Shown here: one piece after another, positions 1-50,598 of the stretch
Position numbering within the stretch: the first letter of the stretch is position 1
Layout of the letters: each line of letters opens with the position of its first letter
Source: Clostridia bacterium
Lineage (GTDB): Bacteria; Bacillota; Clostridia; Oscillospirales; CAG-272
Direction of reading: 5' to 3'
Assembly: GCA_017938205.1 (NCBI GenBank)
Contig: JAGBCA010000024.1
Coordinates: forward strand, 1-50,598
DNA: 50,598 nucleotides
Position numbers and translations under genes: made by a program
The notes under the pieces: model-generated
Databases searched by the model: none
Told to the model about the DNA's origin: nothing
What the model saw: the letters and a program-made list of their open reading frames with translations, nothing else

Positions 1-50
1 GAGGACTGAAAATCCTCGTGTCGTTGGTTCGATTCCGACCGGAGGCACCA
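1..50 (+). tRNA. tRNA-Phe (GAA), 3' part
   Basis: The window opens inside a tRNA gene at the anticodon stem. The stem GAGGA/TCCTC closes a 7-base loop CTGAAAA, so the anticodon is GAA (Phe). A 5-base variable region, a T arm with TTCGATT loop and an acceptor strand ending ACCA follow; the CCA is encoded. The 5' half lies outside the window. Only 3 bases separate it from tRNA-Gly, so the two are probably one transcript. Confidence 0.88.
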
Positions 51-53
51 TAT

Positions 54-129
54 GCGGATTTAGCTCATTTGGTAGAGCGCCACCTTGCCAAGGTGGAGGT
101 GGCGGGTTCGAGCCCCGTAATCCGCTCCA
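54..129 (+). tRNA. tRNA-Gly (GCC)
   Basis: A complete 76-base cloverleaf: acceptor GCGGATT pairs with AATCCGC, the anticodon stem CCACC/GGTGG closes the loop TTGCCAA (anticodon GCC, Gly), the T loop is TTCGAGC and the gene encodes its 3' CCA. The last 15 bases before the terminal A recur at 343-357 in the palindromic element downstream. Confidence 0.95.
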
Positions 130-140
130 AAAAACGAAAG

Positions 141-171
141 CACCGTCCAAAAGGACGGTGTTTTTGTTTTT
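141..171 (+). terminator. Rho-independent terminator of the tRNA operon
   Basis: A perfect 8-bp stem CACCGTCC/GGACGGTG with an AAAA loop is followed by a T-rich run, 12 bases after tRNA-Gly. Confidence 0.9.
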
Positions 172-173
172 CT

Positions 174-358
174 CGGAGCAGCTTACGGGTGCTGAACCCG
201 CAGGGTTCAGATAATCAAGCGAAGCACATCTGCAAGCTCGCTTGCAAGTGTGCAAGCGCAGATTGCTCCGCGAGCGTTTCGGCATAGGCCGAAACAAGCG
301 CTCCGCGCCACCGCTTATGCGGTGCGGCTCGCAAGGAGTATGCCCGTAATCCGCTCCG
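174..358. repeat. 185-bp palindromic element with tRNA-like inverted ends
   Basis: Non-coding. Left end CGGAGCAGCTTACGGG (174-189) and the reverse complement of the right end (343-358) match at 14 of 16 positions, giving terminal inverted repeats. Inside lie a chain of hairpins: CTGAACCC/GGGTTCAG (192-210), GCAAGC/GCTTGC (232-245), TTTCGGC/GCCGAAA near 278-297 and ACCGC/GCGGT near 310-322. Bases 343-357 equal the 3' end of tRNA-Gly (114-128). It looks like a non-autonomous, MITE-like or structured-RNA repeat. The minus-strand ORF crossing it is not credible. Confidence 0.6.
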
Positions 359-396
359 TACCCTCACAAATCCCCTTATCCTATCCCCTTTACGCA

Positions 397-569
397 TTCG
401 AGGGTAGCTCAGGTTAAGAAAACCTGAGCTACCCTCGAAATCTAATCCGTCTAAATACAACCCTGCAAAGCAGGATTTCATCGCGAAAGCAATTTTATTT
501 ACTATAAGCAGATTGTTTACCCGTCATAGACGGATTCGACTGCGTGATACTCCATTAAGAGTATCGCGC
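397..569. repeat. Nested inverted repeats, non-coding
   Basis: A perfect 19-bp stem (397-415 with 421-439) closes a 5-base loop. A 10-bp inverted repeat pairs 444-453 with 527-536, and an 11-bp stem with one G-T pair joins 542-552 with 559-569. No ORF with a ribosome site is visible between 359 and 585. The last hairpin lies just past the stop of the 586-1008 gene and may help end that transcript, but it lacks a U-run. Confidence 0.55.
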
Positions 570-585
570 TAAGTCGGAGAATTTT

Positions 586-1008
586 TTAGGTCAAAAGAAA
601 AACGGCGTTAAGAATGATGCAAAGCGCGATGATAACAAAGGAGAAAACCGATATAAAGGCAGAGGCGCTGTAGAACGCCGTTTCCTCTACAGTTGCGGTT
701 TTTTTCACCGTGCCCCGCAAAACCATTGCCCATATTGCCAAAAAGCAAGCAATGGTTGCCGCCGAAAGACTGATAACGGTGAACCGTATTGAAAGCTGCT
801 GCGCCTCTGCTGAAAAAAGCTGCGTCAGTATATCCACCCCCAAATGACCCGCAAACGTTGAGGCAAGGGACAGAACCGACATTGCAAAGGCGAGAATGCT
901 GATAATTATGCTACCGCTATAAAGTCTTGAGAGATTGACCGTGCCCCTCGGACCAAAGGAACTGTTCATCTCGGCCATGAAGCCGTTACCGTTAAATTCC
1001 GCTCTCAT
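586..1008 (-). CDS. Small integral membrane protein, unknown function
   Basis: 140 residues with three hydrophobic stretches (about 30-55, 75-97 and 115-138) that should span the membrane, and a short basic segment around residues 100-103. I do not recognise the family. It starts only 3 bases after the stop of the TM2-domain gene, so it is the last gene of the lipase / TM2 / membrane-protein operon, perhaps by translational coupling. No clear ribosome site precedes the first ATG; a second ATG at codon 11 is also possible. Confidence 0.7.
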   Translation of the reverse strand: MRAEFNGNGFMAEMNSSFGPRGTVNLSRLYSGSIIISILAFAMSVLSLASTFAGHLGVDILTQLFSAEAQQLSIRFTVISLSAATIACFLAIWAMVLRGTVKKTATVEETAFYSASAFISVFSFVIIALCIILNAVFLLT

Positions 1009-1011
1009 AGC

Positions 1012-1386
1012 TTAAACATAATAGGGGTTGGGCTTGAAAAGCAGGGCAAAGAAGTCTATAACATAGCCTATACCGAAAAAGCCAACCGTAAAGATATAAA
1101 CGAGACCCATAAAAATTTTGCCCTCGTAGAACTTGTGAGCGCCGACGTAGCCGAGGAAGAACCAAAGAAGAAGCGCGACCCACTTGCTTTTAGCTCTTCC
1201 ATAGGGCATACCGCCGTTAAGCTGGTTTTGGTTTGAGTTGTTGATGACTATCTGCGGCTGTGCCTGCGCCTGCGCCTGTGCAAACATCTCAGTTTGACAA
1301 CCGCAATGGGGGCAGATTACCGTCTTCGCGGCGATTTCCTTTCCGCAGGTGCTGCAAAATTTCGTGTTGTTTGTTGCGTTTTCCAT
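1012..1386 (-). CDS. TM2-domain protein with N-terminal zinc ribbon
   Basis: About 124 residues. The N terminus carries CSTCG and CPHCG motifs, a cytoplasmic zinc ribbon. A short Gln/Ala linker (AQAQAQAQPQ) follows, then a TM2 domain: two membrane segments with the typical turn (WFFLGYVGAHKFYEGK, then a GIGYVIDFF helix). The start is set at the second ATG because GGAG lies just upstream of it, inside the codons of the longer ORF. TM2 proteins are widespread and their role is mostly unknown. It sits between a patatin-like lipase and a second membrane protein, so a membrane-lipid role is possible but only inferred. Confidence 0.85.
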   Translation of the reverse strand: MENATNNTKFCSTCGKEIAAKTVICPHCGCQTEMFAQAQAQAQPQIVINNSNQNQLNGGMPYGRAKSKWVALLLWFFLGYVGAHKFYEGKIFMGLVYIFTVGFFGIGYVIDFFALLFKPNPYYV

Positions 1387-1422
1387 AATTTTCTCCATTT
1401 CTATAAAAAATAAATAAAATTG

Positions 1423-2280
1423 TCATTTCACAATGCGCTTCGCAAATCTTTTGGAAACGCGGTTAAGCGCGGTCATAAGAGTGTCTGCCGTCAGCCGTTT
1501 TTCAACCTTGTGATTATCACGCTCGTGTAAGAGCGCAGAGTAGATTTCCTCTCTCGTCTTACCGAGAACGAGCTTCTCTAATTTTTCCTTGCAATAGAGA
1601 TACCCATATGTAATCATTTCATCCACCTTGTCCGGATTAAAAACGCAGTTCTCCATAAGGCAACTGTTTATCGGAAACAGGTTGAGCTTCACTACCCTCT
1701 GGTCAAAATCACTGTTTTCGAAAAGATATTCCCGCCTGTCAAAGTAAATGCAGAAGATAACGTCAAGACCGGCATCAACCAGGGGATAGACGGGAATATT
1801 GTCTAAAAACGCGCCGTCGTAATAGGTCGCACCGTCAAGCCACTGCCTTTTTCCAAAAATGGGAATGCTGATCGAAGCGACCATCTGTTCCCGCCGTTTT
1901 TGCTCGGGCAAGGGATTGAATAAGGAATATTCCACGTTTCGCTTCGAAAAATTCCATAACGTAGCATAAAAGCTGGCATTCAACTCGTCACTCGCGCCGA
2001 CAAGCGCGCCCACCTGCTTGAGAATGTCCTGATTGCCGGAGTATTTTGGGAAAAATCTTCCGTCCTTTTCAATATCAATGCTCTTCCATGCTGCCTCAAC
2101 CGTATCAAGCCGACCCGTGAGAAAGGAATATCCTATCGGAACGCCTATCGAGGAGGCGCTTATTGCTACTATCTGCTCAGGCTTGAAATGCTCGGATATC
2201 GCCCGGAGGCACCCGAGCTGGTAGACGCCCTTCGTCATACCGCCGGCTAAAACAATGCCTATCCTTAAATCCTCTTGCAT
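1423..2280 (-). CDS. Patatin-like phospholipase family protein
   Basis: 285 residues, cytoplasmic, no signal peptide. The oxyanion-hole motif GGMTKGVYQLG is at residues 13-23. The nucleophile elbow reads ASSIG (42-46, Ser44), with Ala replacing the usual first Gly of GxSxG. The catalytic Asp lies in DGAFLDN (Asp155). These are the Ser-Asp dyad features of patatin lipases, which hydrolyse acyl esters of lipids. AGGAGAGG precedes the ATG. It leads an operon with the TM2 and membrane-protein genes, 37 bases from the next gene, and is transcribed away from the XRE regulator at 2453. Confidence 0.88.
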   Translation of the reverse strand: MQEDLRIGIVLAGGMTKGVYQLGCLRAISEHFKPEQIVAISASSIGVPIGYSFLTGRLDTVEAAWKSIDIEKDGRFFPKYSGNQDILKQVGALVGASDELNASFYATLWNFSKRNVEYSLFNPLPEQKRREQMVASISIPIFGKRQWLDGATYYDGAFLDNIPVYPLVDAGLDVIFCIYFDRREYLFENSDFDQRVVKLNLFPINSCLMENCVFNPDKVDEMITYGYLYCKEKLEKLVLGKTREEIYSALLHERDNHKVEKRLTADTLMTALNRVSKRFAKRIVK

Positions 2281-2309
2281 TATCCTCTCCTAATTCGACA
2301 TCTATCGAC

Positions 2310-2338
2310 ATTATATCACAAATGTATCATATTGTCAA
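2310..2338 (-). promoter_or_regulatory. Promoter of the patatin operon
   Basis: On the minus strand TTGACA (2338-2333), 17 bases, TATAAT (2315-2310): a consensus SigA promoter. Between it and the start codon lie two copies of TGTCGA ten bases apart. One reads TGTCGAA, which matches a Spo0A-type box, but this is too short to rely on. Confidence 0.8.
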
Positions 2339-2452
2339 TACTTTTGGGTAATAAAATTATTACAAATGTGTAGTATAATGTTAACGATAGGACGCGACGA
2401 GATATTCAATAATGCCTTATGGCTCGCCTATGGCTACAAACGGGAGATTGAT

Positions 2453-2773
2453 ATGGACGTACTAAAGAGAATAAACACCCTGCGAATTGATCGTGGTTGG
2501 TCGGTATATAAGCTTGCAAATGAGTCGGGGCTTGCGCAGTCAACCATTATTAATATGTTTAGCAGAGAGACGCTGCCCTCTATAACCACGCTTGAGAATA
2601 TATGCTCGGCGTTCGGCATTTCAATGGCGGAGTTTTTCTGCGAGGAGGCAACAGCCGCCTCGGGAAGCGGCTCGCGACGGGAGTTCATCAGGCTTTATGA
2701 GTCGCTCTCTCCCGGCGTGAGAGATTCGATTTTTCACTTAATGCAGGAATTAAGCAAGGAAAACAAGACTTAA
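2453..2773 (+). CDS. XRE-family transcriptional regulator
   Basis: 106 residues. The N-terminal helix-turn-helix covers about residues 5-60 (LANESGLAQSTIINMF, then ENICSAFGISMAEFF), the Cro/C1 type. The C-terminal 40 residues may be a small oligomerisation tail. The start is the ATG at 2453 because GGGAG lies 6 bases upstream; the longer ORF from 2366 has no ribosome site. It is divergent from the patatin operon across a short AT-rich region, so it probably regulates that operon or itself. Confidence 0.85.
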   Translation: MDVLKRINTLRIDRGWSVYKLANESGLAQSTIINMFSRETLPSITTLENICSAFGISMAEFFCEEATAASGSGSRREFIRLYESLSPGVRDSIFHLMQELSKENKT

Positions 2774-2912
2774 ACTACAAATAATAATTTGCAGAATCCA
2801 CAAAATAGGGAGTGATGCTCTTGGCTTCGCTTCGAGGAATCCCTATACAAGTAAAAAAGAGATAACAAATCGGTGTACAAGTCCGTAAAAAACAGAGAAT
2901 TGAAAAAAAGAG

Positions 2913-2954
2913 CCTCCTACGGTAGAATAAAATTGCTACCGCAGGAGGTTTTTT
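2913..2954 (+). promoter_or_regulatory. Hairpin that buries a ribosome site (terminator-like)
   Basis: A 13-bp stem with one mismatch pairs 2913-2925 with 2936-2948, followed by TTTTTT and then ATG at 2955. The 3' arm contains AGGAGG, the ribosome site of the relic ORF. Read-through RNA would either terminate here or hide that site. Hairpins of this kind protect some insertion sequences from outside transcription. Confidence 0.6.
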
Positions 2955-3074
2955 ATGGCAAGAAAACACCCAAAATCAAGCGAATTGCTTCCCGTTATCA
3001 AAGAACTAAGTGCACAAGGAAAAGGCCAAGAAAAACAGCAAAACAACGTAGGCTTTCAAGTGCGAATATTCTTA
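2955..3074 (+). pseudogene. Relic of a short helix-turn-helix / IS3-type orfA start
   Basis: An ATG with a perfect AGGAGG 6 bases upstream opens a reading frame beginning MARKHPKSSELLPVIKELSA, which resembles the first helix of transposase-associated helix-turn-helix proteins. The similarity fades after about 35 residues and the frame runs on as low-quality sequence into the 3' end of the AGCS gene. I read it as the decayed 5' end of an insertion-sequence gene. The rest of the 2774-3187 gap holds small hairpins (3081-3099, 3102-3123) that could end the AGCS transcript on the minus strand. Confidence 0.4.
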
Positions 3075-3187
3075 TCCGCTTTTTCATTTTTGATGAAAAC
3101 AGGACATCCGAGGACGTCTGTCCCTACAATCATTCATTCCCTCTCAATACGCCCTCTTTTTCTTTTTTGCAAACAATTCTTTGCTTT

Positions 3188-4612
3188 TTATCCGTTGTCC
3201 TTTAATTCATCGCTTAGCGGATTCTTTCTTTCAAAATAATCCTTCGTTGTTTGTACAACAACGCCCGAAAGCGCGATTAATGCCACAAGGTTCGGAAGTG
3301 CCATCAACGCGTTGAAGCAATCCGCCACGAGCCAAACCGTTTGGATCTCGGCCACCGCGCCAACGAAAACGAAGGCCACGTACAAAAGGCGATAAGTCGC
3401 CACGGCACCGAGCACGTGATTTTTGAAAATATAACCTACACAGACCTCGCCGTAGTAAGCCCAGCCGAGGATCGTGGAGAGTGCGAAGAACACGGTCGCA
3501 ACCGCAATTCCGATTTCACCTACATAAGGTATCGCCTCGCCGTACGCCGCACCGCTGAGGGATGCGCCCGTCAGACTCGGCTCTACGCCCGCGTTAAAGG
3601 CAGAAAGATAAACATCCGAGGTAAGAACAACAAGGCCCGAGATGGTGCAGATCACGATCGTGGTGATAAACACCTCAAATACGCCCCACATACCCTGCTT
3701 CACAGGCTCCTTGGTGGTGGAGGCGGCGTGTGCAATGGGCGCACTGCCAAGGCCTGCCTCGTTGGAAAAAACACCGCGGCCGATACCGTATCGCATTGCG
3801 GTGAGCACACCGTAGCCGGCGGCACCGCCAAACGCGGCACGGAAATTGAACGCCTCCTTGAAAATGAGACCGAAGGCCATTGGGATCCTGCCCGCATTCA
3901 CTACGAGGGCAACGAGCGAGGCAAGAACGAAGAAGATCGCCATCATGGGAACGAGCTTTTCATTCACCGAGGCAATGCGCTTGACGCCGCCGAGGATCAC
4001 CGCACCCACGATCACCGTGAGGATCAGACCCGTGATCCAGGGAGCCACACCAAAGCTGCTCTCAATGATGCCGGAAATGGAGTTGGACTGCGTGGCGTTT
4101 CCCGTGCCAATACACGCGATCATCGCAAAAACGGCAAACACGATTGCAAGCCATTTTACACCGAGGCCGTTTTTGATATAATACATAGGTCCGCCCGCGT
4201 AGGCGCCGCCGATATTTTTCTCACGGTATTTCATGGAAAGAACGATTTCCGAATATTTCGTCACCATACCAAGCAGTGCGCTGATCCACATCCAGAAGAT
4301 CGCGCCGGGACCGCCCGATACCAAAGCCGTCGCAAGCCCTGCAATGCTGCCCGTTCCGATCGTGCCTGCCAACGCGGTGGTGACCGCCTGAAAGGGAGAA
4401 ACTCCGGCCGCACTCTTTTCATGATTTTTCTTATCAAAAAGGCTACCGATCGTGCCCTTCATCACCGTGCCAAACCTGCGGAATTGGAAGAAGCGCGTTC
4501 GCACGGAAAGATAAATTCCAACCGCGATCAGCAGCACCATCATCATAATGCTGAGAATATTATCGTATACAAAGCCAAGCGCCACATCCAGCGCCTTCAT
4601 TACAGCCGCCAT
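3188..4612 (-). CDS. Sodium:alanine/glycine symporter, AGCS family
   Basis: 474 residues, about eleven hydrophobic segments over the whole length, the usual size for the alanine-or-glycine:cation symporter family. Recognisable family stretches include GTIGTGSIAGLATAL in the first third, GGPMYYIKNGLG near residue 145 and FSNEAGLGSAPIAHA near 290. It imports a small neutral amino acid with Na+ or H+ across the cytoplasmic membrane; the exact substrate cannot be told. GGAGG precedes the ATG and a consensus promoter lies 50 bases further up. It appears monocistronic. Confidence 0.93.
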   Translation of the reverse strand: MAAVMKALDVALGFVYDNILSIMMMVLLIAVGIYLSVRTRFFQFRRFGTVMKGTIGSLFDKKNHEKSAAGVSPFQAVTTALAGTIGTGSIAGLATALVSGGPGAIFWMWISALLGMVTKYSEIVLSMKYREKNIGGAYAGGPMYYIKNGLGVKWLAIVFAVFAMIACIGTGNATQSNSISGIIESSFGVAPWITGLILTVIVGAVILGGVKRIASVNEKLVPMMAIFFVLASLVALVVNAGRIPMAFGLIFKEAFNFRAAFGGAAGYGVLTAMRYGIGRGVFSNEAGLGSAPIAHAASTTKEPVKQGMWGVFEVFITTIVICTISGLVVLTSDVYLSAFNAGVEPSLTGASLSGAAYGEAIPYVGEIGIAVATVFFALSTILGWAYYGEVCVGYIFKNHVLGAVATYRLLYVAFVFVGAVAEIQTVWLVADCFNALMALPNLVALIALSGVVVQTTKDYFERKNPLSDELKDNG

Positions 4613-4661
4613 AGGCCCTCCGAGTTTTCAAAAAATGGGAGAATGGGAATATCCAAGTTGT

Positions 4662-4690
4662 ATTATATAGAAAAATAAAAACCGTGTCAA
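4662..4690 (-). promoter_or_regulatory. Promoter of the AGCS symporter gene
   Basis: TTGACA (4690-4685), 17 bases, TATAAT (4667-4662) on the minus strand, with a leader of about 45 bases before the ATG at 4612. No riboswitch fold is evident in the leader. Confidence 0.8.
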
Positions 4691-4765
4691 GCGTAAAAAT
4701 AATAAATTTTTACCCACAAATTGCCACCGCCGAGATCGTACAAGCGATCCTCAAAAAACGAAAGG

Positions 4766-4795
4766 TTGACAAAACGGTACACCTCGTGTTAAAAT
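4766..4795 (+). promoter_or_regulatory. Promoter of the glycerophosphodiesterase gene
   Basis: TTGACA (4766-4771), 18 bases, TAAAAT (4790-4795), then AAAGAAAGGA before the ATG at 4836. Confidence 0.7.
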
Positions 4796-4835
4796 AAAGG
4801 CATGGCAAATCAGCCGCAAAAGAAAGGAACGTATT

Positions 4836-5843
4836 ATGGGTGCACATAAAGGATGGAAGATCTTCGGCATTATTCTTGCCGTGATCGTTTTGTTTTTCGC
4901 AGTGATCAATATCATTCCCCCGAAAAAGAGCGTGGAGAAAAACCCCTTCATCGTGGAAAAGGGCGCACTCCCGATGATCGCGGCGCATCGCGGCGGCGGT
5001 GATAACAACCCCGAAAACACGCTTCTCGCCTTCCGCGAGGCAGTGAAGACCATCGGCGTGGACATCATTGAGAGCGATCTGTATCTGACGAAGGATGGCT
5101 ATCTCGTTTATAACCACGACAGTTACGTGGACGAAACCTGCAACGTGAACGGTGACAAAACGCTCAAAGAGGTAGAGGCTCTTTGCGAGAATAAAGAGAA
5201 CCGCCACTACATCAAGGATATGACGCTTGCCGAACTTCGGCAATACAATTTCGGCTATTATTTTGAAGACAAGAACGGAAACCGCCCGTATAAGGATGCA
5301 GAGGACTTCGCGGAAAAGGGACTGCAGATCGCAACGGCGGAGGCACTCTTTGAGGAATTTTACGAGAGCCATCCCGACCTTCTCTTCATCGTTGAGATCA
5401 AGGACGGCGGTGACCGCGGCCGTGAGGCCTGCCGCATCCTCTCCGAAACCTTGGACGCCTATCCCGCCTACAAGGACCGTATCGTGATCGGCACCTTCAA
5501 CGACGAGATCGAAGAGGAGCTGAAAACGAACTACCCCTCTCTTCTGCGCGGTGCGCCCACGGGCACGGCCGCCAAGTTTATCATCACGCAGTATCTCGGC
5601 GTTAACCTCTTTGACGGAGGCGACTTCGCCTGCCTGCAGATCCCGATGTCTTACGATCTCGGCATTGAGATCCCTCTTAACAAAAAAACGCTCGTGCGCC
5701 GCGCGCACCGCAGAAACATCGCCGTGCAGTATTGGACGATCAACGATCCCGATGAAATGCGCGAGCTGATCGAAATGGGCGTGGACTGCATCATGACGGA
5801 CGATCCCATTCTCTTAAAGCAGGTTTTAGAGGAATACAAATAA
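4836..5843 (+). CDS. Membrane-anchored glycerophosphodiester phosphodiesterase
   Basis: 335 residues. One N-terminal membrane segment (about 8-27) places the rest outside the membrane. The GDPD TIM-barrel starts with AHRGGGDNNPENT: His51, Arg52 and Glu60. Glu79 and Asp81 in IIESDLYLT, and His94 in YNHD, complete the metal-binding and catalytic set. Such enzymes split glycerophosphodiesters into glycerol-3-phosphate and an alcohol, and membrane-bound forms may act on lipoteichoic-acid or lipid head groups. It stands alone, with its own promoter and terminator, and converges on the next gene. Confidence 0.93.
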   Translation: MGAHKGWKIFGIILAVIVLFFAVINIIPPKKSVEKNPFIVEKGALPMIAAHRGGGDNNPENTLLAFREAVKTIGVDIIESDLYLTKDGYLVYNHDSYVDETCNVNGDKTLKEVEALCENKENRHYIKDMTLAELRQYNFGYYFEDKNGNRPYKDAEDFAEKGLQIATAEALFEEFYESHPDLLFIVEIKDGGDRGREACRILSETLDAYPAYKDRIVIGTFNDEIEEELKTNYPSLLRGAPTGTAAKFIITQYLGVNLFDGGDFACLQIPMSYDLGIEIPLNKKTLVRRAHRRNIAVQYWTINDPDEMRELIEMGVDCIMTDDPILLKQVLEEYK

Positions 5844-5876
5844 TTATTGCGCAGTTTTGACAATATTTATTTACAA

Positions 5877-5918
5877 AATCGGCGGCTTGATCTGTTTTTT
5901 TAGATCAAGCCGCCGATT
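5877..5918. terminator. Terminator between convergent genes
   Basis: A perfect 17-bp stem (5877-5893 with 5902-5918) with an 8-base T-rich loop, flanked by T-rich sequence downstream on the plus strand. It can serve both the plus-strand gene ending at 5843 and the minus-strand gene ending at 5936. Confidence 0.85.
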
Positions 5919-5935
5919 GGTGTTATTGTTTTGTT

Positions 5936-7420
5936 TTAAGAATTTTCGAAATCTTGCAGATCGGACGTTTTAGAAACAGTATAATACCTTTGGAACTTGC
6001 TTCTCGGCTTTTCCGGCACGGTCAAAGCGAGCAGGCCTTTGCCGAGCAAAGGCTTCAAATATCTTTTCACCAAATAGTATTCTGCACTGATATTCAGCCG
6101 CGCGGCGATATCCTCCTTCGATCTCGGCGTTTGGCAAAACAAAAGGATTCTCTCCTCGACCGATGCATCTATCTGCCCTTTCGCCTCCTCGGCATCGACA
6201 AAGCGGCTGTTGTATAGCGTTACCTTAAAAGTCCCGCGACGGCTCTCAAAAACAGGCGGGCGCAGCCCCGCGTTTTTCATTTCCTGCAAGATCGTGGGAA
6301 TGCCGGAAAAACGGTTTTCGGTATTGATCATCACCTCAAGATTGCCCGCAAGAAAGGGATTTCTCGTATCGGCGGGATGCTTGCCAAGATCCTTCACAGT
6401 CAATCTTCCGTAAAGCCCGCCCGGGTTCTCCACCTCTATGCGATCCTTATAGATCACTACGCGAATAGGGCAGTCCTCCGTATGCACGCTGTAATCTCTG
6501 TGAATCAAAGCATTCAGAATAACCTCTCTGACCGCTTTTAGCGGATATTCAGGCCGATCCGCACGAACGCCGTTTTCGTTGATCACGGTGGAGACGCGCG
6601 TATTACGTCTAACAAACGCCATCGCTCCTTCCAGCATCTGCGGTATCGTTCCATCAAAGCGCTTATTATCAACAAAACGCTCGCCCGATGCACCAAGCTC
6701 TCCAAAGGTCACGCCATCCACTACCATAGCCGTAATGCCCATCTGTGGGAAAAATGCCTGTGGATAATCTCCGAGCACCATAAGGCCGGCAACACTCGGC
6801 TTTCCGCCCGCCGTCAACCCCTGCAAGGCAAGAATCTTCTCCTTCGAATGCTTTCCGAGATTTGCCTTTTCTTTTCTAATCTTTAAAAAATATTCTTCCA
6901 GCGTTTCCTCGTTGAAATCCTCCACCGTTGCTCGCGGTACGGCGCGAAGCTCATCGCGAATTTTTCTTTTATATGCCTCGTAGGAATATACCTCATATTC
7001 AGTCATCGGCTCATCGGATTCACCAACGCGAATATACGAGCCGCGAATGCGCCCTGCCGCCTTATAAAAGCACGGCTTCTCGCTTGCATCGATCTCTGAT
7101 ATTTCCGCCGAAACCACAGTCTTGCCTTGATAATCAACCGTCGTAAAAATCGGTCGAACGATAGGCTCCATCTGCAATGCCTGTTGTGTTACCTTTGTTT
7201 GCAGATCCTGTGGGTCATAAACGCCCGTTACAGCATATCCCGCCCGTTCATCTATACCGAAAAGTATCGTTCCTCCACCATATTGATTGGAAAAAGCAGA
7301 GAGCGTATCATATAGCCTTTCGGGTGTCCCCTGCCCGGCCCTTTTAAGCTCCAAGTTTTGAAGCTCCGATCGATTGGCAATCACTTTTTCAACCAATTCA
7401 TAAAGCTCTTGCGGCATCAT
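5936..7420 (-). CDS. AlbA_2 / HATPase-type putative DNA-binding ATPase
   Basis: 494 residues. The N-terminal 130 residues match the AlbA_2 (Schlafen AAA_4-like) putative DNA-binding domain, with ELKRAG at about 24-29 and the GGGTILFGID strand near 48-57. The middle part (around 270-380) fits the C-terminal ATP-binding region of COG2865 proteins (VILNALIHRDYS, then DRIEVENPGGLYG). The last 80 residues look like a winged helix. These proteins are presumed transcriptional regulators, sometimes misnamed RecG-like helicases. GGAGGG precedes the ATG. Monocistronic, with its own consensus promoter and a repeat array upstream. Confidence 0.88.
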   Translation of the reverse strand: MMPQELYELVEKVIANRSELQNLELKRAGQGTPERLYDTLSAFSNQYGGGTILFGIDERAGYAVTGVYDPQDLQTKVTQQALQMEPIVRPIFTTVDYQGKTVVSAEISEIDASEKPCFYKAAGRIRGSYIRVGESDEPMTEYEVYSYEAYKRKIRDELRAVPRATVEDFNEETLEEYFLKIRKEKANLGKHSKEKILALQGLTAGGKPSVAGLMVLGDYPQAFFPQMGITAMVVDGVTFGELGASGERFVDNKRFDGTIPQMLEGAMAFVRRNTRVSTVINENGVRADRPEYPLKAVREVILNALIHRDYSVHTEDCPIRVVIYKDRIEVENPGGLYGRLTVKDLGKHPADTRNPFLAGNLEVMINTENRFSGIPTILQEMKNAGLRPPVFESRRGTFKVTLYNSRFVDAEEAKGQIDASVEERILLFCQTPRSKEDIAARLNISAEYYLVKRYLKPLLGKGLLALTVPEKPRSKFQRYYTVSKTSDLQDFENS

Positions 7421-7447
7421 ATAGCATTCCCTCCTTGTTTTTTTAAC

Positions 7448-7476
7448 ATTATAGCATTTTTCAAAACAGATGTCAA
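7448..7476 (-). promoter_or_regulatory. Promoter of the AlbA_2 ATPase gene
   Basis: TTGACA (7476-7471), 17 bases, TATAAT (7453-7448) on the minus strand, with a TGC extension before the -10. Confidence 0.85.
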
Positions 7477-7500
7477 GTTTTTTGTAAAAAAATCAAAAGA

Positions 7501-7566
7501 TTTTAGAACACTTTTAAAAAACTTCGAAACGCTTTAGAACATTTCAGAACATTTTAGAACATTTTT
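7501..7566. repeat. 10-bp tandem repeats upstream of the AlbA_2 gene promoter
   Basis: Three adjoining copies of a TTTAGAACAT-like unit at 7532-7541, 7542-7551 and 7552-7561, with a further copy at 7501-7510. The period equals one helical turn. It lies 25 to 90 bases upstream of the -35 box, where a regulator site or UP-like element would sit. The rest of the 7421-7751 gap is AT-rich with no ORF. Confidence 0.6.
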
Positions 7567-7680
7567 CAAAACACTTCAGATTTTTTAAAGATGTTTTGAA
7601 AATCGGCTCTGTTTTTTAGGTGCGGAACCATCATAGCCACCACTTCGCTTTGTAATTTATGTACTCTAAAATGCTATAAG

Positions 7681-7713
7681 AAGCACCCGCTATTACAAAA
7701 ATAGCGGGTGCTT
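7681..7713 (-). terminator. Terminator of the glycan operon
   Basis: A 14-bp stem (7681-7694 with 7700-7713) and a 5-base loop lie 39 bases past the stop of the last lipoprotein gene. The stem carries A/T tails. Confidence 0.75.
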
Positions 7714-7751
7714 TTCACATTTCATGTTAACATCGGCTTTTTGCAGCCGTT

Positions 7752-8963
7752 TTATTTTTGGTTCACATCGGGGCTCGTCTGCGTGGTGCCGGAGGAACCG
7801 CCCGTGCTTCCACCGCTCGGACCGGTCTGCGTGCCATAGCTGAACTCGTAGCTCGGATCATAAAGTGCATTCTGGATCACGCTCTGCGGAATGGTGACCT
7901 CGCAAAGACCAATGTTGGAATAACTGAAATTCGCATAGGCCTCCTCTTCGCCGGTGGGCTCTGTGCCCTTCGAAACGAAGAAATACTCTGCAGAAATGTG
8001 CGAGATCTTGCCGTCTGCTACCTTTACCACGTTGTTAAAGCAATACATATCCATAGGGATCGGAGTTCCATTGCCCATGAGCGCCACGGTCTTGATGCGA
8101 TCCGCGCAAACGTATGCACCCTTCTCCGCATCGTAGGTAAAGCTATCAAAGTGATCCTTGAAGGAAACGGCAAGCACGGTCTCCGTAGCCGCTCTCTTCA
8201 GGTAAAGATCCGAGGTGTCGGCAAGCTTATTGAAGGGGGTCGCATCGGTAATAAAACCGGTGCCGTTCTTGATCTCCTTGGCATACGTCGTGTACGTACC
8301 GTCCGCATTCTTCACGGAGTAGAACTCTCTGACGCCGGGGATGCTGTAATACACACCGTTCGGCGTAACGATGGCAACGTTATGCTGCGTCATTTCACCC
8401 ATTTCGGCGTATACGTTCATCTCAAAGTTTACGAGCTCCAAATTATCAAAGGCCTGCGTCCAGGAGGCCTCGCCCTGGATCACGGAGGAGATCTGCGTGG
8501 TCTCGGTTTTCTGATGGCCGCAAAGCGAGCAGGTATAAACGCGCTTGATCTCGTTTTTATCCTGCGTGATCTCGGGCATCGCAAAATCATGCTCTGCGCG
8601 ACCGAGGCGCTCAAAGCACCCCTCAACGGTGCAAGCGTACCAATGGAAGTTATCGCTCTTGCTATACGTTTGTGCAAACGAGTGATCGTGCGGCGCTGCG
8701 GTGCTTACCTGATCGGATTCATACGCGCAAACGGTGCAAACCTTTACGGCATTGCCCTCCGCGTCCGTACCGTCCTCAAAGGTGTGCTCGGCTCGCTCGC
8801 TCTTTTCGGAGCAGCCCTCACTCTCGCAGGCATACCAGTGATAATCCTCATCCGACGACCAGGTGGTCTTAAACACGTGCTCGTGATCGTTACACGAGGC
8901 GAGAACGAGGCACGCCGAAAGAAGAACGGCGGCGCACAAAAGAAGATGAAGTGTTCGTTTCAT
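7752..8963 (-). CDS. Cysteine-rich surface lipoprotein
   Basis: 403 residues. A lipoprotein signal peptide ends in LASC (Cys24). Residues 25-150 hold two copies of a His/Cys module of the form H-x-H-x-F, YHWYAC, C-x-x-C (HEHVFKTTW, YHWYACESEGC, CTVC; then HDHSF, FHWYACTVEGC, CSLC), common in Clostridia surface proteins. The rest has no recognised domain and ends in a Gly/Ser/Thr-rich tail. Its role is unknown; as last gene of the glycan operon it may be a binding protein. AAGGAG precedes the ATG. Confidence 0.85.
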   Translation of the reverse strand: MKRTLHLLLCAAVLLSACLVLASCNDHEHVFKTTWSSDEDYHWYACESEGCSEKSERAEHTFEDGTDAEGNAVKVCTVCAYESDQVSTAAPHDHSFAQTYSKSDNFHWYACTVEGCFERLGRAEHDFAMPEITQDKNEIKRVYTCSLCGHQKTETTQISSVIQGEASWTQAFDNLELVNFEMNVYAEMGEMTQHNVAIVTPNGVYYSIPGVREFYSVKNADGTYTTYAKEIKNGTGFITDATPFNKLADTSDLYLKRAATETVLAVSFKDHFDSFTYDAEKGAYVCADRIKTVALMGNGTPIPMDMYCFNNVVKVADGKISHISAEYFFVSKGTEPTGEEEAYANFSYSNIGLCEVTIPQSVIQNALYDPSYEFSYGTQTGPSGGSTGGSSGTTQTSPDVNQK

Positions 8964-9039
8964 AAAAAGCTCCTTTATTTATTGATATTTCTATTCTATC
9001 ATATTATTTTCTGTCTTGCAACCCATTTTTACATAAATA

Positions 9040-10476
9040 TTATTTCAGCACAGGATATTCTCCGTCCGAAAGCTGCCAGATCGCGACCGACCAGCCAAGC
9101 GTTTCCTCTGCAAAAGCGACAGAGCGCAGCGTTTCCGAGGACATCGCCTCTCCGATCGTATTCGTTGCCTCACCGCTCTGTGCGCCGTTTTGCGTTACGC
9201 GGATGTCCTGCCCCTCGGGGCGGTAGCAGTGAGAAACGCCGTTGCCGCTGTTTTTTCCGACGAGGCCGCCCGCATATACCGAGCGGGAGCTCGCAGAGGA
9301 GCGCACCGCCCCCACGGCAAAGCATCCAAGGATCTCTCCACCGTTCGTGCCAACGAGGCCGCCCGCCGCACTTGCATATGCCGCCTGCGTGCTGGAGGCA
9401 CTCACACTCGCCGCGGCGTAGCAATTTTCAATGCTACCGCCATTCGTACCAACAAGGCCGCCTGCGCAATGGCTTTGGCTCACCTCGCCCCGTGCAAAGC
9501 AGTTTTTGATCGTGCCCTCCGCATTGTAGCCAACGAGGCCGCCTGCAAGATGGGCATTTTTCACAGTACCGTCAGCGTAGCAAGCCTCGATCCTGCCGCT
9601 GTTATAGCCAACGAGACCGCCTGCATATCCTTCATCGTTGTTCGGATCGATCACGAAGTCCAAAGCGCCAAGGCGCTCCACCGTTCCCTCGTTATATCCG
9701 AAAAGCCCCGCATGATCCAACGCGCCCGTGATTCTGAAATCGGATACCGTATGGCCGCCGCCGTCAAAATGGCCGACGAAGGGTGTGCTCTCCGTTCCGA
9801 GAGGTCTCCATTCCGTGCCGCCAAGATCGAGATCGCAAGCGAGATAATAGCTGCCATTCATGGAAATGCCGCGCAGCTGCTCCGCCGTAAAGATCGGGGT
9901 GTAGCCCATTCTGTAGGTCTGATAATACAGCGATACGACGGGCGGAAGCGTACGGATGCCCTTGCTGAAGGCATCGGTGTATGCATTGCCCTCGGCATCG
10001 TACCACGCGGCGTGCATTCCGACGGAGATCGGGAAGATCGGAAGCGTATACGACTCCTTATCCGCCTGATACAGCGTTTGATAAACCTCGCCGTTTACGA
10101 ACAGCGTAACCAAGGAATGATAGGTCTCGCCACTCGCGAGCCGTTCTCCGCAGCCGGAGCAATGGGTATCGCCCGTGCAGCCCGCCTCCGTCTCAGTGGG
10201 GGCCTTCTCGTTTCGGATCTCGGTGCCGCCCGTATGCGCGGCCTTGATCACCGTTTCCGAGAGAGCGATCTCCTTTTGCAAACCCGCATCGGAAAAAACC
10301 TTACCGCAATCGGAGCAGGACCAATAGGCAATGCTTCCGTCTCTCTTGCAGGTTGCGCTCTTCGCCTCGTGCTTTTCCGGCGTGTGCGAATGCGAGCAGG
10401 CAGACAAAGCAAGCATACTGCCGATCAGTACAAAAAGCCCAAGGGCACAGAAAGCAATTCTCTTTATTCTCATCAT
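9040..10476 (-). CDS. GLUG-repeat surface lipoprotein
   Basis: 478 residues. The signal peptide ends in LSAC (Cys27). A small Cys/His module follows (CKRDG, CSDCG, CSGCG). Residues from about 200 to 430 hold repeats of the GLUG type: AGGLVGYNSGRIEACYADG, AGGLVGYNAEGTIKNC and AGGLVGTNGGSIENCYA occur one after another and should build a beta-solenoid. Such repeats occur in adhesins and surface proteins. It is 76 bases upstream of the other lipoprotein gene and 13 bases below the GH-like gene, so it belongs to the glycan operon. Start: two ATGs in a row after AAGGA. Confidence 0.87.
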   Translation of the reverse strand: MMRIKRIAFCALGLFVLIGSMLALSACSHSHTPEKHEAKSATCKRDGSIAYWSCSDCGKVFSDAGLQKEIALSETVIKAAHTGGTEIRNEKAPTETEAGCTGDTHCSGCGERLASGETYHSLVTLFVNGEVYQTLYQADKESYTLPIFPISVGMHAAWYDAEGNAYTDAFSKGIRTLPPVVSLYYQTYRMGYTPIFTAEQLRGISMNGSYYLACDLDLGGTEWRPLGTESTPFVGHFDGGGHTVSDFRITGALDHAGLFGYNEGTVERLGALDFVIDPNNDEGYAGGLVGYNSGRIEACYADGTVKNAHLAGGLVGYNAEGTIKNCFARGEVSQSHCAGGLVGTNGGSIENCYAAASVSASSTQAAYASAAGGLVGTNGGEILGCFAVGAVRSSASSRSVYAGGLVGKNSGNGVSHCYRPEGQDIRVTQNGAQSGEATNTIGEAMSSETLRSVAFAEETLGWSVAIWQLSDGEYPVLK

Positions 10477-10489
10477 TATTTCCTTATAT

Positions 10490-12430
10490 TTATTTTAAGA
10501 ACAGCACCACGGGCAAAAGCGTTCTTGCCTCCATCCCGATGCGAACGGTATTTCCCTCCATCGTAAAGGGAACGCGCTCGCGCACACCGTCCGAGCGCAG
10601 ATATTCCACGTCGGAAACCGCCTCCGTAACGGTGAGCGGAATATCCTCCAGAGCATCAAAGCCGAGGTTGAAGAACACCGCCATGCGCTCACCGTTTTTC
10701 AGGCGGCCTGCGCGCAGATAGACCTCTCCATCCTCGGGGTAATAGATAGGAAGAAGGCCGTTTTTCGAGAGAATTTCAACAAGCTGGTGCTTTCTCGTTT
10801 CACAAAGAAGCGAGAAGGCCGTGTGATACAGGAAGGGCATATCCGACGTGCCGCAGAACGCAATGCATTCGCCGCCCATGCTCGTTTTGCATCTCGTGAC
10901 TGCGGGGAACATCGGGATATTCTCCCCGGTTTTCTGATCCGCGTGAAAGCTTTCGGAAAGGATCTCTATATCCTCTCTTATGGGCAGGAGCTCGCGGAAG
11001 TCATACTGCTTCGCGATGCGCTGATCTCCAACGAGCTCTCCGTTGATCACCTTGCCCTCCCAGGGGCGTACGGTAACGCCGATCTCTTCTTTAAAGCCGC
11101 GCTTACAAAGCTTCTCCACCGCGCCGACCGAGAGAAGGAGCGTCCCCTTCATAAAGGAACGGACCGTTTCGTCATCAAAGCCATCCACGGAGAAATCATC
11201 GAGGAACACCGCGCCCTCGCCCGTGTTTCCGAAATATACGGGCAGGCCGAGTCTTTCGAGAACGCAGGTCGCCCAAGGGGAAAGATTTTTCCCCTGCGAG
11301 GCAGGCACGAAGCCGTAATTCTGCATCGTCGTCAGCGGAATGCGGCAGCCGAAGGGCGAGAAGTCCTTCACGTATTCGGTCATTGCCTCATAGAATTTTT
11401 CGTGCTTTGCAAGGATCCTGCGATAGGCCTTGCCCGCATTCGGCTCAAAGGCTATCGTGCGCGTGATCCAGTGCTTGGCGCCCGTTGCGCCCTCAAGGAT
11501 CGAGGCAACGAAATGTGCGTGCATATAGCAGGCGGCCGTGCTGTATCGGTTTTGAGGGCAGGTGTCCGTTTCCGCAAGAAAGACCTTTACCGTGTCCTTC
11601 ACGTTTTCCTTTAAGATCGCGGCGCGGAAGATCTGCTGCAAAAAGCCGCGCGGCGAAGAAGAAACCGCATAAGGCCCGCCGTTCAGACGGATCGTGGGGG
11701 GATGGCCCTTGCCCGCAAAGGCCGCGGCCGTGTGGTCCGAAAACTCCACAAAGGTGGTCGTATAGATGCCCGAAACGATGCCGCGGATCGTGGGATCGAC
11801 CATATCCAACCCCTCGCGCATGGCGCGCACCGCCGAAACGATGCCCTCGCGCTGGGTGTCCACGTAGATCTGCGTGAGGCGCTTGTCCTCCTCGCTGCTT
11901 CCCTGCGTGTGCGCATAGATCTCCTCGCGCGTAAATTTCTTCCCTGCACGGCGGGCAAATTCCGCAAGGTGATACTTGCAGGCGCAGCCCTTCGTGGGCT
12001 TATAAAGAAGCCCGAGATCGTCGTCCAGCATCACGAGCTTCGGCTTATGCTCGGCAAGAATGCGGAACTGCTCTCTTATGTAATCGTGAAAATGCGGATC
12101 CAAGGGACAGCAGGTCACCTCTCTTGCCTCCCCCGTAACAAGGCTGACGGAGGGCTGAAAGGGGTAGGGCGCAAAGGGCTTCGTTATATGCCCCAAGGTC
12201 GCCTGTACCAGAACACCGTATTTTGCCCCTGCGGGATCAAGGATCGCGCGATAGCGGTCGTAGAGCGCGCACTGTTTTTCCGCCTTGTTCACGGCGGGCG
12301 TGCCCTCGGGATTGAAATACATCATCAGCATCGCGTGCGTGGTGGCACCCGATCTCTGCTGCTCGATGATATCCGCGCAGGCCTCCTCCACGTGATCGGC
12401 CTGCATGGCCATAATGGATAGGTTCAGCAT
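10490..12430 (-). CDS. Uncharacterised glycoside-hydrolase-like barrel protein
   Basis: 646 residues, no signal peptide, so probably cytoplasmic. The first 400 residues look like a TIM barrel. A segment CACKYHLAEFARRAG (near 165) recalls the cysteine-containing motif of GH42-type beta-galactosidases, following an acidic strand (LVMLDDDLGLLY) that could carry a catalytic carboxylate. The last 120 residues look like a beta-sandwich (ERMAVFFNLGFDALEDIPLTV). I do not recognise the family with certainty. Its place between a DUF4432 epimerase-like gene and surface lipoproteins, 10 bases from the former, supports a role in breaking down an imported sugar. AAGGAG precedes the ATG. Confidence 0.72.
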   Translation of the reverse strand: MLNLSIMAMQADHVEEACADIIEQQRSGATTHAMLMMYFNPEGTPAVNKAEKQCALYDRYRAILDPAGAKYGVLVQATLGHITKPFAPYPFQPSVSLVTGEAREVTCCPLDPHFHDYIREQFRILAEHKPKLVMLDDDLGLLYKPTKGCACKYHLAEFARRAGKKFTREEIYAHTQGSSEEDKRLTQIYVDTQREGIVSAVRAMREGLDMVDPTIRGIVSGIYTTTFVEFSDHTAAAFAGKGHPPTIRLNGGPYAVSSSPRGFLQQIFRAAILKENVKDTVKVFLAETDTCPQNRYSTAACYMHAHFVASILEGATGAKHWITRTIAFEPNAGKAYRRILAKHEKFYEAMTEYVKDFSPFGCRIPLTTMQNYGFVPASQGKNLSPWATCVLERLGLPVYFGNTGEGAVFLDDFSVDGFDDETVRSFMKGTLLLSVGAVEKLCKRGFKEEIGVTVRPWEGKVINGELVGDQRIAKQYDFRELLPIREDIEILSESFHADQKTGENIPMFPAVTRCKTSMGGECIAFCGTSDMPFLYHTAFSLLCETRKHQLVEILSKNGLLPIYYPEDGEVYLRAGRLKNGERMAVFFNLGFDALEDIPLTVTEAVSDVEYLRSDGVRERVPFTMEGNTVRIGMEARTLLPVVLFLK

Positions 12431-12440
12431 ATTTTTCTCC

Positions 12441-13400
12441 TTAATTGAAGGTGAACACGACCTCGTGAGTTTTCACCTCGCCCGGCGCAATAAATTTCAG
12501 CATTCCCTTTTCGCGCATCACATCGCGGCCGTCGGGATAGGCGTTACCCGGCTCAATGCCGAGCACGTATTCGTATTCGCCCATCATCTTCCACTCGGTA
12601 AAGCAAGGAAGAGCGGCGGTGTCGTATTCCATCGTAAGAGAGCGGCCGACCGTCGGGTTTTCCACCTTCACGCAGGCCTTGCCCTCCATCTCGTGATAAT
12701 AGCAGCGCTCCTCATAGCCCTTCGTGGGCTTTTCCATGCGCAGGCAATTTTCAATATCCTCGGCGGCGTGCGCGTTTCTCGGAGTGACCTTCTTTGCAGG
12801 AATGGTCACGATCGCATCCTCCGAGAGAAGCGGATAGCCGACGTTGTAGTGATAGAGCATCTGGAAGGGCTCTTCCGTGTTGCCGAAATTCGTAACCTCG
12901 TCGCGCACGGAAAGCTTGTTTTCCACGAGCGAAACGGTGTAGGTACGCACGAGCACCAGCTTATGCCCGAAGAAGCGCGTATCCGGCACGGTGGCCTTGA
13001 TGATCATATTGTCCCCCTCATAGGCAACGCTGTAACTCTCGGCGGGGGTGTTGCCGATCGTGCCGTGCAGGCCGAGGCTCTCGCCGCCGTCCTCACAGGG
13101 GTTGCCCACATTGGTCAGACCGCAGGTGGTTAAAAATCCTGCCGTGAAGGACTTTAAAAATCCTGCGCCGCAGGGATCGTAATACGCAGGGGCAACGTAG
13201 CCCGCAGGCGAAAAATAGCCAAAGTTCGTTCCCATCACCGAAAGGCGGGAAATATCCGCCGCGCGGTCAAGTGAAACCGTAAAGCAAAGGCCCTTGCCGT
13301 TTCTCACCTCAAGCAGGCGCATACCGTCACCTCTGCCGCCAACAAGGCGATGCTCCTCAGCACCAAAGAGCTGTGCATTCTGTCCGATATAAGTATTCAT
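12441..13400 (-). CDS. Aldose 1-epimerase-like protein (DUF4432 type)
   Basis: 319 residues from the ATG at 13400, chosen because GAGGAG lies 4 bases upstream; the longer ORF start at 13457 has none. The sequence fits the galactose-mutarotase superfamily, DUF4432 branch: SLDRAADISRLSVMGTNFGYFSPAGY early, GLTNVG and LGLHGTIGNTPAE in the middle, YHYNVGYPLLSEDA near 205, and EPGNAYPDGRD near the end. These proteins are expected to bind a sugar and may interconvert anomers or act on sugar derivatives. It lies between the GH43-like gene and the GH-like barrel gene. Confidence 0.82.
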   Translation of the reverse strand: MNTYIGQNAQLFGAEEHRLVGGRGDGMRLLEVRNGKGLCFTVSLDRAADISRLSVMGTNFGYFSPAGYVAPAYYDPCGAGFLKSFTAGFLTTCGLTNVGNPCEDGGESLGLHGTIGNTPAESYSVAYEGDNMIIKATVPDTRFFGHKLVLVRTYTVSLVENKLSVRDEVTNFGNTEEPFQMLYHYNVGYPLLSEDAIVTIPAKKVTPRNAHAAEDIENCLRMEKPTKGYEERCYYHEMEGKACVKVENPTVGRSLTMEYDTAALPCFTEWKMMGEYEYVLGIEPGNAYPDGRDVMREKGMLKFIAPGEVKTHEVVFTFN

Positions 13401-13453
13401 ATCTCCTCTTTTCTTGCAAAAATCAGCGTTTTTGCAACCTTTTATTTGCATTT

Positions 13454-14314
13454 TCATTCAAAGCAAAGAATTCCGTTTTCAAACCAAGCCCTTTTCACAA
13501 AGACGGATCTGCCGCTCCAGCCGCTGCCGCTGACGAGATTTGCGTGATATACGCAGTACATCTCGCCCTCCGCCTCGGTAAAGGAGCAATGCCCGGGGCC
13601 ATACATCCCCTCGGCCTTTGTAAGGATCGGTTCGGAATGCGCATTCCAAGCAGATGCCGAAAGCGGATCCTCGCCTTCCATGCGCATCATGCCAAGGCAG
13701 TAATCGTCGCACTTTGAGTCGCTTGCGGAATACACAAGCACGGGTGTTTCGCCATCAAAGATGATGGCAGGCCCTTCCACAACGCCGCTCATCACCGTTT
13801 CCCAGTCCCTTTCGGGGCGCTTGATGCAAACGGGCGTGCCCTCGATCGCCGTGGGGCTCTTCATTTTCGCAATAAACATTTCCTTGCAGGTGGTGTAGAC
13901 CATGTAGCGCGTGCCGCGATAGGAGAACACGGTCGCATCGATCGACCATTCTTCCCCGATGCCCTCCACCGCGCCGATCAGCGCATATTTTCCCGTGGGC
14001 GTTTTGTCTTTGGATTTATACACGCAAACGAAATGCGTGTCGCTTCCCCTGCGGCAGGGCGCGGCGTAGATATAAAAATCGCCGTCCAAATAATGGAGCT
14101 CGGGCGCAAAATGCTTTTCGAGCACGTCATCCTCGTACACGAGATGCTCACAGCCGTCACCCAGCGCCGAAAGGCTTTCCGCCTCAGCCACGTAAAGCGC
14201 ATCGTTTGCCACGTAGGTATGATAGTATTTTCCGCCGTAATATAAAACGTGGGGATCTGCGGTTTTATCCTTTTGTGCCGGATCGTTGAGTAAAACGGGT
14301 TTTTGGATCTTCAT
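13454..14314 (-). CDS. GH43-like beta-propeller glycoside hydrolase
   Basis: 286 residues without a signal peptide, a short single-domain form. Blade motifs of the GH43/GH32 clan are visible: ADPHVLYYGGKYYHTY at 19-34 (first catalytic-type Asp), WSIDATVFSYRGTRYMVY near 125 (second Asp), VVEGPAIIFDG near 175 (candidate acid Glu) and YGPGHCSFTEAEGEMYCVYH near 240. The family splits arabinosides, xylosides or related glycans. The lack of a signal suggests it acts on imported oligosaccharides taken up by the neighbouring MFS transporter. GGAGG precedes the ATG. Confidence 0.87.
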   Translation of the reverse strand: MKIQKPVLLNDPAQKDKTADPHVLYYGGKYYHTYVANDALYVAEAESLSALGDGCEHLVYEDDVLEKHFAPELHYLDGDFYIYAAPCRRGSDTHFVCVYKSKDKTPTGKYALIGAVEGIGEEWSIDATVFSYRGTRYMVYTTCKEMFIAKMKSPTAIEGTPVCIKRPERDWETVMSGVVEGPAIIFDGETPVLVYSASDSKCDDYCLGMMRMEGEDPLSASAWNAHSEPILTKAEGMYGPGHCSFTEAEGEMYCVYHANLVSGSGWSGRSVFVKRAWFENGILCFE

Positions 14315-14379
14315 AAAGCCTCCGATCGGTTAATTTATCTTTATTATAACATAAGGGCACGAAAAAAGCAAGAAAATCC

Positions 14380-15714
14380 TCAGATCCGCTCGACGGCGGC
14401 GAGCCTCTTTTTCTTAAATCCGAGAAGCGTAGTGGCAACCGTACAAAGCACCGCCTGGATCAGCATCAGCATCTGCACGCTCGTAAGAGGAATACCGAGA
14501 AGCGAAAAGCCCCTCCCTGCCAGGAGAATGATATACTGCGCGCCGAGAAAAGAGCCGAGGAAGCTGGCAAGGGAGGATATCATATAATAGAAGGAATAAT
14601 ACGTCAGCCGATCCTCCTCCGGCATAAAAAGATACACGAAGTTTGTATCCGCAATATTGATGCCAACCGAAACGATCTGAAGGATCACGTAGGCCAGGGG
14701 ATAGAGCCACGCGACGTTTGCGGGACAAATGCAGGCATACAGAAAATAAACACCGCATTCAAAAGCACGATAGAAGAACAAATTTTTCGTGCAGCCCATG
14801 CGGCGGAAAAGGCGCACGGCAAGCGGCGTCAGCACCAAGGAAAGCAGCGGCGGGATCGCACCGAGGAAGGAGAGCGTGCTATAGCTGATTCCGACGTCCA
14901 TCAGATAATACGTCCAGCTGGATAGCGTCAGCGCGGCAGCCGCCTGCATCAAGGCGCGAAGAAGGATGGCCGCGCGAAATTGCTTATGCCGCATAGGCAA
15001 AACGAAAACGTCCTTGATACGAAGCCGGATATCGCTCTGCGGATAAGGATATTCCTTCGCACGGAGGAAAACGAGCACGTCTATCAGAATGAAGAAAAAG
15101 CTTCCCAAGCGCAGCCAGATCAGAACGGAGCCCTGCACACCGAGCGGCAAGGTCTCGATCGCGGCGGCAACGAAGCCCGCAAGGATCTGCGTTGCCGCGT
15201 TGAAGAGGCCGATGATCACGCCTTGATACGCATAAAACTCCTCGCGCGTGCCGTCCTGCGGCAGAAATTTCAAAAGCCAATCGGAAAAGCCGCCAACGAA
15301 AATGCCCCAGATCACGTTGGCAAACGAGAGCAAAAACGCCATCAGATACATCCGCACTCTCGGATTCTCAAACAACAGCGGAACGAACGCAACGCCGCAA
15401 AGGCTGACGAAATAATACGCCATCCGCGCCGCCATCAGAATTCCCTTGCGCTTTTTAATATTCCGAAAAACGAAGGGAGAAAAAAGGCAGGAGATATTGG
15501 CAATGATCGGCATATAGGTCATCAGGCCCATATCCGCCATGGAAATATCGTTGAGGCGCAAAAACGCGGTATAAAACGCGCCCTGGGTAAAAATATTCGA
15601 AAAGGCCTGCATCAGACTGTCAAAGAAAAATGCAAAGCGGCCGTAGGCGCGCTCATCGGAGCGATTAAAAAACAAGCGATGCAGCACATTACCTTTGATT
15701 TTTATCCTGCGCAT
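14380..15714 (-). CDS. MFS transporter
   Basis: 444 residues from the ATG at 15714, chosen because GGAGG lies 6 bases upstream; the longer ORF start is inside the leader hairpin. About eleven or twelve hydrophobic segments are spread over the length, with a charged loop near the middle (about residues 190-230), as in the major facilitator superfamily. It leads the glycan operon, so an oligosaccharide or glycoside is the likely cargo. Its leader is long and structured. Confidence 0.82.
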   Translation of the reverse strand: MRRIKIKGNVLHRLFFNRSDERAYGRFAFFFDSLMQAFSNIFTQGAFYTAFLRLNDISMADMGLMTYMPIIANISCLFSPFVFRNIKKRKGILMAARMAYYFVSLCGVAFVPLLFENPRVRMYLMAFLLSFANVIWGIFVGGFSDWLLKFLPQDGTREEFYAYQGVIIGLFNAATQILAGFVAAAIETLPLGVQGSVLIWLRLGSFFFILIDVLVFLRAKEYPYPQSDIRLRIKDVFVLPMRHKQFRAAILLRALMQAAAALTLSSWTYYLMDVGISYSTLSFLGAIPPLLSLVLTPLAVRLFRRMGCTKNLFFYRAFECGVYFLYACICPANVAWLYPLAYVILQIVSVGINIADTNFVYLFMPEEDRLTYYSFYYMISSLASFLGSFLGAQYIILLAGRGFSLLGIPLTSVQMLMLIQAVLCTVATTLLGFKKKRLAAVERI

Positions 15715-15737
15715 AAAAGCCTCCGTTATATGCGGCA

Positions 15738-15833
15738 ATGAGCCGCAAAAGAAACAAACGAAGCAAAATGTGAAATTGAAAAAATTCAAAAATCAAAGCT
15801 TTAAAAAATGCATTCGTTTCTTTTGCGGCTCAT
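15738..15833 (-). promoter_or_regulatory. Long stem-loop in the leader of the glycan operon
   Basis: An 18-bp perfect inverted repeat (15738-15755 with 15816-15833) encloses about 60 AT-rich bases. It lies between the mapped promoter and the ribosome site of the MFS gene, so it is transcribed as a leader hairpin. The plus-strand side of 15840-16000 is AT-rich with no gene. Confidence 0.65.
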
Positions 15834-15858
15834 ACCGAAAATATTATCTTGTAAGGCT

Positions 15859-15887
15859 ATTCTATCAAAACGAAAATCGTTTGTCAA
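15859..15887 (-). promoter_or_regulatory. Promoter of the glycan operon
   Basis: TTGACA (15887-15882), 17 bases, TAGAAT (15864-15859) on the minus strand. The leader to the MFS start codon is about 140 bases. Confidence 0.75.
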
Positions 15888-16000
15888 GAGGGGAATCTCC
15901 GTTTTTTTCGGTTTTTTCTAAGCGCACTGCGATTTCAAAAAAATGTCATTGTGCGTTTTAAACAAGTTTCCCAAAATTTCGCACAATTTTTACAAATTCC

Positions 16001-16029
16001 TTGCATTCCTTGAAAATCTGTGCTATAAT
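16001..16029 (+). promoter_or_regulatory. Promoter of the NCS2 permease gene
   Basis: TTGCAT (16001-16006), 17 bases, TATAAT (16024-16029) with a TGC extension. A short 6-bp hairpin (16041-16055) and AAGGAGG (16062-16068) follow. The leader is too short for a purine riboswitch. Confidence 0.85.
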
Positions 16030-16073
16030 GGGGGTAATTTTGGTGCATAGCACCACATAATAAGGAGGAAACT

Positions 16074-17588
16074 ATGAAAAAGTTTGCAAAGCTTCTCGGC
16101 TACGATCCCGTTGAGAAGCAAACCAACGTCAAGACCGAGATCATCGCCGGTATCGTAACCTTCCTGGCTATGGCTTACATCCTGACGGTTAACCCCGCAC
16201 AGATCCTTGTTGGCGCAGATCAGGCATATTGGCCTTCCGTATTCATTGCAACCGCGCTCGGTGCGATCATCGGTACGCTTATGATGGCCTTCGTCGCAAA
16301 GATGCCTCTTGCGCAGGCATCCGGTATGGGTCTGAACTCGCTGCTCGGCGGTCTTGTTGCTCTTTGGGCAGCCGGCACCTACGGCGTTCGCTTCACCCTC
16401 GGTCAGGCGTTCATGATGGTGCTGATCTCGGGTATTCTGTTCCTTGGCCTGACGCTGATCAAGATCAAGGGCAAGTCCTTCCGTGAGCTCGTATTCGACG
16501 GTATGCCCGTTGCCGTAAGAGGCGCGATCTCCGTTGGTATCGGTCTCTTCATCGCTTACATCGGCTTCCAGAACGCCGGCGTGATCGTTCACAATGATTA
16601 CACGCAAGTTGGCTTCGTTGACCTCACCAACTGGGGCGAGCAGACCGTAAACGTAGGCAATCCCGCTTCCTTCGCGGCAAAAACCGCCGTTGTTGCTCTG
16701 ATCGGCCTTTTCCTGATCGCTATCCTTGATAAGCTCAACGTAAAGGGCTCGGTTATCATCGGTATCCTCGGCGCAACCATTGTTGGTATTCCCTTCGGCG
16801 TAACCAATCTTTCCGTTCTTGCAGGCACCGAGACCGTTTCCTGGAAGTTCTGGGAAAACTTCGCAAACTTCTTCTCCGGTGAGCACACCGTATTCGGCTC
16901 CTTCCTTGACGTATTCAAGACCGGCCTCGTTCCCGAGGGCGGCAGCGTATTCACCGTGATCATGGTTATCATCACCATGTGCATGATCGATATGTTCGAC
17001 ACGATGGGCACCATCGTTGGCTGCTGCGGCGGTAACAGGATCCTCTCCGATGAGAACAACAAGCCCCACAACTACGACAAGATCATGATCTCCGACGCGG
17101 TCGCAACCTGCGCGGGCGCGATGCTCGGTACCTCCACGGTAACCACCTTCGTTGAGTCCGGTGCGGGCGTTTCCGCCGGCGGACGCACGGGTCTTACCTC
17201 CTTCACCACCGCTTGCATGTTCTTCCTTGCAATGTTTGCAATGCCTCTGTTCGCCGTTATCCCCGGCGCAGCCACTGCAGCCGCACTGATCTACGTCGGC
17301 GTTCTGATGATGAAGAACAACATTAAGGTGATCGACTTCTCCGATGCCATCAAGGCAACCTCTGCCTTCCTTACGATCGTTGTTATGGTTCTTTCCTACT
17401 CGATCACCAAGGGTATCGGTATCGGTCTTATCTCCTACACCCTTATGTCCGCGATCGCATACGTGATCGACGCGATCAAGTACGCAGCGACCAAGAAGGG
17501 CGAGGCTCCCAAGTGGAACGTTTCCGTGGTTGCCCTCGTTGTAACCGCGCTCTTCCTCGTTTACTTCTTCGTTCCCGTAACTCTGTAA
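16074..17588 (+). CDS. NCS2-family purine permease (AzgA/PbuG type)
   Basis: 504 residues, about twelve or more membrane segments. The start (LLGYDPVEKQTNVKTEIIAG then FLAMAYILTVNP) is the hallmark of the guanine/hypoxanthine branch of the nucleobase:cation symporters. QASGMGLNS lies near residue 80; DMFDTMGTIVG near 305 and FVESGAGVSAGGRTGLTS near 360 are family motifs. It imports a purine base with a proton. Codon use differs from its neighbours (many GTT, GGT, GTA and few rare choices), which suggests strong expression. Monocistronic, with its own promoter and terminator. Confidence 0.93.
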   Translation: MKKFAKLLGYDPVEKQTNVKTEIIAGIVTFLAMAYILTVNPAQILVGADQAYWPSVFIATALGAIIGTLMMAFVAKMPLAQASGMGLNSLLGGLVALWAAGTYGVRFTLGQAFMMVLISGILFLGLTLIKIKGKSFRELVFDGMPVAVRGAISVGIGLFIAYIGFQNAGVIVHNDYTQVGFVDLTNWGEQTVNVGNPASFAAKTAVVALIGLFLIAILDKLNVKGSVIIGILGATIVGIPFGVTNLSVLAGTETVSWKFWENFANFFSGEHTVFGSFLDVFKTGLVPEGGSVFTVIMVIITMCMIDMFDTMGTIVGCCGGNRILSDENNKPHNYDKIMISDAVATCAGAMLGTSTVTTFVESGAGVSAGGRTGLTSFTTACMFFLAMFAMPLFAVIPGAATAAALIYVGVLMMKNNIKVIDFSDAIKATSAFLTIVVMVLSYSITKGIGIGLISYTLMSAIAYVIDAIKYAATKKGEAPKWNVSVVALVVTALFLVYFFVPVTL

Positions 17589-17607
17589 TTTTTACAAAGC
17601 ATAAAAC

Positions 17608-17640
17608 AGCGGCGGCTCATCGAGCCGCCGCTTCGTTGTT
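17608..17640 (+). terminator. Terminator of the NCS2 permease gene
   Basis: A perfect 11-bp GC-rich stem (17608-17618 with 17622-17632), 3-base loop, then a T-rich stretch. Confidence 0.85.
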
Positions 17641-17688
17641 GTCAACAGTTTATATGCGAACGAAAGTCAACCCTTTTTAGTTCATTTG

Positions 17689-17697
17689 TGCTATAAT
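17689..17697 (+). promoter_or_regulatory. Extended -10 promoter of the small XRE gene
   Basis: TGCTATAAT is an extended -10 element. No good -35 box is seen at the usual distance. The leader would be about 18 bases. Confidence 0.6.
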
Positions 17698-17721
17698 TTT
17701 AAAAAAGCAAGGTGGTAAAAA

Positions 17722-17940
17722 ATGAGCGTATATCAAAGACTGCGCGATCTGCGCGAGGATGCAGACAAAAGCCAAGAACAGATCGCAAAAATCATAGGCA
17801 CCAGCCAATCCTACTATGCTCAATATGAAAACGGCAAAAGAGCCATTCCCTTTGATCGCATGGTCGAATTGGCAAAATACTACAACGTTTCTCTCGATTA
17901 CCTCGCAGGACTCATCGATACACCGAGAAAGCTGAAATAA
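17722..17940 (+). CDS. Small XRE-family regulator
   Basis: 72 residues, almost only a Cro/C1 helix-turn-helix (about 5-62): REDADKSQEQIAKIIGTSQ, then YYAQYENGKRAIP and ELAKYYNVSLDYLAGL. AAGGTGG lies 6 bases before the ATG. It converges on the membrane-protein operon (17983-20943) through a shared terminator and may control it or a distant target. A second small XRE gene (21133) flanks the other side of that operon. Confidence 0.9.
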   Translation: MSVYQRLRDLREDADKSQEQIAKIIGTSQSYYAQYENGKRAIPFDRMVELAKYYNVSLDYLAGLIDTPRKLK

Positions 17941-17944
17941 AAAA

Positions 17945-17986
17945 GGTAGATCAAGTTGCAAAAACTTGATCTACCCTCTTTTTTAG
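17945..17986. terminator. Bidirectional terminator
   Basis: A perfect 13-bp stem (17945-17957 with 17963-17975), 5-base loop, T-run after it on the plus strand and A-run before it. It overlaps the last bases of the minus-strand gene ending at 17983. Confidence 0.85.
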
Positions 17987-19035
17987 TAACATATCTGTCG
18001 CGCCTTTTTCTGCGGTGTGTATTGGAGCGCGGGCATACCGTAATTCACGATCATTGCACCCGCGATCATAATCATACAAGGAAGCAAATCGTTTCTCACC
18101 AAGGAGAAAATACGATTTAAAAGCATCTCCGACCACGAAAGCTCAATATTTCCAAGCCCGCAATAAACCGTAATAACGATTCGGCAAATCGCGATCACGA
18201 TTACGAAGATCAAACGGCTGCGCAGCGCCCAGGCGGTATTGCTGTATTCATCCTCGGAATTATCCCAGTTTTTAACGATGCAGTTAAACGTGCGAAGGAT
18301 CATGGTCGTTCCGATCAAAAGTACGATAGGCTCGATCAAATATATGTATATCGCGTAGATCACATAACGATCCGCTCCCATCTCAACCATAATAGACAAA
18401 AGACCGAGATCATAAATAATATCGCGGAAAAGCGGTGAGGTCAACGCATGCAAAGCATAGAAAACACACGCCACCATCAAAAGCAACCGCACCGCATTAA
18501 AAATTGAATACGAGATCTTCGCAGGTAATGCAGAAACGGTAAAATACGTATTCACAAAGGCGGCAGCAATCAAAAGCACAACCGCCAATATAAACAGAGC
18601 AACTGTATAAGCTGTAGCCTCACAATCGAGAGTCAGCCGACCGACAAAAACAAACACCAACACCGAAAAATGAATGCCAATGTGTGTCTTTAATACCTTG
18701 GAAAAGCTCGCCGATCGTCCCTCGTCATCCCTTGCCGCATCAAAAATCTCCTTGCGAAGCGACAGAAGAAAAAAGATCTTTTTTATCATATAGATCAAAA
18801 AGCAAAGATAAAATACACCGATCATTGCTTGAGCCAAACAATTGTATATACCGGAAACAGTTTCATACATATCCGTATCTACGATTGCAAAAACCATTCC
18901 TATCGCCTCGAATATGGAAACCTGCTTCGTGCCATCTATTAAAAAAGCGCCGTATAAAGCATTCGCAATACCAAGCAAAGAAGCGATCAGCATTAAAAGA
19001 TATAGCACACGTGTACCGATTTTATATATCTTCAT
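17983..19035 (-). CDS. Multi-pass membrane protein, unknown
   Basis: 350 residues with about eight hydrophobic segments, loops rich in charged residues near 95-110 and 255-270, and a basic C-terminal tail. I do not recognise a family. It is the last gene of a three-gene operon: its start is 15 bases past the stop of the exported-protein gene, with GGAGGG before the ATG. Its AT-rich codons match the other two genes and differ from the sugar genes nearby. It could be the membrane partner of the exported protein. Confidence 0.75.
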   Translation of the reverse strand: MKIYKIGTRVLYLLMLIASLLGIANALYGAFLIDGTKQVSIFEAIGMVFAIVDTDMYETVSGIYNCLAQAMIGVFYLCFLIYMIKKIFFLLSLRKEIFDAARDDEGRSASFSKVLKTHIGIHFSVLVFVFVGRLTLDCEATAYTVALFILAVVLLIAAAFVNTYFTVSALPAKISYSIFNAVRLLLMVACVFYALHALTSPLFRDIIYDLGLLSIMVEMGADRYVIYAIYIYLIEPIVLLIGTTMILRTFNCIVKNWDNSEDEYSNTAWALRSRLIFVIVIAICRIVITVYCGLGNIELSWSEMLLNRIFSLVRNDLLPCMIMIAGAMIVNYGMPALQYTPQKKARQICY

Positions 19036-19050
19036 TCACAAGCCCTCCGA

Positions 19051-20022
19051 TCACATCAAATCACCAAGATCGTAGACCGTGGAGGGATCCAGCTCCGGAA
19101 CCACGGTGTTATTGATATTGGTGAGATAGATCTGTTGCTCACTGTTTACCAGATAATGAATAGCCATGCCATCGATGGTAGCATCATAATCCATTTCGTT
19201 GGATAAATCAATGCTCGGTCTTTCCGACTCTGAAAGATCCACCTTCAAAAATCCGTCAACCGCGTTCAATTCTCCAAACACCACGCCCAGCCCCGTCATA
19301 TCAGGCGACTGACTGTATTGGTCGTGTGCAAACGCCTCAAACGCAACCTTGTTCATCGTATACAGTGTACCGTTCTTACCAAAGGCAGTATCACGCTGCT
19401 CATTGATATAAACCTCAAATGCAGTGAAAAATCCATACGTTTTTCCAAGAAGCTGCGAGAACAATTCACTCATATCCATGATTCCGGAAAAAGAATCCAG
19501 CGATATCCATTTATCAAGAAGAACCCCAATCCCTTCGGCGCCGGGCATCTGCAAATAATTATATTTTATAAACCATCCGGCATCCTTATCGTAATAAACG
19601 GCAAAGCCTAAGGACATACTGTAATTGTTTTCCGCCATCGTATTATCCGTCATATTGATATCGCCGCTACCTTCAAGGTACAGCCGATCTCCGCCGTTAT
19701 CGATATACCACGTTTCTTCACCCCGAACGTCCATTTGCATAACCTGCGAGCTGCAGGTAATCGTAGCACTCTGCTCATACGCGCCGCCAAACGTCACGGA
19801 ATCATAGCTCGTCTCGCCCGGCTCGCTCGCAGAAGCCGTTCCGGACAAAAATTCCATATTCGTCATAGCGACAACGCCATCAATCACCGTGGCAAGCTCC
19901 TCCATATTGGTTACGGTTTCGCTCGTTCCTTTGCCCTTTCCGGCCATAGGAGCATCATAGTTGATCAGCACCGCCGTAACAAAACACGCCAAACACAAAA
20001 CGATGGATATGTATTTCTTCAT
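19051..20022 (-). CDS. Exported or membrane-anchored protein, unknown
   Basis: 323 residues with an N-terminal hydrophobic segment (about 5-21) after two lysines. A lipobox is not convincing, so it is either cleaved by signal peptidase I or anchored. The mature part is acidic, rich in Tyr, Met and Ser, and mostly beta-predicted by eye (SYDSVTFGGAYEQSATITC, WYIDNGGDRLYLEGSGDI), resembling lipoprotein-like sensor folds that bind small ligands, but no family is recognised. It lies between two membrane-protein genes in one operon. Confidence 0.72.
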   Translation of the reverse strand: MKKYISIVLCLACFVTAVLINYDAPMAGKGKGTSETVTNMEELATVIDGVVAMTNMEFLSGTASASEPGETSYDSVTFGGAYEQSATITCSSQVMQMDVRGEETWYIDNGGDRLYLEGSGDINMTDNTMAENNYSMSLGFAVYYDKDAGWFIKYNYLQMPGAEGIGVLLDKWISLDSFSGIMDMSELFSQLLGKTYGFFTAFEVYINEQRDTAFGKNGTLYTMNKVAFEAFAHDQYSQSPDMTGLGVVFGELNAVDGFLKVDLSESERPSIDLSNEMDYDATIDGMAIHYLVNSEQQIYLTNINNTVVPELDPSTVYDLGDLM

Positions 20023-20064
20023 TTATCTTGTTTCCTTTCTCTGACCTTTTGTTTTATATGTCAA

Positions 20065-20943
20065 TTAAAGTATTCTCGAACGTGATTTCCAGTATTTATA
20101 CTTCGTACGGCCGCAAAACGGACATGTGGAGGTGCTCGTAGTGTCGGTATACTTATAAACTCCATCAAACGTAGTTTTTCCCGGCACATATTGATCATAT
20201 TCAACGCTCGCACGCTCGTCGCCGTACTGCACGGCCGCCGTTTCTCTTGTCCAATGCCCGGACGTTTCAGAAAATTCTGCACGTGTATAGCTCGCACCGT
20301 ACCTCAGCTTGCCAGACATAATATTTGCCCTGCGGCATTTTATGCAAGTTTTTTCAAGAAAAACGGGCAGACAGTATATCGTTTGAAATACAATTGCCAA
20401 AGAATAAACAAAAAACAAATAATTCATATCAGGCGAATTTACCGCAGATATCCCTTCTGCTTCATATAAAAAGCTGAGAATACCGAAGCCTAAACGTTGC
20501 TCCAACGCAAAAAGGCCTGCCTCCGTTTTATTTGTAAAAATCCCAAAAAAGATATCATATTCAAAAAGATTGCTGAATCCTCCAATAAGGAGCGACCCGA
20601 ACACCAAAATTAAGCACACAGAATAAACGCTGAAATAAGTCGTTCTTTTTTGTCCGTATAATTCCTGCAACAGCCAATACGGAATATCGCTGTAAATAAA
20701 AAAGCCCACAACGAAGAAAAAAGCAACAACCGAGGCAACCAAAACCACTATGATAGTGACTAGCATATTATGAAACAAAGAATCTATCAAAGCACCGACA
20801 ATAAGAGCGGCAAAGCTATATACTACAGCCACAACAGTAAATAATACGCTTAACAAAACCAATGCTAAAATAGGATGTCCTTTAAATTGGAATGTATCCT
20901 TTCGTTTTTTTGTTTTCTTTGCTTTTTTAACTTGTTCGCTCAT
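20065..20943 (-). CDS. Membrane protein with cytoplasmic zinc-ribbon tail
   Basis: 292 residues from the ATG at 20943 (GGGAG 6 bases upstream; the longer ORF start lacks one). A Lys-rich N terminus (KKAKKTKKRKD) is followed by four or five membrane segments up to about residue 200, then a polar tail with two CxxC pairs (CIKCRR near 203 and CPFCGR near 275) that can form a zinc ribbon. The Lys-rich N terminus suggests a cytoplasmic N end. No family recognised. It heads the three-gene operon, divergent from the XRE gene at 21133. Confidence 0.74.
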   Translation of the reverse strand: MSEQVKKAKKTKKRKDTFQFKGHPILALVLLSVLFTVVAVVYSFAALIVGALIDSLFHNMLVTIIVVLVASVVAFFFVVGFFIYSDIPYWLLQELYGQKRTTYFSVYSVCLILVFGSLLIGGFSNLFEYDIFFGIFTNKTEAGLFALEQRLGFGILSFLYEAEGISAVNSPDMNYLFFVYSLAIVFQTIYCLPVFLEKTCIKCRRANIMSGKLRYGASYTRAEFSETSGHWTRETAAVQYGDERASVEYDQYVPGKTTFDGVYKYTDTTSTSTCPFCGRTKYKYWKSRSRIL

Positions 20944-21037
20944 GATTATCTCCCTCTTTGATACAAGTTTTTTTGACCCAAACAACCAAAATTAAAAAAT
21001 GCAATATACCTCTACCACGTTTTAATGTTTTTAATTT

Positions 21038-21074
21038 GGGCTATTTATAGCCTTGATTGTATCATATATAGCCC
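21038..21074. promoter_or_regulatory. Candidate operator between divergent genes
   Basis: GGGCTAT at 21038 and ATAGCCC ending at 21074 form an inverted repeat; the left half is also part of a 15-base palindrome GGGCTATTTATAGCC (21038-21052). It lies in the short region between the membrane operon and the XRE gene and is the best site for that regulator. Confidence 0.55.
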
Positions 21075-21132
21075 ATTTTGTCAAGGGGTTTGGAATATAA
21101 TAGTACATAATGTCGAAAACACGGAGGACGTT

Positions 21133-21375
21133 ATGAACACCTATTCTGCAGTGAAAAACCGCTTGCTACAGCTCCTTGGAGAAAAGAAAATGTCCATTCA
21201 CAAGCTTGCCATGGAATCCGCAGTTGCCCCCTCGTCGATCAAAAATATTCTATACGGCAAAAGCAAAAATCCCGGAATCGTGACGATAAAAATGCTATGT
21301 GACGGCTTGGGCATCTCCTTGACCGAGTTTTTTAATACGGAAGCCTTCGCATCCCTTGAACAGGAGATAAAATAA
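21133..21375 (+). CDS. Small XRE-family regulator
   Basis: 80 residues from the ATG at 21133, which has CGGAGGA just upstream; the longer ORF from 21025 starts in the promoter region. The Cro/C1 helix-turn-helix spans about 8-68 (EKKMSIHKLAMESAVAPSSIKNILYGKSKNP, split here only by reading). It resembles the regulator at 2453, including the ISLTEFF / ISMAEFF end of the domain. It is divergent from the three-gene membrane operon and probably represses it and itself. Confidence 0.88.
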   Translation: MNTYSAVKNRLLQLLGEKKMSIHKLAMESAVAPSSIKNILYGKSKNPGIVTIKMLCDGLGISLTEFFNTEAFASLEQEIK

Positions 21376-21416
21376 AAAACGAGGGCAGTTCAAGCTTTGC
21401 AGCTTGGGCTGTCCTC
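21370..21416 (-). terminator. Terminator of the amidotransferase/hexosaminidase operon
   Basis: A 15-bp stem with three G-T pairs (21381-21395 with 21402-21416) followed on the minus strand by GTTTTTTATTTT. It sits between the convergent XRE and GNAT genes. Confidence 0.75.
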
Positions 21417-21498
21417 AAGTATATAAAAAAATCAAGCGTAGCTATCTTTTTATATTCCCCCACGCTTTTGATTGCATCCACATACATCTCTCGCTTTT

Positions 21499-22311
21499 TT
21501 ATATCGACTCTACCGTGCAAAGATCTCCGCACAGCTCGTAGCCGATCGAGGTGTAACACGCATTGGAGGCGGGGTTGCTCGCATCCGTATAGAGGATCGC
21601 GCGCTTGCCCATGGATAAAATGCGCTTTGTCACCGCGTGCACAAGATTGGCGGCGTATCCCTTGCGGCGCGCATCCCGCTTCGTATACACCTTGCCAACG
21701 TGCATTCCGTTCGGAAGAGTGCCGATGCGGCAGGAGGCCACCGCCTCTCCGTTTTCCTTTCGCCAAAGGAAAAAATATTGCTCCGCAATCATCTCCCGCC
21801 CCTGCGCCCGAAGAACCTCCACAGGTAACGGATCAATGCCGGTCTCCTCCTGAAATGCGAGCAAAAGCTCCGTGACCTCCGCTTCATCTGCAGCACACGC
21901 CACGCACATTTTCCCGTCCACCGCACGACGCGGCTCCACCGGCGTTTCGCACCGATAGGCGCAAATATCCGTTTTGATCCGCAAAGTAAAACCGTCCTGC
22001 CTTGCACGGCCGATCAGATATTCGGCCATGGTGCGTTTTACGTTGAAGGTATGATCGCCGAAAAAGCCGAAATGCTCCCGAAGCGCAGCATATATGCACG
22101 CCTTTTCCTCCTCGGTTACGTCCTCTTCGTTCCAGATCCAGATCGGATACGGATGCGAGGAATGACAGATCACGATCCGCGCCCCATCCGTCAGCGTTAA
22201 GGCGCATTTGCCGCGCAGAATGCGCGCAAGGACCGAAAAGCAGTCGATCTCTTTTTCAAGTATGCGAAGATCGATCTCGCATTTTTGGTTTTTATATTCC
22301 TTCAGCTTCAT
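21499..22311 (-). CDS. GNAT-family N-acetyltransferase
   Basis: 270 residues. The C-terminal half is a GNAT domain: VASCRIGTLPNGMHVGKVYT (beta4), then the acetyl-CoA loop RDARRKGYAANLVHAVTKR near 217-235 and NPASNACYTSIGYELCGDL at the end. The N-terminal half is a second, more divergent region. The start codon overlaps the stop of the hexosaminidase gene in ATGA, so translation is coupled; this fixes the start at 22311. Following a GH20-like enzyme and an amidotransferase-like protein, an amino-sugar substrate is possible, but inferred. Confidence 0.87.
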   Translation of the reverse strand: MKLKEYKNQKCEIDLRILEKEIDCFSVLARILRGKCALTLTDGARIVICHSSHPYPIWIWNEEDVTEEEKACIYAALREHFGFFGDHTFNVKRTMAEYLIGRARQDGFTLRIKTDICAYRCETPVEPRRAVDGKMCVACAADEAEVTELLLAFQEETGIDPLPVEVLRAQGREMIAEQYFFLWRKENGEAVASCRIGTLPNGMHVGKVYTKRDARRKGYAANLVHAVTKRILSMGKRAILYTDASNPASNACYTSIGYELCGDLCTVESI

Positions 22312-24221
22312 TTCCGAACCCACGCAAAGGCGACCTCGCCCGTGCATTTTTCATTCTTCACAAAGCGAATGCTTTCCACCTCACCCGTCACGGGGATCGC
22401 GATACGGTATGCAAAGGTATCCTTGCCGATCAAGGGCAGAGCCGTTCCGATCGGCTCAAACGAAACGGCGCGGTCAGAAAGTGCGGTGCGAAGCTTTTCC
22501 ATATCCTTGATCGCAGGGCCGATGTTTTCACCCCAAACCACGGGATAGAGAGATTTTTCGCCGTTTTTGTAGGTGATCTCGTAGTCACCGATGTAGAAAT
22601 CCTCGCGGATCACGCGAAAACCGCAGTCAAAGGAATAGTGGTCGATCGCAAAATCGCAGGTGTGGTCTACAAGAATATGCGGTGCGGCGAGAGCTTCCTT
22701 ATTGAAGAGAGCAAACATTTCCTCCGCCACCTTGCGATAGAGCGGCTCCTTATTTCCCTCGTTGTAATCCTTGTCCCAAGCCACGTGCGCACCGAAGAAA
22801 AGGCGGAACAGATGCCCCTCACGCTGTGCGGAAATGGGATCCACGTTGCCCCAGTTGGAAACCGAGAAGCCAAGGCTTCCCGTCTTCGTGGTTCGGCGGC
22901 GCATATCGCGGAAGCGATCGGGCGCACAGTTGCCGAAGAGGGTACAAAATCCTTTGGCGGCATGCGTATCCTCATGCATCTCTCCCTCAAAGTAGGACCA
23001 GCTGGAGATCTCAAGATCCGAGGGCAGATTTTCAAGGCAGCTCGCCGTTTCCTCCACGAACCAAGCCTCGGTGCTCGGATGCTCCTTTACGTACTCCAAA
23101 AACTCGGGCACGGATCGGCACATAAAGCCGCGCCAAGGATAGGTCTTTTCCTTAAACGTAACGGTTCTGCCGTTTTCCTGCGGCAGACGGACATGGAAGG
23201 CGGGATTGCCGCCATGCCAAGCCTTAGAAACCTTATCGCCCCAAAGCATGGTTTTCACGCCGCGGGAGGCAAGAAAATCGCGGATCTTCGTCAGATCCCC
23301 TGCCAGCAGATCGGCGGCTCTTTTGCCCTTACAGCGCGGGCAACGGCCAAGCACGTAAAGCTCGTCGTGACCAACGTTGATACGCTTCGGCTTAAAGATC
23401 TCGATCATATCGTCGAAGATCTCAAAGAGCATCTTATAATAATCGGGATTGGAGGGGCAGCAAACGTCGGGATAGTGATCCTCGGGCACCTCGGCAAATT
23501 CGGGATGCTTATAAAGCAGATAATCCGAATGCGAAAGGCAAGGCATCTCGGGAATGATCTCAATGCCGCGCGCATACGCATAATCTCTGATTTCACAAAG
23601 CTCTTCTACCGAAAGCACCTTTCCGCCGCCGCTCTCCACGTGGATAGAGTTTTTTGGATAGATAAAGGAACGCGCAATGTCACGGGTAAAGCCGTTTCTC
23701 TGTGCAAAAATCGCGCAAAGCTCCTCCCAGCCCTCATTGATTTCGGGATGCGACTTGTATTCTGCCGCGCCGACAAGCTCGATTGTCAACGTATTGTAAC
23801 CGAGGTAAAGAATCATATCCATCACGCGTTTGTAGCCTGCAATGTCATCCTTCGGGGGAAGATAGGTCTTGTAGCCGCGCATCTGCATATACGCACGGCC
23901 GTAGATCATACCCCCACCGATACCGCCGTCATAATTGCGCAGGATCTCATACAACGCATAGATCTTGCTGATCTCGTTCGTGAAGTAAACGGTCACGCCG
24001 TCCTCGCAAACGATCAGATAGCGGTCAAAGCCATCGGGCAAGGCTTCGCCAAAGAAGCTCTCCGCCTTTTCTTCTATCTCTTTTGTCAGAGGAAAAAAGG
24101 CAAGTGTGCTTCCCTCTCCCTCGGCAAATTTTGCGAGGATCGCATCCAAATGCTCTGCACCGAGCGCCGTTTTTTTGATACGGATCTTTTTATTTAAAGT
24201 TAGTTTTTTTAATGTACTCAT
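22308..24221 (-). CDS. GH20-like beta-N-acetylhexosaminidase
   Basis: 637 residues, no signal peptide. An N-terminal region (about 1-105) resembles the GH20b domain. The barrel begins at MQMRGYKTYLPPKDDIAGY near 112 and carries the Asp-Glu pair of GH20 in INVGHDELY near 280-288, preceded by IPEMPCLSHSDY. CPRCKG follows, a CxxC not general in the family. The C-terminal 130 residues look like a beta-sandwich. GH20 enzymes remove terminal GlcNAc or GalNAc by substrate-assisted catalysis. Lack of a signal suggests imported chitobiose- or glycan-derived substrates. Co-transcribed with the GATase-like gene 21 bases upstream. Confidence 0.85.
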   Translation of the reverse strand: MSTLKKLTLNKKIRIKKTALGAEHLDAILAKFAEGEGSTLAFFPLTKEIEEKAESFFGEALPDGFDRYLIVCEDGVTVYFTNEISKIYALYEILRNYDGGIGGGMIYGRAYMQMRGYKTYLPPKDDIAGYKRVMDMILYLGYNTLTIELVGAAEYKSHPEINEGWEELCAIFAQRNGFTRDIARSFIYPKNSIHVESGGGKVLSVEELCEIRDYAYARGIEIIPEMPCLSHSDYLLYKHPEFAEVPEDHYPDVCCPSNPDYYKMLFEIFDDMIEIFKPKRINVGHDELYVLGRCPRCKGKRAADLLAGDLTKIRDFLASRGVKTMLWGDKVSKAWHGGNPAFHVRLPQENGRTVTFKEKTYPWRGFMCRSVPEFLEYVKEHPSTEAWFVEETASCLENLPSDLEISSWSYFEGEMHEDTHAAKGFCTLFGNCAPDRFRDMRRRTTKTGSLGFSVSNWGNVDPISAQREGHLFRLFFGAHVAWDKDYNEGNKEPLYRKVAEEMFALFNKEALAAPHILVDHTCDFAIDHYSFDCGFRVIREDFYIGDYEITYKNGEKSLYPVVWGENIGPAIKDMEKLRTALSDRAVSFEPIGTALPLIGKDTFAYRIAIPVTGEVESIRFVKNEKCTGEVAFAWVRK

Positions 24222-24242
24222 AGGTATAACCCCCTCATTATG

Positions 24243-25289
24243 TCAACAATTCTTGTCAAGATGCATGTAAATACGCTGCTTTTCTCCTGTAGGCACCCAT
24301 CTTGTTTCGCTATGCAAGCGTCCTTCTCTATAAAGCTGATAGAGCACCTCGTAGCCAAGCTGTGCGCGCTGGGTTTGGGAATGCTTTTCGGGCCAGATGT
24401 CCGCGAAATTCTTAGTGATATACACCTCCACCTCGGGATAGGTGGTCTCCTTCTCCATCAGGAGCGCCTCGATCTGCCGATATGCCTCGGCAAACACCTT
24501 CGGCGTGATCTCTGCCACCTTCTCGCCCTGATGGCACACGTCCGTCACCGTCACTTGACCGCGCTCGATGATGCAAACGTTTGCAAGCGGCAAGGACATA
24601 CTCTTTTCCTGCAACGCATCGGGGAAAGCAAAGCGGCTGGTGGCAATATAGGTCTCGCCCTCGCCGATCGCATAGTTCATCGGGGTGGAAACCCTCTGCG
24701 CGTAAATGCGATCCGGTGCATCCGCCGTGATCAGAACCGAAACGAGATCCATATAGAAGGTCTCGCTGGCAAGGCTCATCGCCGCCTCATGCGAAAGCCC
24801 CGCGTTCACTCTGTCCTCAAAAAAGTTAACGAACGCCTCGCCGACTGCGACCGTCTCTCCGCTCGAAAGCGTGGGATACGAGCCACTCTCCTGCGAGAGC
24901 TTCACGGCAGAAAGAAAGCGATGCCCTCTCTCTACCAGACCGTCACAGATCGCTCTTCTGCGCACGCGCTCATCGGTGGGAACGCAGCTGCCGCCGTTAT
25001 GCACGGAGGCCACGCGCTCACTCGTGGAAATATGCGGATGCCCGAAATGCAGATGATCGCCGCCGGGGCGCGAATGAATGATACCGACGGTGCCGGGTAG
25101 ATCCATCGCATCCGTCTCGCGAAGCAGGGTTTCTACGTCACCAACGACCTTTCGCCAGTGTATTTTTTCCTCGTGGATCGTGGCAATGCCCGTGGACATA
25201 CCGCCATCGTAAAACTCCTGCCTCTTCAGCATTTCTATCAAGATCGGTGCGGCACGTCTTTGCCCCGCATAGCCTGCAATGTTACACAT
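24243..25289 (-). CDS. Class II glutamine amidotransferase-like protein
   Basis: 348 residues starting MCNIAGYAG, so Cys2 becomes the N-terminal nucleophile; the ATG at 25289 has AAGGAG upstream, unlike the longer ORF. The N-terminal 200 residues match the GATase type II (Ntn) domain as in GlmS or PurF (HSRPGGDHLHFGHPH, SVHNGGS, PMNYAIGEGETYIATSRFAF). No sugar-isomerase or phosphoribosyl domain follows; the C-terminal 110 residues are of unknown type. It could supply ammonia or hydrolyse an amide. It leads the operon with a hexosaminidase and an acetyltransferase, from a promoter with an operator-like palindrome. Confidence 0.82.
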   Translation of the reverse strand: MCNIAGYAGQRRAAPILIEMLKRQEFYDGGMSTGIATIHEEKIHWRKVVGDVETLLRETDAMDLPGTVGIIHSRPGGDHLHFGHPHISTSERVASVHNGGSCVPTDERVRRRAICDGLVERGHRFLSAVKLSQESGSYPTLSSGETVAVGEAFVNFFEDRVNAGLSHEAAMSLASETFYMDLVSVLITADAPDRIYAQRVSTPMNYAIGEGETYIATSRFAFPDALQEKSMSLPLANVCIIERGQVTVTDVCHQGEKVAEITPKVFAEAYRQIEALLMEKETTYPEVEVYITKNFADIWPEKHSQTQRAQLGYEVLYQLYREGRLHSETRWVPTGEKQRIYMHLDKNC

Positions 25290-25347
25290 AAATTTTCTCC
25301 TTTTCAATCTATTATCAAGTGAACCATACGTGAGTCATGCTTTATCA

Positions 25348-25376
25348 ATTATACATGTGTGCACTGCACATGTCAA
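25348..25376 (-). promoter_or_regulatory. Promoter with embedded operator, amidotransferase operon
   Basis: TTGACA (25376-25371), 17 bases, TATAAT (25353-25348) on the minus strand. The spacer holds the inverted repeat ACATGTG / CACATGT (25353-25359 with 25367-25373), which overlaps both boxes, so a bound dimer would block RNA polymerase. No obvious regulator gene is adjacent. Confidence 0.8.
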
Positions 25377-25396
25377 TTGTTTTTTCTTCTTACGCA

Positions 25397-26755
25397 TTAT
25401 TTCCAATCAAATGTCCCCTGTGCCATATCATCTGCAATAAAGGGCACAAAATAAAAAGGAACCGTTAAAAGTTTTTTGCCTTCATCAAAGCCGTAATTAC
25501 CCGAAGATATTTTAACGGCGCATTCGTACTTATTATGATGGGAAAATTTTTCGAGAGAGTTCAAAACACCACGCCCCTTCTTAACATCAATAGGAAAGAG
25601 CTTGTTATCCGACTCAATGATAAATTCGAGCTCACAGGATGCTTTGCCTCGCCAATAAAAAAGCGGATTTCCTTTGGCAATTAGCTCTGAAGCAACAAAA
25701 TTTTCAAAAAATATCCCGGAAAGTGTGTTCTCGCGATCGTTCGAAACGAAGGATGCCGCATTGATTCCGCTTTGATAAGAAAACATACCAACGTCCCCAA
25801 GGAACAAACGGAAGGAAGCGTCACCATCCTTCATGAGCGGCATCGTGATGTGCTCCTTCAGCTGATAGGATTGATTCACGATGTGTGCCATAGATAACCA
25901 TTCGATAGCGGTCGCAAAATCTCTCGTCTTGCTTTTTTCCTCAAGCAATCCCGGAGAGAAATTTTTCGATTCCTTGTTGAGCTCGCGATAGATATTGGAA
26001 AAAATCGTGCGAGAGCGCAAAATTGCCTCACGACTGGCTTGATAAAGATCCATGTCTGAAAGATAGTTATCATACAGCGATTTTAAAATCTCTCTTGCCT
26101 CAAACAAATCTCCGCTCTCTATAAAACTCTCCACCGCTTCGGGCATACCGCCGATCAGCAAATATTTATAGATCTGATCCATGACCAGCGTATGAATCTG
26201 AAAATCAAGCGGAGCTCTCGCTTTATAAGCATCGCAAACCTTATCATACAACACTTGGTTGCTATTCATCAAAAATTCGTCAAAGGTCATGGGATAAATT
26301 GTGATCTGGTCGATTTTCCCCACCGGAAAAAGAAATTTCTCACCGCTTCCGCGCCGATTGGTTACTCTTTGTATTTTAATGCGAACCATAGAGCCCGTGG
26401 CAATAACCGGAATCTCACGAAAATCCTGGCAAAAATATTTAAGCGCAGAAACGATATTCGGACACTCCTGAACCTCATCAAAGATGAGCAGCGTTTTCTC
26501 GGTAATTCGTTTGCCCTTCAGTAAAGAAATATATTCGATGATTTTCTCTGCATTTGCAGTCTTTGAGCAGAATTGGTTCAGCTCATCCTCTACCTTAAAA
26601 TCAATATAGATATAGTCGTTTTTGTAATATTTTTTTGCGAATAAATCCTTGATCAGATAGGTTTTTCCGACCTGACGCGCGCCCCAGACGATAAGCGGTT
26701 TTCTTCTTTTGCTGTTCTTCCATTGGATAAGCTCCCGAATTGCAATACGCTCCAT
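25397..26755 (-). CDS. AAA ATPase, DUF4143 type
   Basis: 452 residues. Walker A WGARQVGKT lies at about 24-32 and Walker B LLIFDEVQE near 95. The ATPase domain is followed by the DUF4143 region with a C-terminal restriction-endonuclease-like fold (ELEFIIESDNKLFPIDVKKGRG near 385). Such proteins are common in accessory regions and their role is unsettled. The gene is AT-rich relative to the sugar genes. GGAG precedes the ATG. It has its own promoter and sits below a phased repeat array and relics of another gene pair. A second member is at 43970. Confidence 0.9.
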   Translation of the reverse strand: MERIAIRELIQWKNSKRRKPLIVWGARQVGKTYLIKDLFAKKYYKNDYIYIDFKVEDELNQFCSKTANAEKIIEYISLLKGKRITEKTLLIFDEVQECPNIVSALKYFCQDFREIPVIATGSMVRIKIQRVTNRRGSGEKFLFPVGKIDQITIYPMTFDEFLMNSNQVLYDKVCDAYKARAPLDFQIHTLVMDQIYKYLLIGGMPEAVESFIESGDLFEAREILKSLYDNYLSDMDLYQASREAILRSRTIFSNIYRELNKESKNFSPGLLEEKSKTRDFATAIEWLSMAHIVNQSYQLKEHITMPLMKDGDASFRLFLGDVGMFSYQSGINAASFVSNDRENTLSGIFFENFVASELIAKGNPLFYWRGKASCELEFIIESDNKLFPIDVKKGRGVLNSLEKFSHHNKYECAVKISSGNYGFDEGKKLLTVPFYFVPFIADDMAQGTFDWK

Positions 26756-26785
26756 ATATATCTCCGTTCTGTAGATGGTATCCTT

Positions 26786-26814
26786 ATCATAACATAACTT
26801 GCACCAAAAGTCAA
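26786..26814 (-). promoter_or_regulatory. Promoter of the DUF4143-type ATPase gene
   Basis: TTGACT (26814-26809), 17 bases, TATGAT (26791-26786) on the minus strand. One repeat unit of the phased array (26797-26811) lies between and over these boxes. Confidence 0.75.
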
Positions 26815-26910
26815 CAAAATTAACTAATTATTTTCACCTTTTTGTATGTTTTTAAAAAAGTTATTTGCACCTTTTATTGTATTTTTAATCAAGAAATTTG
26901 CACCTTTTAT
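26797..26910. repeat. 33-bp phased repeat array upstream of the ATPase gene
   Basis: Four copies of a 15-base unit related to ATTTGCACCTTTTAT start at 26797, 26830, 26863 and 26896, exactly 33 bases apart. The two outer-distal copies are identical, the third differs at 3 positions, and the promoter-proximal copy is the most divergent. The 18-base spacers are also partly alike. It spans the promoter and the upstream region. Bases 26911-26949 hold nothing recognised. Confidence 0.7.
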
Positions 26911-26949
26911 CAATTTTCTATTCTTTTACGCAAAGTTTCCTACGACTTT

Positions 26950-27219
26950 TTATAATTGAAAAGAACAAAACCGTGTCAAGGAAAATTTTGCTTTTTCTCC
27001 CAATATATACGGCGTTACAAGAACCATCTCAAATTGAGGATGGTTTTCTTTTATTGACCTGCACACCATAGCACAAAGGTGATCAAATTCGCCATAACCT
27101 CCGAGGTAAAAGACGATATTTTCCTCTGCACCAATATTTTGGACAATTGCTTCTTTAATTCTTTTCGGCAGATCACCCACATTAAGCAAAGAGCGGTGTC
27201 CTACAAACGAAATAATCAT
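26950..27219 (-). pseudogene. Truncated SLOG / DUF1273-like protein
   Basis: 89 residues from the ATG at 27219, which has GGAGGA upstream. The start MIISFVGHRSLL and the segment IVFYLGGYGEFDHLCAMV are typical of the nucleotide-binding SLOG-like fold, in which such proteins usually run to about 150 residues or more. After VTPYILG the similarity is lost and the frame ends early, so it is likely a decayed gene. It is divergent from the XRE relic at 27320 and shares repeated sites with it. SLOG proteins often act in stress or defence contexts. Confidence 0.6.
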
Positions 27220-27233
27220 ATTCTTCCTCCAAA

Positions 27234-27294
27234 TCGTGGAACTCCACGAGAAAGATTTTTCGATCACTCCTATAATAATTGTGGAACTCCGTGA
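27234..27294. promoter_or_regulatory. Paired operator-like sites between relic genes
   Basis: A 16-base palindrome TCGTGGAACTCCACGA (27234-27249) and an imperfect copy (27279-27294) share GTGGAACTCC, 45 bases apart. A TATAAT (27271-27276) lies between. They look like sites for the XRE regulator whose remnant starts at 27320. Confidence 0.6.
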
Positions 27295-27319
27295 AACAAT
27301 AAAAAGGAGAGAAGCAAAT

Positions 27320-27364
27320 ATGAAATTGAATGATGCAATTATTCAGAGAATCAACGAAATATGA
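27320..27364 (+). pseudogene. Relic of an XRE regulator, 14 codons left
   Basis: After AAAAGGAGAG, an ATG opens MKLNDAIIQRINEI and then a TGA. This is how many small Clostridia XRE regulators begin, before the helix-turn-helix. The rest is gone; a terminator follows 24 bases later. It is divergent from the truncated SLOG gene. Confidence 0.55.
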
Positions 27365-27387
27365 TCGAGGAATAAGCCTCTCACAAA

Positions 27388-27425
27388 GCACCCCCGACGA
27401 AAACCGTCGGGGGTGCCTTTTATTT
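27388..27425 (+). terminator. Terminator after the XRE relic
   Basis: A perfect 12-bp stem (27388-27399 with 27405-27416), 5-base loop, then CTTTTATTTTC. It has survived although the gene it served has not. Confidence 0.8.
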
Positions 27426-27526
27426 TCTTCTAACGTTTTGACTTTGTTCGTACCGAGGCTCTGTCTTCACAAGCTTTGCGCGAGGAAATTTGCATTCGCT
27501 TATGCAGGAAAGCACAGGCCCTTTTT

Positions 27527-29044
27527 TTATCCAAGCAAAACAAAGGAGCAATACAGCGCCGAATGTCTACCCGGCTCGGTGATCTCCAGCACCACGCGAT
27601 TCTCGGCCTCCACTGTCTCGCCCGCCGTGATCACGAAATCCAAAGCCCCCTTGCCCGTTGCGTGCGGATCAAAGCCGTGGAGCGTGACGGTGCGTTTGCC
27701 GCTCGCCGTCCATCCCTCGGGAAGGATCCAGCGCAAGGAAAGTCTGCGCGGCTCGTCCTCCAAAGAGATTTTCGACTGCAACGAAAGCCGCACGCCGAGC
27801 GCACCGCCGGGCATAACGTCCGGCGCATCGGAAAGCGTCAATTGTGCTGACAGGCATACGTTTTCAAAATGCATCGCATACGGGCAAAGTGCCTCGCCCT
27901 TCGCACGTGCTTGCGCTGCGAGGCGGCAAAGATGCTCGGCGGCATCAGCCGGTAAATCGTTTTCTTCGCCAAGGCTCACAATTCTCTCGGGATACAAAGC
28001 CGAAAGCGGTATCACGGTATTTCTCACGGGATCTTTGAGAAGCTGCTGTACGCTTTCATACAAAACGGAGGGAGCGATCGCGACCACGCGATCGGTCAGC
28101 TCGGTGCAACTTTTCGGCAGGAATTTTCCGTTGTTGCCCTTTGCGATCGAAACCGTGACGATGCCGTCACCGATATGGGCGCGCCAATCGGCGGGAATAC
28201 CTGCCGTTCCGTAAAGGATTCCCAGCGTTGCGCCAACGGTTGCGCCGGTGCAATCGGTATCGTCGCCGCAGTTGATCGCAGTGATCATGCTCTTTTTAAA
28301 GTCCCCCTCGCCCCAGAGCAGGCCGATCACGGTGTAGGCCACGTTGGAGGGAGCCTCAAACCATCCGTCGCCAATATCGGCGTTCAGCTGCTGGACGGCG
28401 TTTCTCGTTTCCTTCCAGCCCATGCCCTTTTCCCTGCAATCCAGCACGAAGCGAATGCTCTGACAGAGGCGGCTCTTCTCGGGAACGGCCGCAAGACCGA
28501 CCTCAATGCAATCTCTGAGATCCGAAAGCACGAAGGCCGCGGACTGCATCGCCGCAACGAAGGCGGCGGCAAAGGTTCCCTCCCCCGCGCCGTGATCCAC
28601 CATGGCATCCTCCATTGCGTTTTTCGCGGCAACGTTCGGAAGGCCGGGTGCGGTGGAGGCCCAGATCTCGGTTCGGATCCATGCGCCGTTGGAGTTTTTC
28701 CAATCGTTATCGTAATCTCCTGCCATGGGAGGCGGCAGACCGCGCTTCATATTGGATTTTCCGATACCGTATTCGTTCCAATGCGGGGTGACGAGCGAGA
28801 GCCAATACTCGCCAAGCATGGCGGCACTCACCGCGCGTGGACCGCACTGCTCCATCGCATAGAGCCAAACGAGCTGCAGATCCAGATCGTCATTCGGCAA
28901 GATCTCTCCCGCCTTGGTGACGAAGCCCGCAATATCGTTGATCTCGCGGCTTCCCTCGTAGGGCGTTCCCATCGTTCCGCCGATATTCTTTCCGATCCAG
29001 CAGGCATACACCTTATCACGGTATATCTTCTTATCTAAAATCAT
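27527..29044 (-). CDS. ADP-ribosylglycohydrolase family protein with C-terminal beta domain
   Basis: 505 residues, cytoplasmic. The ADP-ribosylglycohydrolase fold occupies about 8-310: GKNIGGTMGTPYEG at 18-31, the metal motif PNDDLDLQLVW at 50-60 (Asp52, Asp53, Asp55) and NCGDDTDCTGATVG near 257-270. These residues bind two Mg ions in enzymes that remove ADP-ribose. The last 130 residues form a beta-rich domain that usual family members of about 300 residues lack. The neighbour upstream is an AraC regulator, so a sugar or nucleoside glycoside may be the substrate instead. Its ribosome site lies in a hairpin. Confidence 0.88.
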   Translation of the reverse strand: MILDKKIYRDKVYACWIGKNIGGTMGTPYEGSREINDIAGFVTKAGEILPNDDLDLQLVWLYAMEQCGPRAVSAAMLGEYWLSLVTPHWNEYGIGKSNMKRGLPPPMAGDYDNDWKNSNGAWIRTEIWASTAPGLPNVAAKNAMEDAMVDHGAGEGTFAAAFVAAMQSAAFVLSDLRDCIEVGLAAVPEKSRLCQSIRFVLDCREKGMGWKETRNAVQQLNADIGDGWFEAPSNVAYTVIGLLWGEGDFKKSMITAINCGDDTDCTGATVGATLGILYGTAGIPADWRAHIGDGIVTVSIAKGNNGKFLPKSCTELTDRVVAIAPSVLYESVQQLLKDPVRNTVIPLSALYPERIVSLGEENDLPADAAEHLCRLAAQARAKGEALCPYAMHFENVCLSAQLTLSDAPDVMPGGALGVRLSLQSKISLEDEPRRLSLRWILPEGWTASGKRTVTLHGFDPHATGKGALDFVITAGETVEAENRVVLEITEPGRHSALYCSFVLLG

Positions 29045-29107
29045 AAAAAAGCCTCCCTTGATATTTTTCTACAATATAATTATATCAAAAAGGGAGGCTT
29101 TTTTCAA
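29045..29107 (-). promoter_or_regulatory. Promoter inside a terminator-like hairpin
   Basis: A perfect 15-bp stem pairs 29045-29059 with 29090-29104; its downstream arm holds the ribosome site GGGAGG and a U-run directly before the ATG. On the minus strand TTGAAA (29107-29102), 17 bases, TATAAT (29084-29079) puts the -10 in the loop. RNA started here would lack the upstream arm and be translatable, whereas read-through RNA from the AraC gene would terminate or be blocked. Confidence 0.7.
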
Positions 29108-29137
29108 TTGATATTTTGACCTTTGTATCGGTCTTTT

Positions 29138-29992
29138 TTACTTTTTCTCATTTCGTGCGCGGCGAAGCTTGGAGGGGGTTTTTCCCGTATATTTCGAGAA
29201 GGCGTGATAAAAACCGCTCCGATCCGAAAATCCGCAACGCGCAATGATCGCATCGGTGGAAAGCTCCCCCTCCTCCAGAAGAGAAACCGCAAGCGCGATG
29301 CGGCGGCGCGAAACGTATTCCGTCAGCGAAACGCCAAAGCGGCGGCGAAAGCTGCGCGAAAAATACGAGGGGTTATAAAAGCTCTTTTTTGCAAGCGCCG
29401 AAAGCGTCAGCTCCGAGGAAAGATTTTCGTCAATATAGGTGCGAAGCTCCTCCCATGGTCCGCCCGTTTCCGCCTCGGCCAGCGGTGCGTTTTTCCTTAG
29501 CATCATCGTGATAAGGATCCGCATATAGTCCTCGATCACCTTGTCGGAAAAGGGGCGTGCCTCGGCGCGCTCCGCAAGCATTTTTTCGAGGATCCATTCC
29601 ACATCGGAACGCTCTCTGCCGTAAAAGCGAATGCATCCGCTGTTTTTCTCGCCGCGCATCTCGTTGAAGGCAAGGAGCGAGAGAAGCGCCGTTGCGTTTT
29701 CATGCGTCAGGATCGAATCCGAAACCACCTCGGGGCAAAAGCAGATGTTCACGTAGGAAAAGCGGTCGCCGGCCTCGAAGGCATGCACACAGCCGTAATT
29801 GATAAAAAGCATATCCCCTCGCTCTACCTCGAAGCAAATATCATCGATATAATGACGCGCACTGCCCTCGCGAACGTATACGAGCTCTATAAACTCATGG
29901 GCATGCTTTTCCACTGCGGCATGCTCTGCGGAGGAGAAAACGCCGATACGGTGGCCGCTCTCGATATATTCCAAGGACTTATACACTCGCAT
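29138..29992 (-). CDS. AraC-family transcriptional regulator
   Basis: 284 residues. A cupin sensor domain fills about 20-130 (HAHEFIELVYVREGSARHY, then ERGDMLFINYGCVHAFE). The C-terminal 100 residues carry two helix-turn-helix motifs: LTLSALAKKSFYNPSYFSRS and STDAIIARCGFSDRSGFYHAF, ending in the usual TGKTPSKLRR. This type activates sugar-use genes on binding a carbohydrate. It lies 93 bases upstream of the ADP-ribosylglycohydrolase gene, which is the likely target. GAGGAG precedes the ATG. Confidence 0.93.
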   Translation of the reverse strand: MRVYKSLEYIESGHRIGVFSSAEHAAVEKHAHEFIELVYVREGSARHYIDDICFEVERGDMLFINYGCVHAFEAGDRFSYVNICFCPEVVSDSILTHENATALLSLLAFNEMRGEKNSGCIRFYGRERSDVEWILEKMLAERAEARPFSDKVIEDYMRILITMMLRKNAPLAEAETGGPWEELRTYIDENLSSELTLSALAKKSFYNPSYFSRSFRRRFGVSLTEYVSRRRIALAVSLLEEGELSTDAIIARCGFSDRSGFYHAFSKYTGKTPSKLRRARNEKK

Positions 29993-30034
29993 ATGCTTCT
30001 CCTCTCATTTCTTTAACGAACTTTTCCTTCTTTT

Positions 30035-30063
30035 ATTGTAACACACGCACGGGCGAAAAGCAA
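30035..30063 (-). promoter_or_regulatory. Promoter of the AraC-family gene
   Basis: TTGCTT (30063-30058), 17 bases, TACAAT (30040-30035) on the minus strand, 43 bases before the start codon. Confidence 0.65.
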
Positions 30064-30111
30064 TAGCGCACGGAAGGGCAAAAAATTTTTTCAGATTTTT
30101 TTCAAAACCCC

Positions 30112-30159
30112 TTGACAAATGAATTTAGACTGTGTATAATATTCTTAGAATGAATTTAA
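30112..30159 (+). promoter_or_regulatory. Promoter and Per-box of the perR-rubrerythrin unit
   Basis: TTGACA (30112-30117), 17 bases, TATAAT (30135-30140). Just after it, TTAGAATGAATTTAA (30145-30159) agrees with the PerR box at 11 of 14 positions. ATGAATTTAG upstream of the -10 is a partial second copy. This fits autorepression by PerR. Confidence 0.75.
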
Positions 30160-30172
30160 AAAAGGAGGTCCT

Positions 30173-30526
30173 ATGACACGACAACGCGCAGCAATTTTAG
30201 AAGTGATCCGTGCCGAACCTCGCCACTACACCGCCGAGGAGATCTTTGATAAGGCGAAGCAAATTTTGCCAACGATCTCACGCGCCACGGTTTACAATAA
30301 CTTGAACGCTCTGGCAGACGAGCATCTGATCCGCCGCATCTGCCTCGAGGACGCAGACGTCTATGATCGCAGCTTTGAGCCGCACGTGCATCTGATCTGC
30401 GAAAAATGCGGCGGCATCAAGGATATGAAGCTCGACGGCCTTGCCGAAACACTGGAAAAGACTCTCGGCCAATCCGTGTCCTCTTATGAATTTAAGGTGG
30501 AATACGTCTGTGACGGATGCAGATAA
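30173..30526 (+). CDS. perR: Fur-family regulator, PerR type
   Basis: 117 residues, shorter than the usual 135-150: it starts MTRQRAAILEVI, where family members normally have about 20 residues before TxQR. AAAGGAGG directly before the ATG supports this start. The winged helix (ISRATVYNNLNALADEHLIRR) binds DNA. The C-terminal half has HVHLICEKCG and ends CDGCR, the structural zinc site with two CxxC pairs. A Per-box-like site covers its promoter and rubrerythrin follows 63 bases later, so a peroxide-sensing role is likely; Fur proper is less likely. Confidence 0.85.
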   Translation: MTRQRAAILEVIRAEPRHYTAEEIFDKAKQILPTISRATVYNNLNALADEHLIRRICLEDADVYDRSFEPHVHLICEKCGGIKDMKLDGLAETLEKTLGQSVSSYEFKVEYVCDGCR

Positions 30527-30589
30527 GCATAAAAATCAAAAAAAATACAATAATAAATAAAAAAACTTTTTTTTAAAGGAGAATTTACT

Positions 30590-31123
30590 ATGGAACTCAA
30601 GGGAACGAAGACCGAACAGAATCTTATGACCGCTTTTGCGGGCGAATCTCAGGCAAGAAACAAGTATACCTACTTTGCATCCGTTGCAAAGAAGGAGGGC
30701 TATGAGCAGATCGCAGAGATCTTCCTCAAGACCGCACAGAACGAGATGGAGCACGCAAAGCTCTGGTTCAAGGCGCTCGGCGAGCTGGGTGACACCGCGC
30801 AGAACCTTGCCGCTGCTGCCGCAGGCGAGAACTATGAGTGGACCGATATGTACGATAAGTTTGCCAAGGAGGCCGAGGAAGAGGGCTTCAAGCAGCTTGC
30901 TTACCAGTTCAGAGCCGTTGCCGCCATCGAGAAGTCACACGAGGAAAGATACCGCGCACTGCTTGACAACGTGCAGATGCAGAAGGTATTTGAGAAGGGC
31001 GAAATGACCATGTGGGAGTGCCGCAACTGCGGTCACCTCGTTATGGGTCTCAAGGCGCCTGCCGTTTGCCCCGTTTGCGCACATCCGCAGAGCTTCTTCG
31101 AGGTTCGCAAGGAGAACTATTGA
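30590..31123 (+). CDS. rbr: Rubrerythrin
   Basis: 177 residues. The ferritin-like diiron domain shows [24 protein letters not shown] and [13 protein letters not shown], the expected Glu/His ligands. The C-terminal rubredoxin-like domain has CRNCGH and CPVCAHP (about 141-160), which bind one iron. It reduces hydrogen peroxide in the cytoplasm of anaerobes using electrons from rubredoxin or NADH-linked partners. AAAGGAG lies before the ATG. Its codon bias suggests strong expression. Probably co-transcribed with, and repressed by, the PerR-type gene. Confidence 0.96.
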
Positions 31124-31140
31124 TATAACTTCGGTTAAAT

Positions 31141-31170
31141 AAAAACCACCAGCATAGGCTGGTGGTTTTT
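31141..31170. terminator. Bidirectional terminator after rubrerythrin
   Basis: A perfect 13-bp stem (31141-31153 with 31158-31170), 4-base loop, with five A/T at both ends. It serves both rubrerythrin and the convergent esterase gene. Confidence 0.9.
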
Positions 31171-31186
31171 CATTTCTTGATCCGGT

Positions 31187-32041
31187 TTAAGCCTCGCTCA
31201 GCCGTACGCCAAAGCCGCGCTCCGAAAGCCAATGCAGAGAAAGCGGCACCCACTGTGCAAAATCCTTGGAGAAATCACCAAAGTCATTCGAGATCGCCGT
31301 GGTTGCGCTATTGCCAAGCGCAAGCCCGTGCTTGCCGCGCTCGAAGATATGAAGCGAAAACGGCACCCCCTTATCCTCATAGGCCGATGCCATCAGAAGG
31401 CTGTTTTGCACGGGAACGGCGTTGTCCGTTGCCGTATGGAAGATAAAGGCAGGAGAAGAATGCTCCGTCACCAGCGTTTCGGCCGAAAGGCGGCGGCGCA
31501 GTGCCTCGTCCTCGCCGCAAAGGTTGACAAACGAGCCGCGATGCGCCTTTCCGAGATAGGTGATCACGGGATAACCAAGCAGAATGGCATCGGGACGTGC
31601 GCTGATGCCCTTGTCCTTCAAAAGGTTAAGCTCGGCAGAGTCAAACATCGTGCCCAGCGTGGCGCAAAGGTGACCGCCCGCAGAGAAACCGACCGCTGCG
31701 ATCTGATCCGCATTCACGCCAAGCACCTCGGCATTCTCACGAATATAGATCACCGCCATTGCCGCCTCGCGCAGAGCCGTGGGAAAACGGCAGGGCGCGA
31801 CCGAATAAGCGAGCGTGAAGGCCTGATAATCCTCCGAGAAAAACTGCAAAGCAACGATCTCGCCCTCGCGCGGTGAGCGCGCGCAGTAGCCGCCGCCGGG
31901 AATTGCGATCATCGCGGGGCGCGTGCGCACTTCGTCCGCAAATGCTCTCGGGTCATGCAGATAGCAGAAGAGAACACCCTCCGCGCCCTGCGGCTTTTCA
32001 ATCTTGAAATAATCGTAAAGATCAATGCTGTAAACCTTCAT
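31187..32041 (-). CDS. Alpha/beta-hydrolase, acetylesterase type
   Basis: 284 residues, no signal peptide. The oxyanion loop GGGYCARS follows an IPGGGY strand near 47, the nucleophile elbow is GFSAGG near 120, and Asp (ATDNAVPV near 205) and His (GKHGLALG near 240) complete the triad. The form fits the BD-FAE / axe-like group, which removes acetyl or other acyl groups from sugars. It lies 46 bases downstream of the GH78 rhamnosidase gene, so it probably acts on acylated rhamnose-containing glycans. AAGGAG precedes the ATG. Confidence 0.88.
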   Translation of the reverse strand: MKVYSIDLYDYFKIEKPQGAEGVLFCYLHDPRAFADEVRTRPAMIAIPGGGYCARSPREGEIVALQFFSEDYQAFTLAYSVAPCRFPTALREAAMAVIYIRENAEVLGVNADQIAAVGFSAGGHLCATLGTMFDSAELNLLKDKGISARPDAILLGYPVITYLGKAHRGSFVNLCGEDEALRRRLSAETLVTEHSSPAFIFHTATDNAVPVQNSLLMASAYEDKGVPFSLHIFERGKHGLALGNSATTAISNDFGDFSKDFAQWVPLSLHWLSERGFGVRLSEA

Positions 32042-32087
32042 TTTTTATCTCCTTTTGCTTCATTTTGCAAATACTTGTTTGCATTTA

Positions 32088-34325
32088 TCAAATGAAATAG
32101 ATATAACTTCCATCTCCTACCTCGTGAACACCATCGGGCAAAACGATCTTCGCTTTCGTGTTTTTCGGAATCAAAAACTCGTAGCGAACGCGATCTCCCT
32201 CAAAGTAATAGGCAGAGGAAAGCAGACCGTTTTCGGTCTGCAAGGAGGCGTAGAGATGGTCGCCAAAGCGGCGATCCGCGATCGGGCGGATCAAAAGATC
32301 CGTATAGCCCGCCGTTCCCTCTGCGTTCAGAATGCCGGCGCACGCACCAAAAATAAAGTCGTACACCGAGCCGTAGGCGTAGTGGTTAAAGGAGTTCATC
32401 TTTTCGGGCCAGAGCGTTCCGTCCTCCTTCAGGCCATCCCAATGCTCCCACATCGTGGTGGCGCCGTGATCAACGGCATAAAGCCAGGAGGGGTAGCTCT
32501 CTTGGAAAAGCAGATCCAAGGCGCATTCGGTCTCGCCGTTTTCTACAAGCGCCCAGAGCAGATTGCCCGTTCCGAGGAAGCCCGTCGTCAGATGCGTGCC
32601 GTTTTCGCGGATCATGGAAACGAGCCGCTTGACAATTCCCTCCCTCTCCTCGGGCAAGCAAAGCCCGAAGCGAAGCACCAGCGCAAGCCCCGTCTGCGTG
32701 ACGGGGTGGATGGGACGATCGGTGGCGAGGCCGTCGTATTTCGGATAGATCACGGTCATGCCGTCTTTCATAAAGGTTTCACGGAAGGCCTTTTTGATGC
32801 GTGCGTGCAGATCCTCATATTCCGTCATATCCTTGCCGAGCGCGCGTCCTGCGCGCACCAGAAGCTCGGTCACGTATGCAAAGTAAGCCGAGGCAACGAG
32901 ATCCTGCTGGGTTGCGCCGTGGCAGTTGCCGACGAGGTGGGGATTTTCCATGCCGAGCCAGTCGCCGTAATGCGCATCGCCGAGCCAAAGCTCCTCTACC
33001 TCGCCGCGCGTGCGAACGTAGTCCACCCAACGCTTCATCATCGGAAAATGCTCGGAAAGAAGCGCTTTGTCGCCGTAGGCAAGATACATTTCGTAGGGGC
33101 AGATCACGCCCGCATCCGAATAGCCCGCGCTGATGTATTGGAGCGGCCCGTTATTCCAGGGCACGATGCGATAGATCGCGCCGTCCTCTCTTTGGTCGAG
33201 CATCATATCGCCAAGCCATTTTTCAAAAAAATTCTTTACGTTATAGTTTAAGGTAGCCGTGCGGCAGAACACCTGCGCATCCCCCGTCCATCCCACGCGC
33301 TCGTCTCTTTGCGGACAGTCGGTAGGAATATCCAGGAAGTTGCTTCTCTGCCCCCAAAGCACGTTCTGATAGAGGCGGTTGATCTTCGCGTTTCCGCAGT
33401 GGAAATCACCGCTTCTCTCCATGTCCGAATAGGTGGCAACCGAGGTGAAGGCGGAAACGTCCACCGCCTTGTCGGGATATTCGTCGAGGCGGACGTAGCG
33501 GTAGCCGTAGAAGGTAAAATACGGGCGCAAAACGTTTTCTCCGTCCTTCAGAATATAGGTGGCAAGGCTCTTTGCATCTCTGTAGTTGGCGTTATAGAAG
33601 TTTCCGTCCTTATCGAGCACCTCGCCGTGGGAAAGCACGATACGATCCCCCGCGTGTCCCTTGATGCGGATCTCAACGAAGCCCGCAAGATTTTGCCCGA
33701 AATCCAGAACGCGCTCCCCCTTCGGGGTGATGATCAGGCGCGCAGGAAAACGCTCCTTTTCTCTCATCCATTCGCCCATCTGCAAAACGGTGCGCGCCTT
33801 GACCGTGGGATCAAGACTTGCCTTGCCAAGCAGGCGCGGCGTATGCGTGCCATCGTAGGTCTCGCCGCCGTAAATATCCGAGGAAAGCACGGGAGAGGAA
33901 TACACGGAAAAATCCTCGTCCGTGCCGATGACCGTCTCACTGCCGTCCTTGAAAGCGACCGAAAGCTCCGCGATCGCGCTGACGTGATCGGCCATCTGCG
34001 CAAACTGCAGAACGCTGACCGCCCAGCCCTTGCCGATGGCGATCGAAAGCGTATTCTCTCCCTCGCAAAGAAGCTGCGAAACGTCGTATTCCTGCACCTG
34101 TACGCGCTTTCCGTAGGCGGTAAAGCCGGGTGCAAACAGCGTATCGCTCACGCGATGGCCGTTGATATAGGCGTAATAGATACCGATCGCGCTCGCACGC
34201 AGGATCGCGCCCTTCATCGGCCGATCGATTGAAAAGCGATGCGAGAGGATCGCCGTTCCCTCGGGTGCGAGCGCACCGGGCGTGATCCATTTTGCCAAAG
34301 AAAATTTCACTTCTTTATCTGCCAT
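32088..34325 (-). CDS. Alpha-L-rhamnosidase, GH78
   Basis: 745 residues, no signal peptide. The first ORF codon is TTG; the ATG at 34325 with GGAG 8 bases upstream is a better start. The N-terminal beta domains (WYAYINGH-like IYYAYINGHRVSDTLFAPGF near 53-72) are followed by a second sandwich and the (alpha/alpha)6 barrel. The GH78 signature CPQRDERVGWTGDAQ lies near 343-357, holding the catalytic Asp/Glu cluster. It cleaves terminal alpha-L-rhamnose from plant glycosides or polysaccharides. It is followed by an acetylesterase gene and preceded by addA at 41 bases with no visible terminator. Confidence 0.93.
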   Translation of the reverse strand: MADKEVKFSLAKWITPGALAPEGTAILSHRFSIDRPMKGAILRASAIGIYYAYINGHRVSDTLFAPGFTAYGKRVQVQEYDVSQLLCEGENTLSIAIGKGWAVSVLQFAQMADHVSAIAELSVAFKDGSETVIGTDEDFSVYSSPVLSSDIYGGETYDGTHTPRLLGKASLDPTVKARTVLQMGEWMREKERFPARLIITPKGERVLDFGQNLAGFVEIRIKGHAGDRIVLSHGEVLDKDGNFYNANYRDAKSLATYILKDGENVLRPYFTFYGYRYVRLDEYPDKAVDVSAFTSVATYSDMERSGDFHCGNAKINRLYQNVLWGQRSNFLDIPTDCPQRDERVGWTGDAQVFCRTATLNYNVKNFFEKWLGDMMLDQREDGAIYRIVPWNNGPLQYISAGYSDAGVICPYEMYLAYGDKALLSEHFPMMKRWVDYVRTRGEVEELWLGDAHYGDWLGMENPHLVGNCHGATQQDLVASAYFAYVTELLVRAGRALGKDMTEYEDLHARIKKAFRETFMKDGMTVIYPKYDGLATDRPIHPVTQTGLALVLRFGLCLPEEREGIVKRLVSMIRENGTHLTTGFLGTGNLLWALVENGETECALDLLFQESYPSWLYAVDHGATTMWEHWDGLKEDGTLWPEKMNSFNHYAYGSVYDFIFGACAGILNAEGTAGYTDLLIRPIADRRFGDHLYASLQTENGLLSSAYYFEGDRVRYEFLIPKNTKAKIVLPDGVHEVGDGSYIYFI

Positions 34326-34366
34326 AATGCTTTTCTCCAAAACTTATGCAATGATTTAGACTCATC

Positions 34367-37300
34367 CTATTTTAACGGCTCAATTTCCACCGTATCGCCG
34401 AGATGGAGCGAATACACGCGGATGTATTTCGGCCGCTTGCCAAACATCTGCTCCACGGCGATCGCATAATACGAAAGCTGCTCACGGTGCTTTTCCGAAA
34501 GGATCGTGACGGCAAGCGCAGGGTCGCGCAGGGCCTCTCGCGGCAGACGGTCGGTTTTATAGTCGATCAGCGTAAGATCACCGTTCTCGTCCTCGTAGAG
34601 GCAATCGATCACGCCCTGCACGAGAATGCGGTGCTCTCCGAGTGCCGCCCGTTTTTCCTCGCTTTCGGTGAAGAGAACGGCGGGCATTCTTGCATGGAAG
34701 CGCATCTCGCGGTGCAAGGCTTTTGCCGAGAGGATCGCATCGAGAAGGCGGCTTTCGCGGAATTTCTCGATTTCGCCAAGACGCACGCGTGCGCCATCCT
34801 CCTCGGAGATAAATTTCTCTCGGATCAGGCGGTCAAGCTCCGCCTGCGCACCGCGCTCGGAAAGCGCGGCAAAATCGCAGAACTGCAAAAACAGGTGCGT
34901 GGCGATGCCGCGCCTTGCGCTCTCCTTCTCGCGCCGCCCTGTGACGAACGCGGGAAGCCTTGGCGCGTGGGTGCTCTGCGGCTCCTGCTCCTCGCAGTCG
35001 CTCGGCAGATACGAAAGGGGCGCATCCTCGGGCAGAGTGCTCTCCTTTTCCATGCGGTCAAGGCGGTCCTTTGAAAGTGCGGAAACCGAAAGCTTGCGCG
35101 GCGTATTTGCCAGCACGGCGTGGGGATAGGTATAACCAAAGCGCGAAACGAAGCGCTCCACCTCTTCCTCGCAGGGCGGCAGGGCGGAGGTGGGGTCCAT
35201 TTGCTCCTCCGTCTGCACCTCATTGACGGCTGCAAGGTCGCCGTGCTCGATATGCACCTCTGCCCCCGTGGGGCAGGCAAGAGCGATCTTCAGAAAGGAT
35301 CGCATACGTCTGAGCGAATAGGCATCAAGAAACGGGATCTGATCCTGCACGCGTGCAAGATAATCCTCGGGTGCTGTGCGGCTGCAGGTGCCGAAGAGAT
35401 AAAGCTGCTCCCTCGCACGGGTGAGCGCCACGTAGAGGATGCGAAGCTCCTCCTCAAAGCCCTTCTCGGCACGGCGGCGAAGCAGAGCGTTCACCGCAGG
35501 GTTTTCCACCAAGGAAAGCCCCGAGCTATCTCGCAGACGGAAGGCAAGACCGAAGCCCTCCACGTAAGCAAACGGGCCGCTCTCCGCATCACGGATATCC
35601 GTGCCGCAGGCGGCAAGGAAGCAAACGGGGTATTCAAGTCCCTTGGAGGCGTGCACGGTGATAAGCCTGACACGATCATCGTCCGCGCCGTCTTGGCGCT
35701 TGGAATCAAAGTCCGTGCGGCTTTCGATCAGATTGTTGATATAATGAATGAAGCTGTAAAGCCCCGAAAATCCGCCCGCCTCGTAGCGCGCGGCGTAGTC
35801 CTTCAAAAGCAAGAGATTATCCCGCCCGCCGTTTTTCGCGGCGAGAGAAAGCATGGCGCTCTCGGCGTAGAGCTTCGTCAAAAACTCGTCCACCCGCATT
35901 CCCTCGGCCATCAGCTGATAGTGTGCAAGTGAGGAAAGGAAGTGCGAAAGACGGGCATCCTCGGGATGCTCCCTTGCGTAAGCCTCAAGTGCGGAGAAGA
36001 GGCTCACGCCGCGCTCCTGTTCCGCGCCGCGATAGCGCACGAGATCGTCCGCCGTAAAGCCGTAGAGCGGGGAGCAAAGCAGTCCCGCAAGATAAATATC
36101 TCTGTGCGGATTATCAATAGTATTCAAAAGGCAGAGGCACAAAAGCACCTCGGGCGCAAGAAGCAGGCTTTTTTCGTCTCCCACCGCGCAAGGTATGCCC
36201 ATGGAGGCAAAAACGCGGGTGTAGATCGGTGCGCGGGAATGCAGACCGCGAAAGATCACGGCAATATCCCCGGGGCGGATCGGCGTTCCGTCGTTTTTCT
36301 TACCGCCGTCAAGAAGCGAGAGGATCTTTTTGCCAACGGCGTATGCCTCCGCCTCCACGGCGCTCGGCGGCTCCCCGTCCTCATCCTCGCTCTCCTCGGA
36401 TGCGCTGTGCGCAGAGGAGACCAGCGTGATCTCGGGAAACGCATTTCCCACAGGGCCGAGCTTCGAGAAGGTGAGGCGATCCTCGGGCACGTAGCCGATG
36501 CTCTCTCCAAGATGCCCGAACACGGTATCAAAAATACGGTTCACGAAGTCCACCACGCCCTCGTCACAGCGGAAATTCTGCGACATAAAGATGCTCGCGG
36601 CGTGCGAGCGCCCCGCTTTTTCAAGCGGCGGGAAGGTGTTTTTCATCTCGGCAAAGATCGAGGGATCGGCACTGCGGAAGGAATAAATGCTCTGCTTGAT
36701 ATCGCCAACCATAAAGCGGTTGTTCGGTCGTGCCACCGCCGCGAACACGAGATTCTGCAGGCGGTTTACGTCCTGATATTCGTCAATATAAATGGCGCTG
36801 TATTTTTCGGACAGCTCTTTTGCATACGCCGAGGGGGTATCCCCATCCCAAAGACAGCGGTACGCATATCTCTCAATATCCGCATATTCGCAAAGGCCGC
36901 GCCGCGCCTTTTCCTCACGGAAGGAGAAATCAAATTTTTCAAGGAAGGTACAAAGAATATCCGTCTGTTTGTAAAGCTTTGTATACAATTCGGCAAATTG
37001 CTCTACGGTATAAACAAAGAATTTTGCACGATAGGAGGAAACGGCCTCCTTGTATTCTGCGCGCAAGCGAATGGCACGCTCGATCTCGGGCGTTTTTTGC
37101 GCGGCAGGGATCGGCGGCTGATTTTTAAAGGAAAATTCGTATAAGCGCGTGCGCATCTCACCGTAGGTCCTTGCCGTGGAGAGATGATAAAAGCGATACT
37201 GCTCCTCCGAAAGAAGCGCGTGCAAAAGCGCCGCCTTTCCCTCCAAGGGGAAGGTGGCAAGCGTTTTTTGCAAAGCACCCGTATAATGCGCCGCCATCTC

Positions 37301-37975
37301 GGCCGTCTCGCGCAGGATATATGCGCCAAGGCGCGTTTCCTCCGGCGCGGTATATTTCCTTGGATCGTATTCCTCGCAAAGCGCGCGCAAAGAATGCACG
37401 CCCTTCTCGTGTGTTTCGCACTTTCTGTAGAGGGCAAGGAGCGTGGGCGCAAGCGAGGCATCCTCCTTCACGCGCGTTAAGGCATCGCAAAGCTCGGCAA
37501 AATCCTCAGGCGATATTTCATCCGCAAGATCCCCCTCGTATACCGCCGCGATCAGCGACTCACACACCGCGCCGCCGAGAAGCTCGGCCTCTGCCGCATC
37601 GGCAATGCGATAATTCGGAGGAATGCCGACCGCGCCCGTATTGGCGCGCAGGACCTCGTTGCAGAAGGCGTCGATCGTGCAGATCGTGGCGGACGGGAGA
37701 AGAAGAAGCTGGCGCTGCAAGCGCAGATTGGCAGGCTCTGAGGCAAGCCGCTCACGGATCGCCTTTCCAATGCGCTCGCGCAGCTCGCCGACGGCGGCGT
37801 TCGTGAAGGTCACGATCAGAAGCTCGCTGATGTCGGCAGGATTTTCCTCGTCCAGCAGAGAGGCAATGATCCTCTGCGTGAGCGTGGCGGTCTTGCCGCT
37901 GCCTGCGGCGGCTGAGATCAGAAGCGTTTTATCTCTTGTATCGATCGCAGATTGCTGCTCTTTTGTGAATGCCAT
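34367..37975 (-). CDS. addA: ATP-dependent helicase/nuclease subunit A
   Basis: 1202 residues, the usual size of AddA. Walker A SAAAGSGKT is at about 21-29, IDEYQDVN near 385 is the helicase motif II, and ITVHASKGLEYPV near 735 is a UvrD-type motif. The C-terminal nuclease has GVIDCLYEDENGDLTLIDYKTD, the PD-(D/E)xK core. With AddB it resects double-strand DNA ends for recombination. AddB normally lies directly upstream; here that place holds a 103-bp repeat and truB, so addB must be elsewhere or absent. GAGAGG precedes the ATG. Confidence 0.96.
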   Translation of the reverse strand: MAFTKEQQSAIDTRDKTLLISAAAGSGKTATLTQRIIASLLDEENPADISELLIVTFTNAAVGELRERIGKAIRERLASEPANLRLQRQLLLLPSATICTIDAFCNEVLRANTGAVGIPPNYRIADAAEAELLGGAVCESLIAAVYEGDLADEISPEDFAELCDALTRVKEDASLAPTLLALYRKCETHEKGVHSLRALCEEYDPRKYTAPEETRLGAYILRETAEMAAHYTGALQKTLATFPLEGKAALLHALLSEEQYRFYHLSTARTYGEMRTRLYEFSFKNQPPIPAAQKTPEIERAIRLRAEYKEAVSSYRAKFFVYTVEQFAELYTKLYKQTDILCTFLEKFDFSFREEKARRGLCEYADIERYAYRCLWDGDTPSAYAKELSEKYSAIYIDEYQDVNRLQNLVFAAVARPNNRFMVGDIKQSIYSFRSADPSIFAEMKNTFPPLEKAGRSHAASIFMSQNFRCDEGVVDFVNRIFDTVFGHLGESIGYVPEDRLTFSKLGPVGNAFPEITLVSSAHSASEESEDEDGEPPSAVEAEAYAVGKKILSLLDGGKKNDGTPIRPGDIAVIFRGLHSRAPIYTRVFASMGIPCAVGDEKSLLLAPEVLLCLCLLNTIDNPHRDIYLAGLLCSPLYGFTADDLVRYRGAEQERGVSLFSALEAYAREHPEDARLSHFLSSLAHYQLMAEGMRVDEFLTKLYAESAMLSLAAKNGGRDNLLLLKDYAARYEAGGFSGLYSFIHYINNLIESRTDFDSKRQDGADDDRVRLITVHASKGLEYPVCFLAACGTDIRDAESGPFAYVEGFGLAFRLRDSSGLSLVENPAVNALLRRRAEKGFEEELRILYVALTRAREQLYLFGTCSRTAPEDYLARVQDQIPFLDAYSLRRMRSFLKIALACPTGAEVHIEHGDLAAVNEVQTEEQMDPTSALPPCEEEVERFVSRFGYTYPHAVLANTPRKLSVSALSKDRLDRMEKESTLPEDAPLSYLPSDCEEQEPQSTHAPRLPAFVTGRREKESARRGIATHLFLQFCDFAALSERGAQAELDRLIREKFISEEDGARVRLGEIEKFRESRLLDAILSAKALHREMRFHARMPAVLFTESEEKRAALGEHRILVQGVIDCLYEDENGDLTLIDYKTDRLPREALRDPALAVTILSEKHREQLSYYAIAVEQMFGKRPKYIRVYSLHLGDTVEIEPLK

Positions 37976-38006
37976 AGATCCTCTCTCCTTTCAAAATTTC
38001 GGTAGC

Positions 38007-38235
38007 AAAACGGCGCTCAACCGGACGGTTGCCAAGCCGACGACGGCAGATCGCTCCGAGAAGCGTCGGCTTTTCGGGCGTTGGGCGTACACCGTACGTC
38101 GAGCTCCGAAAAACGGCGCTCAATCGGACGGTTGCCAAGCCGACGACGGCAGATCGCTCCGAGAAGCGTTGGCTTTTCGGGCGTTAGGCGTACACCGTAC
38201 GTCGAGCTCCGAAAAACGGCGCTCAATCGGACGAT
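38007..38235. repeat. 103-bp tandem repeat between truB and addA
   Basis: Two full units begin at about 38007 and 38110 with a period of 103 bases (CGGCGCT at 38011, 38114 and 38217) and differ at a handful of positions. A partial third unit diverges after about 17 bases and runs into the 3' end of truB, whose stop lies at 38223. Each unit carries small palindromes such as CGTACACCGTACG. Not coding: the period is not a multiple of 3 and no ribosome site is seen. Confidence 0.85.
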
Positions 38236-39134
38236 ATGCCAAGTCGGGGGAATTGCTTTTGGGGAACGATCGCCATCCCCTCTTCCCTCGGTAAAACGCG
38301 CCCAAGCGCAAAAAATCCATCGGCATCGCACATCCGAAGATAGGTGCCCTCGGCAAAGCTTTTTCCGATCTTTTTTTGATAGATCGGCAAGCCGTTTTTG
38401 GCAAGTCTTGCAAAGAAGGGCGGCAAAACCACCGCCTCGTGCTTCATGAACACGGTTTCCACGGGCAGAACTGCCGCCTCGCGCTCCGCCTCGCTCATGG
38501 CCTCCAATTCTTCAAGGGTATGCGCCTCGGCCAGCGTGAAGCCCGAGGCCTCTGCACGGCAAAGCGTTTCCATCACGCCGCCGCAGCCGAGCGCCTTGCC
38601 GATATCGGCACAAAGCGTGCGGATATACGTGCCCTTGGAGCAGATCACATCCAAGGAATAGGCATCCTCCGCGATCTTTTTTGCATCAAGGCGAAAGATC
38701 GTGATCGGTCTTGCTTCTCTTTCGATCACGATGCCCTGCCTTGCAAGATCGCAAAGCTTTTTTCCGCCAACCTTCAAGGCGCTCACCATCGGCGGCACCT
38801 GCATAATTTCGCCAACGAAGCCCGAGATCACTCGCAAGACCTCCGCCTCCGAGGGGATCCCCGAATCGGTTTTTTCAATTTTTCCCGTAATATCCTCGGT
38901 ATCCGAGGTAAGTCCTAAGCGCAGGGTGGCAATATAGTGCTTGTCCGAGGAGAGCATATATTCCCCCGCCTTCACCGCATTGCCGACGAGGATGGGCAAA
39001 ACGCCCGTGGCCAGGGGGTCGAGCGTTCCCGTATGCCCGGCCTTGGCCGCACCGAGCAGGCGCTTCACGCGGTTCACCGCGCTCTGTGAGGTCAGCCCCT
39101 CTCCCTTATGCAAAATGATGATTCCGTTTTTCAT
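38223..39134 (-). CDS. truB: tRNA pseudouridine(55) synthase
   Basis: 303 residues from the ATG at 39134; the longer ORF start falls in the -10 box of the promoter. The catalytic Asp39 is in GHTGTLDPLATGVLPI. KHYIATLRLGLTSDTEDITG and CSKGTYIRTLCADIG are further family motifs, and the C-terminal PUA-like region follows. The enzyme makes pseudouridine at position 55 in the T loop of all elongator tRNAs. Its last codons overlap a partial copy of the 103-bp repeat, so its natural C-terminus may have been changed by the repeat. Confidence 0.95.
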   Translation of the reverse strand: MKNGIIILHKGEGLTSQSAVNRVKRLLGAAKAGHTGTLDPLATGVLPILVGNAVKAGEYMLSSDKHYIATLRLGLTSDTEDITGKIEKTDSGIPSEAEVLRVISGFVGEIMQVPPMVSALKVGGKKLCDLARQGIVIEREARPITIFRLDAKKIAEDAYSLDVICSKGTYIRTLCADIGKALGCGGVMETLCRAEASGFTLAEAHTLEELEAMSEAEREAAVLPVETVFMKHEAVVLPPFFARLAKNGLPIYQKKIGKSFAEGTYLRMCDADGFFALGRVLPREEGMAIVPQKQFPRLGISSD

Positions 39135-39160
39135 ATTCGCCCCCGCGCGCTTTTTTCTCC

Positions 39161-39189
39161 ATTTTATCATAATGCGCCGAAAAATGCAA
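39161..39189 (-). promoter_or_regulatory. Promoter of truB
   Basis: TTGCAT (39189-39184), 17 bases, TAAAAT (39166-39161) on the minus strand; the leader is about 20 bases. Confidence 0.7.
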
Positions 39190-39219
39190 TGCTTTCCCCC
39201 TATAAAATAAAAATAAGAC

Positions 39220-39248
39220 TTGCAAAACCGCTCTTAATATGATAAAAT
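39220..39248 (+). promoter_or_regulatory. Promoter of the ACT / UPF0210 pair
   Basis: TTGCAA (39220-39225), 17 bases, TAAAAT (39243-39248), then GAGGAG before the ATG at 39283. Confidence 0.7.
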
Positions 39249-39282
39249 AGAGCCACCAAAACAATTCCGAGGAGAAACGAAA

Positions 39283-39552
39283 ATGAAAGCAGTGATTACC
39301 GTTATTGGCAAGGACCGCGTTGGCATCATCTCGATGGTGAGCGCCGAGTGCGCAAAAAGCAACGTCAACGTGATCGACATCAACCAGACCGTCCTGGACG
39401 GCTATTTCACCATGATCATGGTGGTGGAGATCGGAGAAATGACCGAGAAATTCTCTTCCTTTGCGGACCGTCTTGCCGAAAAGGGCCGGGAAAACGCGCT
39501 GGATATCCGCGTGATGCACGAGGACATCTTCAACGCAATGCACAAAATCTAA
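39283..39552 (+). CDS. ACT domain protein (UPF0237 type)
   Basis: 89 residues, a single ACT domain: VITVIGKDRVGIISMVSAEC then NVIDINQTVLDGYFTMIMVV. ACT domains bind amino acids or other small ligands and regulate enzymes. In many Firmicutes this gene precedes the UPF0210 gene, as here with 15 bases between; the two probably act together, but the pathway is not established. GAGGAG precedes the ATG. Confidence 0.93.
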   Translation: MKAVITVIGKDRVGIISMVSAECAKSNVNVIDINQTVLDGYFTMIMVVEIGEMTEKFSSFADRLAEKGRENALDIRVMHEDIFNAMHKI

Positions 39553-39567
39553 AAAGAGGATAAGACC

Positions 39568-40926
39568 GTGATCAATACACAGGATATTTTACAAACCATA
39601 AAAATGATCCGCGAGGAAAACCTCGATATCCGTACGGTAACGATGGGCATCTCGCTGTTTGACTGTATAACGGACGATCCGCAGCGCTTGGAGGCCAAGA
39701 TCTACGACAAGATCACCACCAAGGCAAAGGATCTTGTGCGCGTTTGCGAGGAGCTGGAGCACACCTACGGTATTCCGATCGTGAACAAGCGAATTTCCGT
39801 TACCCCCATTTCCTATATCGGCGCAGGGCTCTCGCCCGCAGGCTTCGTTCGCCTGGCCGAGACGCTGGAGCGCGCGGCACAAACGCTCGGCGTGAACTTT
39901 ATCGGCGGCTTCTCCGCACTCGTGCAAAAGGGCGCGATCCCGGGTGCAAGTGCGCTGATCGAGTCCATTCCCGAGGCACTCACGGTGACCGATCATATCT
40001 GCTCCTCCGTCAACGTAGCCTCCACAAAGGCGGGCATCAATATGGATGCCGTGAAGCGCATGGGCGAGATCATCAAGGCCACCGCCGAGAACACGAAGGA
40101 CAGAGATTGCATCGGCTGTGCAAAGCTCGTTGTTTTTGCCAACATTCCCGAGGATAACCCCTTTATGGCAGGTGCCATGCACGGCTTCGGTGAGCCGGAC
40201 ACGGTGATCAACGTGGGCGTCAGCGGCCCCGGCGTGGTTGCCGCGGCGATCAAGGCGGCAGGCGACTGCGATTTTTCCACCCTTGCAGACACCGTGAAGA
40301 ACATCGCCTTCAAGATCACGCGCGTTGGCCAGCTGATCGCGAAGGAGGCGGCACGCCGCCTGAATACGCCGTACGGCATCGTGGATCTTTCTCTCGCGCC
40401 CACCCCCGCGGCGGGCGACTCTGTGGCGGAGATCCTTGAAAACATGGGCCTTGAATGCACGGGCACGCACGGAACCACCGCCGCTTTGGCACTTCTGAAC
40501 GATGCGGTGAAGAAGGGCGGCGTGATGGCCTCCAGCCACGTGGGCGGTCTTTCGGGCGCATTTATCCCCGTTTCCGAGGACAGAGGCATGATCGCCGCCG
40601 CAGAGGCAGGCACCCTCACCCTCGAAAAGCTTGAAGCGATGACGGCAGTCTGCTCCGTGGGTCTGGATATGATCGCGATCCCCGGCGACACCTCGGCGGC
40701 AACGATTTCCGGCATCATCGCGGACGAGATCTCCATCGGCGTTGTCAACACCAAGACCACCGCCGTGCGCGTGATCCCCGTGGTTGGCAAGGGTGTCGGC
40801 GAAAACGTGGAGTTCGGCGGTCTGCTCGGCCATGCGCCGATCATGCCTGTGAAGAGCGCCTCCTGCGAGCGTTTTATCTCGCGCGGCGGCCGTATTCCCG
40901 CGCCGATCCACTCGCTGAAAAACTGA
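39568..40926 (+). CDS. UPF0210 (PFL-like) family protein
   Basis: 452 residues, the usual length of UPF0210 proteins, distantly related to pyruvate formate-lyase but without the glycyl radical function. The start is GTG at 39568 with AGAGGA upstream. Recognisable stretches include [11 protein letters not shown] at 24-34, [13 protein letters not shown] and [21 protein letters not shown]. Its biochemical role is unknown. It forms an operon with the ACT protein. Confidence 0.93.
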
Positions 40927-41028
40927 TTTTACCGATTTTTGTAAATAAATATTTGCATTTTTAAAAAAATCAAGCATCGCCAATATGTACGGCGGCGCAT
41001 TGAGATTTCGCAGAATTTTATAAAAAAC

Positions 41029-41070
41029 GCCTGTCGCAGAGAAAAATCGATGCGGCAGGCCTTTATTTTT
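41029..41070 (+). terminator. Terminator of the ACT / UPF0210 operon
   Basis: A 10-bp stem with one G-T pair (41029-41038 with 41051-41060), a 12-base loop, then CTTTATTTTT. Confidence 0.75.
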
Positions 41071-41179
41071 CTTGTTTCGCCGTCCTTTTCCCTTCTTCGC
41101 GGAAGAAAATTCGTCCTTTTTCGCGCGCCGCCTCTTATACAATAAAGTAGTAAGAAAAAAACAAAGGACGGTTGAAAAT

Positions 41180-43567
41180 ATGCTGAAAAGAATACATACG
41201 AGAGAAAAAGAGCAAAACGCGCCTCGCAGAAAAAATCTCTGGCAGGCGCAAAAGGAAAAATGGAAAAACGAGCCGATCACGCTCGCCTTGGATCTCGGCG
41301 TTTTGCTGATCGGATTTATTTTCGGGCGCGGGCATCTCTTCTTCGGCGCGTATCCCATGGGACTTGCCTTTCTTTCCGTTCTTCCCGTGCATGTGGTGGC
41401 GGCGGCGCTCGGCGTATTTCTTGGCGGGCTCTCTCTCGGAAAGACGGGGGTGATCTTCGCCCTTGTCAGCGCCGTGACCTTCATGCTCCGCCTGGTGCTT
41501 TCGGGCAGCGAGGACGGCGGCCGCCGCCTTTTTAAGGAATCCCTGCTTTTGCGTGCCTGCGCGGCGGTGATCGGCGGCTTTCTTGCAGGCGTGTATCAGA
41601 TGCTTCTCACAGGGCTTACGCTGACGAGCGCGGCCTTTGCGCTGACGATGATCATAGTCCCCGGGCTGCTTTGCTTGCTTTTTTCGGGGCTATTCTACGC
41701 CTCGATCTCACTGCACGCCCTGCTCTTCGGCAGCCGTACGCTGCTACGCGTTGTGGGCGGCGAGGAGGGCAGCCGCACGGTTTTTTTTCAGATCTCTTTT
41801 TTAGGCTTTTCCTTTTTCCTGGTGCTTGCCATGAGGGGCTACACCCTCTTCGGCATCAGCTTGGCCGCACTCCCCGCCGCCGTTCTGACACTTCTGACGG
41901 CAAAACGCTTCGGCCCTCTGCGCGGCATGGCCGTTGGTTTTTTCTCCGCGCTCGCGCTTTCGGGAACGGAGGCGGTTGCGCTTGCGCTTGCGGGGCTTGT
42001 GGGCGGACTTCTCTTCCCCTTCGGAATGACCTACGCGCTCGGTGCAGGCGCGGCCTCCGTTGGCGTTTGGGGCGGCTATGCAGGAGGGCTTTCGGGCTTT
42101 CTGACGGCCTTTCCCGAATTTCTGATCGGTGCGTTGCTTTCCTATCCGTTGCTTCGGCGCATCGGCGCATCCGCACCGCCCGACAAGGTAGAGAAAAACG
42201 AGCGGCTGGCCGCCGAAATGGTTGGCAGCATGGCCCTCTCCAAGCGCACGAGGGATGAAAGCGGCCTCGATACCCTGCAGACCGCCGTTGCCGCACTCTC
42301 ACCGCTGATCGCAGGGCTCGGAAGAGAAAGCGGCCGTCCTACGGCCGAGGAATACGAAAACCTCTGCGTGGACTGTGCAGACACCTATTGCAAAACCTGC
42401 GCAGGCTATGCGCTCTGCCTCTCGCAAAGCCACCGCCCCTTTGCCGAAAGTGCCCCCTATCTTGCGGACAAGCTCTATCGCGGTGACCCAATCGGAGAAG
42501 CCGATCTCGGAGATCGGATGGGCTTTTGCCGCCAGAAGGACCGCATCCTTGACGCCATTCGCCACAGCGCCGCACGCCTCACGGAGGAAAAATACCGCGC
42601 CGAAAAAACGGATTCCATGGCCGAGATCTGCGCACTTCTCTCCCGTATGCTCTCCGAGGCGCGGTCGCAGGAGCGCAGAGAAAATGAGATGAACGAGCCG
42701 CTCTCTCTTGCCTTGGAACAGGTCTTTGCCGATCACGGCTTTCCGGGCGGCGTGATCCGCGCCTTCGGAACGGACGGCTCGTACATTCTTGCGGCAGGCG
42801 AGGACAGAGACGGAACGAAGATCACCGCCCCCGCCCTGCGAGAGGCGCTGGAGCGCGCCGTTGGCACGCGGCTGGCATCACCCGAATACTTCCGCAAGGA
42901 GGATATGGTGCTGATGGAATGCCACCCCGACCGCCGCTACGAGATCGAAAGCGCAGCGGCCTCCCTCGTCAGCGAGGGAACGGAGATCTCGGGTGACGTA
43001 ACGAAATGCTTTCTCTCGGCCAACCGCTTTTTCGCCATCCTCTCGGACGGCATGGGTACGGGGCGCATGGCAAGAACCACCGCCGCCTTCACGGCCGATT
43101 TTCTCGAAAAGGTGAGCGGCACGGGCTGCTCACACGCCACCACGCTTGCCCTCCTCAATCACGTTTTGCGCGGGCGCGAGGAGGAATGCAGTGCTACGGT
43201 GGATATGTTTGAATTTAACCTCGCGCGCGGCGAGGCGCAGTTTATCAAAAGCGGTGCCGCCCCGTCCTTTATCAAGCGTGGCACCTCACTTTTCCGCATC
43301 CGCTCGGAAACCGCGCCGATCGGCCTGCTCTCCTCCGTGGACAGCGAGCGCATCAAGGTGGAGGTCAAATGCGACGATATCGTGATCCTGATGTCGGACG
43401 GCGTTTGCGGCTCGCCGGAGGATGCACCGTGGCTGATGGAGCTTCTCGGCAAAACGCCGCCTCGCCGCCTGAAGGAATACGCCGATGCGATCCTTTCCGC
43501 CGCCGCCAAGCACCACGGCCGCAAGGATGATATGACCGTGCTCGTCCTGCGCGTTTTGCCTGCGTAA
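41180..43567 (+). CDS. spoIIE: Stage II sporulation protein E
   Basis: 795 residues from the ATG at 41180; AAGGA lies 11 bases upstream, and the longer ORF start is inside the preceding terminator. About ten membrane segments (residues 25-330) are followed by a regulatory region with clustered Cys (CVDCADTYCKTC near 390) and the PP2C phosphatase (about 590-795): AILSDGMGTGRMARTTAAFT and DIVILMSDGV carry the metal-binding Asp residues. SpoIIE dephosphorylates the anti-sigma antagonist SpoIIAA and triggers SigF in the forespore. It indicates the organism can sporulate or descends from sporulators. Confidence 0.95.
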   Translation: MLKRIHTREKEQNAPRRKNLWQAQKEKWKNEPITLALDLGVLLIGFIFGRGHLFFGAYPMGLAFLSVLPVHVVAAALGVFLGGLSLGKTGVIFALVSAVTFMLRLVLSGSEDGGRRLFKESLLLRACAAVIGGFLAGVYQMLLTGLTLTSAAFALTMIIVPGLLCLLFSGLFYASISLHALLFGSRTLLRVVGGEEGSRTVFFQISFLGFSFFLVLAMRGYTLFGISLAALPAAVLTLLTAKRFGPLRGMAVGFFSALALSGTEAVALALAGLVGGLLFPFGMTYALGAGAASVGVWGGYAGGLSGFLTAFPEFLIGALLSYPLLRRIGASAPPDKVEKNERLAAEMVGSMALSKRTRDESGLDTLQTAVAALSPLIAGLGRESGRPTAEEYENLCVDCADTYCKTCAGYALCLSQSHRPFAESAPYLADKLYRGDPIGEADLGDRMGFCRQKDRILDAIRHSAARLTEEKYRAEKTDSMAEICALLSRMLSEARSQERRENEMNEPLSLALEQVFADHGFPGGVIRAFGTDGSYILAAGEDRDGTKITAPALREALERAVGTRLASPEYFRKEDMVLMECHPDRRYEIESAAASLVSEGTEISGDVTKCFLSANRFFAILSDGMGTGRMARTTAAFTADFLEKVSGTGCSHATTLALLNHVLRGREEECSATVDMFEFNLARGEAQFIKSGAAPSFIKRGTSLFRIRSETAPIGLLSSVDSERIKVEVKCDDIVILMSDGVCGSPEDAPWLMELLGKTPPRRLKEYADAILSAAAKHHGRKDDMTVLVLRVLPA

Positions 43568-43611
43568 AGCACGGCGAGAAGGATCGGCATCATCGCGAAG
43601 CATTGCAGCCT

Positions 43612-43744
43612 TTCGCCCTCTCAGTCTCGCTTCGCTCGACAGCTCTCTCACCTGCGGCGCAAGATGCTTTGCATCTTTTGGTCGCGCCGCTTCGCTACCC
43701 GAAGGGAGAGCCTAAAAACCGCAGGGGAGCGCCTTGGTGCTCCC
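43612..43744. repeat. Composite palindromic repeat downstream of spoIIE
   Basis: Non-coding chain of hairpins: GCGGCGC/GCGCCGC (43654-43660 with 43684-43690) with an inner stem AAGATGC/GCATCTT (43661-43677), an outer pair near 43641 with 43704-43712, and GGGAGC/GCTCCC (43725-43744) that could terminate spoIIE. It resembles repeats scattered through Clostridia genomes. Bases 43745-43856 hold one copy of the 26-bp direct repeat listed next. Confidence 0.6.
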
Positions 43745-43782
43745 GAAAACGGTAGATATAAAAAATGCAAGACGGGAGGAGC

Positions 43783-43808
43783 AAGCCCCTCCTCTAAACA
43801 AGCCTCCA
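43783..43808. repeat. 26-bp direct repeat, left copy
   Basis: AAGC..TCCTCTAAA.AAGCCTCC: matches 45170-45195 at 23 of 26 positions. The two copies flank the DUF4143-type ATPase gene and its promoter. Confidence 0.6.
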
Positions 43809-43856
43809 CCTTTGGGTAGCGAGGCGGCCGCGCGCCGGTGAATTGCGCTCCATTCC

Positions 43857-43912
43857 TTCACCGCTACTGAAAAATTTTCACACAAATCGCAAAATCTTTC
43901 AGTAGTAGTGAA
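43857..43912. promoter_or_regulatory. Inverted repeat upstream of the ATPase promoter
   Basis: TTCACCGCTACTGAAA (43857-43872) and TTTCAGTAGTAGTGAA (43897-43912) pair with 2 mismatches in 16. It ends 8 bases before the -35 box. It could be a regulator site or the end of a mobile element. Confidence 0.6.
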
Positions 43913-43920
43913 TAAAATTC

Positions 43921-43949
43921 TTGACAAAGGCAATTTTTTTCAGTATAAT
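43921..43949 (+). promoter_or_regulatory. Promoter of the second DUF4143-type ATPase gene
   Basis: TTGACA (43921-43926), 17 bases, TATAAT (43944-43949), consensus; the leader is about 15 bases. Confidence 0.85.
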
Positions 43950-43969
43950 GTTGTTGAGGTGATAAAAAA

Positions 43970-45151
43970 ATGATTCAAAGAGAACATTATATTGAGCAGG
44001 TACGCCCCTTTTACGAATCCGATCTGATCAAAATTATCACGGGCATCCGCAGATGCGGAAAATCGGTGATCATGGAGCAGATCATCCGCGAAATCAGCAA
44101 AAAAACGGACAACATTATCTATTTGAATTTTGAGGATAAAAGGACGTCTGCAAACATAACGAGCGCAGACCGCTTGATCTCTTACGTGGAGGAAAATAAA
44201 AAAAACGGAAAATGCTATCTTTTTTTTGACGAGATCCAAACCCTGGACGGCTGGCAGGATGCGTGCAAAACCCTGCGACTTTACGATTATTCCCTTTTTA
44301 TCACGGGATCAAACTCTAAACTTTTATCCGGCGAGTTCACAAAGGAGCTTGCAGGCAGATACGTAGCCTTTCGCATCCGTCCCTTCGTTTATAAGGAAAT
44401 CGTTGCATACGGCCAAGAGCTTTCGAGAGAAATATCCGTCACGGATTATCTTGTCTGGGGCGGCTTTCCGAAAAGATTTGAATTTGATTCTCCCGAGGCG
44501 GAGCGCAGATATCTGAACGATTTAGACGATACGATCGTTATTAACGATCTGATCCGAAGATACAAAATACGCAAGGAAAGCCTGTTTAAAAACTTGGTGA
44601 ATTTTATACTACGCAGCAACGGTCGCATTTTTTCTGCAAATTCCATTCATGATTATATCACGCGGGAGCACGATAGCTGCTCCATCAACACGATCATGAA
44701 ATATCTCGGATATTTGGAGGAAGCGTATATTATTGAATCGATCAAGCAATATTCCACAAAAACCAAAAGGGAGCTTTCGTATTCCGCTAAAATATACAAT
44801 GCAGACGTTTGCTTCAATTCCATTCGATGCATGAACAATCGCTTTGATCTTTCGCATAATCTTGAAAATATCGTGTATAACGAGCTTGTCTATAGAGGCT
44901 ATGAGCTCTACGTGTATAATAACAACGGTAAAGAGATCGACTTTTTAGCCACCAAGGGAACAAAGAAATATTACGTGCAGGTTGCCTATAGTGTAGCCGA
45001 GGATAAAGCATACCAAAGAGAATTTTCCGCATTCAAAAGCATTGACAATCTTTCACAAAAAATTATAATCACGAATGACGATATCGATTATTCCACAAGC
45101 ACCGTCAAGCACGTGAAGCTCAAGGATTTTCTTATGATGGAAGAGCTTTGA
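43970..45151 (+). CDS. AAA ATPase, DUF4143 type
   Basis: 393 residues. Walker A ITGIRRCGKS is at about 23-32 and Walker B YLFFDEIQT near 83. ITGSNSKLLSGEFTKELAGRY is the sensor region of this family. The C-terminal part has ELVYRGYELYVYNNNGKEIDFLATKGTK (in two halves), the nuclease-like fold with Asp and Lys. GAGGTG precedes the ATG. Together with the gene at 25397 it is one of two diverged members in the window. AT-rich, with a consensus promoter and flanking direct repeats, it looks acquired. Its role is not established. Confidence 0.9.
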   Translation: MIQREHYIEQVRPFYESDLIKIITGIRRCGKSVIMEQIIREISKKTDNIIYLNFEDKRTSANITSADRLISYVEENKKNGKCYLFFDEIQTLDGWQDACKTLRLYDYSLFITGSNSKLLSGEFTKELAGRYVAFRIRPFVYKEIVAYGQELSREISVTDYLVWGGFPKRFEFDSPEAERRYLNDLDDTIVINDLIRRYKIRKESLFKNLVNFILRSNGRIFSANSIHDYITREHDSCSINTIMKYLGYLEEAYIIESIKQYSTKTKRELSYSAKIYNADVCFNSIRCMNNRFDLSHNLENIVYNELVYRGYELYVYNNNGKEIDFLATKGTKKYYVQVAYSVAEDKAYQREFSAFKSIDNLSQKIIITNDDIDYSTSTVKHVKLKDFLMMEEL

Positions 45152-45169
45152 TGCCAAACGGCGGCAGTA

Positions 45170-45195
45170 AGCTCATCCTCTAAATAAGCCTCCCT
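45170..45195. repeat. 26-bp direct repeat, right copy
   Basis: Right partner of 43783-43808, 19 bases past the ATPase stop codon. Confidence 0.6.
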
Positions 45196-45213
45196 CCCGG
45201 AGGAAGCCTTTTA
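45188..45213 (+). terminator. Weak terminator of the ATPase gene
   Basis: CCTCC/GGAGG with a GC extension over a 2-base bulge, then CTTTTAT. It overlaps the right 26-bp repeat. Bases 45214-45297 hold nothing recognised. Confidence 0.4.
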
Positions 45214-45297
45214 TATAAACTTTGACACAAGACATTCTTCGCTGATTTTTTAATTGTTTTTTGCTCATCGGCATAGCCTTCATAGAACCCCGCCACT

Positions 45298-45328
45298 ATG
45301 CGTGTTATCCTTAACGGAGAACACGCAT
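45298..45328. repeat. 9-bp hairpin at the edge of the repeat ladder
   Basis: ATGCGTGTT (45298-45306) pairs perfectly with AACACGCAT (45320-45328), right before the ladder of GTGAAGTT units. Confidence 0.6.
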
Positions 45329-45500
45329 AACTAAGTTTGCCCTCTGGGCAAGTGAAGTTTACTTCGTAAGTGAAGTTATCCTACGGATAGTGAAGTTTTG
45401 CCTTTGGCAAAATGGGCAAACTTAACTTCACTGCGAGCCCCCGCGAGCAACTTCACTGTGTATCACACAACTTCACTTTTGCGACAGCAAAAACTTCACT
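45329..45500. repeat. Symmetric GTGAAGTT / AACTTCAC repeat ladder
   Basis: AGTGAAGTT occurs at 45351, 45369 and 45389, plus a degraded copy at 45329. Its reverse complement AACTTCACT occurs at 45424, 45449, 45469 and 45492. The units are separated by small hairpins: TTGCCC/GGGCAA, TTAC/GTAA, ATCC/GGAT, TTGCC/GGCAA at the centre, then GTGT/ACAC and TTTGC/GCAAA. Folded, four forward units face four reverse units, with hairpins jutting out on both sides. Not a CRISPR. Function unknown. Confidence 0.85.
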
Positions 45501-45521
45501 GACAGAAATAAGATCCGCAAG

Positions 45522-45556
45522 AAAAATGCACACGGCATAGAGCCGTGTGCATTTTT
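45522..45556 (-). terminator. Terminator of the large surface-protein operon
   Basis: A perfect 15-bp stem (45522-45536 with 45542-45556) with a 5-base loop and A/T ends. On the minus strand it follows the 58-residue gene by 24 bases. Confidence 0.88.
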
Positions 45557-45580
45557 GCGTTTTATGACCGTTTTTAGGAA

Positions 45581-45757
45581 TTACGAACGAACGGAGAAGG
45601 TCATATCCTCCTCGCCATCGGTTTCCCATGCATAGCCGCCCGTGCCAAGGTCGATCGTGGGCGTGTTCCATACGTTTACGGTTCCGGAGGAGGTGATCAC
45701 GTCCTCCTTGCCGAAGGTGAGAAGCTCTGCCTCGGGGGCAAGATAATTCTTTTTCAT
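45581..45757 (-). CDS. Small conserved-type protein, 58 residues
   Basis: A short gene not covered by long ORFs: GGAGG lies 11 bases before the ATG at 45757 and a terminator follows the stop. The product starts MKKNYLAPEAELLTFGKEDV and continues ITSSG; the pattern MKK-x-Y-x-x-P-E/K, then EDVITSS, is seen in many small Clostridia proteins of unknown role. No signal peptide or membrane segment, so its place is unclear. It lies 18 bases after the stop of the 1588-residue protein, so the two are in one operon. Confidence 0.75.
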   Translation of the reverse strand: MKKNYLAPEAELLTFGKEDVITSSGTVNVWNTPTIDLGTGGYAWETDGEEDMTFSVRS

Positions 45758-45775
45758 CGTGGTGTTCCTCCTTTT

Positions 45776-48700
45776 TTAGTTTGCCTGTGCAAGCACTACG
45801 TTTCTTACGTAGTCGTCTGCATAGTAAGCGTAGTTGTAAAGTGCGATCACGACAGCACTTTCTGTTTCATCCATGCTGAAAGCATAGTTTTCAAGGCTGT
45901 AGGTGTAGGTCTCGCCATCCACCTCGATCGTCATTTCGCCAAAGAAATCGTTGACGTAGAGATCCTCGAAGATAACGATGCCGTTCTCGCCAACGGTTGC
46001 ACGCTCGATGCGTCCGGTTGCAAGCGTGAGAACCACTTCCTTGCCTACGGCAACGAAGGTCTCGCCATCCTTTGCGCTCTGAACCGCAATTGCGATCGTG
46101 TCGTTCAGCTGGAAGGCAATGCCGGAAAGAAGCGTGCCTGCGTTCTCGGAGGGAGTCAGTGCGGGAGAGTTGTTATCGTAGCCATCGGGCATCTCTGCAT
46201 CCTTGCAGAAGTCAGCGTTTCCGTTCATGGCTCTTACGTACTCGATCATAGCGTAGGTAAGCTTCTTTGCGGGAACGACCGCTGCATCCTCGGAGGCAAG
46301 AACTGCCATTGCGTAGTTGCCGATACCGGTGGTGAGGTTGTGAACGTGGCCGTTTACGCTTACGGTTACGGGGATGGATTCATCCGCCTTGTCGGGAGCG
46401 ATCGCAACGGTAAGAACGTAGTAGCCCTCAACAGCCTCCATATCGGAGAGAACGAAGGTCTCGCCGTTTACGGTCACGGTTGCGCCGTAGCAGGCCTCGG
46501 CAAGAAGCAGGTTCATGCTGATCTTGCTCTGCAGAGTGAGGTTCATTCTCACAACGCCCGCCTCGATGGAAACGAGTGTTGCAGTCGCGGTGTTGGTTCC
46601 ACCGGTTACATCAAGGTTTGCGAAGGAGTAAGTGAATACGTTGTCGATCACTGCATCCTCGTGCATTGCAACCGAGCCTACAACCCAGGTCTCGGTGATG
46701 CCGAAGCCCCATTCAACGGTAGCGGTTTCAATGGAGGTGTAGCAGCACACCTTGTATTCCTTATCGCCGTAGGTCGCGTTATAGAATGCGGCGGTCTTGC
46801 CATCGGGAGCCAAAGGCATGGCGGCCAGGAGGTCTGCCATCGTGGAGGCAACGAGAGAGCCTGCGAAGGTCACGGTGGTCTGGTCGTAGGTCTTGGTCAG
46901 ATCCACGTTGATCAGCTCGCAGTCCGTGATGTTCAGCGCGATACTTATCGTTCTCTTCTGATCGTATCCAATGGAGAAGGTGTTGTGCGTGGTAAAGCCG
47001 AAGAGGGTGGGCTTGCCTGCGGTCGCATATACGTCCACGTTCTCGATCGTGTAGACGCTATCACGGCCGTAGTTGGGAGCCGCAAATGCAGCGGCAACGC
47101 TCGGATTCGTCAGCTCAAGAATGAAATCCTTGAGAGTTACGGTGCCGGCAGCGGTGAATGCGGTGTGCGCACCGCTGTAGGTGTACTTACCGCCGATCAC
47201 GCTTACGATCGTGCTCGTGTTGGGCTCGGTCAGACCAACCACAGCACCCTTGGTAACGACCTCAAGGTAGTCACCCTCGATCACGATATGATTGCGGTCT
47301 GCTTCACCAACGGCGAAGAGCACGTAGTTCGTGGGGTTATAGATCTTCGCGCCTGCCGCGGAGGACGTGAGCGTGAAGGTCTTGCCTGCGGTTCCCTCCA
47401 GGCCGAAAACAGCTCTGGTGTATTCGCCGTAGCCATTGGCGTTGGAAACGTCAACAGGGCTCGTGAAATCCTCTGCGATCGAGAGCGTCTTGCCGTTCAG
47501 GTCAAGGGTAATATCGCCGTTTGCAAGACTCAGATAGTTGTAGTGACCTTCTCCATCAAGGACATACGCACCGAAGCCGATACCGCGAGAGAGCGTCATA
47601 TCCGCATACAGAGTGATCACGTAGGAGGAGATGGGAGCGTTGAAGATCTCGTAGAACTTATCGCCGATGCCAATTTCATCGCCGCACTCGGAAACGAGAG
47701 CGTAGTATTCTACGCCCGTCTTGGTGTCAACGTAGAGGAAGGCAAGAGGCTCGCTGTCGTTGAATACGATCGCAACGGTTTCTTCGCCTGCGGCGGTAAC
47801 GATGCCGTTTTCGTCAATGCTTTCAAGAGCAACCAGATCAAATGCGGGGTTGGTCTTGAGAACGCCGCCCTCGCGCTTGGTCATGTTTGCTACCTCGCGT
47901 GCGGGCTTGGAGCCGATCGCCCAGTACTCGGTGCCGGTCTCGCCCCAGGAGAGCTTCAAAGCCTGATCTGCCGTGGTAACTACGCCGTCAAGCGTGTAGG
48001 TCTTTTCGAGAACGGTGATCTCCTTGGAGGTCGTGCCGTGTGCAAGGAACTGCTCGGCATCGCTGATATCAACGTCTGCTGCGGAGTAAATACCGGTCGT
48101 GCCATAAGCCGCATTGGTATAAGCAACGTACGCAGAGCCAAGGTAGGGCTGAACGTTTACGAAGTTACAGTCCACAAAGCTAAATACCTTTGCATTCAAT
48201 GCAAGATCGGTGTAGGCCGTGAGAGCCACGCCGCCGTTTGCATTGGAAGAAATGAAGGTGCAGTTCGTGAAGGTTCTGGGCGAGTTGCAACGCAGATAGA
48301 GAGGTGCGGTAATGGGGTTCGAAAGCACGAATGTTACGTTCTTTACGTTCTGAACGTGAGAAGTACTTTCGGTCTCGCGTCCTAAAATAAGGAAGTGAGA
48401 TGCGGCGCTGCCCTCGCTCTGCACGTAGGTGCCGCCGTTGATCGTCATGCCCGTTCCGTGCATGGAGGTGTTGATTTGCTTACAGTAAACGGTAAGGTTC
48501 TTGCCGTAATCGGTGCGAGTGTTGTCGTACTCGCCGATATAGAACGAACCGTAGTTATGATCGGTGCCGTACCATCCGTCATCGGTATGGACAAAGGCTG
48601 CAACGCTGCTCGTATCGATCACGCCGCCTGCCTTCGAGGAATACATATAAAATGCGGAATGACAAACGTTGAGCGCGGCGCTCGTTTTTGCCGAGGTTAC

Positions 48701-50542
48701 GGTGAGCGTATAGCCGTTCAGGTCAAGACGATACGCAACGCCTGCCTTGCCGTTAACAGCGAAGCCTGCAGTGGTGATGTCCGAATAGAGAACCACGGTG
48801 GAGCCTGCGGCATTCATTGCTTCCATATATGCCTTGAAATCTGCACCGAGGGTTTCTGCATTCGTGAAGTAGATGGGGTTGCCGCCGGTTAAGTAAGCTG
48901 CGAAGTACACCTTCGCAAGCTCGCCGTCCACGTAGGTCTGCGTTGCATTGAAGGCTGCATCGTAAGCATAAGTTGCGGTGGGATCCAGAGCAGCGAATAC
49001 CTCGCCGTTCACTACCTTCTCGTAGGGAGCGGGATCGGCTGCCTTGGGATGGGTTTCAACAAAGGCCTTTGCCTCTTCAAGAGAGGTTGCATAGTAGGAA
49101 GAGGTCGATCCGTCTGCCCAGGTCACGGTACTGTAAGCAACGGCATTCTGCGCGTCGGGATCTTCTTCCGTAACGGGGTTTTTGGTGTTCGTTACGGCGA
49201 GGGTTGCGTTAACATCGCCCTCCTTGATAGCATCCTGTGCCACGCCGTAGAAGGCACAGCCGTCTGCAGTAACGCTTTTATCTTTGGTGGTATAAAGAAG
49301 AGATGCGCTATCCGAGGTATAGAAATTGCAGTTCTTTGCCGTGACCGAGCCGGCTTCAGTGCTGTTGAGAACCGCGTTCGAGCCGGGAAGCAGATAGAAG
49401 CTTGCGTTCTCCATGGCGTATTGCAGCTCCGGCAGACGGTTTTTGTCCAAGCCGACGCGGCGGGAAACGTTGAACATTCCGTTCGCGGAGGGAGCGCTCT
49501 GGTAGAAATGGCCGCCGTTGATGGCGATACCCGTACCGTAGAGGTATTCGTTGATCGCCTTGCAGTGGAAATAGATGTTATCCGAATAATCGGTTTCTGC
49601 ATTGTTATCATCACCAAGAACGATAGCAGCATCGTCATTGGAGCGGAACATCGTGCCCGTCGAAGCAGAAGCATCGTAATGTGCGCCCGCCTTCGAGGAA
49701 TAGATGTAAAGCACCATGCCCATAACGTCGCAGTAACCCGTTTGCGTGTTCGTGAGATTATGGCCGTTGAGATCAAGAAGCACCGATGCGGGATATTGGT
49801 TGCCCGCTCTTGTTACGGCACCGTTGATCGTCGTTGCAGGTCTGTCAGCACCGTTTCTATCCCACTTGATGGTGGAGATCGCATTATCCTCGTGCAGAGT
49901 GATCTTCGCGGTATTTGCACGAAGGGAGCGGATGTCCTGATAGTTGTAGGTCACGCCGTTGATCTCAAACGAGCAGGTCGCGTAGTTCAGGAACTTATGA
50001 ACTGCGTTTGCTTCGGTGAGATACAGCTTGTAATTGCCGGCAGGGATCTTGCGAGCCGCCTCGTCAAGCTCGTACGTCGAGGCTTCGTAATACTTCTTGT
50101 CGGTTGAATTATACGCAGCGACAGATACGGTCGTCGTGCCTGCCATTACGTACTCCGTGTCGTTGAGGCAGATCACGTAGTCGCCCTCGGCGATGGTGAT
50201 GTCCACCGTAGCGTACACCTTATCAAAGCCCGAAGCCGTGATCTTTGCACCGGCGTTGATCAGGTCTTGTGTGATCTCGGTCACAGGCTGGCCTGCCTCG
50301 TCCGTATAGATCCAGCCTTGGCCGGCATCCTTATAAAGTGTATTACCCTTTCCGTAATAAAGACCATCCTGCGCCGCGATGGACGGAGTGATGGCACCCG
50401 CTTCCGTGTATGTATCCACGGTACCGTCGGGGTAAACAACGGTAGCGGTCGTGCTATCGTCTGCAAATGCGGCTACGGCGAATACGCCAACCAGCAGCAC
50501 GAGAGAAAGCACGAGCAAGAGAATTTTCTTTGCGCTTTTCAT
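45776..50542 (-). CDS. Large secreted protein with three beta-solenoid-like repeats
   Basis: 1588 residues. A signal peptide (1-27, cut site AFA/DD) has KSAKK before the hydrophobic core. Three related regions of about 200 residues recur near 215-435, 585-800 and 985-1190; each has LDLNG (about 254, 605 and 1012), and the first two share YSSKAG and TG-x-x-INGG. They look like right-handed beta-helix modules. The C-terminal 200 residues (from about 1390, LTLQSKISMNLLL) resemble a tail module of other Clostridia surface proteins. No LPxTG or cohesin/dockerin motif is seen, so attachment is unknown. AAGGAG precedes the ATG. Confidence 0.88.
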   Translation of the reverse strand: MKSAKKILLLVLSLVLLVGVFAVAAFADDSTTATVVYPDGTVDTYTEAGAITPSIAAQDGLYYGKGNTLYKDAGQGWIYTDEAGQPVTEITQDLINAGAKITASGFDKVYATVDITIAEGDYVICLNDTEYVMAGTTTVSVAAYNSTDKKYYEASTYELDEAARKIPAGNYKLYLTEANAVHKFLNYATCSFEINGVTYNYQDIRSLRANTAKITLHEDNAISTIKWDRNGADRPATTINGAVTRAGNQYPASVLLDLNGHNLTNTQTGYCDVMGMVLYIYSSKAGAHYDASASTGTMFRSNDDAAIVLGDDNNAETDYSDNIYFHCKAINEYLYGTGIAINGGHFYQSAPSANGMFNVSRRVGLDKNRLPELQYAMENASFYLLPGSNAVLNSTEAGSVTAKNCNFYTSDSASLLYTTKDKSVTADGCAFYGVAQDAIKEGDVNATLAVTNTKNPVTEEDPDAQNAVAYSTVTWADGSTSSYYATSLEEAKAFVETHPKAADPAPYEKVVNGEVFAALDPTATYAYDAAFNATQTYVDGELAKVYFAAYLTGGNPIYFTNAETLGADFKAYMEAMNAAGSTVVLYSDITTAGFAVNGKAGVAYRLDLNGYTLTVTSAKTSAALNVCHSAFYMYSSKAGGVIDTSSVAAFVHTDDGWYGTDHNYGSFYIGEYDNTRTDYGKNLTVYCKQINTSMHGTGMTINGGTYVQSEGSAASHFLILGRETESTSHVQNVKNVTFVLSNPITAPLYLRCNSPRTFTNCTFISSNANGGVALTAYTDLALNAKVFSFVDCNFVNVQPYLGSAYVAYTNAAYGTTGIYSAADVDISDAEQFLAHGTTSKEITVLEKTYTLDGVVTTADQALKLSWGETGTEYWAIGSKPAREVANMTKREGGVLKTNPAFDLVALESIDENGIVTAAGEETVAIVFNDSEPLAFLYVDTKTGVEYYALVSECGDEIGIGDKFYEIFNAPISSYVITLYADMTLSRGIGFGAYVLDGEGHYNYLSLANGDITLDLNGKTLSIAEDFTSPVDVSNANGYGEYTRAVFGLEGTAGKTFTLTSSAAGAKIYNPTNYVLFAVGEADRNHIVIEGDYLEVVTKGAVVGLTEPNTSTIVSVIGGKYTYSGAHTAFTAAGTVTLKDFILELTNPSVAAAFAAPNYGRDSVYTIENVDVYATAGKPTLFGFTTHNTFSIGYDQKRTISIALNITDCELINVDLTKTYDQTTVTFAGSLVASTMADLLAAMPLAPDGKTAAFYNATYGDKEYKVCCYTSIETATVEWGFGITETWVVGSVAMHEDAVIDNVFTYSFANLDVTGGTNTATATLVSIEAGVVRMNLTLQSKISMNLLLAEACYGATVTVNGETFVLSDMEAVEGYYVLTVAIAPDKADESIPVTVSVNGHVHNLTTGIGNYAMAVLASEDAAVVPAKKLTYAMIEYVRAMNGNADFCKDAEMPDGYDNNSPALTPSENAGTLLSGIAFQLNDTIAIAVQSAKDGETFVAVGKEVVLTLATGRIERATVGENGIVIFEDLYVNDFFGEMTIEVDGETYTYSLENYAFSMDETESAVVIALYNYAYYADDYVRNVVLAQAN

Positions 50543-50573
50543 TGCTTTTTTCTCCTTTTTAATTGTTTCAAAC

Positions 50574-50598
50574 TGCGCCGAGCATCACATTCGGCGCA
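50574..50598 (-). promoter_or_regulatory. Hairpin in the leader of the large secreted protein
   Basis: TGCGCCGA (50574-50581) pairs perfectly with TCGGCGCA (50591-50598), 8 bp at the window edge, 31 bases before the ATG. It may be a leader stem or the end of an upstream terminator; the promoter is outside the window. Confidence 0.5.

Follow-up and report, generated by a model that had tools for sequence, protein, structure and literature searches.

The window (the whole 50,598-nt stretch of Clostridia bacterium contig JAGBCA010000024.1 that was analysed) carries a ladder of short repeats at 45329-45500. It lies between two convergent frames, an upstream ATPase gene on the plus strand that ends at 45151 (AAA_14/DUF4143 by Pfam) and a 1588-aa frame on the minus strand that ends at 45776. 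The latter (window 45776-50542) has a signal-peptide-like start, as judged by eye, and no Pfam match. The window copy of the ladder has a degraded left rung AACTAAGTT (45329-45337), three exact left rungs AGTGAAGTT (at 45351, 45369 and 45389) and four right rungs AACTTCACT (at 45424, 45449, 45469 and 45492), with a small hairpin separating each neighbouring pair. The preliminary description of this locus had overlooked that the unit extends 5' of the ladder to include a hairpin at 45297-45329, and that 45332-45342 (TAAGTTTGCCC) is the exact complement of 45414-45424. The features are listed below, with the changes in each helix being those among nine aligned copies.

45297-45329 (+): hairpin H0, with arms 45297-45310 and 45316-45329; similar hairpins lie directly 5' of the ladder in copies from the same genome and genus
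45300-45319 (+): GCGTGTTATCCTTAACGGAG inside H0, the left terminal repeat of the genus-type element
45328-45401 (+): match to Rfam Gut-1 (RF01706), 50.3 bits at a gathering score of 50
45329-45337 (+): degraded first rung u0, AACTAAGTT
45332-45342 (+): block A, TAAGTTTGCCC, pairing with A' at 45414-45424
45337-45351 (+): hairpin hp0, TTGCCC / GGGCAA, invariant across the nine aligned copies (helix 1)
45351-45359 (+): left rung u1, AGTGAAGTT
45359-45369 (+): hairpin hp1, TTAC / GTAA (helix 2; double changes at two pairs)
45369-45377 (+): left rung u2, AGTGAAGTT
45377-45389 (+): hairpin hp2, TATCC / GGATA (helix 3; double changes at three pairs, one pair lost in four of the nine copies)
45389-45397 (+): left rung u3, AGTGAAGTT
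45397-45411 (+): hairpin hp3, TTTGCC / GGCAAA (helix 4; double change at one pair)
45414-45424 (+): central block A', GGGCAAACTTA, complementary to block A
45424-45432 (+): right rung u'1, AACTTCACT
45432-45449 (+): hairpin TGC...GCA (helix 5; double changes at two pairs)
45449-45457 (+): right rung u'2
45457-45469 (+): hairpin TGTGT / ACACA (helix 6; double changes at two pairs)
45469-45477 (+): right rung u'3
45477-45492 (+): hairpin TTTTGC / GCAAAA (helix 7; double changes at two pairs)
45492-45500 (+): right rung u'4
45501-45513 (+): stump of the right module, GACAGAAATAAGA, recognised by comparison with other copies
45522-45556 (no strand assigned): terminator-like hairpin with A and T tracts, perfectly paired over 15 bp, between the two convergent open frames

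Comparison with other copies revealed that the window copy is without the remainder of the right module and the right terminal repeat. Terminator arms were absent around it.

The RNA fold of 45300-45530 had a z value of -6.1, with none of 200 shuffles equally stable, and the DNA folds of 45329-45500 had z values of -6.2 on the plus strand and -5.8 on the minus strand (0 of 200 shuffles each). The rung ladder with inter-rung hairpins that was first described at 45329-45500 is present there and far from chance, with a fold z of about -6 as RNA or DNA. The stacked four-way junctions proposed alongside it held up in part: the DNA minimum-energy folds of both strands contained the predicted ladder with three four-way junctions, whereas the RNA minimum-energy fold, computed on the longer stretch, was partly different, and rung changes, when tested, gave no sign of being specific to the predicted partner.

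Comparison between copies revealed that the fold is under constraint. A fully paired 4-bp outer stem was found in 71% of 250 inter-rung segments (those long enough among 283 distinct ones) versus 4% when the arms were swapped. For the window subfamily, nine of eleven members were aligned, excluding two, of which one carries a nested insert and the other an additional unit; 98% of the cells paired in this alignment, whose structure was taken from the window copy, which favours that structure. Double changes occurred at 12 of 35 pairs versus 7.5 in shuffles, with 1 of 500 shuffles as high, and the covariation score was reached by 0 of 500 shuffles. The count of further pair types in these nine copies was no higher than in shuffles.

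Rung codes, assigned independently for left and right halves, were complementary in all 82 classified loci (TGAAGT 15, TGAAAT 34, TGATAT 24, CGATAT 4, TGAATT 3, and TTATGA 2); these belong to a set of 99 loci, some of them near copies of each other or repeat readings of one element, the other 17 being unclassifiable with fewer than two clear rungs on one side. When near-duplicates sharing a 45-mer were dropped, 72 loci remained, of which 58 were classified, all 58 with complementary codes, and 14 were unclassifiable. A code-free version of the comparison found at least five matching letters in 85 of 114 cores, compared with 24% of between-element pairs. Further codes were glimpsed beyond the six counted, and rung sequence varied within one genome, while the rungs within one element were alike and its hairpins differed. 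Blocks A and A' were complementary over at least 8 nt in 84 of the 99 loci and in approximately 14% of swapped pairs, the covariation, rung-code, and A/A' counts all sharing ancestry. The selection on structure suggested by the preliminary description is borne out, as hairpins covary and left and right rungs change together. Rung-by-rung compensation, examined for two codes (21 and 6 elements), showed no partner-specific signal, and the pairing register is therefore taken from the predicted fold only; the covariation fits rung-to-rung pairing and two mirrored copies of one array alike.

The left half of the ladder corresponds to Rfam family RF01706 (Gut-1), which it matched with 50.3 bits against a curated threshold of 50 and with which it shares the same sort of rungs and three hairpins. 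Since this half is already an Rfam entry, the full novelty proposed earlier is not supported. The Rfam model, with 77 positions, covers the left half only, and the right half, A', H0, the right module, and the terminal repeats lie outside it. In an Rfam scan of 16 loci, only Gut-1, tRNA, and tmRNA reached gathering scores, and nine of the 16 ladder-bearing loci scanned were without a Gut-1 match at that score. Rfam classes Gut-1 as 'Gene; sRNA'. The parts of Weinberg 2010 considered here (PMC2864571) mark it 'Y' (certainly RNA), list it from human gut only, and count it among likely expressed noncoding RNAs. In the titles and abstracts surveyed from the open-access literature, we met no description of the full element, the rung codes, the residence in terminator loops, or the reading as DNA.

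Of 59 genomes, comprising the own genome and its relatives, 46 contained Gut-1. So did 64 of 391 genomes of the class, belonging to 24 families by manual count, in a survey with stricter filters and few candidates scored per genome. The preliminary description had named two outcomes that would speak against it, a ladder found in no other genome and copies that keep the hairpin sequences and lose their pairing. Neither came true, because the ladder occurs in other genomes, the hairpins covary, and left and right rungs change together. Genomes G028 and G058 contained 55 and 52 Gut-1 matches, some of them two halves of one element, and their subfamilies were alike although the two belong to different families. 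In the own genome, the window's rungs cluster at nine sites, one of them in the window itself; five sites are at contig ends, and some of these five are possibly two ends of one copy. At least one further own-genome element carries a different rung code (L404/L411). The element is a family of repeats, multi-copy, dispersed, and without a coding gene in the own genome and its relatives, in agreement with the gene-free dispersed repeat suggested at the outset.

A phage or plasmid origin was rejected: the window ladder had no match in phages or plasmids, a search covering the window subfamily only, and the GTGAAAT pattern, present in at least 120 IMG/VR stretches, belonged to a two-sided ladder only in L175 and L227 among 80 loci screened. 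L227 has three tRNA genes. The ATPase cassette (AAA_14/DUF4143) was likewise rejected as a partner, the gene being widespread and exact TGAAGT- or TGAAAT-type rung clusters being nearby in none of 80 loci.

Most copies examined are built in one order: H0 comes first, followed by rung u0, block A, and a hairpin; three rungs and their hairpins then lead to A', after which come as many as four complementary rungs, again with hairpins, and the right module. L328 and L450 are exceptions to the H0-first order. By inspection, the H0 type is mostly tied to the right-module type, while the ladder core and rung code combine with several, and L405 has mixed ends. The type found in the own genus is an element of approximately 350 bp with imperfect terminal inverted repeats, GCGTGATACTCTTAACGGAG and CTCCGCTAAGRACATCACNC, which match in part; the left one lies within H0, and the right module terminates in the other. 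A set of 25 genus-type elements, chosen from loci already collected by both terminal repeats and right-module motifs with flanks ignored, measured 314-446 bp.

Several variants were seen beside this plan. Own-genome copies C3 and C55, as well as L360-L362, L394, and L396, harbour a further small palindromic repeat (GGGGTTCCCCGAAGCGAAG...GAGCTTTGGGGGTTC and variants), nested either within hairpin loops or within the right module. At L151 (G006:C68; 24 rungs) and L159-L161 (G025), GTGATAT rungs and hairpins are strung into long arrays that run in one direction and have no complementary half. At L366, complementary terminator-like arms enclose an H0 that has no ladder, perhaps what is left of the two ends, and at L420 (G034) the right-module hairpin alone forms the terminator-like hairpin behind a homologous gene. 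At L410 (G007:C52), two sequences resembling the right terminal repeat face inward on either side of a 275-codon frame that matches DUF5104; this is possibly a cargo-bearing relative.

Genus-type elements reside in the loops of terminator-like hairpins. Arms that complement each other over at least 8 nt flanked 23 of the 25 elements, and arms of at least 12 nt flanked 14, compared with 63 of 476 and 0 of 476 when flanks were swapped and 5 of 349 and 0 of 349 in shifted windows. By eye, the arms resemble intrinsic terminators, with A and T tracts. In an uncontrolled manual count among loci pre-selected for arms, 23 of 34 had convergent stop-to-stop frames of at least 100 codons ending no more than 30 nt from the arm on both sides. 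Without selection for arms, 59 Gut-1 loci in G028 and G058 included 49 classifiable ones, a few of them halves of one element, of which 25 had convergent flanking genes, 20 co-directional, and 4 divergent; the same crude gene caller found convergence in 9 of 75 other neighbouring gene pairs (Fisher p = 3e-6). In other lineages, the ladder lay behind a tRNA gene plus a terminator-like hairpin in 8 of 12 class-level loci fetched, and at many loci it starts directly behind a tRNA or tmRNA gene and a hairpin with a T tract. At the tRNA-linked copies L444, L447, L451, and L453, the right or left flank holds a AACCATTCGGCTTTTCCA-like sequence before another terminator-like hairpin; this sequence is reminiscent of a degenerate tRNA 3' terminus, as though successive units had stacked up behind tRNA genes.

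RNA hairpins prefer GNRA loops. In the right halves of ladders, GNA made up 25 of 47 triloops and GNNA 40 of 59 tetraloops (GNRA 19, GNYA 21), and the left halves had the reverse complement, with TNC in 50 of 66 triloops and TNNC in 25 of 28 tetraloops (14 and 11 in the classes corresponding to GNRA and GNYA). Terminator-like hairpins from the window and the non-viral loci collected by then had GNRA 19, GNYA 2, and TNNC 14 among 75 tetraloops, and GNA in 1 of 25 triloops. The right ladder halves and the terminator-like hairpins differed in GNRA:GNYA ratio (p = 0.0009) and in GNA triloops (p = 2e-5), the loop and mismatch counts being phylogenetically non-independent. Non-standard stem pairs comprised eight G.T and one A.C in the right half, none and four in the left half, and 14 others; the division of G.T and A.C between halves gave p = 0.007, from only 13 cases and with the split made after seeing them. 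Loops of the forms GNA and GNNA, whichever base N is, give exceptionally stable DNA mini-hairpins according to the portion of PMC4686876 considered here. Taken together, these statistical patterns suggest that the right half folds on the plus strand and the left half on the minus strand, as DNA. Because GNA and GNNA loops occur without a GNRA preference, unlike in terminator-like hairpins, they speak for a fold of single-stranded DNA and against an sRNA.

Candidate partner enzymes were sought by association with Gut-1, and the Y1 and IS110 transposases were rejected for want of one. Y1 transposase (PF01797) did not track Gut-1, occurring in 13 of 46 positive and 5 of 13 negative genomes and in none of G000, G028, and G058 (incomplete drafts). 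Among the 59 genomes, IS110-type transposase (PF02371) occurred in 2, which both lacked Gut-1. Ten frames near L351, L366, L368, and L410, where ends are ladder-free or oddly placed, had no transposase domain by Pfam. The left-end pattern gave 43 matches in 18 of 40 genus genomes, and a ladder or its remnant lay behind it in 27 of 30 loci examined; neither these loci nor the ten frames revealed a parent element. By eye in the 25-element set, a possible target duplication of 3-4 nt was seen at L408, L398, and L377; many others were without one, and no consistent duplication was seen. For one own-genome element, 60 genomes were searched, and among the loci listed the 29 from other genomes had no ladder in the stretch displayed behind the homologous upstream gene; several had an ordinary hairpin there, with differing terminator sequences. 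A second attempt found one homologous downstream gene with a different neighbour. Neither attempt yielded an exact empty site; in relatives the neighbours and the terminator sequences differed as well.

We propose, with a probability of about 0.5, that the window ladder is one copy, truncated on the right, of a palindromic repeat that is dispersed and non-autonomous and that most probably acts as folded single-stranded or extruded DNA. On strand separation, the rungs and mini-hairpins would fold; a predicted trans-acting transposase or recombinase would recognise the folded DNA together with the terminal repeats, and would move the unit into further hairpins (terminator loops) or, for other lineages, to positions immediately after tRNA terminators. 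Because such sites are outside genes, often between convergent ones, the host would tolerate the insertions. Counting against the proposal are the failure to find an enzyme, a consistent target duplication, or an exact empty site, the rating of Gut-1 as RNA in Weinberg 2010, the 24 of 49 classifiable loci outside convergent gene pairs, the TNNC loops that terminator-like hairpins have too, and the lack of terminator arms at the window copy. A bolder form of this proposal, which we regard as doubtful, takes Gut-1 as a whole to be a self-folding DNA mobile element and not an RNA, with a changeable pairing code, one recombination machinery, and terminator hairpins as landing pads. Since A, A', and the rungs change together, recognition would then proceed via base pairing in folded DNA and not via a fixed protein motif.

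The Rfam view, in which the ladder is transcribed as a structured noncoding sRNA or an mRNA 3' end element, draws on the type 'Gene; sRNA', the 'Y' rating in the parts of Weinberg 2010 considered (PMC2864571), and the highly stable RNA fold. We consider it unlikely: the structured RNA also entertained in the preliminary description is disfavoured by the loop types, which include many triloops and lack the GNRA preference of terminator-like hairpins, and many ladders start directly after a tRNA or tmRNA gene and its T-tract hairpin, where that transcription should stop. Copy number and patchiness are like those of repeats, and a single promoter-like match was found around the window copy versus 0.8 in shuffles. 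A compact RNA fold could instead, on either strand, let the arms of an interrupted bidirectional terminator meet, so that both convergent genes terminate, a kind of intron-like camouflage. The elements between terminator-like arms, often between convergent genes, fit such a model, as does a palindromic ladder that folds about equally well from both strands under DNA parameters; it is nevertheless improbable, as it would leave the loop types and the copies behind intact tRNA terminators unexplained.

Convergent-gene bias and foldability on both strands could also, by analogy with BIMEs, reflect a chromosomal DNA-structure element, a cruciform or topoisomerase site where convergent transcription stresses DNA. 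Copies behind tRNA genes, wide rung variation within one genome, unlike a fixed binding site, and patchiness among relatives make this very unlikely. Finally, template-switch correction of quasipalindromes could yield double changes without selection, and mutational upkeep of this kind, pairing stems and homogenising rungs with no function, would account for rungs that are alike within an element while hairpins differ. It predicts neither the loop classes nor the recurring module order, the A/A' match in 84 of 99 loci, or the terminator residence, and we hold it to be highly improbable.

Read as a folded-DNA repeat, the element can be set beside several known systems. REP/BIME elements are extragenic palindromes in inverted pairs near gene ends, served by RAYT (Y1) transposases; the ladder element is likewise an extragenic palindrome with inverted pairs near gene ends, but Y1 does not track it, it has many hairpins per unit, and its rung code varies. 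MITEs (ERIC, Correia) and modular BOX elements are short, dispersed, and gene-free, with terminal inverted repeats and modular inner units, all of which the ladder element shares (the terminal inverted repeats in its genus type); it differs from them in its terminator-loop residence, in a target duplication not consistently seen, and in a ladder core that occurs with different ends. IS200/IS605 elements and integron attC sites are recognised as folded single-stranded DNA, as we infer for the ladder element, which in contrast has no linked Y1 enzyme and a far more elaborate architecture. Group IIC introns sit next to terminator hairpins, a location that the ladder element shares, but no intron RNA matched in the 16 loci scanned.

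What is curated as an RNA family seems to represent one half of a folded-DNA repeat, and this would alter the annotation of Gut-1 matches across gut Clostridia. The variable rung codes on common ends provide a natural test of whether folding alone or sequence matters in recognition, and residence in terminator loops provides a testable rule for landing sites that are harmless to the host.
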